Source of the DNA: Leptolyngbyaceae cyanobacterium C42_A2020_001
GTDB lineage: Bacteria; Cyanobacteriota; Cyanobacteriia; Leptolyngbyales; Leptolyngbyaceae
Assembly: GCA_015272515.1 (NCBI GenBank)
Contig: JACYLN010000059.1
Coordinates: 1 to 64,000, forward strand
DNA: 64,000 nucleotides
Reading direction: 5' to 3'
Shown: positions 1 through 64,000 of the stretch, in pieces
Layout of the letters: each line of letters begins with the position of its first letter
Position numbering within the stretch: the stretch's first letter is position 1
The notes under the pieces: generated by a model
Database searches by the model: none
What the model was told of the DNA's origin: nothing
The model's input: the letters and a program-made list of their open reading frames with translations, nothing else
Position numbers and translations under genes: made by a program

Positions 1-153
1 GGGATGAGTAGGGGGGTGGGGGAGTGGAGGAGTGGGTGGGGGAATTGCTAAGGGAGTGAAGTTCCCTCTACCCTTCTACCCGTCTCCCCACCTCCCCTAT
101 CCTCCTGCCTCCCTTCGGGCTGAGCCTCAGGGCGAAGCCTGCCTCCCTGCCTT
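1..153. other. Intergenic, G-rich then C-rich flank
   Basis: No gene is visible between the window edge and the stop of the phytol kinase gene. The first 47 bases carry several runs of three to six G, followed by a pyrimidine-rich stretch. A small nested inverted repeat lies at 113-137: CTTCG pairs with CGAAG, and inside it CTGAG pairs with CTCAG. It sits 3' of the minus-strand gene, so it could help to end that transcript, but there is no clear T tract. Confidence 0.4.
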
Positions 154-852
154 CTAGAGGAGCCACTGAGTTAAAGCAAAGGCTAAAAAGGCGCTGCCTA
201 AGGGCACAGTCAGATTATCAATCCCCAATTTAGAAAATGCTTCTAACCCGGTTGCCAGTGCCGCTACGGCAAATGCAATTCCTAAAATCTGCCAGCTTCC
301 ACCATCAATACTGAATAAAATTGCACTGCTGACGACGAAACTAACAACTACCATTGTCAGCGAACCTTCCCAACTTTTCTTCATATCCCACAAGATGTAG
401 GGATGTCGCCCAAATTTCTGCCCAACTATTGCGGCTAGCCCGTCTCCCCAAGTCATGACTAAAATCCCGATCGCAGCATATTGGGGCACTTCCAGTAGCC
501 AGAAGCAGCCAACCAGAATGCCAATGCTGATGGCGTAGAAAAAGGTACCGAGGCTTTTACGCCCAACACTGTTAATACTTGGCAGAATCGGGCGGTAGTA
601 GGAAAGCAGTGCGATCGCGCTAAAGATGACTGACGCTCCCACTCCAATCCATGCAGGAATTTGCAGCCACCACGCCAGCAAAATTACGTTTCCTACCCCA
701 ATGTGAACAACCTTGCGAACCACTTCCGAATTGGCTTGCTTGGAGCGATACAGCCACTCTGCTACTAGCCCCACCAGTCCTACCCACGCTAAAACTATCC
801 CCACCTGGAGCCAAATGGGAATAGGAACTACAAACCAGGACGACAGAGACAT
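154..852 (-). CDS. Phytol kinase / polyprenol kinase family membrane protein (VTE5-like)
   Basis: The 232-residue protein is almost wholly hydrophobic, with about seven membrane segments. It carries the family marks of CTP-dependent dolichol/phytol kinases: RKVVHIG near residue 46, WGDG at 135-138 and KKSWEGS near 158. In plants and cyanobacteria this family phosphorylates phytol released from chlorophyll, feeding it back to tocopherol and chlorophyll synthesis. Its length matches cyanobacterial VTE5 homologues. It stands alone, divergent from the psb28-type gene. The exact lipid substrate cannot be read from sequence; a general polyprenol or farnesol kinase is the alternative. Confidence 0.85.
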   Translation of the reverse strand: MSLSSWFVVPIPIWLQVGIVLAWVGLVGLVAEWLYRSKQANSEVVRKVVHIGVGNVILLAWWLQIPAWIGVGASVIFSAIALLSYYRPILPSINSVGRKSLGTFFYAISIGILVGCFWLLEVPQYAAIGILVMTWGDGLAAIVGQKFGRHPYILWDMKKSWEGSLTMVVVSFVVSSAILFSIDGGSWQILGIAFAVAALATGLEAFSKLGIDNLTVPLGSAFLAFALTQWLL

Positions 853-1094
853 TCGCTATGACACACGCCCAATACTTCCTTCCATTCTCTCACTCTTCTC
901 CCTCACCCTCATCTTCCCCACTCCCAATCCTCTCTGAATCCTGCAACCAATCGGCACCGAACCAACTTACGTAAATGGTTTTTGGAACAGGTTGGCAAAA
1001 GACCAACTCCTACGCCTTCCCTCTCCTGTCTTTCCCCTCCCCTTCTGACTCCTAACTTCTCCTATACTGAGGTTTACCGCTTTCGGTATTGCCG

Positions 1095-1475
1095 ATGACA
1101 ACTCCACCACCCTCTATCCAATTTTTTGACGGAATTTCTGAGGAACTGGACAATGTCAGCCTGAGGCGCAATCGCCTGTCTGGTGCTCGGATTGTGGTGA
1201 TGGTGTTTCGAGAATTGAGAGCGATCGCCCAATTCAACAGTTTTCGCTATCGCTTCTCTCAGTGCCTGAAACTTGTAGATTCTGAAGGCGAGATCAGCAT
1301 TGAACCCTCTTCAGTTAAGTTTTATTTTGGTGGGCCAGAGGGTGATGAACTGGAGCGGATGGAGTGCCGCTTTGAACTGGAGCAAGATGACCACTGGGAG
1401 CGATTTTCTCGGTTTATGGAACGGTACGCTGCCGCCAACGCGATGGAATATGGGGAGCGAAAACCAGGAGAATAG
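1095..1475 (+). CDS. psb28-2: Photosystem II assembly protein Psb28 family, Psb28-2 type
   Basis: This 126-residue soluble protein matches the Psb28 fold family: an N-terminal PSIQFFDGI segment, a central DSEGEIS strand, and a C-terminal RFMERYAAANAMEY block that is the family's most conserved part. Psb28 proteins bind PSII assembly intermediates (RC47/CP47) on the cytoplasmic side and are absent from mature PSII. The LRRNRLSG and FGGPEGDELERMEC stretches look more like the second paralogue (Psb28-2) than like classical Psb28; that subtype call is from memory. I took ATG 1095 rather than the TTG two codons upstream. An epimerase gene follows 49 bp later on the same strand. Confidence 0.85.
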   Translation: MTTPPPSIQFFDGISEELDNVSLRRNRLSGARIVVMVFRELRAIAQFNSFRYRFSQCLKLVDSEGEISIEPSSVKFYFGGPEGDELERMECRFELEQDDHWERFSRFMERYAAANAMEYGERKPGE

Positions 1476-1524
1476 AATCAGAACGTTGAAATCATTGCTG
1501 GTGCAGGTCTAAGAGAAATTTGTC

Positions 1525-2448
1525 ATGAAAGTCGCAGTAACAGGGGCAACTGGGTTTGTGGGCAGTCGGTTGGTAGAACGGCTACAAGCAGAGGGACATC
1601 AAGTGCTGGTGCTGGCGCGTAATCCAGAACGGGCAACCAGACTCTTTCCCAAATCTGCGTTCCCCAATGTCGAAGTTCTGGCGTACACACCGCTGCAATC
1701 TGGCGCTTGGCAGGGGAACCTGGCAGGCTGTGATGGCGTAGTGAATTTAGCGGGAGAGCCGATTTCTGAACGATGGACAGCCGAGCGGAAAAAGAGCATT
1801 CTTGAAAGCCGTCAGATTGGGACTCAGAAATTGGTGGAGGGCATTCTTCAGGCAAACCCCAAACCTCAAGTGTTGGTGAGTGCGTCGGCGATTGGCTATT
1901 ACGGCACCAGCGAAACAGCCACCTTTGACGAAACGAGCGGTGCCGGCAGCGATTTTTTGGCGGAGGTGTGTCAGGCATGGGAAGCGGAAGCCCAGAAGGT
2001 GAAAGAGGCGGGAGTGCGGTTGGTGATTGTACGCACTGGAATTGTGCTGGGCATGGGGGGCGCGATCGCCAAAATGGTAACTCCTTTCAAACTGTTTGCT
2101 GGCGGTCCCATTGGCACTGGTAAACAATGGTTCTCCTGGATTCATCGAGACGACCTAGTCAATCTGATTCTGTATGCTTTAACCCAGCCTCAGATGGAAG
2201 GCAGCTTCAACGCCACCGCTCCCAATCCAGTTCGTATGGCAGAGTTTTGCGAAACGATGGGAACCGTGATGAATCGCCCCTCCTGGCTGCCAGTTCCGGC
2301 GTTTGCCCTAGAAGTGTTGCTGGGAGACGGCGCACAGGTTGTTTTAGAAGGGCAGCAAGTGTTGCCCAAACGCACTCAAGCATCGGGCTTTCAATACCAG
2401 TATTCGACAGTCAAATCTGCGCTGGAAGAGGTGCTGAAGGATAGTTAG
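1525..2448 (+). CDS. TIGR01777 family NAD-dependent epimerase (SDR39U1-like)
   Basis: The 307-residue protein is an extended short-chain dehydrogenase. It starts with the Rossmann motif GATGFVGSRL at residues 7-16, has the substrate-loop segment SASAIGYYG with the active-site tyrosine, and ends in a C-terminal domain (about residues 240-300) with the family's RPSWLPVPAFALE and KRTQASGFQY signatures. Its length is normal for TIGR01777. The physiological substrate of this family is not established in cyanobacteria; plant and animal relatives (SDR39U1, GC1) are linked to plastid or mitochondrial function. It follows psb28-2 closely and may be cotranscribed with it. Confidence 0.85.
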   Translation: MKVAVTGATGFVGSRLVERLQAEGHQVLVLARNPERATRLFPKSAFPNVEVLAYTPLQSGAWQGNLAGCDGVVNLAGEPISERWTAERKKSILESRQIGTQKLVEGILQANPKPQVLVSASAIGYYGTSETATFDETSGAGSDFLAEVCQAWEAEAQKVKEAGVRLVIVRTGIVLGMGGAIAKMVTPFKLFAGGPIGTGKQWFSWIHRDDLVNLILYALTQPQMEGSFNATAPNPVRMAEFCETMGTVMNRPSWLPVPAFALEVLLGDGAQVVLEGQQVLPKRTQASGFQYQYSTVKSALEEVLKDS

Positions 2449-2543
2449 GGGAAAACTTTAAAAATTCAAAATTTTCCAACTCCTTAATCGCTCGACTGAG
2501 GCTCACGAACATCTGCAATCTTGAATCAGCCATCTCAAACTTC

Positions 2544-2789
2544 CTATCCTGCTCGGTTCAAGCGTTTGCTGACCCAACTAGTGATGCCGCTCAAAATTGC
2601 GCCTGCCATGAGAATGCCGATCGCGGGTTGCATCACAGGAGTCCAGAGGGAGTACCAGACATCTAAGCCGAGGGTAACACCAGCACTGCGCCCAATTACG
2701 GCGATCGCAAACCAGGCAAAACATCCCAGGACAAAAAACACGTTAATCATTAACGCCCAATTCAGCCCTTGAATCAATTTATCTCTCAT
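2544..2789 (-). CDS. Small two-helix membrane protein, unknown
   Basis: An 81-residue protein with two clear hydrophobic segments (about residues 10-32 and 48-70) and a basic C-terminus (VSKRLNR). It resembles small hypothetical membrane proteins common in cyanobacteria, but I cannot name a family. The codon pattern looks coding and it has a clean ATG start. It runs in the same direction as the sugar kinase gene upstream of it, with a gap of about 100 bp. Function unknown. Confidence 0.6.
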   Translation of the reverse strand: MRDKLIQGLNWALMINVFFVLGCFAWFAIAVIGRSAGVTLGLDVWYSLWTPVMQPAIGILMAGAILSGITSWVSKRLNRAG

Positions 2790-2891
2790 ACAACATTCTC
2801 AAAGCAGACATTGAATGCCGCTATTGTAAAAGCAAGACGGACACGCAAGTAAGAGCAATGAATAATTCAAGTAGACAATGTCCGCAAGTCG

Positions 2892-4169
2892 TTAATTTCC
2901 GCCTCGCCGAGCTAGGAGGGCGGTGCCATAAGCGGCTTCTGTTTGCTGAGATGCCATCACGGGAACGTGCAGGTGTCTGGCTCGAAGTGCCGTCCACGCA
3001 GAGTTAGAGGCTCCACCTCCGGCTGTATAAACGTTCGTTAATGGTGTTGCCCCAAACTGTTGCAGCAGTTCATACCCTCGTGCTTCGATCCGCGCCATGC
3101 TTTCTAATAGACCGTGCAGAAATGCGACGGGATCGTCGGGTCTGGGATGAAGCTGGGGCGGCAGGTGAGGATCGTTGATGGGGAAGCGTTCGCCTGGTTT
3201 CGTCAGGGGGTAATAGTTGAGCGGACTTGTTTGCTCAACGGGAATGCGATCGCTTAGTTGAATCAGTTCTGCTGTTGAAAAAAATTGTTGCAGCACGGCT
3301 CCACCCGTATTCGACGCTCCACCAACTAACCATAAGTCACCCAGACGATGGCTGTAGATGCCATAAGCGGCGTTTTCAACCGGAGTGGTGCTGAGTAACT
3401 TCAAAACCAGAGTGGAGCCTAAAGAGGTGACGGCTTCGCCGGGGGCATGGGCTTTGCTTGCCAGAAATGCAGCAATGCTGTCGGTGGTCCCGGCACGGAT
3501 TGTGCAGGTTGGGGGAAGTCCTACTTCATTAGCGATCGCGGGTTGGATGGGGGCGATCGCGTTACCAGGTGGCAATACTGTTGGCAACAACCGCATCACC
3601 CCCAACGCTTCTAGCCAATCGGGATAGCGGAGTTGGGCAACGTCATAGCCCAGTTTGAGCGCATTGTGATAATCGCTGACCCCGGGTTGACCGTGCAACA
3701 AATATGCCAGCCAATCCGCCTGGTGCATGAAATACTCAGCCTGGGTAAAAAACGGTTGCTGTTGCCACCACAACAGCTTGACTAAACTGGATGTAGCACT
3801 CACCACGTTTGCCTGCCAGGGTGCCCGGTAGTATGCATCTTGAGCAAAGAGTGATTGAAGGGTAGCAACTAGCGCAGCGCCACGAGCATCGTTGTACAGC
3901 ATAGGAGCGTCAAGCAAGGCTCCAGTACGATCGCATAGCAGCACGGTGGATGAGGTTCCATTAATCGCGATCGCTCGAATTTGGGCACGAATGACAGCAG
4001 GAATTTGCTGGATCAGCGTAAACAGCATGGTTTTCCAGCAATTCGCCCATTGGGCGGAGGGATTGTCACCGAAGTGCTCGCTAACTTCAGCCACCATTTG
4101 TTCATCATCGTCAATTGCGATCGCCCGTGCCCCAGAAGTACCAAAATCAATCCCTAAGTAACAATTCAT
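2892..4169 (-). CDS. FGGY-family carbohydrate kinase, D-ribulose kinase type
   Basis: The 425-residue protein has the two-domain FGGY kinase (actin-like ATPase) layout. The phosphate-1 motif GIDFGTSGARA sits at the N-terminus, GTTDSIAAFLA lies mid-protein, and GGGASNSAW near the C-terminus forms the adenosine site. It resembles the short cyanobacterial/plant XK-1 subfamily, whose Synechococcus member prefers D-ribulose over xylulose, rather than bacterial XylB. An upstream TTG (4181) extends the frame by four residues. I chose ATG 4169 because the following MNCYLGID begins directly at the first beta strand. No pathway genes sit beside it. Confidence 0.82.
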   Translation of the reverse strand: MNCYLGIDFGTSGARAIAIDDDEQMVAEVSEHFGDNPSAQWANCWKTMLFTLIQQIPAVIRAQIRAIAINGTSSTVLLCDRTGALLDAPMLYNDARGAALVATLQSLFAQDAYYRAPWQANVVSATSSLVKLLWWQQQPFFTQAEYFMHQADWLAYLLHGQPGVSDYHNALKLGYDVAQLRYPDWLEALGVMRLLPTVLPPGNAIAPIQPAIANEVGLPPTCTIRAGTTDSIAAFLASKAHAPGEAVTSLGSTLVLKLLSTTPVENAAYGIYSHRLGDLWLVGGASNTGGAVLQQFFSTAELIQLSDRIPVEQTSPLNYYPLTKPGERFPINDPHLPPQLHPRPDDPVAFLHGLLESMARIEARGYELLQQFGATPLTNVYTAGGGASNSAWTALRARHLHVPVMASQQTEAAYGTALLARRGGN

Positions 4170-4290
4170 ATCATTTCTCAAACAAATGATTAGACACCAT
4201 TAAATCTGTCTTAGAAGAGACGATTTCTGTGATGAAAGTTCACTAAACTCATTGGTCAAATTCCATCACATTTGATTTTGGAGCAGTTAC

Positions 4291-4632
4291 ATGGCGTTTA
4301 CATTCGAGCTACTCGGTGTATCTCCAGTGATTGAGTTTTTCAACTATCAGCAGAAAGTCTCTCATCATCCATCTGGAACTGGAGTTGAGTATTTAGCCTC
4401 TCACAAATGTACCCTAGACGCGTTTATCGAATCGGTTGAAACGGTGTCGCCAAAACGGGGTTGGGAACTCGATCAGGCAGTCGATACGGTTGTCAATTTC
4501 TGGTTGAACAATGTGGAAGCGGTTCAACACTGGAAACAGCGGCTCAACGATGCAGGCAAAGAGAATTTATTGATTGCTCGGTTGGCTGATTTTCGAGACT
4601 TGCAAATGGAGTTTGAACGCTTGATGGACTAG
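4291..4632 (+). CDS. Conserved cyanobacterial hypothetical protein
   Basis: A 113-residue soluble protein with mixed polarity and no signal peptide or membrane segment. Residues 40-113 look helical, with the regular Trp/Leu spacing of a small helical bundle (WLNNVEAVQHWKQRL). I do not recognise a family. It is divergent from the ribulose-kinase gene across about 120 bp and has a good ATG start. It could be a small regulatory or scaffold protein, but nothing in the sequence decides this. Confidence 0.6.
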   Translation: MAFTFELLGVSPVIEFFNYQQKVSHHPSGTGVEYLASHKCTLDAFIESVETVSPKRGWELDQAVDTVVNFWLNNVEAVQHWKQRLNDAGKENLLIARLADFRDLQMEFERLMD

Positions 4633-4742
4633 ATTCTGAGTGGCCGTTGCTTGAATCTCAGCGGCTTCTCAGAAACTTCCTGCGACTTTCTCAGTTAATT
4701 TGCCGTTTAGGCTCAGAGTGGGCTGCGATTCTAACAATCAAG

Positions 4743-4773
4743 ACAAGTGATTCACCCAAAACAAGTGATTCAC
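4743..4773. repeat. Paired 13-bp direct repeat upstream of a small secreted gene
   Basis: ACAAGTGATTCAC occurs perfectly twice, at 4743-4755 and 4761-4773, giving an 18-bp period, not quite two helical turns. The pair ends 25 bp before the start codon of the small secreted peptide gene at 4799. Its placement would suit a regulator site or a recent slippage duplication; the sequence does not tell which. Confidence 0.5.
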
Positions 4774-4798
4774 GACCCCATTCACGGAGACAACCACT

Positions 4799-4960
4799 AT
4801 GAAACGCACCATTGCTACCGTTCTGTCGGGTGTTGTTCTTTCTACCTTGATTGCTACGAACGCGATCGCCGAGCAAAAACCTTCCACTCAAAATATGACT
4901 GTTAACGAACCCGCAACGCTTGATCTGGAAAGAGCTTACCTCGACAAGTTTGGTTCCTAG
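4799..4960 (+). CDS. Small secreted peptide (53 aa), unknown
   Basis: This open frame runs from ATG 4799 to TAG 4960. It has a GGAG ribosome site eight bases upstream and a textbook signal peptide: basic start MKRT, a hydrophobic core through LSTLIATNAIA, and an AIA cleavage box at about residue 24. The mature part would be only about 29 residues and acidic (ESTQ-type linker, then DLERAYLDKF). I do not recognise a family. The signal peptide, ribosome site and upstream direct repeat together argue for a real gene. Confidence 0.6.
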   Translation: MKRTIATVLSGVVLSTLIATNAIAEQKPSTQNMTVNEPATLDLERAYLDKFGS

Positions 4961-5350
4961 AGTTTGTTTCAATCTTTTTTCGCAGACCAAAAGAGGTTGA
5001 ATCCCCATTCAACTCGGAACCTGAAGGTTTTTGGAACGAATTTGGACGTGCACCAGGTTTAGCCTGCATGATTCAGGAGCACTGAAGAAAATCCCCAAAG
5101 CCCCTAGCACATCAGCAACACCAAAATCGCTCAGGAAAAACAGTCTGGATTTCTGACTGTAGGAGCATCTCTTCTGGGTGCCCTGCCCGGTGAAGGGTAG
5201 GCACAAGTTTTCCCTTAACGATCTACTGGTGGTGAATTATCCAGCTTAGAACCATCGGCTCACTCAAAAACTTCTTCGGTGTTCTGCTGAAGGAGTTTTT
5301 TTGTTGTTGGGATAGCTGGTATTCAGGCATATTTGGGCATTGTGGAATGG
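4961..5350. other. Intergenic, no gene recognised
   Basis: About 390 bases between the small secreted peptide gene and the minus-strand secreted protein gene. Short minus-strand frames here have no ribosome site or protein-like composition. The only structure I noted is a 25-base stretch at 5037-5061 that recurs, with three differences, upstream of ndhB (59046-59070). Confidence 0.4.
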
Positions 5351-5683
5351 TTAGGGTTGGGATGGCTGAGGAGTGAAGTTTGGCTCTGTTGTTGGCAAGG
5401 TATCTGGCAACCGCTGTGCATCTGGAGCAACTTTCAGCAAGCCTTTGTCTGTCAACTTGCGTTGTTCTGCTAACAGCCGCAACTCCCGTTCCAATTTCAG
5501 CCGTCGCTGCCTAAAAAATTCGTCAGCGGCGGAGGGCGTGAGATCCCGCGAAAGCCGATTCAGTTGCAGATTGGATAGGGGCGTAATGGCACCATTGGGA
5601 CGAGCGATCGCAGTACTTGCGAAAGCCATCAAACTGGCGATCGAGAAAGTGAAAAGCATCAAACTGCAAGAAATGTAGCGCAT
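5351..5683 (-). CDS. Secreted protein with signal peptide, unknown
   Basis: A 110-residue protein. Residues 1-27 form a signal peptide (hydrophobic LMLFTFSIASLMAFAS, then a TAIA-R cleavage site). The mature part has one amphipathic, strongly charged helix (DEFFRQRRLKLERELRLLAEQ, about residues 54-74) and a proline-rich tail. It is therefore probably a small lumenal or periplasmic protein with a coiled coil. No family recognised. It faces the pentapeptide-repeat gene divergently across about 275 bp. Confidence 0.6.
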   Translation of the reverse strand: MRYISCSLMLFTFSIASLMAFASTAIARPNGAITPLSNLQLNRLSRDLTPSAADEFFRQRRLKLERELRLLAEQRKLTDKGLLKVAPDAQRLPDTLPTTEPNFTPQPSQP

Positions 5684-5960
5684 AGCGAAGTTTGCCAGGG
5701 GGCAAATAGTGTTACCTCCAGGCTAGCGCGAGAATTGCCATCCTGCTGTTGGTATGATTCTTGACCTGAATCCCTCACCCACCTGGTCAACCGTCAGAGT
5801 GAGGACAAGATTAAGCATTGGTGGGAAACTAAATCCAGAGCAGCGCATAAAACAGTTCGATTGATCGGATACATTCTTAACCCATCTGCTTTACAGTTCC
5901 GAAATTGGTAGGGGATGGAATGTAGTTAATCCCAAACGCTTCATTCACCAGGAGGCAGTG

Positions 5961-6398
5961 ATGAGAACCAGTCTAATTTCGACGTTTGCCCTACTGGCTG
6001 CGATCGCGCTCCCGATGGCTGCCAATGCGGAAAATCCAGCTCATGTCAAGCAACTCCTAGAAACAGGTGCCTGCGCTCAGTGCAATTTAGAAGGGGCAAA
6101 CCTGGAAGGCTCTCATTTGATTGGAGCTGATCTCAGAAATGCCAACCTGCGCGGCGCAAACCTAAAAAATGCCAACCTGGAAGGCGCAGACCTCGCTGGG
6201 GCAGATTTAAAAAACGCTGATTTGACGGGTGCCTTTGCCACCAACGCGGTGTTTAATAACGCCAACCTTGCAAACGTGAACCTCACCAACGCTCGCATGA
6301 TTAACGCGTTGACCTTTGGGGCTAACTTGAACAACATTAATTTTGCAGGCGCTGATATTTATGGCAGCGGCATTGGGGTAGGCGGTGGTGAACGTTAA
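5961..6398 (+). CDS. Secreted pentapeptide-repeat protein
   Basis: A 145-residue protein with a signal peptide ending AANA at about residue 23. Some 18 pentapeptide repeats of A(D/N)LXX type follow (for example ANLEG, ADLRN, ANLKN), from about residue 42 to the end, predicted to form a right-handed quadrilateral beta helix. A CAQC pair precedes the repeats, a common feature of cyanobacterial exported pentapeptide proteins. I chose ATG 5961 because AGGAGG lies five bases upstream; the GTG one codon earlier would leave too little spacing. Function of this class is unknown; location is likely lumen or periplasm. Confidence 0.85.
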   Translation: MRTSLISTFALLAAIALPMAANAENPAHVKQLLETGACAQCNLEGANLEGSHLIGADLRNANLRGANLKNANLEGADLAGADLKNADLTGAFATNAVFNNANLANVNLTNARMINALTFGANLNNINFAGADIYGSGIGVGGGER

Positions 6399-6414
6399 CT
6401 CTCAACCTTCGTTG

Positions 6415-7908
6415 CTAACACTGGCGTATCCCCACTAATACCAGCACCATCTCATCTACCGCATTTCGCACCGTGGAAGCGGACACTCCCGAAGCGTTAG
6501 TCAAAATGCTGAAAACCAGGGGTGGGTGGTTAAGCGGGGCGACATAACCTGACAGTGAAACCACGCCTGAAATCGTCCCAGTTTTTGCCTGTACCCGACC
6601 CTGTGCAGCGGTATTGCGAAACCGACTTTTGAGCGTACCACTGACTCCAGCAACAGGCAGCGATGCTCGAAAAGTAGCCGCATCAGGGATCAGGGTCATT
6701 GCCTGGAGGGTCTGCACAAACGCTTCTGCGCTGGCACGATTATTTGCCGCTAAGCCGGAGCCATCGACCATTGTGTATTGGTTGGCATCTACTCCTAACG
6801 GTGTGAGCACGGCTTTCACGCCTGCCACGCCTGCCGCTGTCGCATCGAGGTTATTCGGGTTTTGAGCCTTGCCCACCGTTTTCAACAATGCTTCGGCATA
6901 AATATTGTTGCTCTCTTGATTGGTTTCGTTCAGCAACATTGATAGGGGGGGAGATTCCACCACTGCCAATTCCACTTCTCCCGGTAGCGCGGGGGTGTTT
7001 TTTACTACGGTTGCTTGATTTACGGTAATTTTGGCAGCAGTCAAAGCATTGCGAAACTTCTGTACCAGGTAATTGCCAGGATTGTTGATTGCCGCTGCCG
7101 CAGGCTCAGAAACTGACCCAACCCGTAGTTGCCCTTCAATATTAACTACGCGAGAGTTGCGATCGCGATAAACATCAATCGATTCTCCCTGGCTAGCACT
7201 CACCGTCACTGATTGATTATTCAGGCGATAGTCTTGGGCATCGCTGGGATCATCCCACTGTACCCGCAACGGTTGCCCCACTCGCTGTGGAAAGAGAGTA
7301 ACACCAATGCCGTTCTGGTTAATCATTAAGCTATTCACAGGTGCCCCGTACCCTGCTAGCGTGTCATCTGCATCCCAGTTGGGGTTAATCGCGGCTCCCC
7401 GAAAATAGGTGTCGTCCCCCACCAGCAAAGCAGTCTGCTGAATGCCACGTTGACTCAACCGCTGTGCCAACACTGTCATGTGAGCGGTGGTGAGGGAAGG
7501 ATCACCCTGCCCCAAAATTCGCAGTGTTGAAAGATTGGCGCTAGTGCTGTTGCCTGTGACAATGGTTCGCATTCGATAGGCAGCGCCCAATCGTTGCAAC
7601 GCGGCAGCGGTTGTAAAAATCTTATTGTTAGAGGCTGGAATCAATTGAGTTCGCGGATTCCAGGCATACAAACTTCTGCGACTACCGACGGCTCCCTGGG
7701 TCTGCACTAACACGCCCCACCGCACTCCCGATGTTCGAGTCACAATGCGATTTAAAGTGTTGGTTAAGTTACTCGCACAAACACCAGTCGATTGCGCTTG
7801 CTGAAAGGTGCTAATAGGCACAACCACTGTTTGAGCGACACCTGCTTGGGAAATGGTAGCTGAGACCAGGAAGGAAACAGAAAGAGCCGCGATCGCAATA
7901 TTAGGCAT
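6415..7908 (-). CDS. dacB: D-alanyl-D-alanine carboxypeptidase/endopeptidase (PBP4, peptidase S13)
   Basis: About 497 residues with an N-terminal hydrophobic export signal. The three penicillin-binding motifs are in order: SNNK (catalytic Ser and Lys, near residue 93), SNN (in NQESNNIY) and KTG (in QAKTGTISG). The long insert between SxxK and SxN is typical of class C PBP4/DacB. These enzymes trim peptidoglycan cross-links in the periplasm. The start is uncertain: a TTG at 7929 has a GAGG too close to it, and ATG 7908 has no clear ribosome site. A small unknown gene lies just upstream. Confidence 0.9.
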   Translation of the reverse strand: MPNIAIAALSVSFLVSATISQAGVAQTVVVPISTFQQAQSTGVCASNLTNTLNRIVTRTSGVRWGVLVQTQGAVGSRRSLYAWNPRTQLIPASNNKIFTTAAALQRLGAAYRMRTIVTGNSTSANLSTLRILGQGDPSLTTAHMTVLAQRLSQRGIQQTALLVGDDTYFRGAAINPNWDADDTLAGYGAPVNSLMINQNGIGVTLFPQRVGQPLRVQWDDPSDAQDYRLNNQSVTVSASQGESIDVYRDRNSRVVNIEGQLRVGSVSEPAAAAINNPGNYLVQKFRNALTAAKITVNQATVVKNTPALPGEVELAVVESPPLSMLLNETNQESNNIYAEALLKTVGKAQNPNNLDATAAGVAGVKAVLTPLGVDANQYTMVDGSGLAANNRASAEAFVQTLQAMTLIPDAATFRASLPVAGVSGTLKSRFRNTAAQGRVQAKTGTISGVVSLSGYVAPLNHPPLVFSILTNASGVSASTVRNAVDEMVLVLVGIRQC

Positions 7909-7977
7909 ACATGTAGAGCAGATAATCAATTCCTCTGCATTATGATGCCACGATGGTAGACCTGGTTCCGCGATCGC

Positions 7978-8280
7978 TTAAAGTAACGCGTTTAAGCTCT
8001 GCACTACCGGGCATTGTCGCTGTTGGACAATGCGCTGATAGATGACAGCCAACTCCAGCGCCACCCCGTCTTCTACTGCACTGGCTGCTTCTCGTGTGGC
8101 ATAGGGTACATAAATTGGGTCACACTCCTCAGACTGGAAAAGCGTTTGAGCAATTTCACAAAACAGCTCCTCATCCAATCGTTCGTTGAGACCTGTGCCA
8201 TCCAAATTTGTCATCAACTGTTGTTTAGCTTTACACCGAATAACCGCCCGTAAAGGGTATACAGGGTTAGCAAGTTCCAT
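7978..8280 (-). CDS. Conserved hypothetical protein (100 aa)
   Basis: A 100-residue soluble protein, acidic in the middle (NERLDEELFCEIAQTLF), with no signal peptide or membrane segment. It looks largely helical. Family not recognised. It lies between the helix-hairpin-helix gene and dacB on the same strand, with gaps of about 115 and 70 bp, so cotranscription is possible but not shown. Confidence 0.55.
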   Translation of the reverse strand: MELANPVYPLRAVIRCKAKQQLMTNLDGTGLNERLDEELFCEIAQTLFQSEECDPIYVPYATREAASAVEDGVALELAVIYQRIVQQRQCPVVQSLNALL

Positions 8281-8395
8281 AGTTCGTGTCTTATGTAGCG
8301 AACAATGGAGGAAGTATACAAGTCTACGGGCAATGACTCAATCAACTTTGAGGAGATTTTCTGAAGATTGACCTAACTCTAAAGGCAGAATGCTT

Positions 8396-9421
8396 CTAAA
8401 TTCCACAACTCATTTGCAAATCCTCAACCTGGTAGTTAGCTGGAGTGGCACTTTGCAGTTGCAATAGCGGCACTTTGAAATAGCCTGTCACAGAGGCAAA
8501 ATTTTCGATAGAAGCAAATGCCAACAAACGGTAAGCCCCTGGTTTCTCTAAGGTGATTTGAGGCAACAAGATAGTGCATTTTGCCGCATCCTGGAGTTGC
8601 ACTGTGATGCGGGTTTCTCCCAGGTCTGTAACTTCGCCTGTTGCTAGATGGCGTGCTTGCCCTTTGGCATGGTAGACGATGGATTTATTAGTGGAGTTGG
8701 CGATCGCATCAGCTGCAATTCCTACCGTTAATTCCACTGCAAAAGGAACGTTGGTCACCAAACTGTCAGCCATCAGTGGATCGGCTTTGCCTGCAACCAT
8801 TGGGCTATCAGGTAAACCCGCCTGAAAGATCCGGATTTCAGCAATATCAATCGCGATGGGTTCCGCAGATGCCACGATTGCTCCTCCATTAGCTTCTAGC
8901 GTTTCAGTCAAGCGATCGTGCAGCCACTGGTGCAGCGGGTCTTCGGCAATGCCTGCCCAACTCTCAACTATTCCAGTTTCTAGCTGTTGAATCAAAGTGC
9001 GCTGCTCTTTTATACCGTTCACTTCGCGGGTTTGCACTTCAATGTTGAAGCCAGTAACCGTGTTCCATTCATCTCTGGGTTGGGCAGTGGATGGAGGCGG
9101 CACATCGAACGCGATCGCCTTCGGGCATTCTTGATCGAGTTCCACTTCAGGAAATGAGCTTTTGCTGGGGATGTAATTCGTCAAAATTTGTGCCTGTTTC
9201 ACCCACCCTTCTACTTCACTTTGCGACACTATATAACCAATTTCTTTTAATTGCTCTCTTAGTTCTACAACAGTTACTTGAGCGAGTGCATAAATGGTTT
9301 TAATACCAAGTGATTCCAGCCATTTTTTCTTTGTCGAGCCAATACCTCGGATACAAGTCAATCCCTGCGACTGCTTTCCATTCCCATTATCTACAGCTTG
9401 GTTTGTTGGCAACTCACTCAT
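8396..9421 (-). CDS. Helix-hairpin-helix protein with C-terminal beta domain, unknown
   Basis: A 341-residue protein in three parts. Residues about 20-78 form a helix-hairpin-helix pair (LTCIRGIGSTKKKWLESLG, then LAQVTVVELREQL), like DUF4332/HHH_5 domains that bind DNA or act as protein adaptors. Residues about 115-185 hold a conserved-looking mixed segment (EWNTVTGFNIEVQ, EDPLHQWLHDRL). Residues about 190-330 form a beta-rich domain that by eye follows the same strand pattern as the product of the gene just upstream. No enzyme motif is visible. Function unknown; a structural or adaptor role is inferred. Confidence 0.65.
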   Translation of the reverse strand: MSELPTNQAVDNGNGKQSQGLTCIRGIGSTKKKWLESLGIKTIYALAQVTVVELREQLKEIGYIVSQSEVEGWVKQAQILTNYIPSKSSFPEVELDQECPKAIAFDVPPPSTAQPRDEWNTVTGFNIEVQTREVNGIKEQRTLIQQLETGIVESWAGIAEDPLHQWLHDRLTETLEANGGAIVASAEPIAIDIAEIRIFQAGLPDSPMVAGKADPLMADSLVTNVPFAVELTVGIAADAIANSTNKSIVYHAKGQARHLATGEVTDLGETRITVQLQDAAKCTILLPQITLEKPGAYRLLAFASIENFASVTGYFKVPLLQLQSATPANYQVEDLQMSCGI

Positions 9422-9506
9422 ATCAGCAACATCCTGTTGTATTGATTCCCTTACGTTATTTGCTGCTTAGTCAGCAATGAATGTTCAAAAGCTTTTTAGA
9501 GAAACA

Positions 9507-9531
9507 CTGGTAGGCACTAGTAACCTACCAG
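9507..9531 (-). terminator. Probable intrinsic terminator after the beta-rich protein gene
   Basis: CTGGTAGG (9507-9514) pairs perfectly with CCTACCAG (9524-9531) around a nine-base loop. On the minus strand it is followed by TGTTTCTC. It lies between the two paralogous genes, so the upstream beta-rich protein probably has its own short transcript, with some read-through to the helix-hairpin-helix gene. Confidence 0.5.
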
Positions 9532-9663
9532 GGAAGAACCTATCCAAGCTGCTGGTTAAAGTTATCACAACCTCTCCATAGAGCTTGGAATCGGTTCTCA
9601 CCGCTTCCTGGGTACCATAGGAGCACGGTGATGGGTTAGATACACAGCATGACTGCCGCAGAT

Positions 9664-10212
9664 TTAGATTTCTGCACCAGCGGGATACACTTGAAGCAGA
9701 ACTTCTTTGATGTAGCCATGACCGAAGATCTTGGTGCTGCACGCATTACGAACAGGACCAACTTCAGCCGTTGCAGAGATGGAATACAGACCAGAGGTCA
9801 AACCATCGCGGGCAGGAACGCCGCTATAGGTAACACGGTAGCTGTAAACATCTTTGCGGGTCAGGATGGTTTGAGACAGGTCAACTTCAACTGCACGACG
9901 ACCAAGTCCTTCAAACGCGAAGTAGATGGTCACTTGGGTTCCCAGACACATTAACAATTCTGTTAAAGGTGCACGGTTGAACTCGATGTCAACACTCACG
10001 TCGTAAGCTTCGTCAGCCGCAATAATGTAAGGAGAATTGGCAGGAGCCGCTGGCTTGGTGCTTCTACCGCGAACATTCAAGTTAGATAGTTTGAAAGAAA
10101 CAGGACCAACGATGCTGCGGGAGTAGGTTTCGCTGTTGGTGAGTTCATCAGGTTGTCCGGGAACTCCCTTCAGTTCAGCAGTCATTGCCATTGCTTCGAT
10201 TTCCAAAGACAT
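9664..10212 (-). CDS. Beta-rich conserved protein, paralogous to the next gene's C-terminal domain
   Basis: A 182-residue protein with no signal peptide or membrane segment. Its alternating polar/apolar strands suggest a beta sandwich. Segments such as DVSVDIEFN, TIYFAFEG, SGLYSISATAEV and the end VLLQVYP line up with FAVELTVGI, SIVYHAKG, GAYRLLAFASI and PLLQLQ in the downstream helix-hairpin-helix protein. I took ATG 10212, with GAGG eight bases upstream. The frame stays open to 10341, but that extension is low-complexity (SKGASDKAQTP). No known family recognised; function unknown. Confidence 0.65.
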   Translation of the reverse strand: MSLEIEAMAMTAELKGVPGQPDELTNSETYSRSIVGPVSFKLSNLNVRGRSTKPAAPANSPYIIAADEAYDVSVDIEFNRAPLTELLMCLGTQVTIYFAFEGLGRRAVEVDLSQTILTRKDVYSYRVTYSGVPARDGLTSGLYSISATAEVGPVRNACSTKIFGHGYIKEVLLQVYPAGAEI

Positions 10213-10435
10213 CAAATTTTCCTCGTGATTTTCAGACTCTTGATTAACTGACAAGCCTTGCGGGATGGGCGTTTGAGCTTTGTCGCTTGCTCCTTTGCTT
10301 GTCATGTCTCTATGATGGCAGCGCCGCTTCTTCCTCAGCATTCCCCCCTAAGGGTACTCTTAGAGGAAAAAAGACAGGCAGCAGTAAGAACTGACTTTGT
10401 AGCCGAATCTGAAGATCGTTTTGATTGAATTACTA

Positions 10436-10465
10436 ACGAAAAAGGGTGAGAGAATCCCACCCTTT
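10436..10465 (-). terminator. Intrinsic terminator of ilvB
   Basis: On the minus strand AAAGGGTG pairs with CACCCTTT (10458-10465 with 10441-10448) around nine bases, and the stem runs into a five-T tract. It lies about 80 bp past the ilvB stop codon. Confidence 0.75.
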
Positions 10466-10543
10466 GAACTGATTAAAGTAATATGCTTTGGTCAGATTTA
10501 GAAGAACCTCCAGATTTCGAGTTGGATACGGTTCAGACTGCAA

Positions 10544-12379
10544 TTACAACTTTGTGCCGCATTCGGGACAGAAGCGGTTTGTAGACAAATTTTTAGCGCT
10601 GCAATTGCTGCAATGAATCAGTTCTGTTACTTTTTCTAGACGTTTGTGTTCTGGTAAGCCGATCATCTGGGCGTTGTTTTTGCCGGAGGGTACCATCGGG
10701 TAGCAGTTTTCATCCTTTTTGACGCGGGCTTCCAGCAAGACAGGACCGTTGTGTGCCAGCATTTCAGCGATCGCACCTTTGAGTTCATCCCGCGATCGCA
10801 CCACCATACCTTTGATACCGTAAGCCTCTGCCAACTTCACCACATCAGGCATTCCCGTTTGCATATTGGATTGGGAATAGCGCTCGTCATAAAAGGCTTC
10901 CTGCCACTGGCGCACCATCCCCTGCCAGCCATTGTTGATGATTACCGTTTTCACGTTGATGCCATACTGGGACAGCGTGCCCAACTCCTGAATATTCATT
11001 TGAATACTGGCATCACCGCTAATGCAAATCACCTCTTCATCCGGCATTGCCACCTTTGCACCCATCGCGGCAGGCATGCCGTAGCCCATTGTGCCTAACC
11101 CGGCACTAGAGAGCCAGCGGCGAGGACCGTTCTTTAAGAACTGAGCTGCCCACATTTGATGTTGTCCTACATCTGTGCTGTAAAACGCATGGGGTGCCTG
11201 ATTTCCTACTTCCACAATCACTTCTTGCGGGGAGAGGCTATCGGCATAGTGGGGCACAACCAGGGGGTAGTCTTCCCGCCAGCGGTTGATGCGGTTAAGC
11301 CATGCCTGGTTGCGATCGGGTTCGTGGCGATCGCCGTCTTCCTGACTGCGCCGCAGCATATCCACCAAAACATGCCGCACGTCTCCCACAATCGGCACTT
11401 CGGGCGCACGGTTTTTCCCAACTTCGGCGGGGTCAATGTCAATGTGAATGACTTGAGCATGGGGCGCAAATTCGTTCAGCTTGCCTGTTACTCGGTCATC
11501 AAAGCGAGCACCAACGGCAATTAACAGATCACACTCCATCACGGCAAAGTTGGAGTAAGCCGTGCCATGCATCCCCAACATTCCCACTGAGAGGGGATGA
11601 TGTTCGTCAAATGCACCAATGCCCATCAGGGTCGTGGTTACAGGCAAATTGAACAGTTCTGCCAGTTCTTTAATTTCGGCGTGGGCACCCGCCGCGATCG
11701 CGCCTCCACCCACATAAAGCAACGGTTGTTTTGCCTGACGGATTAGCTTCAGCGCATTGGCAATCTGGTTGGGGTGCCCTTTTACCGTTGGACGATAGCC
11801 CGGCAGTTTGATCGAACCCGGTTCCACCGGAACATAATCAAATTCTTCGGTTCCCACATCTTTGGGAATATCGATCAGGACTGGACCGGGACGACCTGTA
11901 CTGGCAATGTAAAAGGCTTCTGCCACAACTCGTGCCATGTCTCGCGGGTCACGCACCACGTAAGAATGCTTCACGATAGGCAGGGTAATGCCGTAGATGT
12001 CAGTTTCCTGGAAGGCATCACTGCCGATCGCATGACGAGGCACTTGCCCGGTCACCACAACCATTGGAATTGAATCCATGTGGGCAGTGGCAATTCCAGT
12101 GACGAGATTAGTTGCACCGGGACCTGATGTACCGAAGCAAACACCGACTCGACCCGTTGCCCTGGCGTAACCATCTGCCGCGTGAGTTGCGCCCTGCTCG
12201 TGCCGCACTAAAATGTGTTGCAGTTCGCCGCGAGCTTCAAAGCGATAGAGTTCGTCATAAATTGGCAGAATTGCACCACCAGGATAGCCAAAAATGTGTG
12301 TGACACCGTGGCGCTTCAAGCTATCCATCAATGCGTAAGCACCCGTTGCCCGTTGAACAGCTACACGTTGAAGTTGCAC
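10544..12379 (-). CDS. ilvB: Acetolactate synthase large subunit with C-terminal zinc ribbon
   Basis: A 611-residue thiamine-diphosphate enzyme that condenses pyruvate to acetolactate (or to acetohydroxybutyrate) in branched-chain amino-acid synthesis. The N-terminal PYR domain has [14 protein letters not shown] and [13 protein letters not shown]; the C-terminal domain has the cofactor motif starting SGDASIQMN and ending INNGWQGM. Residues about 588-611 add CSNC-x10-CPEC, a complete four-cysteine zinc ribbon after the normal end of the enzyme. The regulatory small subunit (ilvN) is not adjacent. It is transcribed away from the lipoxygenase gene. Confidence 0.95.
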
Positions 12380-12723
12380 AGCAAAATCCTCGCCAGTCCT
12401 AGAATAAAGTTTTGTATCGAATGTTGCACTAATGCCTGAAACTTCAGTCTAGAGCGGATCTTGATCCCTGTCGAGAAACTTTGATCACGCTGATAAAGCT
12501 CTGCAACGCCGATAGGTTATGGAATTGAGCCTGATGCAGGTTCAATTCACATCAGAATATTGTGACATTGAATACGATTTTTTTTCAAATTCTTGAGTTC
12601 CGGCGCTAAATAATGCATCCACTGTCCCGATCTGGAATCACCGGATGAGGTTTTGAAGATCAGGTAGAAATAAAGAACGCGGCGATCGCGCCTTCCTCTC
12701 ATCCTCCACAGGCAAGCATCATT
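12380..12723. other. Divergent promoter region between ilvB and lipoxygenase genes
   Basis: Neither strand carries a convincing gene here. The stretch must hold promoters for both flanking genes. Its main feature is the near-perfect inverted repeat at 12532-12558, listed separately. An eight-base T run follows it at about 12580. I could not assign -35/-10 boxes with confidence. Confidence 0.5.
12532..12558. promoter_or_regulatory. 27-bp inverted repeat, candidate operator
   Basis: GAATTGAGCCTG and CAGGTTCAATTC form 12-base arms around a three-base centre; the single non-complementary pair is G against T. The compact symmetry suits a dimeric regulator better than a terminator, as no T tract follows directly. 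It lies about 150 bp upstream of the ilvB start and 165 bp upstream of the lipoxygenase start, so it could serve either. Confidence 0.45.
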
Positions 12724-14613
12724 ATGGCTTTCTATCACCCGCCCCACCTGAAACAGGGACAGTATCGCTATGACCCAACGGCTCTAAACCAGGCTGGTCC
12801 CGCCCGGTTGTTTCCCTATGCCGGAGAAGACGGGCTACTGCGTTACGTAATGACTCGCCTCGGACGCACTCTGCTAAATCAAGGGCGTTTGTCTCAGCCC
12901 TGGAATTTACTATCTGACCAGCTTGAGGAAGGCGCTAAGGCTCTGGAAAAAGGCTGGTACTTCCTCACTACTCAGTTAGTCGATCTCAAAATTTTTCAGT
13001 CTGGCTGGTTTAACCTGGATTTGCCCCCAGACGAGCAGTTTGATTCCAACTTCGTCCAGGCTCGCCGCGTGATGATGAATGCAGTACGGGATGCTCAAAA
13101 AGCGTCAGAAAACATCCCCTCGCTGCCAGAAGCCCAATCCCGTTTCTACACTGCCTTGAAACCGCATGGCTACTCTACCCCAGTCACCGTGTCAATTCAT
13201 CAACGGGATGGAGGATTGAGCGATCGCGAGTTTGCCCGTCAGCGCTTGGCTGGACAAAACCCAATGGTGTTGCGCCAAGTTCGCTCAACTGACCAACCTC
13301 TACTGCAAACCTGGGCTGAAGCTTACACTCTGGCAACGGGAGAATCGATCCATCTGGTGCAAGCAGCGAACGAGAACCGTTTGTTTCTGGCGGATTATCC
13401 CTTGTTGGCAAACCTGACTCCGGCTGACCTGCAACCGGGTCGATATGTGGGTAGCCCGATAGCATTGTTCTACCGCTCCTCTCAAGGCTTGGAGCCAGTG
13501 CTGATTCAACTGCAACCGGGTAGCATTTTAACGCCAGAGCCGGATAGGGATGCCTGGATGCGAGCGAAGCTCTATGTCCAGGTTGCAGATGTAACTCACC
13601 ACGAACTAATTGCTCACCTGGCTGATACACACCTGGCAATGGAAGCATTTGCGATCGCGACTCCGCGGCAGTTGCCAATCAATCATCCGGTTTACCGTTT
13701 GTTAAAACCTCATTTTCAGTTTTTGCTAGCGATCAACACTCGTGGCAATACCATCTTATTGGGCGAGGGTGCCGCAATTGATAACCTCATGGCTCCCACC
13801 CGTGCGGCTTCGTTGGAGTTGATTAATCGCGCTTACCGCGATCGCCCCTTCCAGGACTACGCCTTACCCCAAAATCTCCAACAGCGAGGAGTTACCGCCG
13901 ACGTTCTGCCAAACTTTCCCTACCGCGACGATGCGCTGCTGCTGTGGCAGGCGATCGCCCAATACACCACAAATTTCTTACAGCGGTACTACCCTGATGA
14001 CGCTGCTATTCAACAAGATCCCTACTTACAAGCGTGGGCAGCCGAACTCGGAGCACCCCTGGATACTCGCCCCTCTGGTGAATTTCCTCAAGCTCCTGCC
14101 TGGATGCCCGCAGACCTGATCACTGAGGTAGAGCTAAACCTGAATAATCTCCCCACCCATCCCCGTGTACCAGGTTTTCCTACTCAGTTAACTAACTTAC
14201 AACACCTGATCGACATTACCACCCAAATCATCTTTACCTGTGGACCGCAACACGCAGCCGTAAATTTCAGCCAGTTCGATTATGTCGGCTATCCTCCCAA
14301 TGCACCGCTGGCTGCCTATTGCCCACCCGATAAATGCACTGCTTTAGCCGATTTTCTACCCCCCTTAGAGCAGCAGTTGGGACAGATGGAACTGACCCTG
14401 GCTCTCAGCGGCATTTGCTGGGGAACGTTGGGCAGTTCGGCTCAAATTCCCTTTGCAGATCTGAGCGATCGCGCTGTTCTCAGTCAGTTTCAGCATGAAT
14501 TGCAGGAAATTGAGCGGAAAATTGGCGATCGCAATCGTGCAAGGCTCCTAGACTGGGGCATAGACTATCCCTACCTGCTTCCCTCCCGCATCCCCAACAG
14601 TATCAATATCTAA
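12724..14613 (+). CDS. Lipoxygenase
   Basis: A 629-residue non-haem iron dioxygenase that adds O2 to polyunsaturated fatty acids. The iron-binding helix reads HLADTH (His298, His303) and continues in the family block MEAFAIATPRQLPINHPVYRLLKPH-like sequence. A third ligand follows at His510, with Asn514 four residues later, and the chain ends in the obligatory C-terminal isoleucine (Ile629). At this length it lacks most of the PLAT domain seen in plants, as do other bacterial 'mini' lipoxygenases. It faces ilvB divergently; a YnfA-like gene lies convergent downstream. Position specificity cannot be read by eye. Confidence 0.93.
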   Translation: MAFYHPPHLKQGQYRYDPTALNQAGPARLFPYAGEDGLLRYVMTRLGRTLLNQGRLSQPWNLLSDQLEEGAKALEKGWYFLTTQLVDLKIFQSGWFNLDLPPDEQFDSNFVQARRVMMNAVRDAQKASENIPSLPEAQSRFYTALKPHGYSTPVTVSIHQRDGGLSDREFARQRLAGQNPMVLRQVRSTDQPLLQTWAEAYTLATGESIHLVQAANENRLFLADYPLLANLTPADLQPGRYVGSPIALFYRSSQGLEPVLIQLQPGSILTPEPDRDAWMRAKLYVQVADVTHHELIAHLADTHLAMEAFAIATPRQLPINHPVYRLLKPHFQFLLAINTRGNTILLGEGAAIDNLMAPTRAASLELINRAYRDRPFQDYALPQNLQQRGVTADVLPNFPYRDDALLLWQAIAQYTTNFLQRYYPDDAAIQQDPYLQAWAAELGAPLDTRPSGEFPQAPAWMPADLITEVELNLNNLPTHPRVPGFPTQLTNLQHLIDITTQIIFTCGPQHAAVNFSQFDYVGYPPNAPLAAYCPPDKCTALADFLPPLEQQLGQMELTLALSGICWGTLGSSAQIPFADLSDRAVLSQFQHELQEIERKIGDRNRARLLDWGIDYPYLLPSRIPNSINI

Positions 14614-14636
14614 ACACCTCGCAAGGACAGACGGAC

Positions 14637-14960
14637 TTACTGTCTGGGAGCGTACATCATAATCAAAACTCCCAGAAAAATAACCCACCCGCCCAGTAAA
14701 TCGAACTTATCTGGGCTAACGCGATCGACTAGCCAGCCCCACAAAATTGAGAGCACGATGAAAACACCCCCGTATGCCGCATAAGCACGTCCAAAGTGGG
14801 TGGGTTGCAAAGTTGGCACTGCCCCATATACCCCCAGTATTACAACTCCAAGCAGGGCCAGCCAAAGGCTCTTGCCTTCCCGCAAAGACAACCAGACTAA
14901 ATAACCGCCCCCAATTTCACATAACCCCGCAAGCATGAAAAACAACATTGATTGGATCAC
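14637..14960 (-). CDS. YnfA/UPF0060 family small membrane protein
   Basis: A 107-residue protein with four hydrophobic helices. The motifs ALCEI-like [12 protein letters not shown] at the N-terminus and [11 protein letters not shown] mid-protein define UPF0060. GTG 14960 gives MIQSMLFFM, which aligns with the start of the family and gives nearly its usual 108 residues; an AGGAT lies seven bases upstream. ATG 14948 would remove four residues. Small multidrug-resistance-like folding is known for the family, but its transport substrate is unsettled. The gene is convergent with the lipoxygenase, with only 23 bp between stops. Confidence 0.85.
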
Positions 14961-15160
14961 AAATCTATCCTTTGAATTGATAACCCCAACGGTTTTACTG
15001 GTTTTGGAAAACGAGTGCAATCATTTGTAGAATGAGTTACGCTACGCTAACCCATACAGGCGTTGGGTTTCGTGTCTCAGCCCAACCTTGCGGTAATGCC
15101 GGTCTTTTCTTGCCCGATTAATCATAGTTACAGCCGTTGCCTTCTTTGATAGGAGATAAT

Positions 15161-16408
15161 TCATGGCAAGATTCCAGCCTGCTGATAGATGGGTTTCACC
15201 AGTTTTCTTAAATTGGGCAGTTGCTGACTGAAGACGAACGAGGCAAGCAAACAAACACTTCCCCCCAAGACCAGAGTGGCAGGTGCGCCAATACGGCTTG
15301 CTAATACGCCAAATAACAGGTTGCCAAAGGGCACCACCCCTAGAAATGCCATTGTGAACAGGCTTAAAACCCGTCCGCGCTTGCTGTCTTCCACGACGGT
15401 TTGTAACACCGTGTTGCTGGCAGCAATTTGCAGAATTGATCCCAACCCGATCGCCAGCGAACACAGCAGCGATAAACTCAGGTTGCGAGACAATGCAAAT
15501 GCAATTAACCCCGCCCCTGCCAATGCTGGAGCAACCATGATTACCTTGCCCAACCCCACTACTGTCGTGCGGGTAGTGAGATAAATTCCTCCCATTAAGG
15601 CACCAATCCCGGAGGCTGCCATGAGAAACCCAAGTGTGTGAGCATCTCCCTGTAATACCTCAGTTGCAAAGATGGGAACCAGAGTTGTGTAGGACATGGC
15701 CGACAAACTGAAGATCGCCATCAGCAAGAGAATGGCTCGAATGGGCGGAAACCCAAAAGCATACTCAAATCCTTCTCGAATCCATTGCAGTACGTCAATC
15801 TTTCCCTGATTAACCGTGGGTCTGCGGGGAAGGTGCATGGCTAATAGCGCTGCAATCACAGCAATGTAGCTAATGCCATCAACCAAAAAACAAAACCCTG
15901 TACCAATACGGGCAATGATGATTCCGGCGATCGCCGGGCCAACCAATCGGGCACCATTCACCAATGAAGAATTGAGCGCGATCGCGCTAGCCAGGTCAGC
16001 AGGTCGTTCAACCAGGTCTTTCACAAAAGTTTGGCGGGCAGGTGCATCAAACGCATTGATCAATCCCTGACAAAAACTAAGGATGAGAATGTGCCAAATT
16101 TGTATCACACCCATCAGGGTCAAAGTAGCTAATGCCAGCGATTGCAGCATTGCCAAGATTTGGGTCACTATTAGGATTTGATGAGGATTCCGGCGATCGA
16201 CTAGCACGCCCCCAAACGGAGCCAGAACAAAACTGGGGATTTGCCCAGTAAAACCAACAATCCCTAGAATGAGTGCAGAATTTGTCAGTTGATAAACGAG
16301 CCAGATTGTAGCAACCTGCGTCATCCAGGAGCCAATCAACGACAAGCCCTGCCCACCAAAAAACAACCGATAATTTTTCGACCTGAGAGCAGGGATATTG
16401 AACGACAT
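15161..16408 (-). CDS. MFS exporter (EntS/MFS_3-like)
   Basis: A 415-residue major facilitator with 11-12 membrane helices. The N-terminal block NYRLFFGGQGLSLIGSWM and the loop GVLVDRRNPHQIL carry the marks of the MFS_3 group, which includes enterobactin and multidrug exporters. No substrate-specific feature is visible and no biosynthetic cluster is attached. The start is unsure: ATG 16408 begins at the usual point, but the frame is open to 16486 with another ATG at 16471. None has a strong ribosome site. Confidence 0.82.
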   Translation of the reverse strand: MSFNIPALRSKNYRLFFGGQGLSLIGSWMTQVATIWLVYQLTNSALILGIVGFTGQIPSFVLAPFGGVLVDRRNPHQILIVTQILAMLQSLALATLTLMGVIQIWHILILSFCQGLINAFDAPARQTFVKDLVERPADLASAIALNSSLVNGARLVGPAIAGIIIARIGTGFCFLVDGISYIAVIAALLAMHLPRRPTVNQGKIDVLQWIREGFEYAFGFPPIRAILLLMAIFSLSAMSYTTLVPIFATEVLQGDAHTLGFLMAASGIGALMGGIYLTTRTTVVGLGKVIMVAPALAGAGLIAFALSRNLSLSLLCSLAIGLGSILQIAASNTVLQTVVEDSKRGRVLSLFTMAFLGVVPFGNLLFGVLASRIGAPATLVLGGSVCLLASFVFSQQLPNLRKLVKPIYQQAGILP

Positions 16409-16608
16409 AGTTTCGATAGATGAGGTTGTGATACTTTGCGATCGCCACAAATTGAGCAACCGTGCATCCATAGCTATAGGGCACAAAGCAGAGGTGCTTC
16501 ATCCTACGATTGGATGAAGCCGAGGAAAATCTACCAACCGAATGACCGCTCATGCAACCGATTTGGTGGGTTGCGATACACTAAGGACACCTCTTAAGAG
16601 AAACGCTG

Positions 16609-17109
16609 ATGGCAAAAACAAACGGAGCCAAAACTGAATCAGCCGCGGCCAAATTAACGGCACAAAAACCTCCTGCGATCGCTGAGGTAGAAGAGGCTGG
16701 GCTAGAAGCAGACCTGGACGATGAAGATATAGAAAATCTCGATGATGAAGACTTTGAGGCTGAAGCCCTTAATGATGAAGACCTTGAGGACGAAGGTGCA
16801 GCATCGCCAGAAGCATTATCTAGCACACAGGATATTGATGAGTGCTTAAACGCACTAAAAACTTTACTCAGCACGGTTGAAAAACTGCAAAAAGTGCGAC
16901 AAGACGTTGGAGACATCAAACCCTTACTGATCCGAATGCTGGATGGAGAAGTGGTGTCTGGCGACGAGTTGGAACACCTCAAAGCTGGAGTGGGTGGCTT
17001 GTTTCGTTTGGTGAAAGCCTACAGCGACCATCAAACGGCTCTGGCAAACGCGCAACCCGCCAGAACCTTGCTTGATCAGGTTTTAAAACCAGTCGGGAAA
17101 AGTGCTTAG
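16609..17109 (+). CDS. Acidic conserved hypothetical protein
   Basis: A 166-residue soluble protein in two halves. Residues 1-70 are disordered and strongly acidic, with repeated DDED/NDED units (about residues 36-62). Residues 74-166 look like a helical bundle (DECLNALKTLLSTVEKLQ, then GVGGLFRLVKAYSDHQTAL). No family recognised. It ends 87 bp before the CADD-family gene on the same strand, and the pair may be cotranscribed. The acidic arm could bind a basic partner or metal, but this is only inference. Confidence 0.65.
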   Translation: MAKTNGAKTESAAAKLTAQKPPAIAEVEEAGLEADLDDEDIENLDDEDFEAEALNDEDLEDEGAASPEALSSTQDIDECLNALKTLLSTVEKLQKVRQDVGDIKPLLIRMLDGEVVSGDELEHLKAGVGGLFRLVKAYSDHQTALANAQPARTLLDQVLKPVGKSA

Positions 17110-17196
17110 AAGCGATTCCAAAACTCTCCATTTTTTCGTATCTTGAGTGAACTGGTGTCTTGTACACCGTTTGACTTTACTCAAACTGGAGGACTC

Positions 17197-17901
17197 ATGG
17201 TGCTTCGTGAACAATTGCAATCTATTGTTGAACAAAAGCATCTGCTTAAGCATCCCTTCTATGTTGCTTGGACAGAAGGCAAGCTCACCCGTGAGCATTT
17301 GAAGCACTACGCAATTCAGTACTTCCAAAATGTGCTGGCATTCCCAACTTATGTAAGCGCTGTGCATTTCAACACGCCCCACTTTGGCACCTCGATCGCC
17401 GTTCGGCAAGAAATTTTGGAAAACTTGATTGAAGAAGAGCGCGGCAACCAAAATCACCCCGAACTGTGGCGCAGATTTGCTCAATCTCTGGGCGCAACCG
17501 ATGTAGAACTAACCGAAACCGAAGTTCTGCCCACGACCCACAATCTGATATCCACCTTTCGCAACGTTTGCCTCAACTCTCCTTTCTATGCGGGACTCGC
17601 TGCCTTGTACGCTTACGAGTCTCAGATTCCAGCCGTTGCAACTACCAAGATTGATGGGCTAAAGCGGTTTTATGGCATGACTGATGCCAGCGAATATCGC
17701 TTTTTCACGGTGCATCAATCAGCCGATGAATATCATGCTGAAGCAGAACTCAAACTGATTGAGGAACATACAGATACGGCTGAAAAACAAGCTGAAGCAC
17801 TGGAAGCGGCAACTCAAGCGGCTGATGCTTTGTGGCAATTTTTAGACGGCGTGTATGAGGCGTATTGCCAGGATGTGAAAGCTGAAATGGCGATCGCGTA
17901 A
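17197..17901 (+). CDS. CADD-family di-metal oxygenase (TIGR04305; p-aminobenzoate synthesis candidate)
   Basis: A 234-residue all-helical protein of the TENA/PqqC-like fold. All six metal ligands known for Chlamydia CADD (Glu81, His88, Glu142, His174, Asp178, His181) are found one position earlier: Glu80, His87, Glu141, His173, Asp177 and His180. Lys151 matches CADD Lys152. In Chlamydia the protein makes p-aminobenzoate for folate from its own tyrosine side chain. ATG 17197 has GGAGG four bases upstream; the earlier TTG at 17143 has no such site. It follows the acidic unknown gene. Whether this homologue makes p-aminobenzoate is not established. Confidence 0.85.
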   Translation: MVLREQLQSIVEQKHLLKHPFYVAWTEGKLTREHLKHYAIQYFQNVLAFPTYVSAVHFNTPHFGTSIAVRQEILENLIEEERGNQNHPELWRRFAQSLGATDVELTETEVLPTTHNLISTFRNVCLNSPFYAGLAALYAYESQIPAVATTKIDGLKRFYGMTDASEYRFFTVHQSADEYHAEAELKLIEEHTDTAEKQAEALEAATQAADALWQFLDGVYEAYCQDVKAEMAIA

Positions 17902-17931
17902 TTCCAGCTTCAAATATCAAAACAACAAATG

Positions 17932-17972
17932 ACTGCTGGCAGGAGTGATGGTAACTTCTGCCAGCAGTTTTG
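17932..17972. terminator. Bidirectional terminator between CADD-family gene and ald
   Basis: ACTGCTGGCAG (17932-17942) pairs perfectly with CTGCCAGCAGT (17958-17968), an 11-bp stem. T-rich sequence follows on both sides, so it can serve both convergent genes. Confidence 0.75.
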
Positions 17973-17975
17973 CTA

Positions 17976-19064
17976 CTACTGTACTAGATCGGGAAATACC
18001 TGCTGCACGGCAGGATGAATCAGGTGATTGTTCTGTACATTTAAGCCTTTTGCAAGGACGGGATCTTTATCCAACGCTGCCATACCAAAGTTTGCCAGCT
18101 TGAGAACAAAGGGCAAGGTGCTGTTATTGAGTGCTTGAGTGGCTGTCCAGGGTACGGCTCCTGGCATATTGGGTACGCCGTAGTGAACCACTCCCTCTTC
18201 AACATAAATAGGGTGGGAATGGGAAGTGGGGCGAACCGTTTCAATGCAGCCACCCTGATCCACCGCTACATCCACAATCACGGAGCCAGGGCGCATCTGT
18301 TGAACTAACTCGCGAGACACCAGAACTGGTGCTTTTTGGGCGAGGATTAGAACTGCTCCAACCAACAAATCCGCATTAGGAACGACAGATTCGATTTGAG
18401 CTGTGCTGCTGTAGAGTAGTTCCACGCGTGAACCCAAAATAGATTCTAGATAGGAGAGGCGATCGACATTCACATCCAAAATGGTAACTTGGGCACCCAT
18501 GCCAACGGCGATTCGGGCTGCTTCTGTCCCCACTACGCCGCCGCCCAGAATCACAACCTTGCCTGGTTTCACACCTGGAATGCCACCCAGAAGCACGCCG
18601 CGTCCACCCTGCTGCCGTTCCAGGTAGCGGGCCCCAAATTGAACGGAAAGCCGTCCGGCAATGACGCTCATGGGTGCCAGGAGGGGAAGCCGTCCATCGG
18701 GCAATTCTACCGTTTCGTAGGCGATCGCAGTCACGCCACAGTCCAACAAATGCTCGGTTAAAGGGCGATCGGCTGCCAAATGGAGATAGGTAAACAGCAA
18801 CTGCCCTTTTTGCAGAAAGTCGTATTCCGGCGGGAGGGGTTCTTTGACTTTGATGATTAAATCTCGATCCCAGGCATCTTTAGCGGTGGGGGCGATCGCG
18901 GCTCCCGCTTGCACATAATCCTGATCCGTAAAGCCGGCCCCGCTTCCTGCTCCCGTTTCCACAAATACCTGATGTCCCTTCTCTGTCAGCGATCGCACAC
19001 TACCAGGACTCAGCCCAACCCGAAATTCCTGATCTTTCGTTTCTTTGGGTACACCGATCTGCAT
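17976..19064 (-). CDS. ald: Alanine dehydrogenase
   Basis: A 362-residue enzyme that interconverts L-alanine with pyruvate and ammonia using NAD. It has the N-terminal family signature [18 protein letters not shown], the catalytic region with FTYLHLAAD, and the NAD-binding fold [16 protein letters not shown] followed by a strand ending LDVN. ATG 19064 has GAGG five bases upstream and starts at the normal family N-terminus; the frame is open for 25 more codons. In cyanobacteria it acts in nitrogen assimilation or alanine catabolism. Not in an operon. Confidence 0.95.
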
Positions 19065-19269
19065 CTGAACCTCGCTATGAGAGGAAACGTGTCGCTTTTC
19101 CTCTAGCTTAAGCTGGGTAGCCAGGTTGCGTGTAGTCAATCTCTCTTCAGGAAAGGGATTTGCAAATCAACGCGGAAGGAGAGAACCCGGTTCAAAACGG
19201 TGTAAGGTTGAATGTAAAGAGTTATGAAAATAACGCCATCCTTACTCAAGTTCTCCTACTTCGATTGAT

Positions 19270-19641
19270 ATGTACTATTTCCCTGAGCCACCTTATTTCT
19301 TGTTGTTTGCCGCTTTGTTTACCAGCATCACTTCTGGTGCCGCGTTTGAAGCAGTCTTAAAGCAATCGGTGCAAAGTTGGTCTAAAAATCGCTCAACACG
19401 CATTCTGGCGAACCTTCAAGGAATGCAACTGATGCTGCCATTTTTGGGAATCGCAGTAGGTTCCTGTGTGTTCTTGTCTTCTGGGATGACTATTTTTGGA
19501 TTTCCTTCTCAACTTGCCTACGCCATTTCTATTCCCCTAACGGCTGGAACTGCGGCTCTAGTATGGTCACAGCTTGGCAAAATTCTGACACAGCTTGAGC
19601 AAGGGGGTTCTCAAGCGCTTGATCTAGATTCATTTGTGTAG
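19270..19641 (+). CDS. Small membrane protein, unknown
   Basis: A 123-residue protein with about three hydrophobic stretches (residues 8-25, 52-75 and 78-100) and polar ends. The start MYYFPEPPYFLLF has an ATG close to the upstream gene-free stretch. It resembles small cyanobacterial hypotheticals, but I name no family. It is convergent with the TPR gene, with only seven bases between the stops. Confidence 0.55.
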   Translation: MYYFPEPPYFLLFAALFTSITSGAAFEAVLKQSVQSWSKNRSTRILANLQGMQLMLPFLGIAVGSCVFLSSGMTIFGFPSQLAYAISIPLTAGTAALVWSQLGKILTQLEQGGSQALDLDSFV

Positions 19642-19648
19642 AGGCTAC

Positions 19649-20560
19649 CTACTGCTGACCTGAGTTTGCTTTCTGCAAATTTTGCTCTGCTTTCGCGGCC
19701 CACTGAGAGTTTCCTTGCTTGGCATACAGGTCTTTCGCATATTTGAGTACCACTTGCGCGTCTTTGTACTTACCTTGCTTAATAAAGACTAAACCTGCGG
19801 CGTAGTAGGCGTTGGCATAGTTAGAGTTGGCTTCAGCAGATTTGCGAAAAGAACCCAGCGCCTCTTCCAGTTTGCCTTGCTTGAACTGGAGCGAACCCAG
19901 GTTGTAGTAAGCTTCTGCATACTTGGGATTAATTTGAATAGCTCGTTGAAAGGCAGTGTATGCCTCTGAGTCCTTGTTTTGCTGGAGATAGACCAAACCC
20001 AAATGGTAAAAGGGTTCGGGGGCATTGGGGCTGAGTTCTGATGAGCGTTTGAAGGAGATCGCAGCCTGGTCATAAGCCCGTTGTTGTTCCAGTGCTAACC
20101 CTAGATTATAGTGAGCCAGTCCTAACTTAGGGTCTAGCTCGATCGCTCGCTTGAGGTAATCTCTCGCCTGGGCAACGTTGTTTCCTTCCAGCAGGGCTGC
20201 CCCCAAATTGGCATAAGCCAGAGCAAATCGAGGATCGGCTTGAGTTGCCTGATAAAAAGCACTGGCGGCTGGTTGCAACTGTCCCTGTTGTCGCAATGCC
20301 AGCCCTAAATTGTAGTGAGCCGCCGCCATCTTAGGGTCAAGCTGCCCCGCCCGCCGAAAGGCTGCGATCGCATCCGTGAGTTTGCCTTGCTGAATAAATT
20401 GCAGCCCTTGATTGACTGCCGCTTCTGCTGTTTGGTTCTGATTTTGAGCAATTTGAGTAGGAGCGGGCGCTGCCACACCTGGGATTGCAGATACCAATAC
20501 ACTACTACTGAGCAACCATATTCCTATCAATCCAGCTTTTTTCCCTCGCCACACCTGCAT
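19649..20560 (-). CDS. Exported TPR-repeat protein
   Basis: A 303-residue protein with an N-terminal signal peptide (basic MQVWRGKK, hydrophobic core, cleavage near VAAPAP). A short linker is followed by seven tandem 34-residue tetratricopeptide repeats (for example AAAHYNLGLALRQQG, AYANLGAALLEG, AEAYYNLGSLQFKQG). TPRs are protein-protein scaffolds; in cyanobacteria exported ones often act in thylakoid or envelope assembly. ATG 20560 has AGAGG nine bases upstream, so I preferred it to the frame opening at 20656. Partner unknown. Confidence 0.85.
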   Translation of the reverse strand: MQVWRGKKAGLIGIWLLSSSVLVSAIPGVAAPAPTQIAQNQNQTAEAAVNQGLQFIQQGKLTDAIAAFRRAGQLDPKMAAAHYNLGLALRQQGQLQPAASAFYQATQADPRFALAYANLGAALLEGNNVAQARDYLKRAIELDPKLGLAHYNLGLALEQQRAYDQAAISFKRSSELSPNAPEPFYHLGLVYLQQNKDSEAYTAFQRAIQINPKYAEAYYNLGSLQFKQGKLEEALGSFRKSAEANSNYANAYYAAGLVFIKQGKYKDAQVVLKYAKDLYAKQGNSQWAAKAEQNLQKANSGQQ

Positions 20561-21032
20561 CGTAATAACCTCTTTGAACCAGCGAAATGGTAAGACTTGC
20601 CCCACGGACTTGCACACGAGAGATTGACTTGAGCGTTGATTCTTACATACCAACACTATTCCTGCAAGACGTTCTGCTAAATAATGCTCGCTATTCTACA
20701 GGTGCTATCAGGAAACAACACAAGAATCTGGTGGAACCTTTTTCCCATTGCCCCTTGCCCGTTACCTGCTTAAGCCCAGAAGTAACAAAAATCGGTTGGT
20801 TGATGAACGAATTTGAGTGAAATGCAGCCGATTGTTGCGCTACTTAATGCTTGTTTAACTTCGTCTTAAGATAAGCTGCATTTTTGTTCCGTGATCCCGT
20901 AACGGGATGACAATCAAAACAAAGAGTTCCAATGTATCTGGAACTACAAAATTGGCTAGCTGGAAGGAGTGTAGCTGAGGTTGCCAACGTTCTAGCTAGG
21001 CAAGTTCACTCGTGTATAACCAGCGAGGTTTT
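20561..21032. other. Divergent promoter region of the TPR and EF-G-like genes
   Basis: About 470 bases with no convincing gene; a plus-strand frame at 20587-20820 has no ribosome site and an unlikely composition. Two tight inverted repeats lie in the EF-G-like leader and are listed separately. Confidence 0.45.
20894..20945 (+). promoter_or_regulatory. Two inverted repeats in the EF-G-like gene leader
   Basis: ATCCCGT (20894-20900) and ACGGGAT (20902-20908) make a 15-base palindrome around a single A. Sixteen bases later AGTTCCA (20925-20931) pairs with TGGAACT (20939-20945) around seven bases. The first looks like a protein-binding operator, the second more like an RNA hairpin. They lie about 90-140 bases before the start codon. 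Confidence 0.4.
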
Positions 21033-23060
21033 ATGAACGAAAACGTTTTGTCGGGTACCCGAAACGTGGCGATCGTGGGTCCTTATTTAAGCGGAAAAAC
21101 AACTTTACTTGAAAGTTTGTTGTTTGTGACTGGAGCCGTCACTCGCAAAGGCAAAGTCCAAGACCGAAATACGGTGGGTGATGGTTCTTCAGAAGCCCGC
21201 GATCGCCAGATGAGTGTTGAAGTAAACGCCGCCAGTACTGAATATGGCGGCGTTCGTTTTACGTTTTTAGATTGTCCTGGATCGGTGGAATTTGCCCAGG
21301 AAACGTTAAGCGCATTAATTGGGGTTGATGCGGCGATCGTGGTGTGTGAAGCCGTTAGCGATCGCGTCCTCACCCTGGCTCCCCTCTTCAAATTTTTGGA
21401 TGATTGGGAAATTCCACATCTGGTGTTTATCAATAAAATGGATCGCGCCGATGTTGATTTTAACGATGTATTACAGGCATTGAAGAAGGTATCAAGCCGA
21501 CCCCTGGTTGCCCATCAATACCCGATTGGGGTTGGTGAGAAGCTCGTGGGCTTTATTAACCTGGTCACTGAGCAAGCGTATCACTACCATCCCGGTGCAC
21601 CCGCAGACCCCGTACCGCTCCCAGAAACATTGAGAGAGCAGGAAAAAGCTGCCCGCAATGAAATGCTAGAAACCCTGGCAAACTTCGATGATCACCTCTT
21701 AGAAGAACTGCTTGACGACATCGAACCGCCCCAGGAAGAGATTTTACAAGATTTGAAAATGGAACTGGGTGCGGATCAGATCGTGCCAGTATTTGTCGGC
21801 GTTGCCGATCGCGATTTTGGTGTGCGCCCACTGCTGCAAGCCCTGCTGCGAGAATCTCCCGAACCCGAAATTATGGCAGAGCATCGCGGCATTACCCTGA
21901 GCCAAAGCGCTCCTCTAGCTCAGGTGCTAAAGACCTATCACACAGCGGGCGGCAAACTCTCGCTCGTCCGGGTTTGGCAGGGCACCCTCACGGATGGCAT
22001 GACCCTCAATGGAGTACGGGTGGGTGGCATTTATCGCCTCATGGGGCAGCAGCAGCAAAGCCTGAACGAAGCCAAAGCCGGAGAAATTGTGGCGTTGGGA
22101 CGGTTGGAAGGCATTAAGACTGGAGATACGCTGATGAATGGCGATCTGGCTTTAGTGGGTGAACTGCCCAAACCAGAAAAACTAACGCCCGTTTTTGCGC
22201 TGGCGATCGCCGCCGAGAAACGCAATGACGAAGTGAAACTTTCAGGCGCACTCACAAAACTCCTAGAAGAAGATCCTTCCCTTGCCTGGGAGCAACACGG
22301 CGACACCCATGAAGTGATTCTTTGGGGACAGGGCGATATTCACTTGCAAGTCGCGATGGATCGGCTGAACCGCAAATACAACCTGCCCATGTCTGCCCAT
22401 CCGCCCCAAGTACCTTATAAAGAAACGATTCGTAAAACCGTTAACTCAATTCACGGTCGCTACAAGCGTCAAACTGGAGGGCACGGGCAGTTTGGCGACG
22501 TTTACCTGGATATTCGTCCGCTCTCGCGGGGTGAAGGCTTCAACTTCCACGAAAAAATTGTAGGTGGAGTCGTGCCTCGCCAATATATTCCCGCAGTTGA
22601 AACGGGCGTGCGCGAGTATCTTCAGCATGGTCCATTAGGATTTCCAGTGGTGGATGTGGATGTCACCTTAACCAATGGGTCTTACCACTCGGTCGATAGT
22701 TCAGAGCAAGCATTTAAGCAAGCCGCCCGAATCGCTATGCAAGAAGGGCTAACCAAGTGTGAACCCACCCTGCTGGAACCAATCCTCAATGTCAAAATCT
22801 CAGTGCCAACCGACTTTACTTCAAAAGTGTTGCGGTTAACGAGTGGACGACGGGGACAAATCCTCGGTTATGATGCCAAGCCTGATTGGACAGGATGGGA
22901 TGAGGTTGTGGCTTACATTCCCCAGGCAGAAATGCACGACCTGATTGTAGAGCTGCGATCGCTGACAATGGGCGTTGGCTTCTTCAACTGGGATTATGAT
23001 CACCTGCAAGAAGTGCCCGATAAACTAGCGGAACGGGTGCTTGCAGTGAATAACAAGTAG
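21033..23060 (+). CDS. EF-G-like translational GTPase
   Basis: A 675-residue protein with the five-domain layout of elongation factor G. The P-loop is GPYLSGKT at residues 16-23 (not the AHIDAGKT of true EF-G), then DCPG and NKMD. Domain IV contains the GGHGQFGDV-like stretch and domain V the PQAEMHDL segment. The switch-I consensus GITI is missing, which sets this EF-G-like paralogue (like Synechocystis Sll0830 or mycobacterial FusA2) apart from the canonical factor. ATG 21033 follows GCGAGG. Role unknown; not next to rps12/rps7/tuf as true fusA would be. Confidence 0.88.
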   Translation: MNENVLSGTRNVAIVGPYLSGKTTLLESLLFVTGAVTRKGKVQDRNTVGDGSSEARDRQMSVEVNAASTEYGGVRFTFLDCPGSVEFAQETLSALIGVDAAIVVCEAVSDRVLTLAPLFKFLDDWEIPHLVFINKMDRADVDFNDVLQALKKVSSRPLVAHQYPIGVGEKLVGFINLVTEQAYHYHPGAPADPVPLPETLREQEKAARNEMLETLANFDDHLLEELLDDIEPPQEEILQDLKMELGADQIVPVFVGVADRDFGVRPLLQALLRESPEPEIMAEHRGITLSQSAPLAQVLKTYHTAGGKLSLVRVWQGTLTDGMTLNGVRVGGIYRLMGQQQQSLNEAKAGEIVALGRLEGIKTGDTLMNGDLALVGELPKPEKLTPVFALAIAAEKRNDEVKLSGALTKLLEEDPSLAWEQHGDTHEVILWGQGDIHLQVAMDRLNRKYNLPMSAHPPQVPYKETIRKTVNSIHGRYKRQTGGHGQFGDVYLDIRPLSRGEGFNFHEKIVGGVVPRQYIPAVETGVREYLQHGPLGFPVVDVDVTLTNGSYHSVDSSEQAFKQAARIAMQEGLTKCEPTLLEPILNVKISVPTDFTSKVLRLTSGRRGQILGYDAKPDWTGWDEVVAYIPQAEMHDLIVELRSLTMGVGFFNWDYDHLQEVPDKLAERVLAVNNK

Positions 23061-23116
23061 GAGAGGAGCCAGAAGGCAAAGGTCAAACGAATTCGGCTTC
23101 TGTTCTCTTAAAAAAG

Positions 23117-23153
23117 CAGGAGTCAGCAGCCTAATTCTGACTTCTGACTCCTG
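23117..23153 (+). terminator. Possible terminator after the EF-G-like gene
   Basis: CAGGAGTCAG (23117-23126) pairs with CTGACTCCTG (23144-23153), a perfect 10-bp stem with a 17-base loop. No strong T tract follows. The GAGTCAG/CTGACTC unit is a common intergenic repeat word in cyanobacteria, so it may be a dispersed repeat instead. Confidence 0.4.
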
Positions 23154-23195
23154 GCTTCTAATTAAAGAAGCGCTGAGAATTTGCGGCGGCTATCA

Positions 23196-23464
23196 CTACT
23201 GAGCCGCCTGCTTCTTGCGGCGACGCGCTGCCGCAAAACCAGCACCTGCTAATGCTAAACCTGCCATCGTGGTAGGTTCAGGTACCGCTTCAGCAGAACC
23301 AACAACCTTAAAGTCAGGACCATTGTGAGAAGCATCTGCCCTTACCTGAATGCCTGCGATCGCTCCAGACACCCCCAAAGTGAGAAAGCTTGAGCGGGAG
23401 AGCTAGACAACATAAATCCAGTTGCCAGGAAACCGGCCGCTGTGACGATCTGCTTCAGGTTCAT
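23196..23464 (-). pseudogene. PEP-CTERM protein, frameshifted in a C5 run
   Basis: Two overlapping frames make one small exported protein. From ATG 23464 the first frame reads a signal peptide (MNLKQIVTAAGFLATGF, cleavage at SSPAQA-F) and then hits TAA after 40 residues. The second frame starts in the same place and ends with a PEP-CTERM sorting tail: VPEPTTMAG, a hydrophobic helix and RRRKK. They join if the C5 run at 23372-23376 had one more base. The repaired protein would have about 89 residues, an unusually short mature part. It could be a true pseudogene, a sequencing error or a phase-variable tract. Confidence 0.65.
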
Positions 23465-24070
23465 AACTAGATACTTCTATGATGAAGTTCTACGAGACTA
23501 CAGGTTAAGGATTTACCAACCGCCTCGATAACTATCAATCACCTCTCATGCTTCATCAATTCATTGCATTCAGTTAAACTTTCAAAGCAAATATAAAGTA
23601 AAACGAATTTTCTAATATTTTCAAACGTCTAAAATCCAGCCGCATTAGTACTTAAACCTAACTCTTTGATGCATTTAATCATCAAACAATCGATCATTCA
23701 ATAATTAAACTGATCTCAATAAACGACTCAATTTATTTTATCTGAACTTATTTTTAGGTGTTGGTTAAATACCAGTATTTTCCAGGTCAACGCAAACGTT
23801 ATTCTCAAAGTAGTTGCTCGGTTTTCACGGAATAATGTACTTGCCTAGTTGGCATTATTTGGTTGAGGAAAACCAGCAAAAGGTTTATGGGTCCATACTC
23901 TGTCTACTAGCTCCAACCTGGTCTGGTTTCCAAACTGGGCAAAATTAGGAAACCCTTGTAAGGGCTTAAGCCCTATGGCTGAATGAGTACAGCTCAAACA
24001 AAAGAGGTAGCCTTTCGCTACCTCTTAAATACAATCAATGATTAATAGCTGTTAATGGCGTGACTAGAAA
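23465..24070. other. Long AT-rich intergenic region, no gene seen
   Basis: About 600 bases between the PEP-CTERM gene start and the gap stop. It is notably A+T-rich from about 23560 to 23760 and has no coding frame. A 14-base perfect palindrome AGGGCTTAAGCCCT lies at 23961-23974, and the gap terminator at 24002-24026. Confidence 0.5.
23994..24026 (-). terminator. Intrinsic terminator of gap
   Basis: AAGAGGTAGC (24002-24011) pairs perfectly with GCTACCTCTT (24017-24026) around a five-base loop. On the minus strand the stem is followed by TTGTTTG. It lies 45 bases past the gap stop. Confidence 0.75.
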
Positions 24071-25090
24071 CTAGGCAACCCACTTTTCAGCAACGACTTC
24101 AGCCAAGTCAACGACACGCTGACTATAACCCCATTCATTGTCATACCAGGCAACGACCTTCACCATATCTCCACCCATAACCATCGTCAGGGCAGCGTCG
24201 ATAATTGAAGATTCATAGGTGCCAGCATGATCGCTAGAGACCAATGGTAGGTCGCAATACTTGAGAATGCCTTTCATCGACGTTTCAGAAGCGGTTTTTA
24301 ACACTTCGTTTACCTGTTCGGCGATCGTGCTTTTTTCCACTTGAACCACCAAATCAACGATCGAGACGTTGGGGGTAGGAACGCGCAAGGCAATTCCGTT
24401 GAGCTTGCCAGCCAGTTCAGGCAATACCAGGGCAACGGCTTTAGCAGCTCCGGTGGAGGTGGGAACGATGTTCATTGCGGCTGCCCGTGCTCGGCGCAAA
24501 TCCCGGTGGCTGGCATCGAGTAGGCGTTGGTCACCCGTATAGCTATGGGTGGTGGTCATCGTCCCTTTGATGATGCCGAAGTTTTCATGCAGCACTTTGG
24601 CGACGGGGGCAAGACAGTTTGTGGTACAGCTTGCGTTGCTGATGATGTGGTGCTGGGCGTGGTCGTAGTTTTGATGGTTCACACCCACTACAAAGGTGCC
24701 ATCGTCGTTCTTGCCAGGAGCGGTAATCAATACTTTTTTCGCGCCTGCGTTAATGTGCTTGGTTGCCCCTTCCTTGCTGGTGAAGACCCCAGTTGATTCA
24801 ATGATTAGATCGATTTCCCACTCTTTCCAGGGTAAATTTTCGGGATTGCGGTCAGACGTACACTTAATTGTTTTTCCATTAACAGTAATACTATTGTCGT
24901 CAGCACTGATCTGAACGCTGTCGTCCAGTTTGCCCAACATAGAGTCATATCTCAAAAGGTGCGCGTTTGTCCTGGGATCGGAGGTGTCGTTAATCGCAAC
25001 TAGGTCGATTTGGCTATTTGTCCGACCCAGCCAGCATCGCGTAAAATTTCGTCCGATACGTCCAAAGCCGTTGATCGCTACTCTAATCAC
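24071..25090 (-). CDS. gap2: Glyceraldehyde-3-phosphate dehydrogenase, Gap2 (Calvin-cycle) type
   Basis: A 339-residue dehydrogenase. The N-terminal [14 protein letters not shown] binds the dinucleotide, SNASCTTNC carries the catalytic cysteine, and WYDNEWGYS marks the C-terminus. [20 protein letters not shown] is the signature of plastid/cyanobacterial Gap2, which uses NADPH or NADH in the reductive pentose-phosphate cycle and is regulated through CP12. The start is a GTG at 25090, read as [10 protein letters not shown], preceded by AGAGG about ten bases upstream. The gene is monocistronic, with its own terminator. Confidence 0.96.
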
Positions 25091-25252
25091 TGCGTCTTGC
25101 CCTCTGTAATAAATACCTAGTCGATATAAGGAATCATACGTTGCAAGGTGATCCCTTCGCAACAAATCTCGATGGTTATTGGAGATTAACGAATTGCTTC
25201 TGACTAGTAAGGAGCCTGATTTTCAGGTGGTTAGGTTTCTAGGGCTGATCGT

Positions 25253-25879
25253 TCACTCCGTTCTATAAAGTTTGTGCGTTGCGATGTATGCTCTCACAGA
25301 CTCTGGCAGAAGATAGCGGAGCGATCGCCCCTCCTGGCAATACTGGCGAATCAAGCTGGAGGAGATTTCAGTTTGGGGCATTTCCAGCAAGTACCACTGA
25401 AGTTGAACCGATTGTTTAGCTAGAACGGTTGCGACTTCTAAAGCAATGTTTTGTACGGGCTTTTGATTGCGTGGGGCAATGAGCAACGTACATTGGGACG
25501 CGATTTCTACACCGTTTCGCCAGTGGGGCAAACTTTGAAAAGCATCAACGCCTATCACCCAATGCCAACAGACAGTTGGATAAATTTGCTGAAGGTCTGT
25601 GAAGGTGGCGATCGCGTAAGAAATTCCGCCCCGTTTTTGATCAATCTCTGAGGCGATGAAGGCAGGATGATCGGCGATCGCCCGTTGCAGCATTTCCCAA
25701 CGGTGATTAAATGCCAACAACTCACCCGCTTTGTGGGGAGGTTGGTAGGTTGGCACCCAAATCACCTGGTCAAGTTGAAACTGCTCCAAAGCAGTCTCAG
25801 CCATGAGCAGGTGCCCCATGTGGACAGGATTAAATGCACCACCAAAGATTCCCACCTTTTTTGCGGAAGGGTTGCTCAC
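25253..25879 (-). CDS. nadD: Nicotinate-nucleotide adenylyltransferase
   Basis: A 208-residue nucleotidyltransferase that makes deamido-NAD from nicotinate mononucleotide and ATP. The N-terminal GIFGGAFNPVHMGHL holds the H-x-x-H ATP site and the C-terminal SSSLIRQYCQEG holds the ISSTxxR-type motif. Length is normal. It lies upstream of gap on the same strand with about 160 bp between. The NAD pathway partner nadA is 23 kb away in this window. Confidence 0.92.
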   Translation of the reverse strand: MSNPSAKKVGIFGGAFNPVHMGHLLMAETALEQFQLDQVIWVPTYQPPHKAGELLAFNHRWEMLQRAIADHPAFIASEIDQKRGGISYAIATFTDLQQIYPTVCWHWVIGVDAFQSLPHWRNGVEIASQCTLLIAPRNQKPVQNIALEVATVLAKQSVQLQWYLLEMPQTEISSSLIRQYCQEGRSLRYLLPESVRAYIATHKLYRTE

Positions 25880-26372
25880 AAATTCGATCCTAGATGCAGA
25901 TTTAAAAAAATTTTCTATGCTGTACCTTTAATTAGCGCTTAAACTTGTTCGATTAAAAGCCGGAATGGTTTGAAGACGCTTTGTATTCTATGGATTGTAG
26001 GTGCAAGGAGCTGCGATGCCTAGCAAAAACCCAGTGAACCTTAACAACCAAAACAACCAACATCGACGCTCAAAACATTGCCATCTAAACAAAGATCCTC
26101 TTGAAGGGAATTCTTTTGAGATGGGGTTATCCCTATTTGCTCAGACCTATCAAATTCTAGTTACCTCGGTTCCTGTAGCGACGGTTCTGAGGGTTTACAG
26201 AATTTGGGCTAAATGCTGAAAACTCAAAAGTGGATTAATCTTTTGGATGGCTTTTGCGACTAGCACCTTTAGCACTAAATGTAGCCAGAAACAATGAATT
26301 AATTTGTATGCCGAAAAGGTGATTCCTGATATGATAGCGCGTGACATTGGTGTGGTTTGTGAGGATTCTAAG
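25880..26372. other. Divergent nadD-murC intergenic region
   Basis: About 490 bases. The only candidate gene is the small frame at 26016-26219, listed separately. The rest is A+T-rich and would hold promoters for nadD and murC. An in-frame upstream ATG for murC exists at 26331 but has no ribosome site. Confidence 0.4.
26016..26219 (+). CDS. Possible small protein (67 aa), uncertain
   Basis: ATG 26016 has a perfect-looking AAGGAG five bases upstream. The encoded 67 residues start polar and Asn/His-rich (NLNNQNNQHRRSKH) and end with a hydrophobic stretch (LFAQTYQILVTSVPVATVL). No homologue is recognised. The strong ribosome site is the only real support, and the codon use is not strongly coding, so it could be chance. 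Confidence 0.28.
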   Translation: MPSKNPVNLNNQNNQHRRSKHCHLNKDPLEGNSFEMGLSLFAQTYQILVTSVPVATVLRVYRIWAKC

Positions 26373-27905
26373 ATGCCGACTTCCGTTGATTTCAGCGGCA
26401 GACCGTTTCATTTTATTGGTGTAGGTGGAATCGGGATGTCTGCGCTAGCGTATATCCTTGCCAAGAGAAATTTACCTGTTTCTGGTTCTGATCTTCGCCT
26501 TAGTCACATTACTCAACGGCTGCAAGAAAACGGAGTTCACATCTTCTGGAGCCAGGATGCCAGCAATCTAAAGTTTTTTCAGTCTGCATCGACTCATCCC
26601 CAAAGCGCGATCGCAGTTGGTACATCTAACCTCAAGGGTTTAGACGGTCAAACTCGGCGTTCGGTTCAATCCACTGCCAGCGTCTTACCCCAAGTCGTTT
26701 GTTCTACAGCAATTCGGGCAAACAACTCTGAGTACCAGGCTGCCTGCGAACTGGGATGCCCAATTTTTCACCGTTCGGATATTTTAGCGGCTCTGATGAG
26801 TGAAGGGCAGGGCATTGCCGTTGCTGGAACTCATGGCAAAACAACAACCAGTAGCCTGATTGGGTATTTGTTGCTGCAAGCCGAACTCGATCCCACGATT
26901 ATTGTGGGAGGTGAAGTTAATGCCTGGCAGGGAAATGCCCGCGTTGGACAAAGTTCCTACATTGTGGCAGAGGCAGATGAATCAGATGGTTCATTAACTA
27001 AATTCTCGGCGGCAATCGGCATTATCACAAATATTGAATTGGACCATATCGACCACTACAACAGTTTGGATGAAGTCGTTGAAACCTTCCAAACGTTCTC
27101 TGAAAATTGTCAAACGTTGATTGGCTGTGTTGACTGTCCAACCGTGAAGGAGCGGCTGAACCCTGCGATTTCCTACAGTTTGGATGCCGCTACTGATGCC
27201 ACCTACACCGTCGATTGTGTCTCCTATCGCGCTGATGGCACAACGGCTAGAGTGTGGGAACGGGGTGTCATTCTCGGTCGGTTGAACTTGAAGCTGTTAG
27301 GTCAACATAACTTGAGCAATGCGCTGGCGGCTGTTGCAGTTGGGCGATTGTTGGGTCTTGATTTTCTCACTATTTCCCGCGCGATCGCGACCTTTGAAGG
27401 GGCACGTCGCCGGATGGAACGGCGTGGCACATTTAACGACATTCTGTTTGTAGATGACTATGCTCACCATCCCAGCGAAATTCGAGTAACACTCGCCGCT
27501 GCCCGTTTGCAAGTTCAAGACTCGCCGATTTCTAGCCGTAAACGCTTAATCGCTGTCTTTCAGCCACATCGATACAGCCGAACCAAAGCTTTCCTATCTG
27601 AATTTGCAGAATCCTTTGCAGATGCAGACCTGGTTGTTTTAAGCGATATTTATAGTGCTGGTGAACCCCAATCAAGCGACCTTAGCGGTGAATCGGTTGC
27701 AGCCCTGATCGCCAAACATCATGAAAACGTTCTCTATCGCTCCTCGCTTCAATCGGTTAGCCAACTACTGACGGAAATCTTGTTGCCAGGTGACCTTGTT
27801 CTCTTCTTGGGTGCTGGAAACCTGAACCAGATTATTCCGGAAGTGATGGCGTTTTATCAGGGTGTTGAACAAGAGCTTTCCCGTGGATGGCGTAACCACG
27901 CCTGA
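26373..27905 (+). CDS. murC: UDP-N-acetylmuramate--L-alanine ligase
   Basis: A 510-residue cytoplasmic ligase adding L-Ala to UDP-MurNAc. The N-terminal Rossmann segment FIGVGGIGMSALA, the ATP loop GTHGKTTTSS, the central DESDGS and the late FQPHRYSRT are all Mur-ligase C signatures. An insertion of some 30-40 residues (about residues 80-110) separates the N-terminal domain from VVCSTAI, as in other cyanobacterial MurC. ATG 26373 has GAGG eight bases upstream. murB follows 87 bp later, the usual cyanobacterial pair. Confidence 0.96.
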   Translation: MPTSVDFSGRPFHFIGVGGIGMSALAYILAKRNLPVSGSDLRLSHITQRLQENGVHIFWSQDASNLKFFQSASTHPQSAIAVGTSNLKGLDGQTRRSVQSTASVLPQVVCSTAIRANNSEYQAACELGCPIFHRSDILAALMSEGQGIAVAGTHGKTTTSSLIGYLLLQAELDPTIIVGGEVNAWQGNARVGQSSYIVAEADESDGSLTKFSAAIGIITNIELDHIDHYNSLDEVVETFQTFSENCQTLIGCVDCPTVKERLNPAISYSLDAATDATYTVDCVSYRADGTTARVWERGVILGRLNLKLLGQHNLSNALAAVAVGRLLGLDFLTISRAIATFEGARRRMERRGTFNDILFVDDYAHHPSEIRVTLAAARLQVQDSPISSRKRLIAVFQPHRYSRTKAFLSEFAESFADADLVVLSDIYSAGEPQSSDLSGESVAALIAKHHENVLYRSSLQSVSQLLTEILLPGDLVLFLGAGNLNQIIPEVMAFYQGVEQELSRGWRNHA

Positions 27906-27992
27906 GTTGATTTGAAAAGATTGTTGCTCGTCACACCTCTCGATAGAGATCTTTAACCGTTTCTGGAAAGGGCATTCTCGTTTAACGCAACC

Positions 27993-28991
27993 ATGACTCT
28001 CTCATACGACCCCCCCAAAGTAGCCGCTCCTGGCTCAAACCTAACTCCCCTGTCTTGCCAGTTTGTGTTCTCCAATCCTGACACTCAAATTCGGCTACCA
28101 CGGACTGATTGTTTGGTCAAATCCAACATTCCATTGGCACACTTAACCTCGTTTCGGGTAGGTGGTCCGGCGGAATGGTATGTGGCTCCTTCTAGCTTAG
28201 AAGAGTTGCAAGCCAGCTTTGAATGGGCTAAAGCAAAGGATTTGCCCATTACATTTCTTGGCGCGGGTTCTAACTTGCTGATTAGCGATCGCGGCTTACC
28301 GGGTCTGGTCGTTGGTACTCGTCGTCTTCGTCAGTCAAACTTTGATACCCGAACCGGACAGGTCACTGTTGGCGCAGGCGAACCATTACCCCGACTGGCA
28401 TGGCAAGCCGCGGAGCGAGGATGGCGAGGCTTGGAATGGGCAGTTGGCATTCCCGGCACGGTTGGAGGGGCAGTTGTGATGAATGCAGGCGCACACGGCG
28501 GCTGTACGGCCGATCACCTCGTCAGTGCTGAGGTGCTGATGCCAAACGGCATGATTAAAACATTAACGACAGCGGAACTGGGCTACGCCTATCGAACGTC
28601 CATTTTGCAGGGCAAAAATTGGACAGTAACCCAGGCAACGTTTCAACTCAAGCCAGGCGATGACCCTGCTCTGCTCACGGCTGAAACCAGCAATCATCTC
28701 AATCATCGTCGTTCAACCCAGCCTTACCATATGCCCAGTTGCGGCAGCGTCTTTCGGAATCCAGGACAATATAAAGCAGGCTGGTTGATTGAGCAAGTTG
28801 GCTTAAAGGGATACCAGATTGGCGGTGCTCAGGTTGCTCAGCGTCATGCAAATTTTATTCTAAACTGCGGCTCTGCCACTGCCACAGACATCTTTCAGTT
28901 GATTCGCCATATTCAACAGGAAGTCGATAGACAATGGCGGCTACGGCTAGAGCCAGAAGTTAGAATTTTAGGCGAGTTTCAGCCAATCTAA
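27993..28991 (+). CDS. murB: UDP-N-acetylenolpyruvoylglucosamine reductase
   Basis: A 332-residue FAD enzyme that reduces enolpyruvyl-UDP-GlcNAc to UDP-MurNAc. Its FAD-binding stretch includes [19 protein letters not shown] and [22 protein letters not shown]. The active-site block [10 protein letters not shown] and the late IEQVGLKG support a type II (short) MurB. The first 35 residues are a poorly conserved extension; the core begins near [12 protein letters not shown]. It follows murC in the same direction, giving consecutive steps in wall-precursor synthesis. Confidence 0.96.
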
Positions 28992-29122
28992 CGAACAATC
29001 GGCAATTGCCTCCAGCGATCGCCTTTCTCCTATCCTAATTTTGCGAAAGCTAAACTTGGATGGATCAGCAGTGTCATAATGGGACAACTGCTAATTTTGA
29101 ACTCTTACCTCAACAGCGCATT

Positions 29123-29467
29123 ATGTCACAAGGACAGGGATTTGGCTTCGGGCTTGGCAAGATGAAAGAACTTGCAGAAGCCTTTAAGAAAGCTCAACAG
29201 GTTCAAGAAGGGGCTAAAAAGCTTCAGGAAGAGCTTGAGCAGATGGAAATTGAAGGTGAATCTGGCGGTGGCTCAGTCAAAGTCGTACTGAGTGGAAACC
29301 AGGAACCGCTTCGGGTCAGTATTTCACCTGACGTTTTGGCAGAAGGGGCTGAAGTCCTTTCTGACTTAGTTACAGCAGCAATGAAGGATGCCTACAACAA
29401 ATCAACTGCAACCATGCGGGAGCGGATGGAAGAGCTAACTGGCGGATTAAACCTGCCCGGAATGTAA
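29123..29467 (+). CDS. YbaB/EbfC family nucleoid-associated protein
   Basis: A 114-residue homodimeric DNA-binding protein. It starts with a short glycine-rich leader ([10 protein letters not shown]), then the coiled helix [20 protein letters not shown] and the beta segment [16 protein letters not shown], all typical of YbaB. The frame opens at 29060, but ATG 29123 gives the family's normal length. Such proteins coat DNA and affect gene expression. It lies just after murB and may be cotranscribed with it. Confidence 0.9.
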
Positions 29468-29509
29468 CCTTCATCCATTTCAGTTGACGGTTATTGGATG
29501 CAATGAGAC

Positions 29510-29530
29510 ACCGGGGGTTTCCCCGGTTTC
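29510..29530 (+). terminator. Likely terminator after ybaB
   Basis: ACCGGGG (29510-29516) pairs with CCCCGGT (29521-29527) around four bases and runs into TTCCGTTT. It lies 43 bases past the ybaB stop and before the phosphatase start. Confidence 0.6.
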
Positions 29531-29555
29531 CGTTTGTAAACTGGTAATAACTCTC

Positions 29556-30047
29556 ATGCCATACAAACTCTTGTTTGTTTGCTTAGGAAATATTTGTCGA
29601 TCGCCCGCCGCCGAAAACATCATGAACCATCTGATTGAACAGGCAGGGCTGAGCGATAAAATTGTTTGTGATTCAGCCGGAACCTCGAGTTATCACACGG
29701 GCGATCCGCCTGATCGCCGCATGACGGCTGCGGCTGCCAGTAAACTTGGAATCAAATTGCGAGGATGTGCTCGCCAATTCACTAAGGCTGACTTTGAGGA
29801 GTTCGATCTGATTTTGGCAATGGATCGGGAGAATTTCGCCAACATCTGCTATCTCGACCCCACAGGCAGCTACCAACACAAAGTGCGGCTGATGTGTGAC
29901 TTTTGTACCCGTCACAGCTTAAAAGAAGTGCCTGACCCCTATTACGGTGGGGTAGAGGGCTTTAATCAAGTCTTAGATTTGCTCATGGATGCTTGTGAGG
30001 GATTGTTGGGCTACGTTCTCAACGAGATTACCTACCCTTCACACTAA
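29556..30047 (+). CDS. Low-molecular-weight protein tyrosine phosphatase
   Basis: A 163-residue cysteine phosphatase. The N-terminal loop VCLGNICRSP is the C-x5-R-S/T active site, and VPDPYYGG near residue 128 holds the general-acid aspartate. Length and start at MPYKLLFVCLGN are normal; the upstream open frame (from 29484) lies inside the terminator and was rejected. In bacteria the class often controls exopolysaccharide export through tyrosine kinases, but no such kinase is beside it. Its stop overlaps the end of the convergent response-regulator gene by nine bases. Confidence 0.93.
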   Translation: MPYKLLFVCLGNICRSPAAENIMNHLIEQAGLSDKIVCDSAGTSSYHTGDPPDRRMTAAAASKLGIKLRGCARQFTKADFEEFDLILAMDRENFANICYLDPTGSYQHKVRLMCDFCTRHSLKEVPDPYYGGVEGFNQVLDLLMDACEGLLGYVLNEITYPSH

Positions 30048-30701
30048 GTGATGATCTACCGCGAACCTTAAGAGTTCGGAGCGGTTACTGGTATCAGTTT
30101 TATGTAACAGACTACTTACGTGTTTCTCGACCGTTCGCGGGCTGAGATGCAGACGTTCACCAATTTGCATGTTCGACAACCCCTCTGACAGAAGCGTTAA
30201 CACTTCCTTCTCACGGGGTGTGAAAGCAATGGTTATATCTATTGGCATTGTTGAAAGTTGGGGCGCAGTGGTACTATCGGTCGCGACTAGCGCTGATACC
30301 GTTCGCGATCGCCATTCTGCCTCGATCATTTGCAACCGCTCCAGCAAATTTCGCACAATCACTCCCAGTTCTTGCAGTTCAAACGGTTTTGGCAAATAAA
30401 CATCACAGCCTAACTGATAACCACGAATGCGATCGCGCGTTTCAGTTCGCGCTGTTAGAAAAACAACAGGAAGCAACCGCAACGCTGGACGCTGCCGTAC
30501 CTGCCGCACAAACTCGTATCCATCCATTTGCGGCATTGTCACATCGGTAACAATTAAGTGGGGCTGAAATTCATCCACAAGTTTCATCGCTTCAGAACCA
30601 TTTTCAGCCGCAACAACTGAATAACCAGCAGCCTCAAGGTAATCACTGATTGCTAAACGTGTCCCCAGATCATCATCAGCCACCAATATTGTCAGAGGCA
30701 T
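30039..30701 (-). CDS. NarL/FixJ-type response regulator, Rre1/Ycf29-like
   Basis: A 220-residue regulator. The receiver domain (residues 1-120) has the acidic pair in VADDD, the phosphorylated Asp in LIVTDVTMPQMDG, the Thr in FLTART and the Lys in YLPKPFE. The C-terminal LuxR-type helix-turn-helix (about 155-220) reads TPREKEVLTLLSEGLSNMQIG and LSPRTVEKHVSSLLHK. The N-terminal half closely resembles cyanobacterial Rre1, partner of Hik34 in heat and redox responses, and plastid Ycf29; this is from memory. No kinase gene is adjacent. ATG 30701 starts the receiver at its usual point. Confidence 0.85.
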   Translation of the reverse strand: MPLTILVADDDLGTRLAISDYLEAAGYSVVAAENGSEAMKLVDEFQPHLIVTDVTMPQMDGYEFVRQVRQRPALRLLPVVFLTARTETRDRIRGYQLGCDVYLPKPFELQELGVIVRNLLERLQMIEAEWRSRTVSALVATDSTTAPQLSTMPIDITIAFTPREKEVLTLLSEGLSNMQIGERLHLSPRTVEKHVSSLLHKTDTSNRSELLRFAVDHHLV

Positions 30702-31520
30702 GGGGCAAAAAGCTATAAACAGAATCAATCCCTAGAGTACGTCATGTCGCTCTGAATCAGGTCAGCTTTTAGCAAGATCTATCGAGAAGATTCAATGATT
30801 TGCCTGCATTTCCTACTTTGAATGGTCACCCAATCTCCTTACTAGACAGCAGTTCTGCATCATTTAGTTCTCATTTTGAGCGGCTGAACACTTATTTGAT
30901 GAACTTGTGAAGAATTTATTTGGAGCAAAGGGTAATCTTTAGCACACCCGTACAAACATCAAAATGCTATGAATTCAAGGTATCTGCCTTAAATCCTCTG
31001 CATTCTCCATCTATACAAACTTCAATGCCTCAGTAAAGTTAAGGTGAAAAGACAATTTGCCTCATTGAGGACTGAAAATTCTACGTATATATTCTGAATA
31101 GTGTATAGGTTAAAACTCTGAAGCGACGCGTTACTCGCAGCGCGCACCTAAGCAAAACTACTTGGAGTGAGGTTGACAAAGCACATAACCCATGAAGAGC
31201 ACCTTTAAGGATTCCTCCCATCCGTGTTTTGTTAACCAATTCATAAGTTCAGAAAGGTAAGCTTGCAGCCACGTATATTCACTTTGCTGCGTTAAGCCAT
31301 CCCAATTAACCTAAGGCTCACCTAACCTTCAAAGACTCATTGGATGCGATCGCCTGTGTGCTTTTGATCACTTGCAAGCAAAGAGCTTGGTTTTATGGCA
31401 GTTTGCTATGCAATCTACGCTTGAGGCGATAGTTTCCAGAGAGTACTGAGTTGTTTTGTTCCAGTTGCATTGGTTTTCTCTCGTACCTGTCAACCCCCTT
31501 TTATCAACACCTCAACCGCT
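30702..31520. other. Long intergenic region upstream of the aminotransferase gene
   Basis: About 820 bases with no coding frame that has both a ribosome site and protein-like composition. It is A+T-rich to about 31120, then more mixed. A TTGACA at about 31173 could be a -35 box, but I see no good -10 at the right distance. It is long enough to hold a small RNA gene or a decayed gene. Confidence 0.4.
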
Positions 31521-32744
31521 ATGAAAAAGTTAAGCGTTCCCTTCTCCAGACTGCATACTACCGGAAATGAGTTGACCTATTTGCAACAAGCTATTGAGAG
31601 TGGTCAAATCGCCGGTGATGGCTCATTTACAAAACGTTGTCAGTCCTGGTTGAAGGAACATTTTGGCAGCCAGAAGGTTTTGCTGACCAACTCCTGTACC
31701 GCTGCGCTGGAGATGGCTGCCATTCTGGCAGATATTCAGCCAGGTGACGAAGTCATCATGCCATCTTATACGTTTGTTTCTACCGCAAACGCTGTTGTGT
31801 TGCGGGGTGGCGTTCCTGTGTTTGTAGATATTCGCCCTGATACGCTCAACCTAGACGAGGCGCAGGTAGAAGCGGCGATCACATCAAAAACAAAGGCAAT
31901 TTGCCCGGTGCATTACGCTGGGGTCGGCTCCGAAATGGATGAGATCCTGGCGATCGCAAATCGATACGGGTTGACTGTGATTGAAGATGCAGCTCAAGGT
32001 TCCTTCGCTCGGTACAAAGACAAGCCCCTGGGAACGTTTGGCAATCTGTCTGCCTTTAGCTTCCACGCAACAAAAAACATTGTTTCTGGGGAAGGCGGCG
32101 CACTCGTAATCAACGATCCCGAAATGGTTGAGCGGGCAGAAATTATTTGGGAAAAAGGCACAAACCGCAGCCAGTTTTTCCGGGGCGAAGTTGATAAGTA
32201 TACTTGGGTTGATGTTGGTTCGTCTTTCCTCCCCAGCGAACTAACGGCTGCCTTTTTGTATTCTCAATTAGAGCAAGGCGAAGCAATTACTCAACGGCGA
32301 TTGGCATGCTGGAATCGCTATCACTGGGCGTTTGCAAAGCTAGACTTTGAGGGATTGGTAAAACGTCCAAATGTTCCCCTCCATTGCCAACACAACGCTC
32401 ACATTTATTACTTGATGCTGGATAGTTTGGAAACTCGGACGCAGGTATTGGCGCACCTCAAGGCGCACGGCGTGCAGGCAACATTTCACTATGTCCCATT
32501 GCACAGTTCGCCCGCTGGTCAAAAGTTTGGGCGTACAGCAGGCAATTTGGCTGTTACGAATGATATTAGCGATCGCATTTTGCGGTTGCCCATGTCTGCC
32601 AATATGACTCTGGACGAGGTTGATCAAATTATCACGCTGGTGTTTGAAGCTCTAGGCGCGCGCTGGAGTGTACGGACTATGTTCTATCAACCTTATCAAC
32701 AGCGGAAGGTTGTGCAACAAGATCGCGCCCTGAGCCGCATCTAA
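31521..32744 (+). CDS. DegT/DnrJ/EryC1-family sugar aminotransferase, WecE/RffA-like
   Basis: A 407-residue PLP enzyme. VLLTNSCTAALEM, MPSYTFVSTANAVVLRGG and VIEDAAQG form the cofactor pocket, and the PLP lysine lies in SFHATKNIVSGEGG. It most resembles dTDP-4-amino-4,6-dideoxygalactose transaminase (WecE/RffA), which makes TDP-Fuc4N for surface polysaccharides. ATG 31521 begins at KKLSVPFS, the usual start. No other sugar-nucleotide genes are adjacent, so the product in this organism is inferred from family only. A strong terminator separates it from murF. Confidence 0.88.
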   Translation: MKKLSVPFSRLHTTGNELTYLQQAIESGQIAGDGSFTKRCQSWLKEHFGSQKVLLTNSCTAALEMAAILADIQPGDEVIMPSYTFVSTANAVVLRGGVPVFVDIRPDTLNLDEAQVEAAITSKTKAICPVHYAGVGSEMDEILAIANRYGLTVIEDAAQGSFARYKDKPLGTFGNLSAFSFHATKNIVSGEGGALVINDPEMVERAEIIWEKGTNRSQFFRGEVDKYTWVDVGSSFLPSELTAAFLYSQLEQGEAITQRRLACWNRYHWAFAKLDFEGLVKRPNVPLHCQHNAHIYYLMLDSLETRTQVLAHLKAHGVQATFHYVPLHSSPAGQKFGRTAGNLAVTNDISDRILRLPMSANMTLDEVDQIITLVFEALGARWSVRTMFYQPYQQRKVVQQDRALSRI

Positions 32745-32777
32745 GCAACAACTTTGTTTAGAGATGAGGTGAGAGCG

Positions 32778-32810
32778 GTGGAGACGGGTTTACCCGTTCT
32801 CCACTTTTTT
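32778..32810 (+). terminator. Intrinsic terminator after the aminotransferase gene
   Basis: GTGGAGA-CGGG pairs with CCCG-TTCTCCAC, with one bulged base, and the stem runs into six T at 32805-32810. Confidence 0.85.
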
Positions 32811-32879
32811 AGTTGCCGAGGCTTGCAAAGAGACAACGCTTCAACGTTCAATGGCACCTAGACCCTTAGCAGCGCGATC

Positions 32880-34292
32880 ATGACTTGTCAGGCAACTCCT
32901 GCTCAGCTTATTTCTCTCCTGGATGCGACTCCCATCAATGGGGTAGATGCTGTATTGGCAACCCTTGCAACTGGCATTACTACCGATACCCGCAGCCTCA
33001 AACCTGGTGAGGTCTTTTTGGCATTGCGAGGAGAAACCTTTGATGGTCACACTTTTATTGAAACCGCTTTTGGGAAAGGCGCGATCGCTACAATTGTCGA
33101 TTCTTCATTCCCGATTTCTGATTCCCAATTGCCCGGACCCCATCTCCTACTTCAAGTTCCAAATACGCTGAACGCCTATCAAGCGATCGCCCATTGGTGG
33201 CGTACTCAGTTCACAAACCCTGTTATCGCCGTCACAGGTTCCGTGGGCAAGACTACAACCAAAGAACTGATTGCAGCGGTTTTATCCGTGCCTCATGGTT
33301 CAGACATAGCCCCGCAAGTGCTCAAAAGTCAGGCAAATTTTAACAACGAGATTGGAGTACCTAAAACTCTGTTAGAACTCGGATCTGAACATGATTTTGC
33401 GATCGTTGAAATGGGAATGCGGGCACGGGGAGAAATTGCCCTGTTAAGCCAAATTGCCCAGCCAGATATTGCGGTGATTACGAACGTGGGAACGGCACAT
33501 ATTGGACGGTTGGGATCGGAAGCAGCGATCGCCCAGGCAAAGTGCGAACTATTGGCCGAAATGCCAACCCACAGCGTCGCCATTCTGAATCATGACAATC
33601 CCTTACTGCTCCAAACTGCACAATCTGTTTGGCAAGGCAAAACCGTGACGTTTGGCTTAGAAGGCGGTGATATTCACGGGCAGCTAGTATCTCCGGATCT
33701 ACTACGAGTCGATGGCATGAATTTACCATTGCCACTTCCCGGTCGTCACAATGCGCTCAATTACCTGGCAGCGTTAGCAGTTGCAAAAGTCCTGGGGCTA
33801 GATTGGGCACCGCTGACCGCAGGGCTATCACTTGAGTTGCCAGGGGGACGGGCGAAACGGTTAGAGTTACCGAACGATGTAGTGATTTTGGATGAAACCT
33901 ACAATGCTGGATTGGAATCGATGCTGGCATCCTTGCATCTGCTGGCACAAACGTCCGGTCAACGTCACATTGCGGTGTTGGGCACGATGAAAGAATTGGG
34001 AGAGAGATCGCCGGAATTTCATCACACAGTCGGCACATTGGTACAGCAACTCCAGCTTGATCACCTGTTAATTTTGGCAGAAGAACCCGAAGCGACTGCA
34101 ATGCAAACAGGCGCAGGCACCGTCCCATCTGAACAATTTGCGAATCATGCGGCAGTGGTCGAGCGATTGCAAAACTTGGTGCAACCCGGCGATCGCCTCT
34201 TGTTCAAAGCATCCCGTGCTGTGGGACTGGATCAGGTGGTTACTCAGTTTAGTCAAGCTTACGGCAGTCGCTCAGCATCGAAGTCGCTTTAA
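32880..34292 (+). CDS. murF: UDP-N-acetylmuramoyl-tripeptide--D-alanyl-D-alanine ligase
   Basis: A 470-residue Mur ligase that adds D-Ala-D-Ala to the UDP-MurNAc tripeptide. The N-terminal substrate domain has TDTRSLKPGEVFLALRG, the ATP loop is TGSVGKTTTKELI, NFNNEIGVP and EMGMRARGEI follow, and the C-terminal domain has LDETYNAGLESM and GTMKELG. Length is normal. It is preceded by a strong terminator, so it has its own promoter; proA follows 53 bp later. Confidence 0.96.
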   Translation: MTCQATPAQLISLLDATPINGVDAVLATLATGITTDTRSLKPGEVFLALRGETFDGHTFIETAFGKGAIATIVDSSFPISDSQLPGPHLLLQVPNTLNAYQAIAHWWRTQFTNPVIAVTGSVGKTTTKELIAAVLSVPHGSDIAPQVLKSQANFNNEIGVPKTLLELGSEHDFAIVEMGMRARGEIALLSQIAQPDIAVITNVGTAHIGRLGSEAAIAQAKCELLAEMPTHSVAILNHDNPLLLQTAQSVWQGKTVTFGLEGGDIHGQLVSPDLLRVDGMNLPLPLPGRHNALNYLAALAVAKVLGLDWAPLTAGLSLELPGGRAKRLELPNDVVILDETYNAGLESMLASLHLLAQTSGQRHIAVLGTMKELGERSPEFHHTVGTLVQQLQLDHLLILAEEPEATAMQTGAGTVPSEQFANHAAVVERLQNLVQPGDRLLFKASRAVGLDQVVTQFSQAYGSRSASKSL

Positions 34293-34345
34293 TTTTTCAC
34301 GTAGACTGGAGTAGTCTGCTTTTGTTATCAAGTTGGTGATTGGCG

Positions 34346-35662
34346 ATGGTCTCCCCTGCAACGGTTGCTCCAAATTCCACAGCATCTTTAGTCGAAATGG
34401 CTCAACGCACCAGAGCCAGTGCCCGTTTGTTAGGAACAACGCCAACCGAACAGAAAAATCAGGCATTAGAAGCGATCGCGCGATCATTAGAAGCGTCTGC
34501 ACCGGAGATTTTGGCGGCAAACCAGGCAGATTGCGAAGCCGCAAAAGCAGATGGCATTCCCAGTGCGCTGTATGCTCGCTTGAAACTGGACGACACAAAG
34601 CTGAAGGGTGCGATCGCGGGTGTACGTGATGTGGCTAAACTGCCCGACCCCATTGGAACCATTCAACTCCATCGTGAACTGGATACTGGCTTGGAACTGA
34701 AACGAGTAACCTGTCCGCTGGGTGTGTTGGGCGTGATTTTTGAAGCCCGCCCCGATGCGGTAGTGCAAATTTCCAGTCTGGCAGTAAAGTCTGGCAATGG
34801 CGTGATCCTCAAAGGTGGCAAGGAGGCGATTCGCTCCTGTGAAGCACTGGTAAAAGCAATTCAACAAGGCTTGGAACAGGTTGGCATTGATCCAGCCGTC
34901 GTGCAACTATTGACCACGCGAGAAGAAACCCTGGAATTGTTGAAACTCGACCAGTACGTAGATTTGATTATTCCCAGAGGCTCCAATTCGTTTGTGCGGT
35001 TTGTGCAAGATAATACTCGCATTCCTGTGTTGGGGCACGCCGATGGCATTTGCCATGTGTATGTAGACAAGACGGCGGATGTTCAGCAAGCGATCGCCAT
35101 TACGCTAGACTCCAAAATTCAATATCCAGCAGCTTGCAATGCCGTAGAAACCTTGTTGGTGCACCAAGCGATCGCGACTGATTTTTTGCTGGAAGCCGTC
35201 ACCGTTCTGCAAGCCAAAAATGTAGAACTGCGCGGAGATGCTCGCACGTTGGAAATTTTGAACATCAAGCCCGCGACTGAAGCCGATTGGTCAACCGAAT
35301 ACAGTGACCTGATTTTGGCGATCAAAATTGTCGATTCGTTGGAGGACGCGATCGCCCACATCAACACCTACGGATCGAGACATACGGAAGCGATCGTCAC
35401 AAACCATGCAGAGACAGCAAAAACCTTCATGGCGCAAGTCGATGCCGCAGGGGTCTATCACAACTGCTCCACGCGCTTTGCTGATGGTTTTCGCTACGGT
35501 TTTGGCGCAGAAGTGGGCATCAGTACCCAAAAAATGCCGCCCCGCGGACCCGTTGGGTTAGAAGGCTTGGTAACTTACAAGTATCAACTGGAAGGCAATG
35601 GACACATCGTTGCCACCTACGCAGGCTCCAACGCCAAACCCTTCACTCACCGGAATTTGTAG
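34346..35662 (+). CDS. proA: Gamma-glutamyl phosphate reductase
   Basis: A 438-residue NADPH-dependent aldehyde dehydrogenase-fold enzyme, second step of proline synthesis. The region [10 protein letters not shown] and [12 protein letters not shown] belongs to the cofactor site, the catalytic cysteine lies in [13 protein letters not shown], and [13 protein letters not shown], with the PRGPVGL segment that follows, marks the C-terminus. ATG 34346 is the first Met; a TTG two codons earlier opens the frame. It follows murF and may be read from the same transcript. proB is not in the window. Confidence 0.95.
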
Positions 35663-35701
35663 TAAATGTAGCCTGTAATTTCTTAAGCTTCTCGGACTCT
35701 T

Positions 35702-35887
35702 CTATTTTTTGGCTTTCCTACACCACCGGTCTACAGCACGAGCCAATTCTTCACCTTTTAGTGCTGAATTCTTTGCTTTCTCCAAACAACTTTCAATGTC
35801 TTCGATTTGTGAACCTGGATAAGATTTCACTATCCCATGCACAATCGCATTTCTGCATAAGCGCCATTCATCAACCTCTTGCTGCAA
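35702..35887 (-). pseudogene. HEPN-like C-terminal fragment (remnant)
   Basis: A 61-residue frame starting at TTG. The stretch LCRNAIVHG carries the R-x4-H motif and 'RNxIVHG' wording typical of HEPN ribonuclease domains, found in toxin-antitoxin and RNA-targeting proteins. The frame is open for only 12 more codons upstream (to a TGA near 35924), too short for a full HEPN helical bundle of about 110-130 residues. It is therefore best read as the tail of a decayed gene wedged between proA and the SbcD-like gene. A short intact protein is the alternative. Confidence 0.4.
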
Positions 35888-35934
35888 AACGCTGCATTCT
35901 TGACTTTCCTTGGGAGTGGGAAGTCAAGTGAAGT

Positions 35935-37221
35935 CTATGACTCTATTGTGGATGAAGGTTTGGCGGGTTGGCTCAGAAGGATTTGCACGAAGTCGTACAA
36001 GTCTGCTTCCGATCGCCCCTCAAACTGCAAGTCTTTGAGATCCATCAAGCCTTTTGCTAAAGCGGGTGCGTTTTTCTTATAGGTATTATGAGCAGCTACC
36101 AGATCGGTGAATACTTCTTGCTCAATTTGGAAGCGGTCTGCGTCATCGGTCAGGGGTGTGGCGTATTCGGTAGAGTCCACATCGTATTTGAGCAAAAAGA
36201 TCAGGGCGTTGCTGATCTGCTTGAGGTCGTGCTGAAGTTTGCGGGTATCCAGTTCCAGGCGATCAAAGCCGACTTGCCCCGTAATTTTCAGTTCAACGAT
36301 GGGTTGGGCTTCTGGTTTGAGTTTTTGGGATTGGATGGCGTGTTGAATTTGAGCGATCGCGCTTTCTTCCACCGTTTCCACGCTTTCATCGCCGCGAGTA
36401 GTTAGTTTCAGACGCACGATCGAGCGCTGGTAATAGTCTTGCTTGAGTTCAGCACAGATCCCGTTACGATCAATTTCCACCAGGTACGCGCCTCGCTTAA
36501 AAGTACCTTCTTCCACGCTGTTTGCTTCAATCGAACCAGGATTGAACACCCATCCCTGTTCTTCATAGTTTTTGTGGATATGTCCCAGTGCCAGGTAATC
36601 AATGCCAGCGTCTTTTAAGGGCAACAGATCGTTGTAGCGTAAAGCTCCCTGGTAGCGGGCGATTTGTCCTTCTAACCCGTGGTGGAACAGCATGATGGTT
36701 TGTCCATCGTGGGAAGGAAGTTGCTGAATGCCGTTGGCAAGTTGGGCGATCGCAGTGGGTGCAGAGGCTCCATACCACTGAGAACCCAGCACTCGCACGC
36801 CGCAGTCTAAGTCAATGTAACCGCCCCGCTTCTCCTCCCAATTCCAGGGTTCAAATACGAGTTCTCCGGTAGGGGATGCATCCGGCTCCAGCAAAATCAG
36901 GTTGTACCACTCTGCCAAATATCGCAGCCAGCTTGTTTTGATGCCATAGGGGCGGTTGTCGTGGTTGCCCTCAATCGCAATCACTGGAATTCCCGCCTCC
37001 TGTACTTCCTGCAAGCACAGTTTGGCATGGTTCAAAATGTTGGGCTGGAGGGCGCGATGCTCAAACAGATCGCCAGCAATGATGACAAAATCCACTTGTT
37101 CAGCGATCGCGTATTTCCGCAGCACATCCTGAAAAGCTTTGAAAAAATCCAGGGTTCGCTCTTTGCTGTCGTAGCGGTCAAACCCCAAATGCACATCCGC
37201 AACGTGAAGAAAACGCGGCAT
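35935..37221 (-). CDS. SbcD/Mre11-like DNA repair exonuclease
   Basis: A 428-residue calcineurin-like phosphoesterase. The five metal motifs are all there: ADVHLG, IIAGDLFEH, EGNHDNR, LFHHG and LALGHIHKN, in order over residues 8-225, as in SbcD/Mre11 nucleases that trim DNA ends with an ATPase partner (SbcC/Rad50). The C-terminal 200 residues form the capping and ATPase-binding part and are less conserved. No SbcC-like gene is adjacent. The partner must lie elsewhere, or the protein acts alone. Confidence 0.88.
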   Translation of the reverse strand: MPRFLHVADVHLGFDRYDSKERTLDFFKAFQDVLRKYAIAEQVDFVIIAGDLFEHRALQPNILNHAKLCLQEVQEAGIPVIAIEGNHDNRPYGIKTSWLRYLAEWYNLILLEPDASPTGELVFEPWNWEEKRGGYIDLDCGVRVLGSQWYGASAPTAIAQLANGIQQLPSHDGQTIMLFHHGLEGQIARYQGALRYNDLLPLKDAGIDYLALGHIHKNYEEQGWVFNPGSIEANSVEEGTFKRGAYLVEIDRNGICAELKQDYYQRSIVRLKLTTRGDESVETVEESAIAQIQHAIQSQKLKPEAQPIVELKITGQVGFDRLELDTRKLQHDLKQISNALIFLLKYDVDSTEYATPLTDDADRFQIEQEVFTDLVAAHNTYKKNAPALAKGLMDLKDLQFEGRSEADLYDFVQILLSQPAKPSSTIES

Positions 37222-37393
37222 GGTTCAGAATTCCTTGCAAGTATGGTTTGCGCCCATCTTTGAGTACTTGGGTACTAATTACGTCGGCAATAGACCAAAG
37301 TTTAACCCGATTTTGCAGGTTTGATTTCACTGTTTTTCAAAGGTGGGATCGCATCTCTTGATAGAATTCCCCTGTACCTGACCTGTAAACGTT

Positions 37394-37693
37394 ATGACCA
37401 CCGAAGCAGATTCTCAAACAACGCTTGGCGCAGATGCGGTTGATGTCGCGATCGCCAACGGCATTGATTTCGACGGCACCCCAATTCCGACTGCCAAACT
37501 CGAACTTTACAACAGCGTCATGGCATTAGAAGCAGGTCGGCAACGCAGCGGAGTTAGCAACACGATGCGATCGCGGATTGTCCGCATTGGTGCTAAACAC
37601 ATTCCCCAGGATGAACTCAACCAGATGCTGATCAATGCTGACTTTGCCCCACTCAAAGACAAGGAAATTGCTTTCTACTACGGCGGAAAGTAG
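37394..37693 (+). CDS. Conserved hypothetical protein (99 aa)
   Basis: A 99-residue soluble protein. Residues 1-30 are variable and acidic; residues 31-99 look helical and conserved (KLELYNSVMALEAGRQRSG, DELNQMLINADFAPLKDKEIAFYYGG). No family named. It has an ATG start and good coding composition. It precedes the DUF2887 gene by 50 bp on the same strand. Confidence 0.6.
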   Translation: MTTEADSQTTLGADAVDVAIANGIDFDGTPIPTAKLELYNSVMALEAGRQRSGVSNTMRSRIVRIGAKHIPQDELNQMLINADFAPLKDKEIAFYYGGK

Positions 37694-37743
37694 GTTCATA
37701 TTTTTGCGCGCTTTGGACGTGAAATCCTTAGCAGTTCAATAGA

Positions 37744-38637
37744 ATGCGGCGAGATTCCATCTTTTATTACCTGTTTCGGCAATCCCCAACCTTGCTGTTT
37801 GAGTTGCTGGTGAATCCTCCAGAAAATGCTAGTGACTACCAGTTTGATTCGGTTGCGGTTAAAGAACCCAAGTTTGAAATCGATGGAGTCTTTTTGCCAC
37901 CAGAAAGTGAGTCAGGTATCGTCTTCTTCTGCGAAGTTCAGTTTCAGAAGGATGAACGCCTGTACGAACGCTTATTTGGTGAATCTTTTTTATACTTCTA
38001 CCGCAATCGAGAACGTTTTAGCGATTGGCGGGCTGTGGTCATTTACCCCTCTCGCAATATTGAGCAGAGCGATATTCAGCCTTACCGAGAGTTGCTTGAA
38101 AGTCGCGATCGCGTTCATCGAGTTTATTTGAATGAATTGGGCGACATTCAGCAGTTACCGATTGGAGTCGCGTTAATGGTGTTGACCACTGTTGAAGAAC
38201 CTACCGCGCCAGAAATCGCCAGAACCCTGCTTGAGCGATCGCGCCAGGAATCCTCAGATGACACAACCCGTCGCGCCATAATAGACATGGTAACCACGAT
38301 CATGGTCTACAAGTTTACGCAGATGAGTCGTGTGGAGGTAGAAGCTATGCTGGGGTTGAACCTGCAAGAAACACGAGTTTATCAGGAAGCTAAAGCAGAA
38401 GGACGCGAGGAAGGACGCGAAGAAGGACGCGAGAAAGGACGTGAGGAAGGGCGTGAGGAAGGAGAGCGATCGCTGATTTTGGAACAACTCACCAGTTTGT
38501 TTGGTACGCTACCCCAGTCTGCTCAAGCCAGCCTTGCTAATCTCCCTGGCGATCGCTTAAAACCCTTGAGTCTTGCATTACTAAAATTCAATGACTTAAG
38601 CGATTTAGAGCGCTGGTTGGAGGAACACGCAGGGTAA
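37744..38637 (+). CDS. Rpn/DUF2887-family PD-(D/E)XK nuclease-like protein with DUF4351 tail
   Basis: A 297-residue protein of the Rpn/DUF2887 group, abundant in cyanobacteria. The N-terminal half is a PD-(D/E)XK fold: FEIDGVFLPP (Asp) and FFCEVQFQKD (Glu-x-Gln) are its active-site strands. Residues about 219-240 are five near-identical EGRE repeats, made by a 12-base tandem repeat. The last 50 residues, LTSLFGTLPQSAQASLANL onward, match DUF4351. Family members are thought to be transposition- or recombination-related nucleases; no transposase ends are visible here. Natural copies vary in the repeat region. Confidence 0.85.
   Translation: MRRDSIFYYLFRQSPTLLFELLVNPPENASDYQFDSVAVKEPKFEIDGVFLPPESESGIVFFCEVQFQKDERLYERLFGESFLYFYRNRERFSDWRAVVIYPSRNIEQSDIQPYRELLESRDRVHRVYLNELGDIQQLPIGVALMVLTTVEEPTAPEIARTLLERSRQESSDDTTRRAIIDMVTTIMVYKFTQMSRVEVEAMLGLNLQETRVYQEAKAEGREEGREEGREKGREEGREEGERSLILEQLTSLFGTLPQSAQASLANLPGDRLKPLSLALLKFNDLSDLERWLEEHAG
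38399..38465 (+). repeat. 12-bp tandem repeat coding EGRE units
   Basis: Five and a bit near-identical copies of a 12-base unit of the GGACGCGAGGAA type lie inside the DUF2887 gene, each coding four residues with alternate charges. Each copy differs by one or two bases, mostly silent. Confidence 0.8.
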
Positions 38638-38671
38638 GCAATCGCGGTTAGGAATGGGAATCAATTAATAT

Positions 38672-40141
38672 TCATTGTTCTGAGTTGCGATGCCAGCGGG
38701 TAATCCCACCTTTGTCGTCAATTAAGGTGATACCCTTCTCTTGCAGCTCATTACGAATGCGATCGCTCTCCGCAAAATTCTTTGCCTTCCGGGCTTCCTG
38801 CCGCTGCTGAATTAACGCTTCAATTTCGTCGTCGGTGATGCTGAGAGACACTTCAGCACTGATTGCATTTTCTAAGGCAGAAGGTTGAAGCATCTTCAAC
38901 CCAAGCGTGGTCATCAACTCAATAAGAGTTTGAAATTTTTGGTGAATTTGGGTTGTGGGTAAGTCAGGTTTACCCGTGTGAACAATCAGATTTCTCTGAC
39001 GGCGGAGTTCTTTTGCCAATTCAAACAAAACAGAAAGAGCAATGGGCGTATTGAAGTCATCATCCATTGCTTCGTTAAATCGCTTCACCGACTCCTCATC
39101 GAGGGCTTCTGACTGAGCGTTCGACCAATCGGGAAGGCTCTTGAAATAAGCACTTGCTAGAACTGCTTCCTCAAGGGTTTTCCAGCTGTTTTCGGCAGCG
39201 GCGATCGCCTCATCGGTAAAGTCAATGGGGCTGCGGTAGTAAGCTTGCAGCACAAATAGCCGCACCACCATTGCATCAGTGTTTTCCAGCAGCGATCGAA
39301 TGGTGGTGAAATTCTTTAGCGACTTAGACATTTTATCGCCACGAATTTTCACGAAGCCGTTGTGCATCCAGAAGGTAGCCAGCGGTTTTGCCAGTGCAGC
39401 TTCTGACTGGGCAATTTCATTTTCATGGTGGGGAAACACCAGATCTTCGCCGCCCGTATGAATATCGATGCGATCGCCCAATAGTTCTTGCACCATTGCC
39501 GAGCACTCAATATGCCAGCCAGGGCGACCCAGTCCCCAGGGAGACTGCCACTCCGGTTCACCCGGTTTTGCCGCTTTCCATAAAGCAAAGTCTAAGGGAT
39601 GACGTTTCTTGGTTTCTGCTTCCTCATCCACCCTGCCACTGGCTCCCGCTTCCATCTGGTCAAGCTTGCGTCCAGAGAGTTTGCCGTAGGTGGGAAACTT
39701 TTCCACTGCGTAATAAACATCCCCATCCGCTGCGTAGGCATAACCTTGATCGATTAAGCGCTTGATGAAGTCAATAATTTGCGGGATAACTTCAGTGGCT
39801 TTGGGATAGGCATCGGCAGGTTTGACATTAAGTCGTCCCAAATCCTCCAGGTAGGCATCGATGTATTTATGGGTAATGTCTTGCCAGGGCAGATTTTCTT
39901 CCTGCGATCGCCGAATAATTTTGTCATCAATATCGGTAAAGTTTTGCACATAGCGCACGTCATATCCACGCCATTGCAAATACCGTCGCACCGTGTCCCA
40001 TACGATGTACGAACGAGCGTGTCCCAAATGGCAATAGTCATACACTGTCACGCCGCACACATACATCCGCACCTTGCTCGGTTCAATCGTGGTGAACGGC
40101 TCCTTCTTGCGGGTCAGCGTGTTGTAAATTGTCAGGGACAT
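38672..40141 (-). CDS. cysS: Cysteinyl-tRNA synthetase
   Basis: A 489-residue class I synthetase. The zinc-site Cys29-type motif lies in [16 protein letters not shown], which also holds the HIGH-like [15 protein letters not shown] carries another zinc ligand; and KMSKS is in [11 protein letters not shown]. Its end carries the anticodon-binding DALR-type domain (residues about 350-489). Length is normal. It is divergent from the COG0523 gene; a 7-bp inverted repeat GGCTGTT/AACAGCC (40190-40196, 40210-40216) lies in its leader. Confidence 0.97.
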
Positions 40142-40189
40142 GGTACAAACTCATCCAGACGTAGATGGGCAATAATGAAAGAACGCGTA

Positions 40190-40216
40190 GGCTGTTACTA
40201 TTGACTGACAACAGCC
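40190..40216. promoter_or_regulatory. Inverted repeat in cysS / COG0523 intergenic region
   Basis: GGCTGTT (40190-40196) and AACAGCC (40210-40216) form seven-base arms around 13 bases, about 50 bases before cysS and 85 before the COG0523 gene. It does not look like the zinc-uptake (Zur) box TGATAATCATTATCA, which I did not find here. Role unknown. Confidence 0.3.
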
Positions 40217-40301
40217 ATTAATGCATTGGAGTTAGCATAGCCTCGCTCCGCTAACTACCGCTTCATTCCTGATATTTTCTGATGTTTTGAACCTCAACGC
40301 C

Positions 40302-41468
40302 ATGCAATCAGCAGCCACTTCAGAATCCTCTTCTACAATGGATGCCCCCAAAGTGGGTCTACCCGTCACGATTATCACCGGCTTTTTGGGCAGCGGCAAA
40401 ACCACTCTGCTTAACCACATTTTGACAAACCAGCAGGGAGTTAAGACTGCTGTTCTAGTCAACGAATTTGGCGAGATCGGGATCGATAACGAGCTAATTG
40501 TCGCCACAGACGAAGACATGGTGGAGCTGAGCAACGGCTGTATCTGCTGCACCATCAACAACGATCTGCTAGAAGCTGTCTACAAAGTTCTGGAACGACA
40601 GGATAGCATCGATTACCTCGTGGTAGAAACAACGGGGCTGGCTGATCCGTTGCCAGTAGCGCTGACTTTTTTGGGTACGGAACTGCGCGACATGACTCGA
40701 CTCGACTCCATCGTCACGGTGGTTGACTCAGAAAACTTCAGCCTGGATCTGTTCAATAGTCAGGCGGCTTATAGCCAAATTACCTACGGCGATATTATTT
40801 TGTTAAACAAAGCCGATCTGGTTGGCAGCGAAAAATTGGATGAATTGGAAACTCGTATCCGAGAAATGAAGGAAGGGGCACGCATTCTGCGGACGACAAA
40901 AGGAGAAGTGCCATTGCCTGTGATTCTGAGTGTGGGCTTGTTTGAGTCGGATAAGTATTTTGAGTCTGAGCAGTCAGAGCTTCACGACCATCACGAGCAC
41001 GAGCATCACAGCCACGAGCATCACAGCCACGAGCATCATAGTCACGAACATCATGGTCACGAACATCATGATCATGCGGCTTGCGATCACGATCATGGGC
41101 ATTGTGTTCATGATCATGACCACGACCATCACCACTCCAATCACTTAGAGGAAGATGGGTTTACGTCGGTGTCATTCCAGAGCGATCGCCCCTTTGAGAT
41201 CAAGAAATTCCAGTACTTTCTAGACAATCAACTTCCCGAAAACGTGTTCCGAGCCAAAGGCATTCTCTGGTTTAAGGAAAGCCCCAAACGCCATATTTTC
41301 CACCTCAGCGGCAAACGTTTTTCCTTAGATGACAGCGAGTGGAAAGGGGCACCCAAAAACCAACTGGTGCTGATTGGGCAGGGCTTAGACCACGACACGC
41401 TGCGATCGCAGATTGAGCACTGTTTAGGAACGCCTGCCAGCAGTGCTGGAAAGGGATTTGGCAAGTAG
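40302..41468 (+). CDS. COG0523 (CobW/ZNG1-like) GTPase metallochaperone, His-rich
   Basis: A 388-residue G3E GTPase. The P-loop is ITGFLGSGKTTLL, the metal-binding GCICCTINND carries the C-x-C-C motif, and LNKADLVGS gives nucleotide specificity. Between the GTPase domain and the C-terminal CobW_C domain lies a His-rich loop of about 50 residues made of HHSHE-type repeats. Family members hand zinc (or cobalt) to client enzymes. TTG 40287, ATG 40302 and ATG 40338 are possible starts; the second is my choice, uncertain. The next gene is a ferredoxin-like protein, the divergent neighbour is the zinc enzyme CysRS. Confidence 0.9.
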   Translation: MQSAATSESSSTMDAPKVGLPVTIITGFLGSGKTTLLNHILTNQQGVKTAVLVNEFGEIGIDNELIVATDEDMVELSNGCICCTINNDLLEAVYKVLERQDSIDYLVVETTGLADPLPVALTFLGTELRDMTRLDSIVTVVDSENFSLDLFNSQAAYSQITYGDIILLNKADLVGSEKLDELETRIREMKEGARILRTTKGEVPLPVILSVGLFESDKYFESEQSELHDHHEHEHHSHEHHSHEHHSHEHHGHEHHDHAACDHDHGHCVHDHDHDHHHSNHLEEDGFTSVSFQSDRPFEIKKFQYFLDNQLPENVFRAKGILWFKESPKRHIFHLSGKRFSLDDSEWKGAPKNQLVLIGQGLDHDTLRSQIEHCLGTPASSAGKGFGK

Positions 41469-41475
41469 GTGAAGC

Positions 41476-41775
41476 GTGGGTAATGATGAAGAGTCTCAGC
41501 GGCAAGTGCTGGTTTGTCAGCATGTGAATTGTGTTGCTAATGGCTCAAGAGACGTTTTAGAGGCGTTTCTGGCGATCGCAACATCTGACTTTGAAGTAAT
41601 TGCCGTGGGATGCCAGGGGCAGTGCAATATGGGCGTGACGGTACGAGTGTTGCCGGATGAAACCTGGTATTGCCGGGTTAAGCCCGAAGATGTGCCTGTG
41701 ATTGTGCAGCAGCACTTGCAAGAAGGCATACCTGTGGATCGCTTGCTGCACCCCCGCTTGCATCCCCGATTTTAG
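41476..41775 (+). CDS. Thioredoxin-like [2Fe-2S] ferredoxin protein
   Basis: A 99-residue protein of the thioredoxin-like ferredoxin family. VCQHVNC and VGCQGQCNMG supply four cysteines spaced C-x4-C and C-x3-C, as in the shethna/NuoE-type 2Fe-2S site. It starts at GTG 41476, with AGGTGA five bases upstream and only seven bases after the COG0523 stop, so the two genes are surely cotranscribed. Cyanobacterial homologues are uncharacterised; electron transfer or cluster sensing are the options. Confidence 0.82.
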   Translation: MGNDEESQRQVLVCQHVNCVANGSRDVLEAFLAIATSDFEVIAVGCQGQCNMGVTVRVLPDETWYCRVKPEDVPVIVQQHLQEGIPVDRLLHPRLHPRF

Positions 41776-41882
41776 TAGCCAATTTCAATTCTGACCTACG
41801 GTAGGGGATAGTTGAACCTGCCACCCTTAGAATTAAGCCAAAAATAGCTCCGAATAACTCCTGATGAACTTTGGAGGGTGCC

Positions 41883-42329
41883 ATGTTAAAGCAGATCGGA
41901 AGTGTCATGTTTGCGGGTGCGATCGCGCTCATTAGCTCCCCCGTCAATGCCCAAACCTGCGCTGCCTTGCCAGTAGTGGGTGGTTCTGGCAGACGAGTTG
42001 AAAAGACGGTGTCGCCTCCGGGAGCAGGTCCTGTTGTACGAGATAACTGGAACACAGACTTCTCTGTTGGCAGGCAGGGGTACCGTTCCTACGTTGCTAC
42101 CATCACTCCAAAAAATGGCGGAACCTACACGATCTTGATGAACCTGAAGTATTCCAACGACTCTGTAGATAAGGTATTTGATGAAAAAGTTACCCTGAAA
42201 CAGGGACAACCCTACCGGATTCAAGGCACGACTCGCATTGGTAGCGCTCCCTATCAGGTGAATTTATCGGTCGGTGGCGTAGAAGCAATTGGGAATACCT
42301 ATGTGGCATCCGTTGCTGGCTGTCGGTAG
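41883..42329 (+). CDS. Secreted protein, unknown
   Basis: A 148-residue protein with a signal peptide (MLKQIGSVMFAGAIALI, cleavage after NAQ at about residue 25), a disordered Gly/Pro segment and a beta-rich C-terminal domain with TYTILMNLKY and QPYRIQGTTRIG. A pair of cysteines (TCAAL and AGCR) could form a disulphide between the ends. ATG 41883 follows GGAGGG at a good distance. No family recognised. Likely periplasmic or outer-surface. Confidence 0.6.
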   Translation: MLKQIGSVMFAGAIALISSPVNAQTCAALPVVGGSGRRVEKTVSPPGAGPVVRDNWNTDFSVGRQGYRSYVATITPKNGGTYTILMNLKYSNDSVDKVFDEKVTLKQGQPYRIQGTTRIGSAPYQVNLSVGGVEAIGNTYVASVAGCR

Positions 42330-42464
42330 GGAACCACTTTTTGCCAGTTGAAATTAAACATTTCCCGGAAAAGCGCAACTGCAACTGTTTTAACGATACA
42401 ACTCCTATAAGCTGGGATAACACGGCATAGTAGGAAGAGAACTGCGATCGCCCTCATCCCGGTT

Positions 42465-43295
42465 ATGTTCAACGCCACCGAAATTCTGATCAACGCCTTC
42501 GTTCAAAAGTTGAAGGAAGGATACTGTAAGACCTACGGCAACCTTAAAGAAGACTACGCCGACATCATTGCGTGGGCTGGTAGCATGGCGCTGGAAAACA
42601 TTGCCAACAGCGATGCCCTGTATCACGATGTGGAACACACCATTTTGGTAACACTGGTAGGGCAAGAGGTGCTGCGGGGTCGTCATATTCGTGAAGGTGG
42701 GGTTTTACCCGAAGACTGGCTGCATTTCATCATTTCTCTGGCGTGTCACGACATTGGCTATGTACGCGGCGTGTGTCGCCAGGATCGGGGAAACCTCTGC
42801 GCCACCGGAATTGATAACACCATGATTGCGTTGCCCCCTGGTGCAACCGATGCTGCCCTGACTGCCTACCACGTCGATCGCGGCAAGTTGTTTATCGATG
42901 AGCGCTTTGGCGGGCACAAGCTACTAGATGCGGCAACAATCAAGCATAATATTGAACTGACTCGGTTTCCCGTACCCTCTAAAGAAGATCATCAAGATAC
43001 AACCAACTACCCTGGCTTAGTCAGAGCTTCGGATTTGATTGGGCAACTCAGCGATCCCCGTTACCTCAAGAAAATCACAGCCCTATTCTACGAGTTTGAG
43101 GAGAACGGAGCCAATAAGGTGTTGGGCTACAAGAATCCAGGAGATCTGCGGAAAAACTATCCCCAGTTTTACTGGAAAACGGTCTATCCCTACATTAAAG
43201 ATGCACTCAGGTATTTGACGCTGACGCAACAAGGGCAGCAAATTACCGCCAGCCTCTATGCCAATGTATTTATGGTAGAGCATGGTGAAGCGTGA
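42465..43295 (+). CDS. HD-domain phosphohydrolase
   Basis: A 276-residue protein with an HD metal-dependent phosphohydrolase core: YHDVEHTILV, LACHDIGYVRG (the HD pair) and RASDLIGQL near the end of the domain. It resembles small HD proteins widespread in cyanobacteria, without a linked sensor domain. Substrate (nucleotide or cyclic nucleotide) unknown. Its stop codon TGA overlaps the GTG start of the peptidase gene, so translation is coupled. Confidence 0.82.
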   Translation: MFNATEILINAFVQKLKEGYCKTYGNLKEDYADIIAWAGSMALENIANSDALYHDVEHTILVTLVGQEVLRGRHIREGGVLPEDWLHFIISLACHDIGYVRGVCRQDRGNLCATGIDNTMIALPPGATDAALTAYHVDRGKLFIDERFGGHKLLDAATIKHNIELTRFPVPSKEDHQDTTNYPGLVRASDLIGQLSDPRYLKKITALFYEFEENGANKVLGYKNPGDLRKNYPQFYWKTVYPYIKDALRYLTLTQQGQQITASLYANVFMVEHGEA

Positions 43296-44299
43296 GAGCT
43301 GTAATCCTGAGAACGTGGGCGATCGCGATCGTTTTCATCCTGCTGTTAATAGGATGCGATGGATTGGACAGCAGCGATCGCCTGCCTCCAGCATCACCCA
43401 TTGCCACTCCAGAAGCCTCCCCCTCTCCAACTCCAACACTCACTCTATCGCCGCCTGCAACCGTTCCTCCGGTTGAGCGAGAACGACTGGCTAAACACCT
43501 GCAAGCGTTGAATTTTGAGCGATATTCCAGCCAAAATCGCGATCGCGCCCGTGCTTACCTGGCTCAAACCCTGACAGAATCTGGCTGGAACGTTAAAACT
43601 CAGCCCTTTACCAATGGTGCAAACCTGACCGCGCAACGGCAAACTCCTAGTTCCTCTGCAAAAACGCTGCTGCTGGTTGCCCACTACGACACGGTCAGAA
43701 ATTCGCCCGGTGCGGATGATAATGCCAGCGCCGTGGTTGCCATTCTGGAAATTGCACGATTATTGGCAACGCGCCCAACAACGCACAATTTAGCGATCGC
43801 CTTGTTTGACCAGGAAGAAGCCGGATTATTGGGCAGCTTGGCTTACACTACTCAACCAGCAAATCTCGCCAATCTAATGGGGGTAATTAACCTGGAAATG
43901 TTGGGCTATACCTGTAACATGCCGGGTTGCCAAACCTTTCCTGAAGGCTTACCCGTTACCCCACCCAGCGATCGCGGCGATTTTCTAGGGATTGTGGGCG
44001 ATGCTGAACATCCCGACTTGCTGCGCGCCTTTCAAGTTGCCAGTGATGCCACTCTACCAGAGATCGTCACCGTTCCTATCCCATTCAAAGGCTTACTCAC
44101 ACCCGATGTACTACGGAGCGACCACGCTTCCTTTTGGGCACGGAATATTGGTGCAGTTATGGTTTCCGACACTGCCAACTTCCGCAATCCCAACTACCAC
44201 CAGCCCAGTGACACCCCAGACACACTCGATTTGGACTTTCTCACGGGTGCCACGCAGCTAGTGTTAAAGGCAGTCCTCAGCTTGCTGGAGAGTTCCTGA
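43292..44299 (+). CDS. M28-family aminopeptidase lipoprotein
   Basis: A 335-residue zinc peptidase. The N-terminus is a lipoprotein signal ending LLLIGC, so it is probably anchored to a membrane facing the periplasm or lumen. A disordered Pro/Ser/Thr linker follows, then the M28 core: LLLVAHYDTV (His, Asp), GADDNASAV, LFDQEEAGLLG (catalytic Glu pair) and LRSDHASFW (His). The start is GTG 43292, overlapping the HD gene's TGA by two bases. Such enzymes cut N-terminal residues from peptides. It is convergent with a Uma2 gene. Confidence 0.88.
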   Translation: MRAVILRTWAIAIVFILLLIGCDGLDSSDRLPPASPIATPEASPSPTPTLTLSPPATVPPVERERLAKHLQALNFERYSSQNRDRARAYLAQTLTESGWNVKTQPFTNGANLTAQRQTPSSSAKTLLLVAHYDTVRNSPGADDNASAVVAILEIARLLATRPTTHNLAIALFDQEEAGLLGSLAYTTQPANLANLMGVINLEMLGYTCNMPGCQTFPEGLPVTPPSDRGDFLGIVGDAEHPDLLRAFQVASDATLPEIVTVPIPFKGLLTPDVLRSDHASFWARNIGAVMVSDTANFRNPNYHQPSDTPDTLDLDFLTGATQLVLKAVLSLLESS

Positions 44300-44875
44300 C
44301 TAGTTCCACAGCCAGGCTAGGTTGAGCACAAAACCTGGCAGAACGGGATCGCCAGAAATTGATGGGGGCGCTTGCAGCCGCTTAACCTCCCGTACTGGTG
44401 TGTAAATCTCTACCTGTTGAGCTTGGCGATTGATTAACCAACCGAGTTGAGCACCGTTGCTGATGTACTCCTGCATCTTTGCCTGCAAATCAGTCAGGGA
44501 ATCGGTGGGCGATCGCAGCTCCAGCACGAAATCAGGGCATAACGGTGGAAACTGGCTTTGCTGCTCTGGTGTGAGTGCCTCCCAGCGCTCCAAACGAACC
44601 CAGGCAACATCGGGAGAACGCACCGCTCCGTTGGGCAAAATAAACCCCGTCGAAGAGTCGAACACTTTTCCTGAGTTGCTAATGCGGTTCCAAAAAACAA
44701 AATCTGCCGTGATTTCGCTATTGAAATTACCCGTTCTTCCGCCTGTTGGCAGCATCATCAGAATTGCCCCGCTTGCATTTCGCTCAAACTTGACTTCAGG
44801 GTTTGCCTGACAGAGCTGAAAAAACTGCTCGTCTGTCATGGGCATTGTGTCAAAGGCGATCGCAACGTGCGGCAT
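44300..44875 (-). CDS. Uma2-family (DUF820) endonuclease-like protein
   Basis: A 191-residue protein with the PD-(D/E)XK-like core of Uma2. VRSPDVAWVRLERW supplies the Asp, and DFVLELRSPTDSL the Glu, of the active site. ISNGAQLGWLIN and the terminal PGFVLNLAWLW are usual. The family is greatly expanded in cyanobacteria and its role (nuclease, possibly restriction or mobile-element related) is unknown. It lies only four bases from tatC on the same strand. Confidence 0.88.
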   Translation of the reverse strand: MPHVAIAFDTMPMTDEQFFQLCQANPEVKFERNASGAILMMLPTGGRTGNFNSEITADFVFWNRISNSGKVFDSSTGFILPNGAVRSPDVAWVRLERWEALTPEQQSQFPPLCPDFVLELRSPTDSLTDLQAKMQEYISNGAQLGWLINRQAQQVEIYTPVREVKRLQAPPSISGDPVLPGFVLNLAWLWN

Positions 44876-44879
44876 TGGC

Positions 44880-45740
44880 TTATTTCCCCAACAACTTCAC
44901 CAGCCCAATCCCACCAAAATACAGCATCACCATCGCGCCGCCTAACAAACTCTGCGTCAATGGATCCGTGGAAGGGGTGAGCACCGCACCCACGATCGCA
45001 GAACCCAACAGCACAAATTTCCAGCCAGCTAACATTTGCTTCGACGACACAATGCCCAGCAGACCGAGCAATGCCTGGATAATTGGCACCTGAAACGCCA
45101 AGCCCGTACTTAACATCAGCAACAAGACAAAATCAAAATATTTTTCAATCGACCAGGATTGCTCCACTACGTCAGCACCATAGCTGATGAAAAAGTTGAG
45201 CGCGGCTGGAATCAGCGCAATGTAGGCAAAAAACAACCCGCCCACAAACAAAATGCTGGAGCCGAATACAATTGGACCGAGTAAACGCCGTTCGCGACGA
45301 GTTAAACCTGGAAGCACAAACGCCGCAATTTGATACAGGATCACAGGCGTAGCCACCAGAATGCCGCTATAGCCTGCCACCTTGATCGAGACGAAGAAAA
45401 ATTCGCCCGGTGCGAGTTGCAAAAATTTCACTCCCTGGGCAGGAATTTCCAGCAGGCGAACAATGTCTTTGACAAGGGCAAAGGAGGCGATCGCGCCCAC
45501 CACCACCGCAATCAACGAATAAAAAATCCGCTGCCGCAATTCTTCCAAATGGTCGAACAGCGACATTTCGACTTCATCGGGTAATTCATCGTCGTAACTG
45601 GGCGAATCTGCATCCGTAGAAGCCGTACTCAACTCCGTTATTGAGCCGTTTTCCTGAGTCGCCAAATCCTGAGTGGACGCTGTTTCTAGTTCCGAGGGAG
45701 CAGTCATGAGTCCAGACGTTCCATAAGCTGTTCCATCCAT
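44880..45740 (-). CDS. tatC: Sec-independent (Tat) translocase TatC
   Basis: A 286-residue protein with six membrane helices and the TatC core starting [28 protein letters not shown], the [17 protein letters not shown] loop and the late [11 protein letters not shown] follow. TatC recognises twin-arginine signals and forms the pore complex with TatA and TatB. The N-terminal 60 residues are an acidic, Ser/Thr-rich extension without clear homology. ATG 45740 and 45707 are both possible; the conserved core starts far inside either. It overlaps no neighbour; an unknown membrane protein is divergent. Confidence 0.95.
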
Positions 45741-45826
45741 TGTATCCAGGTGTGCCCTCAATCTTGACTGAGAGACGCTAGGTTAGAGATGCTAAAGCCT
45801 GTGGTCATTTGGGAGAAGAATGGATT

Positions 45827-46465
45827 ATGGATAAGCTGAAGGCTCAGGCAGATAAACTCTGGCAACTCCTTGCCAACCCAGCAACGGGTGAGGTGTATCA
45901 AAAGACTCTGGCGCTCACCTGGTCCATTCTCAAAGAGACTGGGCTGCTGTTGTGGTTGGTCATTTGTTTGGTACTGGTGTTAGGCGATTGGTTCTGGAAA
46001 TACTCCTATCAAGCCGGGCAAAATGCCCGAATTTGGGTAACCGATTTGCAAACTAAAACAACACACGTTGCAGAGACCAATGCTGAACCTGGCGACGTAC
46101 TAACCACAACGGGCAAATCCCTGCTTGCCGCAACCCAGGCAAGTTTGAAGGCGGCATTGAATACCGCAAAAGGACAATTGGGAATGGAAGTCCTCCCAGA
46201 GCCACCAAAACCTACTTTCCGTCCTGCATCCACGATCGCAGACACCCCCCTCGAAGAAGTGGCGATCGCAGAAGCCCCAGTTCTGGAAAGACCAATCACC
46301 AACCCGCCTGCCGAAGGAATGGCGCTCCCAGAACCTTCAGAAACAACTTCTGATGTAGAAACGCCAATCGTTTCAACCCAGCCTCCAACCGAAGACGCTC
46401 CCTTTGACACAGAAGGATTGCTGAATGAACCCAAAGTGCCTGGAGCTGAATCGCCAGAGTCTTAA
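45827..46465 (+). CDS. Single-pass membrane protein with Pro-rich tail, unknown
   Basis: A 212-residue protein. One membrane helix (LLLWLVICLVLVLGDWFW, about residues 41-58) is followed by an amphipathic helix and a long disordered Pro/Glu/Thr-rich tail from about residue 120. No enzyme motif. It is divergent from tatC. ATG 45827 was preferred to TTG 45809, as a GGAGAAGA lies upstream of it. The layout suits a tethering or scaffold protein, but I cannot say more. Confidence 0.6.
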   Translation: MDKLKAQADKLWQLLANPATGEVYQKTLALTWSILKETGLLLWLVICLVLVLGDWFWKYSYQAGQNARIWVTDLQTKTTHVAETNAEPGDVLTTTGKSLLAATQASLKAALNTAKGQLGMEVLPEPPKPTFRPASTIADTPLEEVAIAEAPVLERPITNPPAEGMALPEPSETTSDVETPIVSTQPPTEDAPFDTEGLLNEPKVPGAESPES

Positions 46466-46622
46466 GTAAAAGCCTGTTGAGGTAGGGATAGGAGATAGAG
46501 GATAGGATGTCATCTGCCAAACGAGCATGGCAATAAATCGAGTATTCTGTCTTACCTACACTTTGGGATGGAATGCGATACACTTGCATTTCTGACTATT
46601 TTGATTGACGAGGTGAACCGGA

Positions 46623-48680
46623 ATGGGAGCACGCCCAACTGCGGCTGACACAGAAGACATGAAGCAAAATAAACTCGCATCTACAAAGGCGAAACGTCAG
46701 TCTAAAGCGGTTGATAGTGAGGAAGAGACGCATTCCTCACAGACAAAGCAGGATTCATTGCAAGTGACAACGAGTGAATCTGCTCCTTCTAAATCCTGGA
46801 CAATCGAAGACAGCGAAGAACTCTACCGCATCACAGGTTGGGGTGAGCCGTATTTTTCTATTAACGCCGCCGGCCACGTTACCGTTTCGCCGCAGGGCGA
46901 TCGCGGCGGTTCGCTGGATCTGTTTGAACTCGTCAATGGGTTGAAACGGCGGAATCTAAATCTGCCTCTGTTGATCCGGTTTTCCGACATTTTGGAAGAC
47001 CGGATTGAGCGCTTGAATGCGGCATTTGCCAAAGGGATCGCCCGCTACAACTATGATGGCGTTTACAAAGGCGTGTTTCCAGTCAAATGCAATCAGCAAC
47101 GGCATTTGGTGGAATCGCTGGTGAAATTTGGCAAACCCTACCAGTTTGGGCTAGAAGCTGGTTCCAAGCCGGAGTTGATGATTGCCCTGGCAACCCTGAA
47201 AACGCCTGGAGCCTTGCTAATTTGTAACGGCTATAAAGACCAGGAATACATCGAAATGGCAATCCTGGCGCAGCAGTTGGGCAAAATTGCCATCATCGTG
47301 CTGGAACAGATTGAAGAAGTGCCGATGGTGATTGAAGCCAGCCGCAAACTGGGGATTCCGCCGATTGTAGGAGTGCGGGCAAAACTTAGCAGCAAAGGGA
47401 TTGGACGTTGGGGGACTTCGGCGGGCGATCGCGCCAAATTTGGACTCACGATTCCTGAAATTCTCCAGACTGTTGACATGCTGCGGGAAGCGAATTTGCT
47501 GGACTCGCTGCAATTGTTGCATTACCACATTGGTTCTCAAATCTCCGCAATTTCCGTCGTGAAAGATGCGATTCGGGAAGCCAGCCAAATCTATGTAGAA
47601 CTGGCAAAACTGGGAGCTAGTATGCGCTACCTGGATGTGGGTGGGGGTTTAGGCGTAGATTACGACGGTTCCAAAACCAACTTCTATGCGTCTAAAAACT
47701 ACAACATTCAAAACTACGCCAACGATATTGTGGCGGAAGTGAAAGAAGCCTGTGTCGAACGAAAAATTCCCGTTCCCACCTTGATTAGTGAAAGTGGGCG
47801 GGCGATCGCATCCCATCAATCCGTCCTCGTCTTTAACGTATTGGGAACCAGCGACGTTCCCACTGGAGCACCTGAACCCCTGCGCGACGACGAACATCTC
47901 ATCATCCGCAACCTCTGGGAAACCTACGATTCAATCAACGTGGACAACTATCAAGAAATGTTCCACGACGCGGCGCAGTTTAAAGAAGAAGCGGTGAGTC
48001 TGTTCAACTTTGGCTACGTCAGTTTGCCAGAACGTGCCCGGGCGGAACGACTGTTCTGGGCGTGCTGCGAAAAAATCTTGACTATTGCCCGCCAGCAAGA
48101 ATACGTCCCCGATGACCTGGAAGATCTGGAAAAGATCATGGCATCGATCTACTACATCAACCTGTCGGTGTTTCAATCGGCACCGGATAGTTGGGCGATC
48201 GACCAGCTTTTTCCGATCATGCCGATTCATCGCCTGGATGAAGAACCGACCAAACGAGCTACCCTTGCTGACCTCACCTGCGATAGCGACGGCAAAATCG
48301 ACCAGTTTATCGACTTGCGCGATGTCAAACACGTTTTGGAACTGCACGACCTGAAGCCTGATCAACCCTATTATCTGGGGATGTTCCTCAGTGGTGCCTA
48401 TCAAGAAATTATGGGCAACTTGCACAACCTGTTTGGCGACACCAACGCCATCCACATTACCCTTACGCCAAAGGGCTATCACATCGACCATGTGGTGAAG
48501 GGTGACACCATGACCGAGGTGTTGGGCTATGTGCAGTATGATTCAGAAGATTTGGTTGAAAGCATTCGTCAACAAACAGAACACGCCCTGCAAGAAAAGC
48601 GCATCACCATCGAAGAATCCCAATTGCTCTTGCAAAACTATGAACGCAGTTTGAGCCGTTACACCTACCTGTCGGCTTAG
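46623..48680 (+). CDS. speA: Biosynthetic arginine decarboxylase
   Basis: A 685-residue PLP enzyme (fold III) that makes agmatine from arginine, the first step of one polyamine route. The PLP-lysine motif GVFPVKCNQQ is near residue 150, YLDVGGGLGVDYDG and the late ESGRAIASHQ are also family marks. The first 60 residues are a polar, disordered extension. Cyanobacteria typically carry two SpeA copies; only one is here. It is convergent with nadA. Confidence 0.96.
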   Translation: MGARPTAADTEDMKQNKLASTKAKRQSKAVDSEEETHSSQTKQDSLQVTTSESAPSKSWTIEDSEELYRITGWGEPYFSINAAGHVTVSPQGDRGGSLDLFELVNGLKRRNLNLPLLIRFSDILEDRIERLNAAFAKGIARYNYDGVYKGVFPVKCNQQRHLVESLVKFGKPYQFGLEAGSKPELMIALATLKTPGALLICNGYKDQEYIEMAILAQQLGKIAIIVLEQIEEVPMVIEASRKLGIPPIVGVRAKLSSKGIGRWGTSAGDRAKFGLTIPEILQTVDMLREANLLDSLQLLHYHIGSQISAISVVKDAIREASQIYVELAKLGASMRYLDVGGGLGVDYDGSKTNFYASKNYNIQNYANDIVAEVKEACVERKIPVPTLISESGRAIASHQSVLVFNVLGTSDVPTGAPEPLRDDEHLIIRNLWETYDSINVDNYQEMFHDAAQFKEEAVSLFNFGYVSLPERARAERLFWACCEKILTIARQQEYVPDDLEDLEKIMASIYYINLSVFQSAPDSWAIDQLFPIMPIHRLDEEPTKRATLADLTCDSDGKIDQFIDLRDVKHVLELHDLKPDQPYYLGMFLSGAYQEIMGNLHNLFGDTNAIHITLTPKGYHIDHVVKGDTMTEVLGYVQYDSEDLVESIRQQTEHALQEKRITIEESQLLLQNYERSLSRYTYLSA

Positions 48681-48705
48681 CCAGGGTTTGAAGTGTGACC
48701 AGGGG

Positions 48706-49692
48706 CTAACTGCCCACGGTGCGGCTCATGGCTAACATCCGCTGAATGGGCTTTAGAGCGGCGGCTTGGGTTGCTGGGGGCAGGGTGATTTCGGGAGTGC
48801 GGTTTTTCATGCAGAGATACAGCTTTTCCAGGGTGTTTAGCCGCATGTGGGGGCATTCGTTGCAGGCGCAGTTGTTGATCGGTGGCGCAGGGATGAAGCG
48901 CTTTTGCGGCTCCACTTTTTGCATCTGGTGAATGATCCCCGGTTCGGTGGCGACGATGAATTCGCGGCTGGCGCTTTGCTGAACGTATTTCAACAAGGCA
49001 GTGGTGGAGCCAACATAGCTGGCGTGCCGCAGCACCGCAGGTTCACATTCGGGGTGGGCGATCGCTTCAGCGGTAGGGTGCTGCATCTTCAACTGCACCA
49101 TTTTCTTCTCAGAGAAAGTTTCGTGTACCATGCAGCTTCCCTGCCACAGCACCATGTCGCGCCCGGTTTGCTCAATCACATATTTGCCCAGGTTGCGATC
49201 GGGCGCAAAGATGATCGGTTGGTCTTTGGGAATCTGGTTCACAATCTGCACTGCATTGGAGCTAGTACAGATAATGTCACTCATCGCTTTAATTTCTGCT
49301 GTGCAATTTATGTAAGAAATTACCAAATGTCCTGGATAAGCTGCCTTAAATTTAGCGAACTCATCGGGTGGGCAACTGTCTGCCAGAGAACAACCTGCCT
49401 CCAGATCGGGCAACAACACCAACTTATCAGGATTCAAAATTTTGGCAGTTTCAGCCATGAAATGAACCCCAGCAAACACGATGATATCTGCATTGGTCTC
49501 TGCTGCCTGGCGAGACAACCCCAGCGAATCACCGATGTAATCGGCAATATCTTGAATATCGGGATCCTGATAGTAATGCGCCAGGATGACCGCATTCAGT
49601 TCTCGTTTGAGATCACGAATCGCATCAAACAGGTCAAGCGGAACCCAATTTAAGGTAGAAGAGTTGGTTGTTGGGAGAGCAGCAGTAAACAA
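48706..49692 (-). CDS. nadA: Quinolinate synthase A
   Basis: A 328-residue [4Fe-4S] enzyme that condenses iminoaspartate with dihydroxyacetone phosphate to quinolinate in NAD synthesis. [16 protein letters not shown] starts the first domain; cysteines in [21 protein letters not shown] and [10 protein letters not shown] include the cluster ligands. TTG 49692, read as MFTAALP, is the chosen start because other cyanobacterial NadA begin with MFT; an AGGTG lies about ten bases upstream. An unusual TTG start keeps expression low if true. Confidence 0.94.
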
Positions 49693-49848
49693 AATCTAAA
49701 GCACCTTTTGACAGAACGCACTTTTGATTATAGTGCTTTTCACCAAAAGCCATCCACTCTTAAATCTTAATTTCTACTGGAACTTCCGACATCAGATGGT
49801 GCAATTACCCGCCTGAACATTCCTGGAAGGATAAGCAGAACCTATCAA

Positions 49849-49933
49849 CGGAGAGGGGGGGATTCGAACCCCCGTTGGGTTGCCCCAAACTTGATTTCGA
49901 GTCAAGCGCATTCAACCGCTCTGCCACCTCTCC
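49849..49933 (-). tRNA. tRNA-Ser (anticodon CGA)
   Basis: Reading the minus strand, the acceptor stem GGAGAGG pairs with CCTCTCC, the D-arm is GCAGAGCGGTTGAATGC, and the anticodon stem TTGA/TCAA encloses CTCGAAA with anticodon CGA. A long variable arm (class II) follows, with the T-loop GTTCGAATC and discriminator G at 49849. Length 85 nt; the CCA end is not encoded. The gene lies between nadA and comEC. Confidence 0.93.
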
Positions 49934-49982
49934 AAAAAGTGACTCTACATTATTGTACTCGCCTCTCGCCCGCTCATGTCCG

Positions 49983-52208
49983 TTATTCTGGATCGACTGC
50001 ATCTCCTGGTGTGATGATTCCTTCGGATGGAGTCCATTGAATCGCTCCATCTTGCCCAGTAATAGAAAACCGAATTCCTTGCTGTTGCAAGTATCGAATT
50101 GTTTCTGGTTCAACTTTGTGACTGGAGACGATCGCGATTTCAGGTTTGATTACTTCCACAATTTTTGGATGAATCGAGGAGCCAGCCCACCATAGAACTT
50201 GAGCGCGTGGAAGCTGGATTGTGGCTAGTACCCCTTTTGCTTGTTCTGTTTTCAACCTATCCAACCACAACCAGGTTTGATCGCGGATAGTAAACTGTGC
50301 GATCGCGGGATCTACACTCAACAACTGGATTTGAGTTGAGCCAACTTTCACGGGTTGATTGAGTGTGAGCGGTGCGAGAACGGGTTGAGAATGTGCTTTA
50401 TTTTGCTTCGTCTGAAAATTAACTGGAACAAAGGGTGGCTGTAGCAGATATTTGACGGGCACCGTTTGAGCCACCGTGTTCCAGTTAGTGGCAGCTTGCG
50501 AATCTAACGCGATCGCCCAATCAATCTGGTTAATGCCATTTTTTTGGAGGTAGGGCAGTAGCGTGAACTGCGCTGTCTGGGAATCGCTGCCCCCCATAAC
50601 CAACACTCGACCGCGATCGCGCACCACCATTGCAGGTTCACGATTTGTTGCCAGAATTGTGACGCTTGTTAAGGTTGCCCCAGCCCCCAAAGGCAGCAAT
50701 AACAGCACAAGGCTCGCCGCGAATGCCATCCACCAGCGCCGTTGCCACCAACGATGAAAGCTGGATAAACCGAGTAGTCCATAAAGAATGAGCACCGTAA
50801 TCACTGAAATGGTACCGATCGCGTAAGCATTTCCGGGCAACTGGTTGAACCCATTCACAATTGCAATCAGCGCTTGAGTCGGATATTTGAGCAGCCATGC
50901 CAATCCACTACCGCCATCTATCCAAACGATGGCAACCAGCGCACTCGCCATTCCCCCCAGGCTAATCAGAGAAATGAAAGGAGTTGTGATCAGGTTGGCT
51001 GGGATGCTGTAAGGCGACAACACCCCAAACGCACCTAATTGCAAGGGTAATGTCCACAGGTAGGCAGCGATGGGCACCGCAACCAGAGGGGCGATCGCAG
51101 AGGGCATCCAATCCAGTCGTTTTGATAAAGGCGGCACGGTCACCAGCAATCCCAACGTTGCCAGAAAGCTGAGTTGAAATCCCAGATCCCATATCCACAA
51201 TGGGTTCACAATCAGCAGAATTGTTGCTGTCAGCAGCATGGATCCCAACGGTTTCACTTTACGATTCAGCCCCAGCGCCACCAGTCCGCCAAATCCCATC
51301 AGTGCAGCTCTTAACACGGCTGGTTGCAAGCCCGCCAAGCCGACAAAACTCGCCAGCGCCAACGTTCCAATTCCACACTGCACCCGTTCTGAGAAGCGAC
51401 GAGTCAACGCCAGCACCACACCCAAGATGAGTGAAGTCTGGAAGCCGGATGCTGCCAGGGCGTGGGCAAGTCCCACCCGCACAAATGCATCTTTCACGGG
51501 GTAGGGTAAGTCTACGGCGCGACCGCCCAAAACCATGGCGCTGACTAATGCGCCCTCCGGGGTACCCAGGCTCTTTTGCTGTGCCTGCACGATGCGCTGC
51601 TGAATCTGCCACCATCCCCAGCCGCTGACATCTTGCCGCAGTTCCACGCGATCGCCCCGCAATCCAGTAAAACTGCCTTCTTTTTGTAAAAACTCCTTAA
51701 AATCGAACCCATGAGGATTCACCGCAGGTTTGGGTAAATAGAGCGACCCGGAAACGCTCACCCGTTGCCCTGGATGTAAAGTCGTTGCCTGGTCAGGTGG
51801 TACGGTGACATACACCTTGCCAGTCACAACTTTGCCATCACCAATCGGTGCAATTCCTTGCGCCTGTAGCCAAAATTGAGCCTTTTGGTTGCGGGTCAAG
51901 CGGGGTAGGCTAGTAACCTCACCTTCCACTAACACCTCTAAAGAATCTTCTGTGGGAGACAGCAATCGGCTGATATCGTAAGCTGGGGGCTGGGGTATTC
52001 GCAGTTGAAAATACACGGTTGCCAGCAATGCAATTACACCCGCGATCGCCCAGTGGTTTCCAGGCAGAGCACTTTTCCCAAAACGGGAAAAGAGTAACGA
52101 TGCCAAAACTCCTATACTGAGCAGAATCCAGCCACCGTAGGGAATGGCGGTAAACAGCAATCCCAAAATGAATGCCCAGCAAACAGTAGCCGCACTTGCG
52201 GAACCCAT
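49983..52208 (-). CDS. comEC: ComEC/Rec2-family DNA-uptake channel, MBL domain degenerate
   Basis: A 741-residue membrane protein of the ComEC/Rec2 family, which passes single-stranded DNA across the inner membrane during natural transformation. It has an N-terminal membrane and DUF4131 segment, then the Competence core with about eight helices (including HALAASGFQTSLI and LVNPLWIWDLGFQLSFLA). The C-terminal domain is shaped like a metallo-beta-lactamase but lacks the HxHxDH zinc site: the segment reads AIALDSQAATNW. ATG 52208 follows a GGGGGG run. pil and comEA genes are not in the window. Confidence 0.9.
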   Translation of the reverse strand: MGSASAATVCWAFILGLLFTAIPYGGWILLSIGVLASLLFSRFGKSALPGNHWAIAGVIALLATVYFQLRIPQPPAYDISRLLSPTEDSLEVLVEGEVTSLPRLTRNQKAQFWLQAQGIAPIGDGKVVTGKVYVTVPPDQATTLHPGQRVSVSGSLYLPKPAVNPHGFDFKEFLQKEGSFTGLRGDRVELRQDVSGWGWWQIQQRIVQAQQKSLGTPEGALVSAMVLGGRAVDLPYPVKDAFVRVGLAHALAASGFQTSLILGVVLALTRRFSERVQCGIGTLALASFVGLAGLQPAVLRAALMGFGGLVALGLNRKVKPLGSMLLTATILLIVNPLWIWDLGFQLSFLATLGLLVTVPPLSKRLDWMPSAIAPLVAVPIAAYLWTLPLQLGAFGVLSPYSIPANLITTPFISLISLGGMASALVAIVWIDGGSGLAWLLKYPTQALIAIVNGFNQLPGNAYAIGTISVITVLILYGLLGLSSFHRWWQRRWWMAFAASLVLLLLPLGAGATLTSVTILATNREPAMVVRDRGRVLVMGGSDSQTAQFTLLPYLQKNGINQIDWAIALDSQAATNWNTVAQTVPVKYLLQPPFVPVNFQTKQNKAHSQPVLAPLTLNQPVKVGSTQIQLLSVDPAIAQFTIRDQTWLWLDRLKTEQAKGVLATIQLPRAQVLWWAGSSIHPKIVEVIKPEIAIVSSHKVEPETIRYLQQQGIRFSITGQDGAIQWTPSEGIITPGDAVDPE

Positions 52209-52317
52209 GATGCCCCCCAAGAAATTCCCCTGACTACGAAAAAGCCCCAAGCATTGCTTGAGGCTAATGTAAGAATTCCCTAAGCCGAATAAAAAATAGA
52301 CGACGGGTGGAGATTGT

Positions 52318-52809
52318 TTAGATCGATAACCCTAATTTCAACCCAAACGCAGCATGAACAATCAGGAGGAGCATGACGAGGGTACCTAAATAGGCATGGG
52401 TCATGCGTAACACTGGTTTGTCTCCACCAAACCCGCTAAGAGAAATTAAACCGTTGGTCCAGAGCAGCAGCACTACGGCGGAACCTGTCCAAAAGTGGGG
52501 GCTTTGCAGAATGGGTTTGTTTTGCATCACCAGCGACAAAATGCCACCGGTGTAGCCCAGAGTGATAAACAACGTCATCAGTGGAGCAAGTTTGCGGTGA
52601 TCGGCACGACTTTTGATCTGCTTGTCTTTGTCCTGGGAAATTCGCCCTTGCCAGCCAGCATAAGCAACATAACTTCCCATGACGAAAGCAACGATCGCCA
52701 TCATCACAGGATGCCCCCAATGCACGATGGGTTCTGGTGTGTTGAGGGTGCGGAACCAAGCCGCGATCGGTTCTAGAAACTGACTCAGTTGAGTCCCTAA
52801 GTTTTCCAT
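52318..52809 (-). CDS. DUF4079-family membrane protein
   Basis: A 163-residue protein with four membrane helices. HWGHPVMMAIVAF, DHRKLAPLMTLFITLGYTGG and MTHAYLGTLVMLLLIVHAAFG contain several histidines inside helices, a pattern that suits haem binding as in cytochrome b561-like folds, but this is not shown. The DUF4079 family is restricted to cyanobacteria and plastids. It lies upstream of comEC on the same strand with a gap of about 110 bp. Confidence 0.82.
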   Translation of the reverse strand: MENLGTQLSQFLEPIAAWFRTLNTPEPIVHWGHPVMMAIVAFVMGSYVAYAGWQGRISQDKDKQIKSRADHRKLAPLMTLFITLGYTGGILSLVMQNKPILQSPHFWTGSAVVLLLWTNGLISLSGFGGDKPVLRMTHAYLGTLVMLLLIVHAAFGLKLGLSI

Positions 52810-52998
52810 GTTTGTTGCACTCGTAATGTAGACAGGATCGGGTTTGAGAATTGGCGATGAATCACACCTGCAATGATGCTAGAAGGAATAGGTTACGCAC
52901 GATTGTTGTGATTGCAACATTTGATTGCACGCTGATCCATCTGTTTAGTATGCTCCTGTAGTGTCTGACTTGAGAACACGTGAGGATATGTAGAGAGG

Positions 52999-53493
52999 AT
53001 GAGTTCATTGCGACGGTTGACCCGCATGATTCGCGATCGCTTTCAGGATGACAACTTTTTAGAGACGCTGAGCGGTGTTGAGGTTTTAGTATCCAAAGTG
53101 TTGTCGATCGCCATGATTTTGGTGATTTTGGTCGCCGTGTATAATCTCACCATTTTTCTAGTCAGAGACTTTCTCATTCCTGAAGTCATGTCTCCAGATT
53201 TTGGGCGGTTTAGCGTCAGCCTGTTCAAGATCTTTGGGCTATTTTTGAATGTGCTCATTGCCCTGGAAATTCTGGAAAACATTACAGCCTATTTGAAAAA
53301 GCATGTGATTCAGGTTGAGTTAGTCATTGTTACTTCACTGATTGCGGTTGCGCGAAAAATTATTATTTTAGACTTAGACCAGAAAACCGCATTGGAGCTA
53401 ATTGGGCTAGCGTTTGCCATTTTTGCCTTAGCTAGCAGTTATTGGATTGTGCGGCATGTAGCTCGTAAATCTGATGACTCGAATCTTCATTAA
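52999..53493 (+). CDS. PsiE-family (phosphate-starvation-inducible) membrane protein
   Basis: A 164-residue protein with four membrane helices: VLVSKVLSIAMILVILV, LFKIFGLFLNVLIALEILE, VIVTSLIAVARKIIILD and ALELIGLAFAIFALASSYW. The NVLIALEILENI and AVARKIIILD segments are the PsiE family's most conserved parts. The name comes from E. coli, where the gene is induced by phosphate starvation; its function is unknown. A GAGAGG precedes the ATG. narM follows 16 bases later. Confidence 0.85.
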   Translation: MSSLRRLTRMIRDRFQDDNFLETLSGVEVLVSKVLSIAMILVILVAVYNLTIFLVRDFLIPEVMSPDFGRFSVSLFKIFGLFLNVLIALEILENITAYLKKHVIQVELVIVTSLIAVARKIIILDLDQKTALELIGLAFAIFALASSYWIVRHVARKSDDSNLH

Positions 53494-53509
53494 ATTAAAA
53501 AGTTGTTTT

Positions 53510-53962
53510 ATGGCTCAGTTTTTCGAGTTTGAATCAGACTTTGTTGAGTCTCTACGCTGCATTCCCATGCAAATTCGGATGAAGTTAGATACGTGTGGTA
53601 TCAAGCTGAAGCTACCCCAGTGGAATCAATTCAGCCAGAGCGATCGCCAGCTTCTAGTTGATCTCCCCTGTGAGACAGAATCTGACGTAGAAATCTATCG
53701 CACCACCCTGCAAGGATTGGTGCGAGAACGGACGGGAGTGGAAGCCTCAACCCTTGAGATTGACTCATCACCCGCCTGGATAGATGCCACAACTATTCCA
53801 ACAAGTGTGCAAGAAAAAGCGACAGAGCTTGGAGCTGCGATCTCGCCTGAACAGTGGGCATCGCTAACCCCGTTGCAACGGTTTGCTCTGATCAAGCTCA
53901 GTCGCTCTAGTCATGAAAATCGCAACTTTCTACCCGCCTTGCAGGAATTCAAACTGGTTTAG
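53510..53962 (+). CDS. narM: Nitrate reductase-associated protein
   Basis: A 150-residue soluble protein matching the cyanobacterial Nitr_red_assoc (NarM) family, needed for active nitrate reductase NarB. It begins FFEFESDFVESLRCIPM and includes VRLDKLPCETESDVEIY-like residues (LLVDLPCETESDVE). A C-terminal SPEQWASLTPLQRFALIKLSR segment also fits. ATG 53510 gives the normal length. narB and the nitrate transporter are not in this window. It follows the psiE-like gene by 16 bases, so the pair is probably one transcript. Confidence 0.85.
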   Translation: MAQFFEFESDFVESLRCIPMQIRMKLDTCGIKLKLPQWNQFSQSDRQLLVDLPCETESDVEIYRTTLQGLVRERTGVEASTLEIDSSPAWIDATTIPTSVQEKATELGAAISPEQWASLTPLQRFALIKLSRSSHENRNFLPALQEFKLV

Positions 53963-54287
53963 TCGTAAATTTTTTGGGTTTGCTCTACTTCATCATCATT
54001 TTATAAAGTAGACTGGGCAGAAAAGGGTTCATTGATGCAGTGGAGACATCAGTGAAGGAAGATTCAAGAGGCTGTCTTCCTTTGCCTGAGCTGATTTTGC
54101 TGCCCGTTGGTAGTTCAACCGTCCAAACGATCTGCCAAGTGAACTGCCAACTTAAGATTTCAAATAAACAAGCCTTGACAATTGACTGATTGAAAAAAAT
54201 CAGGGTTGAATCCTGTTCATAGGATGCCGTGTTTCCCCGCCAAGAGACGCACGACACCCTAATTATTCTTTTGGGAATCATCATTAT
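53963..54287. other. Intergenic region after narM
   Basis: About 325 bases without a gene. AAGGAAGA (54055-54062) pairs with TCTTCCTT (54075-54082), a plausible terminator stem for the psiE-narM transcript. A TTGACA at 54175-54180 is a possible -35 box for the next gene; the -10 is unclear. Confidence 0.4.
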
Positions 54288-54566
54288 ATGCTAACTAACG
54301 CCGAGATCAATCCCCCCAAATCGGGTGAGATGGAGTCAGCGCCCTTCATTGAGCCTGAGGCAACCCTCCCTAATCCATCCACGTCCTCCTATAAGGACCG
54401 CTTGAATCGTTGGGCGATCGCCCGGATTAAAACCGACAAAACGCTTGAGGTGGTTGCTCGTTTTCGTAGGCGCTCGGATGCGGATGGACACTTGAGGTTT
54501 TTTCAGCAGCAATCCTTAAACGATCAATTCATCGTCATTTTTGAAAAGCAAGAGCATGAGAAATGA
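54288..54566 (+). CDS. Conserved cyanobacterial hypothetical protein (92 aa)
   Basis: A 92-residue soluble protein. Residues 1-35 are Pro/Ser-rich and probably disordered. Residues 36-92 form a basic compact domain (RLNRWAIARIKTDKTLEVVARF, RRRSDADGHLRFFQQ) that looks like a small cyanobacterial family whose name I do not know. Its function is unknown. It begins a new transcript after the narM terminator. Confidence 0.6.
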   Translation: MLTNAEINPPKSGEMESAPFIEPEATLPNPSTSSYKDRLNRWAIARIKTDKTLEVVARFRRRSDADGHLRFFQQQSLNDQFIVIFEKQEHEK

Positions 54567-54672
54567 ATCAGGGGGCGTTATACAAAGGCAATGCCCTGAT
54601 GAAATGTAACCTTACTTTGTTGTAATAAGTTGACGATCAAACAGCTACCCCTCTGTGCTGTAAAGTTGACTT

Positions 54673-55428
54673 ATGTACGATGAAGATGATGAGCTAACAC
54701 TTCTCAGCGCTGACGAGCTGGAAAGCCCTCTGGATAAACTCAAGCCTGTCGATGCAGAACCAGCAGACAAGCCTGATCCAGAGGTCATGTTGGCGTTGCT
54801 AGAAGCCGCCGACACCAACCAGCGCATGTTGGCTGCCAGGGCTTTTTGCGAAATTCAGGATGAACGGGCAATTCCCCACTTGATTCGCTTGCTGCAAGAT
54901 GGGTGTCCGCTGGTGCGGGTGAGTGCTGCCTATGGGTTGGGGCGTAATCCTAGTCAGGAAGCAGTAGAGTCGCTGATCCAGCAATACAACACTGATTGGA
55001 ACGGGTATGTGCGGAAAGGGGTCGTTTGGGCGCTGGGTAATTGCCGCGATCGCCGCACGCTGGTAACCCTGATCGACGCGCTGAAAACCGATATTCCCGC
55101 TGTACGGCTTTGGGCAGCCAGTTCGCTGGCGCAAATGGCATCCGTTGGGTATGAGTCAGTGGTTGCCGCGATCCCACCTCTGATTGAAGCCATGCGAAAC
55201 GACCCTATCTCAGCCGTGCGGAGTAATTGCGCCTGGTCAGTTGGGTTGCTGTGCCGTGAATTACCTTCCAATGTAGTATATGCAACTGCGATCGATGCAC
55301 TGTTAGAAACCATCGTCGAAGATGAAGATTTGGGTGTGCGCGAAGATGCCCGAACAGCGCTGTTGCGGGTGGGCGATCCACGGGGGTTGCAGTTGATTGA
55401 GGATCTGGAACAGGAAGGATTTTTGTAA
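54673..55428 (+). CDS. HEAT-repeat protein
   Basis: A 251-residue all-helical protein. The first 35 residues are acidic; from about residue 38 come five to six HEAT repeats (for example DERAIPHLIRLLQDGCPLVRVSAAYGLG, shortened here to ERAIPHLIRLLQDGCP; and RRTLVTLIDALKTDIPAVR). HEAT proteins in cyanobacteria include phycobilin lyases (CpcE/F type) and scaffolds. Without the paired subunit and lyase histidine/cysteine signs I call it only a scaffold-type protein. It is convergent with topA. Confidence 0.8.
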   Translation: MYDEDDELTLLSADELESPLDKLKPVDAEPADKPDPEVMLALLEAADTNQRMLAARAFCEIQDERAIPHLIRLLQDGCPLVRVSAAYGLGRNPSQEAVESLIQQYNTDWNGYVRKGVVWALGNCRDRRTLVTLIDALKTDIPAVRLWAASSLAQMASVGYESVVAAIPPLIEAMRNDPISAVRSNCAWSVGLLCRELPSNVVYATAIDALLETIVEDEDLGVREDARTALLRVGDPRGLQLIEDLEQEGFL

Positions 55429-55541
55429 ATCCGCTGCTTTTGAGGACGATGAAGCACTCAAAACGTAAACTTCAAAGTGGGAAAGCCTTACTGGAAGCCA
55501 TTTTAAGGTTTTAATTTTTCATTAACTCTCATTCTTTATAG

Positions 55542-55568
55542 CCGTAGCCATCTGTAACGTGGCTATGG
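55542..55568. terminator. Possible hairpin between convergent HEAT and topA genes
   Basis: CCGTAGCCA (55542-55550) pairs with TGGCTATGG (55560-55568), with one G-T pair, around nine bases. No T tract follows on either strand, so termination is only a guess. Confidence 0.35.
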
Positions 55569-55680
55569 CGAGTCAGAACGCCTACCCAGCATTGGCTTTG
55601 CCACTTTTTCCTGTCCTAAGCGTTCCGACCAAAGCTATAAGATTGTTCTTAAGATTGTGAATTCATTCAATTGGTAAACC

Positions 55681-58443
55681 TTAGGAAGCGGCTTTGGTGG
55701 TTGTGGTTCGTTTGCTAGTAGTTTTCTTGGCTGCGGTTTTGCTGGTGGCACTCCGTTTTGTTGTGGTTTTCTTGGCTGCTTTCTTCTCTTTGGTAGTAGA
55801 TTCGTCAGCCTCGCCAGGCTCCGCCGCTTTCTTGCTAGATTTGGTGGATTTGGTCGATTTCGTGGATTTACCGGACTTTTTGGAGCCTGCTTTCGCCGCG
55901 ATCGCCTCAACCGCTGTCTCCAGAGTAATACCTTCCACCGTTTGCCCTTCCGGCAAGGATGCGTTCACCTTACCATGCTTGATGTAAGGACCGTAGGGAC
56001 CGTCGTAGATGTTGACGGGTTCCTTATCCCCAGGATGGGCACCCAGTTCACGTAACGGCTTGGCGGCAGCGCGACGACCACGCCCCGTCTTCGGCTCAGC
56101 TAAAATTGCCAGCGCCCGCTCCAAATCTACTGTTAAAACATCATCCCCGGCTTTAAGGGAGCGATATTCCTTCCCATCCTTGCCCTGGTCATGCACGATG
56201 TAAGGACCAAACCTTCCCAGTCCTGCCTGAATCTTTGCGCCAGTTTCGGGATGCATTCCTAAAAGTCGCGGCAACGATAGCAAACCGACTGCCTGTTCTA
56301 GGGTCACATTGTCAGGAGTAACCCCCTTTGGCAGCGATGCTCGCTTGGGTTTGGGATTATCGTCTGTAACATCGCCCAATTGCACATACGGACCGTAGGC
56401 ACCAATCAGGACATAGATCGGTTCGCCCGTTTCGGGATGGAAACCAACCTTATCAGGACCTTCTGTTTTTTGCCGTAGAAGAGTTTCTACCTGATCGGGA
56501 TCTAAATCAGAGGGAGTAAGGTCTTTGGGAATCGAAGCCTTCACCGGCCCCTCATCTCCCTCTACTTCCAGAAATGCTCCATAGCGACCGATGCGAATCT
56601 TGGCATCCAGATTCTCCAGCTCAATGGTTCGAGCTTCATTGGGATCAATCTGGCTTTCCCGATCTTTGACCTGAGTTTCCAGCCCACTATCTCCCAGGTA
56701 AAACTGCTTTAAGTAGGGGAGGTAATCAACTTCGCCCGTAGAAATATCATCGAGGGTTTCCTCCATGCGGGCAGTGAAACTGGTATCAACCAGGTCGGGA
56801 AAATGCTGCTCTAAAAGGGAGGTGACTGCAAAAGCTGTGAAAGTAGGAACTAGAGCATTGCCAACCATTTGAGCGTAGCCGCGATCGATGATGGTACCGA
56901 TAATGCTGGCGTAAGTACTGGGACGACCAATGCCTTCACTTTCTAACATTTTTACAAGAGAGGCTTCGGTATAGCGGGCGGGGGGTTGGGTTTCGTGCCC
57001 GATCGCTTCCAGGTCGGTACAGGCTGGCGTGTCTCCAACTCGCAAGGTTGGCAATATGACTTCTTGATCTTCGATCGCCGCATCGGGATCATCCGATCCT
57101 TCTACGTAAGCCCGGAAGAAACCAGGAAAGTCAATGCGTTTGCCGCTGGCACGGAACCCGGCATCTTCCACCTGGATCTGCACCGTGATATTGGTTTGGC
57201 GGGCTTCTGCCATCTGGGTCGCAACGGTTCGCTTCCAGATCAAGTCATACAAGCGAAATTCCCGGTCTTTGAGTCCAGTTTGTTGCGGGGTGCGGAAGGT
57301 GTTGCCAGCAGGACGAATGGCTTCGTGAGCCTCCTGCGCGCCTTTGGATTTGGTGGAGTATTGGCGTGGCTGAGGACTGAGGTATTCCGTACCGTATTTT
57401 TCTTCCACGCAGGCGCGGGCAGCGGCGATCGCCTGTTTTGACAGGTTTACCGAGTCAGTCCGCATATAAGTGATATAGCCTTGTTCATACAAACTTTGGG
57501 CAACCCGCATCGTGTCTCGCGCAGAAAGTCCCAGTTTGCGGTTTGCCTCTTGCTGCAAGGTGGAGGTGGTAAATGGCGGCGAAGGCTTGCGAACAACCGG
57601 ACGTTCTTCCAGATTGGTGACTGTCCAGGGGCGATCGCGAATCCGGTCTTGCAGTGCTCTGGCATCCGCCTCACTCAGCAGTACCACATTGCGTCCAGCC
57701 GTCACCTGCCCCGTGGCTTCGTCAAAATCACTACCGGAGGCAACCTTTACGCCGTTTAGGCTAATCAGTCTTGCCTCAAATGATCCTCGTGCTTCAGTAG
57801 TGATTCCCCGCGCTTCCAGGGTTGCCTTCAGGTCCCAGTAGGTGCCTTTGCGGAAGGCACGCCGTTGCCGTTCTCGTGCCACTAGTAGACGCACTGCTAC
57901 CGATTGCACCCGTCCAGCAGACAGACCAAAAGCAATTTTTTTCCACAGCAGCGGCGAGAGCGTATATCCTACCAGGCGATCTAAGATACGACGGGTTTCT
58001 TGAGCACGAACCAGGCGTTCATCCACCTCTCGGCAATTTTGAATTGCTTCCTGAATCGCCTCCTGGGTAATCTCGTGGAACACCATGCGCTTGATTGGCA
58101 CTTTAGGCTGAAGCAACTGCAATAGATGCCAGCTAATACTTTCTCCCTCGCGGTCTTCGTCAGTTGCCAGAACGAGTTCATCTGCCTGCTTTAGAGCATC
58201 TTTTAGCTCTTTGACAATTTTTTTCTTGTCCTGCGGAACCACGTATAGCGGTTCAAAATTTTCATCAACGTTTACGCCCAGTTGCGCCCATTTCTCACCT
58301 TTTACGCTCGCTGGAATCTCGCTTGCCGATTGGGGCAAGTCTCGTACATGCCCCATGGATGCCTCGACTCGGTAGCCCGCAGGGAGGTAGTTCCGAATAG
58401 TTCGAGCTTTGGTTGGAGATTCAACAATGACAAGGGTTGACAT
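55681..58443 (-). CDS. topA: DNA topoisomerase I
   Basis: A 920-residue type IA topoisomerase that relaxes negative supercoils. The Toprim domain has [17 protein letters not shown] and DEDREGE, and the active-site tyrosine lies in [14 protein letters not shown]. Instead of zinc fingers the C-terminal part carries four toprim-C repeats ([37 protein letters not shown]). The last 65 residues are a Lys/Thr/Ser/Ala tail like histone H1, with no cysteines. It is convergent with the HEAT-repeat gene. Start at ATG 58443 is the standard N-terminus. Confidence 0.97.
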
Positions 58444-59109
58444 GGAATCGTTAATCGTAGAAAGCGGAAGGCAGTGAAATCAAGATGTTTTCAGGGTAGC
58501 GCTTGACTGGAACGGGCGATCGCAAGATTTCATGAATACCTGACTCAGATGTCTAGCGATCAAAACCATTTCAACGGTCATCCCATTTCAACAGTATGCA
58601 TCAATCGTTGAGTTGTCAGTAGACGCTTCCTCATCTTGAAGCTTACCTTATGTCTCTTATAGCCAAATGTCTCTTATAGCCAATATTCACTAACTACCCA
58701 ACAATGCTGCGTTATTTCAATGCGGATCATCCTTCTTAATACAACGGGCAAGTGGGAAATTTCTCGACGTGAAATGCTCTGACAGAGTTTAGAACATCGG
58801 CTGATGTTAACTTTCAGGCTTCCGAGCGTAGCGATCGCCGCTGGCGCTGAAGTCTCGATTACCATTTACATCCCTTAATAGAAGCCATCGAAATTCAAAA
58901 ATTAAGGAATGTCCATAGGATGAGAAGATTGCAAGGTAGAATCCCTGTAGAACTCTTTCTCAACTCCCCTGGTGGAATAGAGTCTGTTAGGGACGGTTAA
59001 ACCACGTTCAACTCAAAAACGAGAGGCTCCGCTCAGGAAAAACTACGAATTTGGATGTGAACAAGGTTTAATTAAGATTTCGTAAATTGCTACCTCTGGA
59101 AAAAGGCTC
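58444..59109. other. Divergent topA-ndhB intergenic region
   Basis: About 665 bases with no convincing gene. It holds a perfect 17-bp tandem duplication (58650-58683) and, just before ndhB, a 25-base stretch (59046-59070) that recurs at 5037-5061 with three differences. Promoters for topA and ndhB must lie here. A minus-strand frame at 58674-58865 has no ribosome site and an unlikely composition. Confidence 0.45.
58650..58683. repeat. Perfect 17-bp tandem duplication
   Basis: ATGTCTCTTATAGCCAA occurs twice back to back at 58650-58666 and 58667-58683, with no mismatch. It looks like a recent slippage event. Confidence 0.85.
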
Positions 59110-60693
59110 ATGGATTTCGCCAGTCTTGTTGCCCAGTTAAACACCGGAACCATCCTGCCCGAACTAATTGTGACTGCCACCCTGATGGTAGTAGTAGTGG
59201 GCGATTTAATCGTAGGACGAACTGCATCCTCCCGGTGGACTCCCTATCTCTCCATCATTGGGCTGTTAGCCGCTGTTGCAGCTCTTTACCTGCAATGGGA
59301 TAGTTCAAATCCAATTTCTTTTCTGGGGAGCTTCAACAGTGATGCCCTTAGCATCGTTTTTCGGGGAATTATTGCGCTTTCTGCGGCTGTGACAGTTTTG
59401 ATGTCCGTTCGGTACGTAGAGCAATCTGGTACCGCTCTGGCAGAATTTCTTACCATTCTGCTCACAGCCACACTCGGTGGGATGTTCCTCTCTGGGTCAA
59501 ACGAGCTGGTCATGATCTTTGTATCCCTGGAAACGTTGAGTATCTCCTCTTATTTATTGACGGGCTACACGAAGCGCGATCCTCGCTCTAACGAAGCAGC
59601 GTTGAAGTATTTACTAATTGGGGCTTCCAGCTCTGCTATCTTCCTCTATGGCAGTTCGTTGTTGTATGGCTTGTCGGGGGGAGAAACCAATTTGGGCGCG
59701 ATCGCCGCAAGTGTGGCTCAAGCCAGGTTGGGTGAATCGATCGGGATGGTCATTGCTCTGGTATTTGTGATTGCCGGGATTGCCTTCAAAATTGCCGCTG
59801 TTCCATTCCATCAATGGACTCCAGACGTTTACGAAGGTTCACCGACTCCCGTTGTGGCATTTTTATCCGTCGGGTCTAAAGCCGCTGGTTTTGCGCTTGC
59901 CATTCGTCTGCTGGTTACTGCCTTCCCGTTGCTAACTGACCAGTGGCAATTTGTCTTAACCGCCCTGGCAATTCTCAGCATGATTTTGGGGAACGTAGTT
60001 GCTCTGGCGCAGACCAGCATGAAGCGACTGCTGGCATACTCCTCCATTGGTCAGGCAGGCTTTGTGATGATTGGTCTGGTGGTTGGTTCGCAAGATGGCT
60101 ACGCCAGCATGATCTTCTACCTGATCGCGTATCTATTCATGAACCTGGGTGCCTTCACTTGTGTAATTTTGTTTTCTCTCCGTACCGGCACTGATCAAAT
60201 CAGCGAGTATTCGGGACTTTATCAAAAAGATCCCTTGCTGACGTTAGGCTTGAGCATTTGCCTGCTGTCTTTAGGTGGCATTCCGCCGCTAGTGGGCTTC
60301 TTCGGAAAAATCTACCTGTTCTGGGCAGGCTGGCAAGCTGGGGCTTACGGGTTGGTGATTTTGGGACTGATCACCAGTGTTATCTCCATCTATTACTACA
60401 TTCGAGTGGTAAAAGCGATGGTGGTGAAGGAGCCGCAGGAAATGTCTGAAGCGGTGAAGAACTATCCCGAAGTACGCTGGGATTTGCCAGGAATGCGTCC
60501 CTTGCAAGTTGGAATTGTGTTGAGCCTGGTAGCAACCTCGATCGCGGGCATTCTCTCTAACCCACTGTTTACACTGGCAAACAACGCGGTTGCACAAACC
60601 CCCATTCTCCAATCTGCTGTAGTTAGCCGTCAGCCAGTTGTAACTCAGCAGCAAGCCACGGTGAAGTTGGTAGCACCAGAACTGAAGTTGTAA
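59110..60693 (+). CDS. ndhB: NAD(P)H-quinone oxidoreductase subunit NdhB (chain 2)
   Basis: A 527-residue thylakoid membrane protein, homologous to complex I NuoN and part of NDH-1 complexes for respiration, cyclic electron flow and CO2 uptake. It has 13-14 helices and the antiporter-like core: [20 protein letters not shown]-type sequence near residue 140, [20 protein letters not shown] (shortened here) near residue 228, and [14 protein letters not shown]-like residues. ATG 59110 follows AAAAAGG. It is monocistronic, as ndhB often is in cyanobacteria. Length is normal. Confidence 0.96.
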
Positions 60694-60842
60694 GCATCTG
60701 GTTGCAGTTCAGTTTGAAATTCAATCATGTCAGCGATCGCTCCTTCCAGATGCGATCGCTTGGCGTTTGTGAGGGATAAATGATAGTTCAACCAGAATCG
60801 CCGCAGCCCAATTATGATTAACGGGGGATTTTGCAGAAACCT

Positions 60843-61940
60843 ATGCCAACCAAAAACCTGATTTCTATTGGATTGTTGATTTTTGTCCCAATCGCGATCG
60901 CGGCTGACAAGCTAGAGTGGGGCGCGTTAACCGTGTTTGGACTCTCGGCGATCGCGATCGTGCCGCTGGCAATTTGGCTCAGTACAGCAACCGAAGAAAT
61001 TGCGGTGAGTTTAGGACCCGCGATTGGTGGGCTATTGAATGCAGTATTTGGCAACGCAACCGAGTTAATTATTGCGATCGTCGCCCTGAAAGAAGGGTTG
61101 GTAGACATCGTTAAGGCAAGCATCACTGGCACCATCATCAGCAACCTGCTGCTTGTGATGGGACTGTCCATGTTTTTGGGTGGGCTGCGCTACAAAGAAC
61201 AGGAATTCAAACCAGTCGTTGCTCGGGTAAACGGTTCCACCATGACACTTGCCGTGATTGCGATCGTCCTACCTGCCACCGTGATTACAACCTCCAACGT
61301 GGTAGAACCAAGCGCGATTGAAAACCTATCCCTGTTTGTAGCAGCAGTTCTGATCATCGTTTACGCCTTTACCTTGCTGTTCTCCCTTAAAACTCACAGT
61401 TACCTCTATGACGTGAGCGTCGTGGAACTGGAAGGCGAGGTAGCCCAAGCGGGCGAAGAACACGGTGAACACAGCAAACCTAATCTTTGGTTCTGGGTGG
61501 GCATTTTAGTGGCAGCAACGGTAGGTGTGGCGATCGTTTCAGAGATTTTTGTGGGCGCTGTAGAAGAAGCTACTGCCGGATTAGGCTTGACTCCCCTCTT
61601 TACAGGCGTAATTTTGCTGCCGCTGGTAGGTGGCGCAGCGGAATATGTCACTGCTGTCCGAGTGGCGCTGAAGAACAACATGGATCTGTCGGTTTCTGTA
61701 GCAATGGGATCGAGCCTGCTGGTGGCGTTGCTGGTTGCGCCCATTTTGGTGATCATTGGTTTGCTCATCGGTCAACCAATGGACTTGAATTTCAACCTGT
61801 TTGAAGTGGTTGCTGTGGCGATCGCGGTCATCACCGCTAATTTAATTAGCCTGGATGGGCGATCGAACTGGCTGGAAGGAATGCTGCTGCTAGCAACCTA
61901 CGCCATTTTGGGAGCTGCCTTCTACTTTCATCCCGTGTAA
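60843..61940 (+). CDS. cax: Calcium/proton antiporter, CAX family
   Basis: A 365-residue cation exchanger with 11 membrane helices in two inverted halves. Each half has a conserved acidic motif: GGLLNAVFGNATELII and GGAAEYVTAVRVALKNNM, the alpha-repeats of the CaCA/CAX family. A short acidic, His-containing loop (GEVAQAGEEHGEHSK) lies between the halves. CAX proteins export Ca2+ from the cytosol in exchange for protons. ATG 60843 gives the standard N-terminus; a TTG four codons earlier opens the frame. Related ChaA-type Na+/H+ activity is possible. Confidence 0.9.
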   Translation: MPTKNLISIGLLIFVPIAIAADKLEWGALTVFGLSAIAIVPLAIWLSTATEEIAVSLGPAIGGLLNAVFGNATELIIAIVALKEGLVDIVKASITGTIISNLLLVMGLSMFLGGLRYKEQEFKPVVARVNGSTMTLAVIAIVLPATVITTSNVVEPSAIENLSLFVAAVLIIVYAFTLLFSLKTHSYLYDVSVVELEGEVAQAGEEHGEHSKPNLWFWVGILVAATVGVAIVSEIFVGAVEEATAGLGLTPLFTGVILLPLVGGAAEYVTAVRVALKNNMDLSVSVAMGSSLLVALLVAPILVIIGLLIGQPMDLNFNLFEVVAVAIAVITANLISLDGRSNWLEGMLLLATYAILGAAFYFHPV

Positions 61941-62058
61941 CGCGATCGCTGAAGTAAAGAATTATTGAAGTTCCCAGAAATGCCCCCACGACAAAGGGTA
62001 GGAATGGTGTAACCGCGAGGGTTGTCACTGTTCGTCTGCTTACTGTGGGGAGAGAATT

Positions 62059-64000
62059 ATGAGATTGGGCAAACGCTTCATAGTGCCCGTATTGTTTTTG
62101 CTGGGAGTGTTGATTGCCGTTGGATTTGCCGGTTGCGGCACTGCGAATATCACCAATGCCCCACAAACCGTCGAAGTAGCGGAACTGCCCGCACCAAACC
62201 TGCCAGATTGGATTGAGGAAATTAGCCCACTCGGCAATGCCAAAACTCAAGCACAAATTCGGGTGCGGTTTAAGGAACCGCTGATTCCAGTCGAAAGTTT
62301 GGAAAGCGACGATCAGCGTCAACTGCTGCAAAAATTTGAGGTTGTGCCACCCCTGAAGGGGCAGTTTCGCTTCTTAACTCCGCGTATGGTAGGCTTCCAG
62401 GCAGATGAAGCAACCCCGTTGGCAACACGGGTGCGGGTAACCCTCAAAGCCGGGTTAGCCGATCTAAAAAATCACAAGTTGGATCAGGATCTGGCATGGA
62501 CATTCCAGACCGATCGCATCAAGCTCACCAACCTCCCCACCTCTTACTCAGCCGATAATCCCAAAGAGGTGACTGAACCGCTGAATATCAAGCCTGTGCT
62601 CAAGGTGTATGCCAACACCGAATTAGACCAAGCCTCGCTAAAAGAACATGCCAAACTGATTCCAAACGGCAAAAACGATAGCGTTTCCCTTGCCGTAACC
62701 CTGGAAAAGCAACCCGAAGTATTTGAGCCAGACACGCCCAATCCAGAGAAAAGCTTTGATCCCTCCACCCGTAGCTGGATCTATACTTTGCAGCCACAGC
62801 GAGAGCTGGACAAAGCCACCCAATACAAGTTGGAATTTACGCCAGGATTGCGTTCTGCCAAGGGCAACTTGCCAACCGAAGAAAGCTTTGCCAGTCAGGT
62901 CGAAACCTTTTCTCCACTGGCGTATCAAACCCTGAAGTATTTCGGGCAACCGGATGCGAGTGGCACCTACGGGCGGTTTGTGAAAGGGTCTGGACAGTTA
63001 GAGTTCAACAATCCCCTCAATGTGGAATCAGCGCTGGCGAACATCTCCATCAGCCCAGAACCGAAGAATAAAGATGTACCATTGGTGCGGGCATACGAGG
63101 GCGATCGCGTCATTAACCTCAACCCCTGGGCACTCGAACCTACTACAAAATACACCGTCACCGTTGGGGCAGACATTAAAGACAAGTTTGGGCAAACCCT
63201 CGGCAGGCCCGTCACCGTGGATTATGAAACAGGGGATGTGGCTCCCGACATTTGGGCACCCACGGATTTGAACATCTTCCCAGCCAGTGCGATCGCCGAT
63301 AAAGCTTTGCAGTTGAACATTTCCACCGTGAATTTATCGGAGTACAAATCGGCGTTTGAAGTCGTGCAACCGACTGATTTGGTGTATGTCAATTCCGCCT
63401 ATCCTCAAGGGAACGGCACTGATCTTCTGCCCAACCCCGGTCGTTGGAAAAAGTCGAACGTCCAACCGAAAAAGAACGAATCCGTAGAAACAACCGTGCC
63501 GTTACAGAAATTACTCGGCGGATCGACTGGAATGCTAGCATACGGCGTGCAGGCGCGAACCAACTCTTATCAGGAAGATGGAAAGCAGAAGTTTCGGGAA
63601 CCAGCCTTTTACGGCATGGTGCAACTGACGAATTTGGGTGTGTTTGCTCAATGGTTTCCCGAAGCGGGTCTGGTGCGAGTGCATCATTTGTCGGATGGTT
63701 CTCCAGCAGCGAATGCTCCTGTACAAATTTATAAGTCCCAGTTAGAGTCCAAAGATCGGTCAACACCGTCCCCTTGTGCTACTGGCAAAACAGATTCCAG
63801 CGGAATGCTGATGTTGAACAACAGTCAGTTTCAAGGTTGTCGCAATCCTGGTGCAGAAACGGCTCCTCCCTTGTTGGTGATTGCTCAAGAAGGCAAAGAT
63901 TGGGCGTTTACCCGCACCTATGAATACAGTGGCGCTTATGACTACGGCATTGATGCCGGATGGGAAAGTGGCAAACCGATTTCGCGGGGTACGATCTTTA
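62059..64000 (+). CDS. Alpha-2-macroglobulin family lipoprotein, partial (cut by window end)
   Basis: At least 647 residues, still open at base 64000. It begins with a lipoprotein signal (RLGKRFIVPVLFLLG, lipobox FAGC with Cys26), preceded by GGAGAG. Then come Ig-like/Big_5-type beta domains (residues about 50-420), with a segment like WIYTLQPQRELDKATQYKL, and MG-type domains such as TNLGVFAQWF and LVRVHHLSDGSPAANAPVQIY, typical of bacterial alpha-2-macroglobulins (YfhM-like). Those trap proteases in the periplasm. The thioester motif CxEQ would lie in the part beyond the window, so I cannot check it. Confidence 0.85.
   Translation, partial: MRLGKRFIVPVLFLLGVLIAVGFAGCGTANITNAPQTVEVAELPAPNLPDWIEEISPLGNAKTQAQIRVRFKEPLIPVESLESDDQRQLLQKFEVVPPLKGQFRFLTPRMVGFQADEATPLATRVRVTLKAGLADLKNHKLDQDLAWTFQTDRIKLTNLPTSYSADNPKEVTEPLNIKPVLKVYANTELDQASLKEHAKLIPNGKNDSVSLAVTLEKQPEVFEPDTPNPEKSFDPSTRSWIYTLQPQRELDKATQYKLEFTPGLRSAKGNLPTEESFASQVETFSPLAYQTLKYFGQPDASGTYGRFVKGSGQLEFNNPLNVESALANISISPEPKNKDVPLVRAYEGDRVINLNPWALEPTTKYTVTVGADIKDKFGQTLGRPVTVDYETGDVAPDIWAPTDLNIFPASAIADKALQLNISTVNLSEYKSAFEVVQPTDLVYVNSAYPQGNGTDLLPNPGRWKKSNVQPKKNESVETTVPLQKLLGGSTGMLAYGVQARTNSYQEDGKQKFREPAFYGMVQLTNLGVFAQWFPEAGLVRVHHLSDGSPAANAPVQIYKSQLESKDRSTPSPCATGKTDSSGMLMLNNSQFQGCRNPGAETAPPLLVIAQEGKDWAFTRTYEYSGAYDYGIDAGWESGKPISRGTIF

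Follow-up and report, generated by a model that had tools for sequence, protein, structure and literature searches.

Two adjacent genes on the minus strand of the window (the whole 64,000-nucleotide stretch of contig JACYLN010000059.1 of Leptolyngbyaceae cyanobacterium C42_A2020_001 analyzed here) encode a small beta protein and a larger helix-hairpin-helix (HHH) protein, and the homology of the small-protein beta domain and the C-terminal beta domain of the HHH protein, as paralogs, is well supported. The best-supported reading, which we hold tentatively, is that the small protein is an abundant Ig-like subunit to which scarce adaptors dock through the same fold. It draws on the shared domain, its predicted fold, the adjacency of the genes, repeated fusion to SUKH, a conserved hairpin and codon bias.

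Two proteins with a common beta domain

The first-pass annotation had placed two open reading frames of no recognizable family here; both exist at the coordinates of Table 1, and neither has a curated family above cut-off. The small protein starts at the ATG at 10212, as it does across its family when relatives are compared, and an alternative longer reading frame (225 aa from 10341) is not conserved. Searches of the small protein against Pfam, NCBIfam, PHROG and PADLOC retrieved no family, and a profile search with its family against PDB sequences gave no match. Plasmid and phage records gave no match either, and thus no sign of mobility there.

Table 1. Features of the gene pair and its surroundings (window coordinates).
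Feature	Position	Strand	Remarks
Conserved neighbor, 100 aa, ends ...VQSLNALL	7978..8280	-	family member <=9 kb from the small gene in 20/45 loci
HHH-middle-beta protein, 341 aa	8396..9421	-	stop included
C-terminal Ig-like beta domain, family B, residues 187-325	8447..8863	-	paralogous to the small protein (well supported)
Middle beta-beta-beta-alpha domain, residues 119-180	8882..9067	-	common to SUKH-fused paralogs; AlphaFold
Helix-hairpin-helix domain, residues 20-82	9176..9364	-	sub-threshold Pfam match and AlphaFold
Intergenic hairpin CTGGTAGG-N-CCTACCAG	9507..9531	-	conserved in relatives
Small beta protein, family A, 182 aa	9664..10212	-	stop included
Ig-like beta-sandwich of the small protein, residues 37-178	9679..10104	-	AlphaFold and VIA-align

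The HHH domain announced by the first-pass annotation is real, yet it scores 20.9 bits against DUF4332 (PF14229), below the Pfam gathering cut-off of 23.2, so that the protein is classed as HHH-like only and not as a DUF4332 member. It has the N-terminal HHH motif in common with DUF4332 and HHH_5 domains, from which it differs by scores under the curated cut-offs and by its fusion to a middle and a beta domain. A profile search of the HHH family against the PDB returned only weak matches to HHH domains of DNA-polymerase type and others at chance level. What had been described as a mixed middle part turned out to be a beta-beta-beta-alpha domain common to the SUKH-fused paralogs, which makes middle plus beta the mobile module.

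BLASTP detected no pairwise similarity between the two proteins. We built profiles from 47 small proteins (A), from 33 C-terminal domains taken from HHH and from SUKH-fused proteins (B) and from seven proteins of about 155 aa out of the same clusters (C). Direct profile-to-sequence comparison of A to B was not significant (best E 0.078), and homology consequently rests on profile-profile and bridging evidence together with the fold. With hhalign, A and B align co-linearly over 129 columns (E 1.2e-4, 55%), or over 132 columns at 86% with second alignments, and the A-C and B-C comparisons reach 97.5% and 96.7%. The A-B score of 32.3 lies above all 200 column shuffles (best 20.0), a reversed profile (14.9) and unrelated cluster families (at most 18.6); the program returned these scores despite one column-mismatch error in the control run. 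Profile A detects six of the seven C proteins and profile B all seven (E<1e-3), while profile C detects 31/47 A and 7/33 B proteins; reversed decoy sequences gave no match to any of the three profiles. Judged by these profiles, family C is a bridge between the beta domains of the small and the HHH proteins. It forms a third small Ig-like paralog of about 155 aa, seen at L070:5477-5914, L077:9273-9737 and L078:7451-7918 and at L074, L091, L109 and L113.

The shared beta domain had been proposed by eye from four strand pairings, and all four recur in the profile-profile alignment. Three of them (SIVYHAKG/TIYFAFEG, GAYRLLAFASI/SGLYSISATAEV and PLLQLQ/VLLQVYP) are in exact register, but FAVELTVGI/DVSVDIEFN is offset by a single residue. 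The paralogy of the domains is upheld; the order of events, duplication and then fusion, stays the proposal of the first-pass annotation.

Comparison of the predicted folds had been named as a test, and the two folds agree: AlphaFold models both beta domains as the same Ig-like sandwich with the same predicted strand order and topology. Mean pLDDT is 82.7 for the small protein and 81.9 for the HHH protein, both beta domains being locally of high confidence; the pTM of 0.51 of the HHH model leaves its domain arrangement unfixed. Eight PDB entries, as read, are common to the two lists of the best 50 VIA-align matches, with nearly equal target ranges; the Wzt-C structure 6o14 is matched from 254 to 378/379 and Brr2 (5m5p) over 2048-2163. 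For 6o14 the values are Z 9.5, rmsd 3.3 and 116 aligned residues with the small protein, and Z 9.2, rmsd 3.5 and 115 aligned residues with the HHH model. The predicted fold resembles Ig-like or E-set sandwiches such as RhoGDI and the C-terminal domains of Wzt and transglutaminases (Z about 8-11, roughly 100-130 residues aligned). Identity to these three groups is low, at about 6-15% in their rows, and here, in contrast to them, we have a bacterial domain with a fusion to HHH or SUKH. The likeness to the RhoGDI-like domain and to the Wzt-C carbohydrate-binding domain is one of predicted fold alone. A viral structure library yielded only weak, scattered sandwiches.

A cluster with interchangeable heads

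In a sample drawn evenly from the class, the small protein is found in 39 of 291 genomes and the HHH protein in 30, some of the latter being partial matches only, in the HHH part or elsewhere. A scan of 84,980 species genomes based on the small-protein alignment relied on one peptide pattern and gave at least 39 loci, all with cyanobacterial titles and mostly with record names of filamentous Leptolyngbya-like organisms. We counted 45 loci with a small gene, the window included, comprising 25 clusters and 20 stand-alone copies. The latter have no adaptor gene nearby (8 of them have the 100-aa gene), indicating that the small protein is kept without an adaptor. In three stand-alone loci (L093, L096 and L097) the small gene adjoins genes that by eye resemble those of ribosomal proteins L27 and/or L21.

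Adjacency of the pair, the other test named for it, is conserved, with the small gene directly upstream of 17 of the 20 HHH-beta genes. The exceptions are L067, where the small gene is cut by the contig end and its fragment still matches, L110, and L111, where the HHH gene is present without a small gene. In fuller genomes the order is a divergent LuxR-type regulator, the small protein, the HHH-beta protein and a SUKH-1 protein with or without middle plus beta; some genomes add an M4 metalloprotease (protealysin-like), emfourin and the 100-aa protein. The 25 cluster loci hold LuxR in 18 cases, HHH-beta in 17, SUKH in 16, the 100-aa protein in 12 and, within 9 kb, M4 in 8 and emfourin in 6. The LuxR-type regulator has a GerE domain above cut-off and a PAS domain at sub-threshold level only. 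The SUKH-1 (SMI1/KNR4, PF09346) neighbor passes the Pfam cut-off in relatives (38.2 and 44.2 against 25.4 bits) and, unlike plain SUKH-1 proteins, is fused in part of the genomes to the same middle-beta module. At L065, M4 domains and emfourin are adjacent and above their cut-offs. An M4 peptidase followed by emfourin (PF20242), as found in some relatives, is reminiscent of the protealysin-emfourin operon; unlike there, the pair is embedded in the beta/HHH/SUKH cluster. PADLOC gave no match for the window proteins and weak matches for the SUKH and LuxR neighbors of one relative.

The genome of the window keeps the small, HHH and 100-aa genes, and LuxR-type relatives lie elsewhere in it. No SUKH homolog was found in this genome, its sole M4 homolog found lies on contig C89, and the protealysin-emfourin pair is absent at the window locus. 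The window pair is a reduced form of the cluster of filamentous Leptolyngbya-like cyanobacteria, of which the listings of our literature searches showed no published description.

Some further features of the surroundings were noted. The 100-aa protein, whose conserved C-terminus is of LNALL type, is found repeatedly beside the small gene, whether or not the HHH gene is there, and has no Pfam family above cut-off. Response-regulator-like and large membrane-sensor-like reading frames lie downstream of the cluster at L070 and L077 (by eye). Upstream of the window pair, an acetolactate-synthase-like reading frame (10544-12379, minus strand, named by eye) has a zinc-ribbon-like C-terminal tail, and a near-identical tail occurs in a genome of the same genus (L061:8821-10656).

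In a tree of 34 HHH- and SUKH-borne beta domains (the last 150 residues of each), the HHH and SUKH labels need 3 changes, at least 2 of them forced by supported branches, and a single change occurs in 0% of 200 bootstrap trees; several long branches make the details of the tree unsure. By this tree, fusion of the beta module to SUKH took place at least twice. Such repeated joining to different heads fits, in our interpretation, a portable docking domain.

A conserved hairpin and the codon bias of the small gene

The first-pass annotation gave the small gene its own terminator. There is indeed a conserved hairpin, with a 9-bp stem, between the genes, but its U tract is weak, and terminator-like sites in our scan are no more frequent than in shuffles (2 found against 2.4 expected). 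The tail is TGTTTCTCTA in the window and TTTTTT in some relatives; several stand-alone copies have a U-rich tail, and ahead of many HHH genes it is weaker, e.g., TTCCTATT, which would fit partial read-through into the latter. The hairpin pattern is unique in the window, where none is expected, and the intergenic RNA has a more favorable folding than its shuffles (z -4.8). Across the 291 genomes the exact pattern has 12 sites in 11 genomes, 10 of them immediately beyond the 3' end of the small gene. In 26 flanks, chosen from 61 because their best stem carried the recognizable core, a selection that inflates covariation, 93.7% of the cells are paired, and both partners vary in 9 of the 11 pairs. 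We searched a covariance model in 59 genomes, 39 with and 20 without the small gene. Among its 32 matches (E<=0.0041), 28 lie on the strand of a small gene and no more than 300 nt beyond its 3' end; they cover 28/47 small genes and 26/39 genomes, and seven of the 28 were held out of training and provide the fairer test. The model had no match in G224, G230, G273 and other small-gene genomes.

Rfam offered nothing credible, and passages of PMC8209669 were of no help on hairpins.

By its symmetry the dyad resembles a lux-box-like DNA operator. We consider this candidate the less likely one: the loop length varies from 7 to 9 at the exact-match sites beside small genes, and both arms of the stem vary. 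In the sequences compared, both features favor an RNA hairpin over a DNA site.

As a proxy for expression we used codon weights from 16 reading frames of ribosomal-protein operons, chosen by eye in the window genome. The codon adaptation index (CAI) of the small gene is 0.772, ranking first against 49 reading frames of the window (median 0.708) and inside the ribosomal range of 0.692-0.780, and that of the HHH gene is 0.714 (rank 14). C-ending pyrimidine codons are more frequent in the small than in the HHH gene at 17 of 22 loci (p=0.005, by a statistic that ignores relatedness), leaving 5 of the 22 loci in which the small gene is not above the HHH gene in codon bias. The suggestion that the small protein is made in excess is backed indirectly by the conserved hairpin and the codon bias, and is probably correct.

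A proposed subunit with its adaptors, and other readings

The pair had been likened to a subunit and its anchor, and we interpret it along similar lines. The small protein would be an abundant free Ig-like subunit, and the HHH protein a scarcer adaptor that, having the same fold at its C-terminus, could take a place in an assembly of small subunits. The adaptor would thereby equip the assembly with its HHH head, which probably binds nucleic acid or protein. The same middle-beta module bears a SUKH head in relatives, as a portable docking part might. The hairpin may stop or stabilize most transcripts after the small gene, which would yield an excess over the adaptor, and the LuxR-type neighbor may regulate the cluster. 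In operons of the cpcBA-cpcC type an abundant subunit is followed by a hairpin and a linker. The window pair is alike in gene order, with a putative abundant subunit, a hairpin and a putative adaptor; it differs in that no pigment or linker family was found here.

The main rival takes the cluster for a protease conflict or regulated-proteolysis module, in which M4 would be the effector, emfourin its inhibitor, SUKH an immunity-like component and the beta proteins targets, carriers or guards. In several genomes M4 and emfourin do share a gene string with the cluster, SUKH-1 scores above its cut-off, and the protealysin-emfourin pair of Serratia is discussed in PMC9505478 as a competition-type pair. 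However, M4 and emfourin are confined to 8 and 6 of the 25 cluster loci, the only M4 homolog of the window genome lies on another contig, where SUKH is concerned none was found, and Pfam, NCBIfam and PADLOC searches found no toxin-like domain in the window pair; we consider such a module unlikely.

Another reading, which we find rather improbable, has the beta domain bind a carbohydrate or other ligand inside the cell, in the manner of Wzt-C, with the HHH and SUKH heads passing on the signal and no assembly involved. Both models have Wzt carbohydrate-binding domains among their best fold matches, but comparable Z values are given by many Ig-like domains that are unrelated (RhoGDI, factor XIII, Brr2), and no glycan gene was recognized by eye within the cluster lists. 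Convergence of two unrelated Ig-like domains would account for the missing BLAST match and the insignificant direct profile-to-sequence comparison, and the Ig-like sandwich is a common fold that could arise by convergence; against it stand the bridging family C, which matches both profiles, the profile-profile controls and the common gene string, and we disfavor it as very improbable.

Under the reading as abundant subunit and docking adaptors, two orphan hypothetical proteins become members of a defined domain family within a conserved cluster and acquire a modular logic, one beta module with swappable heads, and the RNA element yields a prediction on the subunit ratio. A fuller picture, which we regard as doubtful, is an undescribed assembly in the cytoplasm of filamentous cyanobacteria, in which a scaffold of the abundant Ig-like protein would carry docked HHH and SUKH adaptors at a ratio set by the hairpin, under a PAS-like/LuxR switch, with an intracellular protealysin-emfourin pair as effector or disassembly factor in some lineages. 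Should the assembly be real, it would add a new protein complex to those of cyanobacteria, one that in some lineages comes with its own protease.
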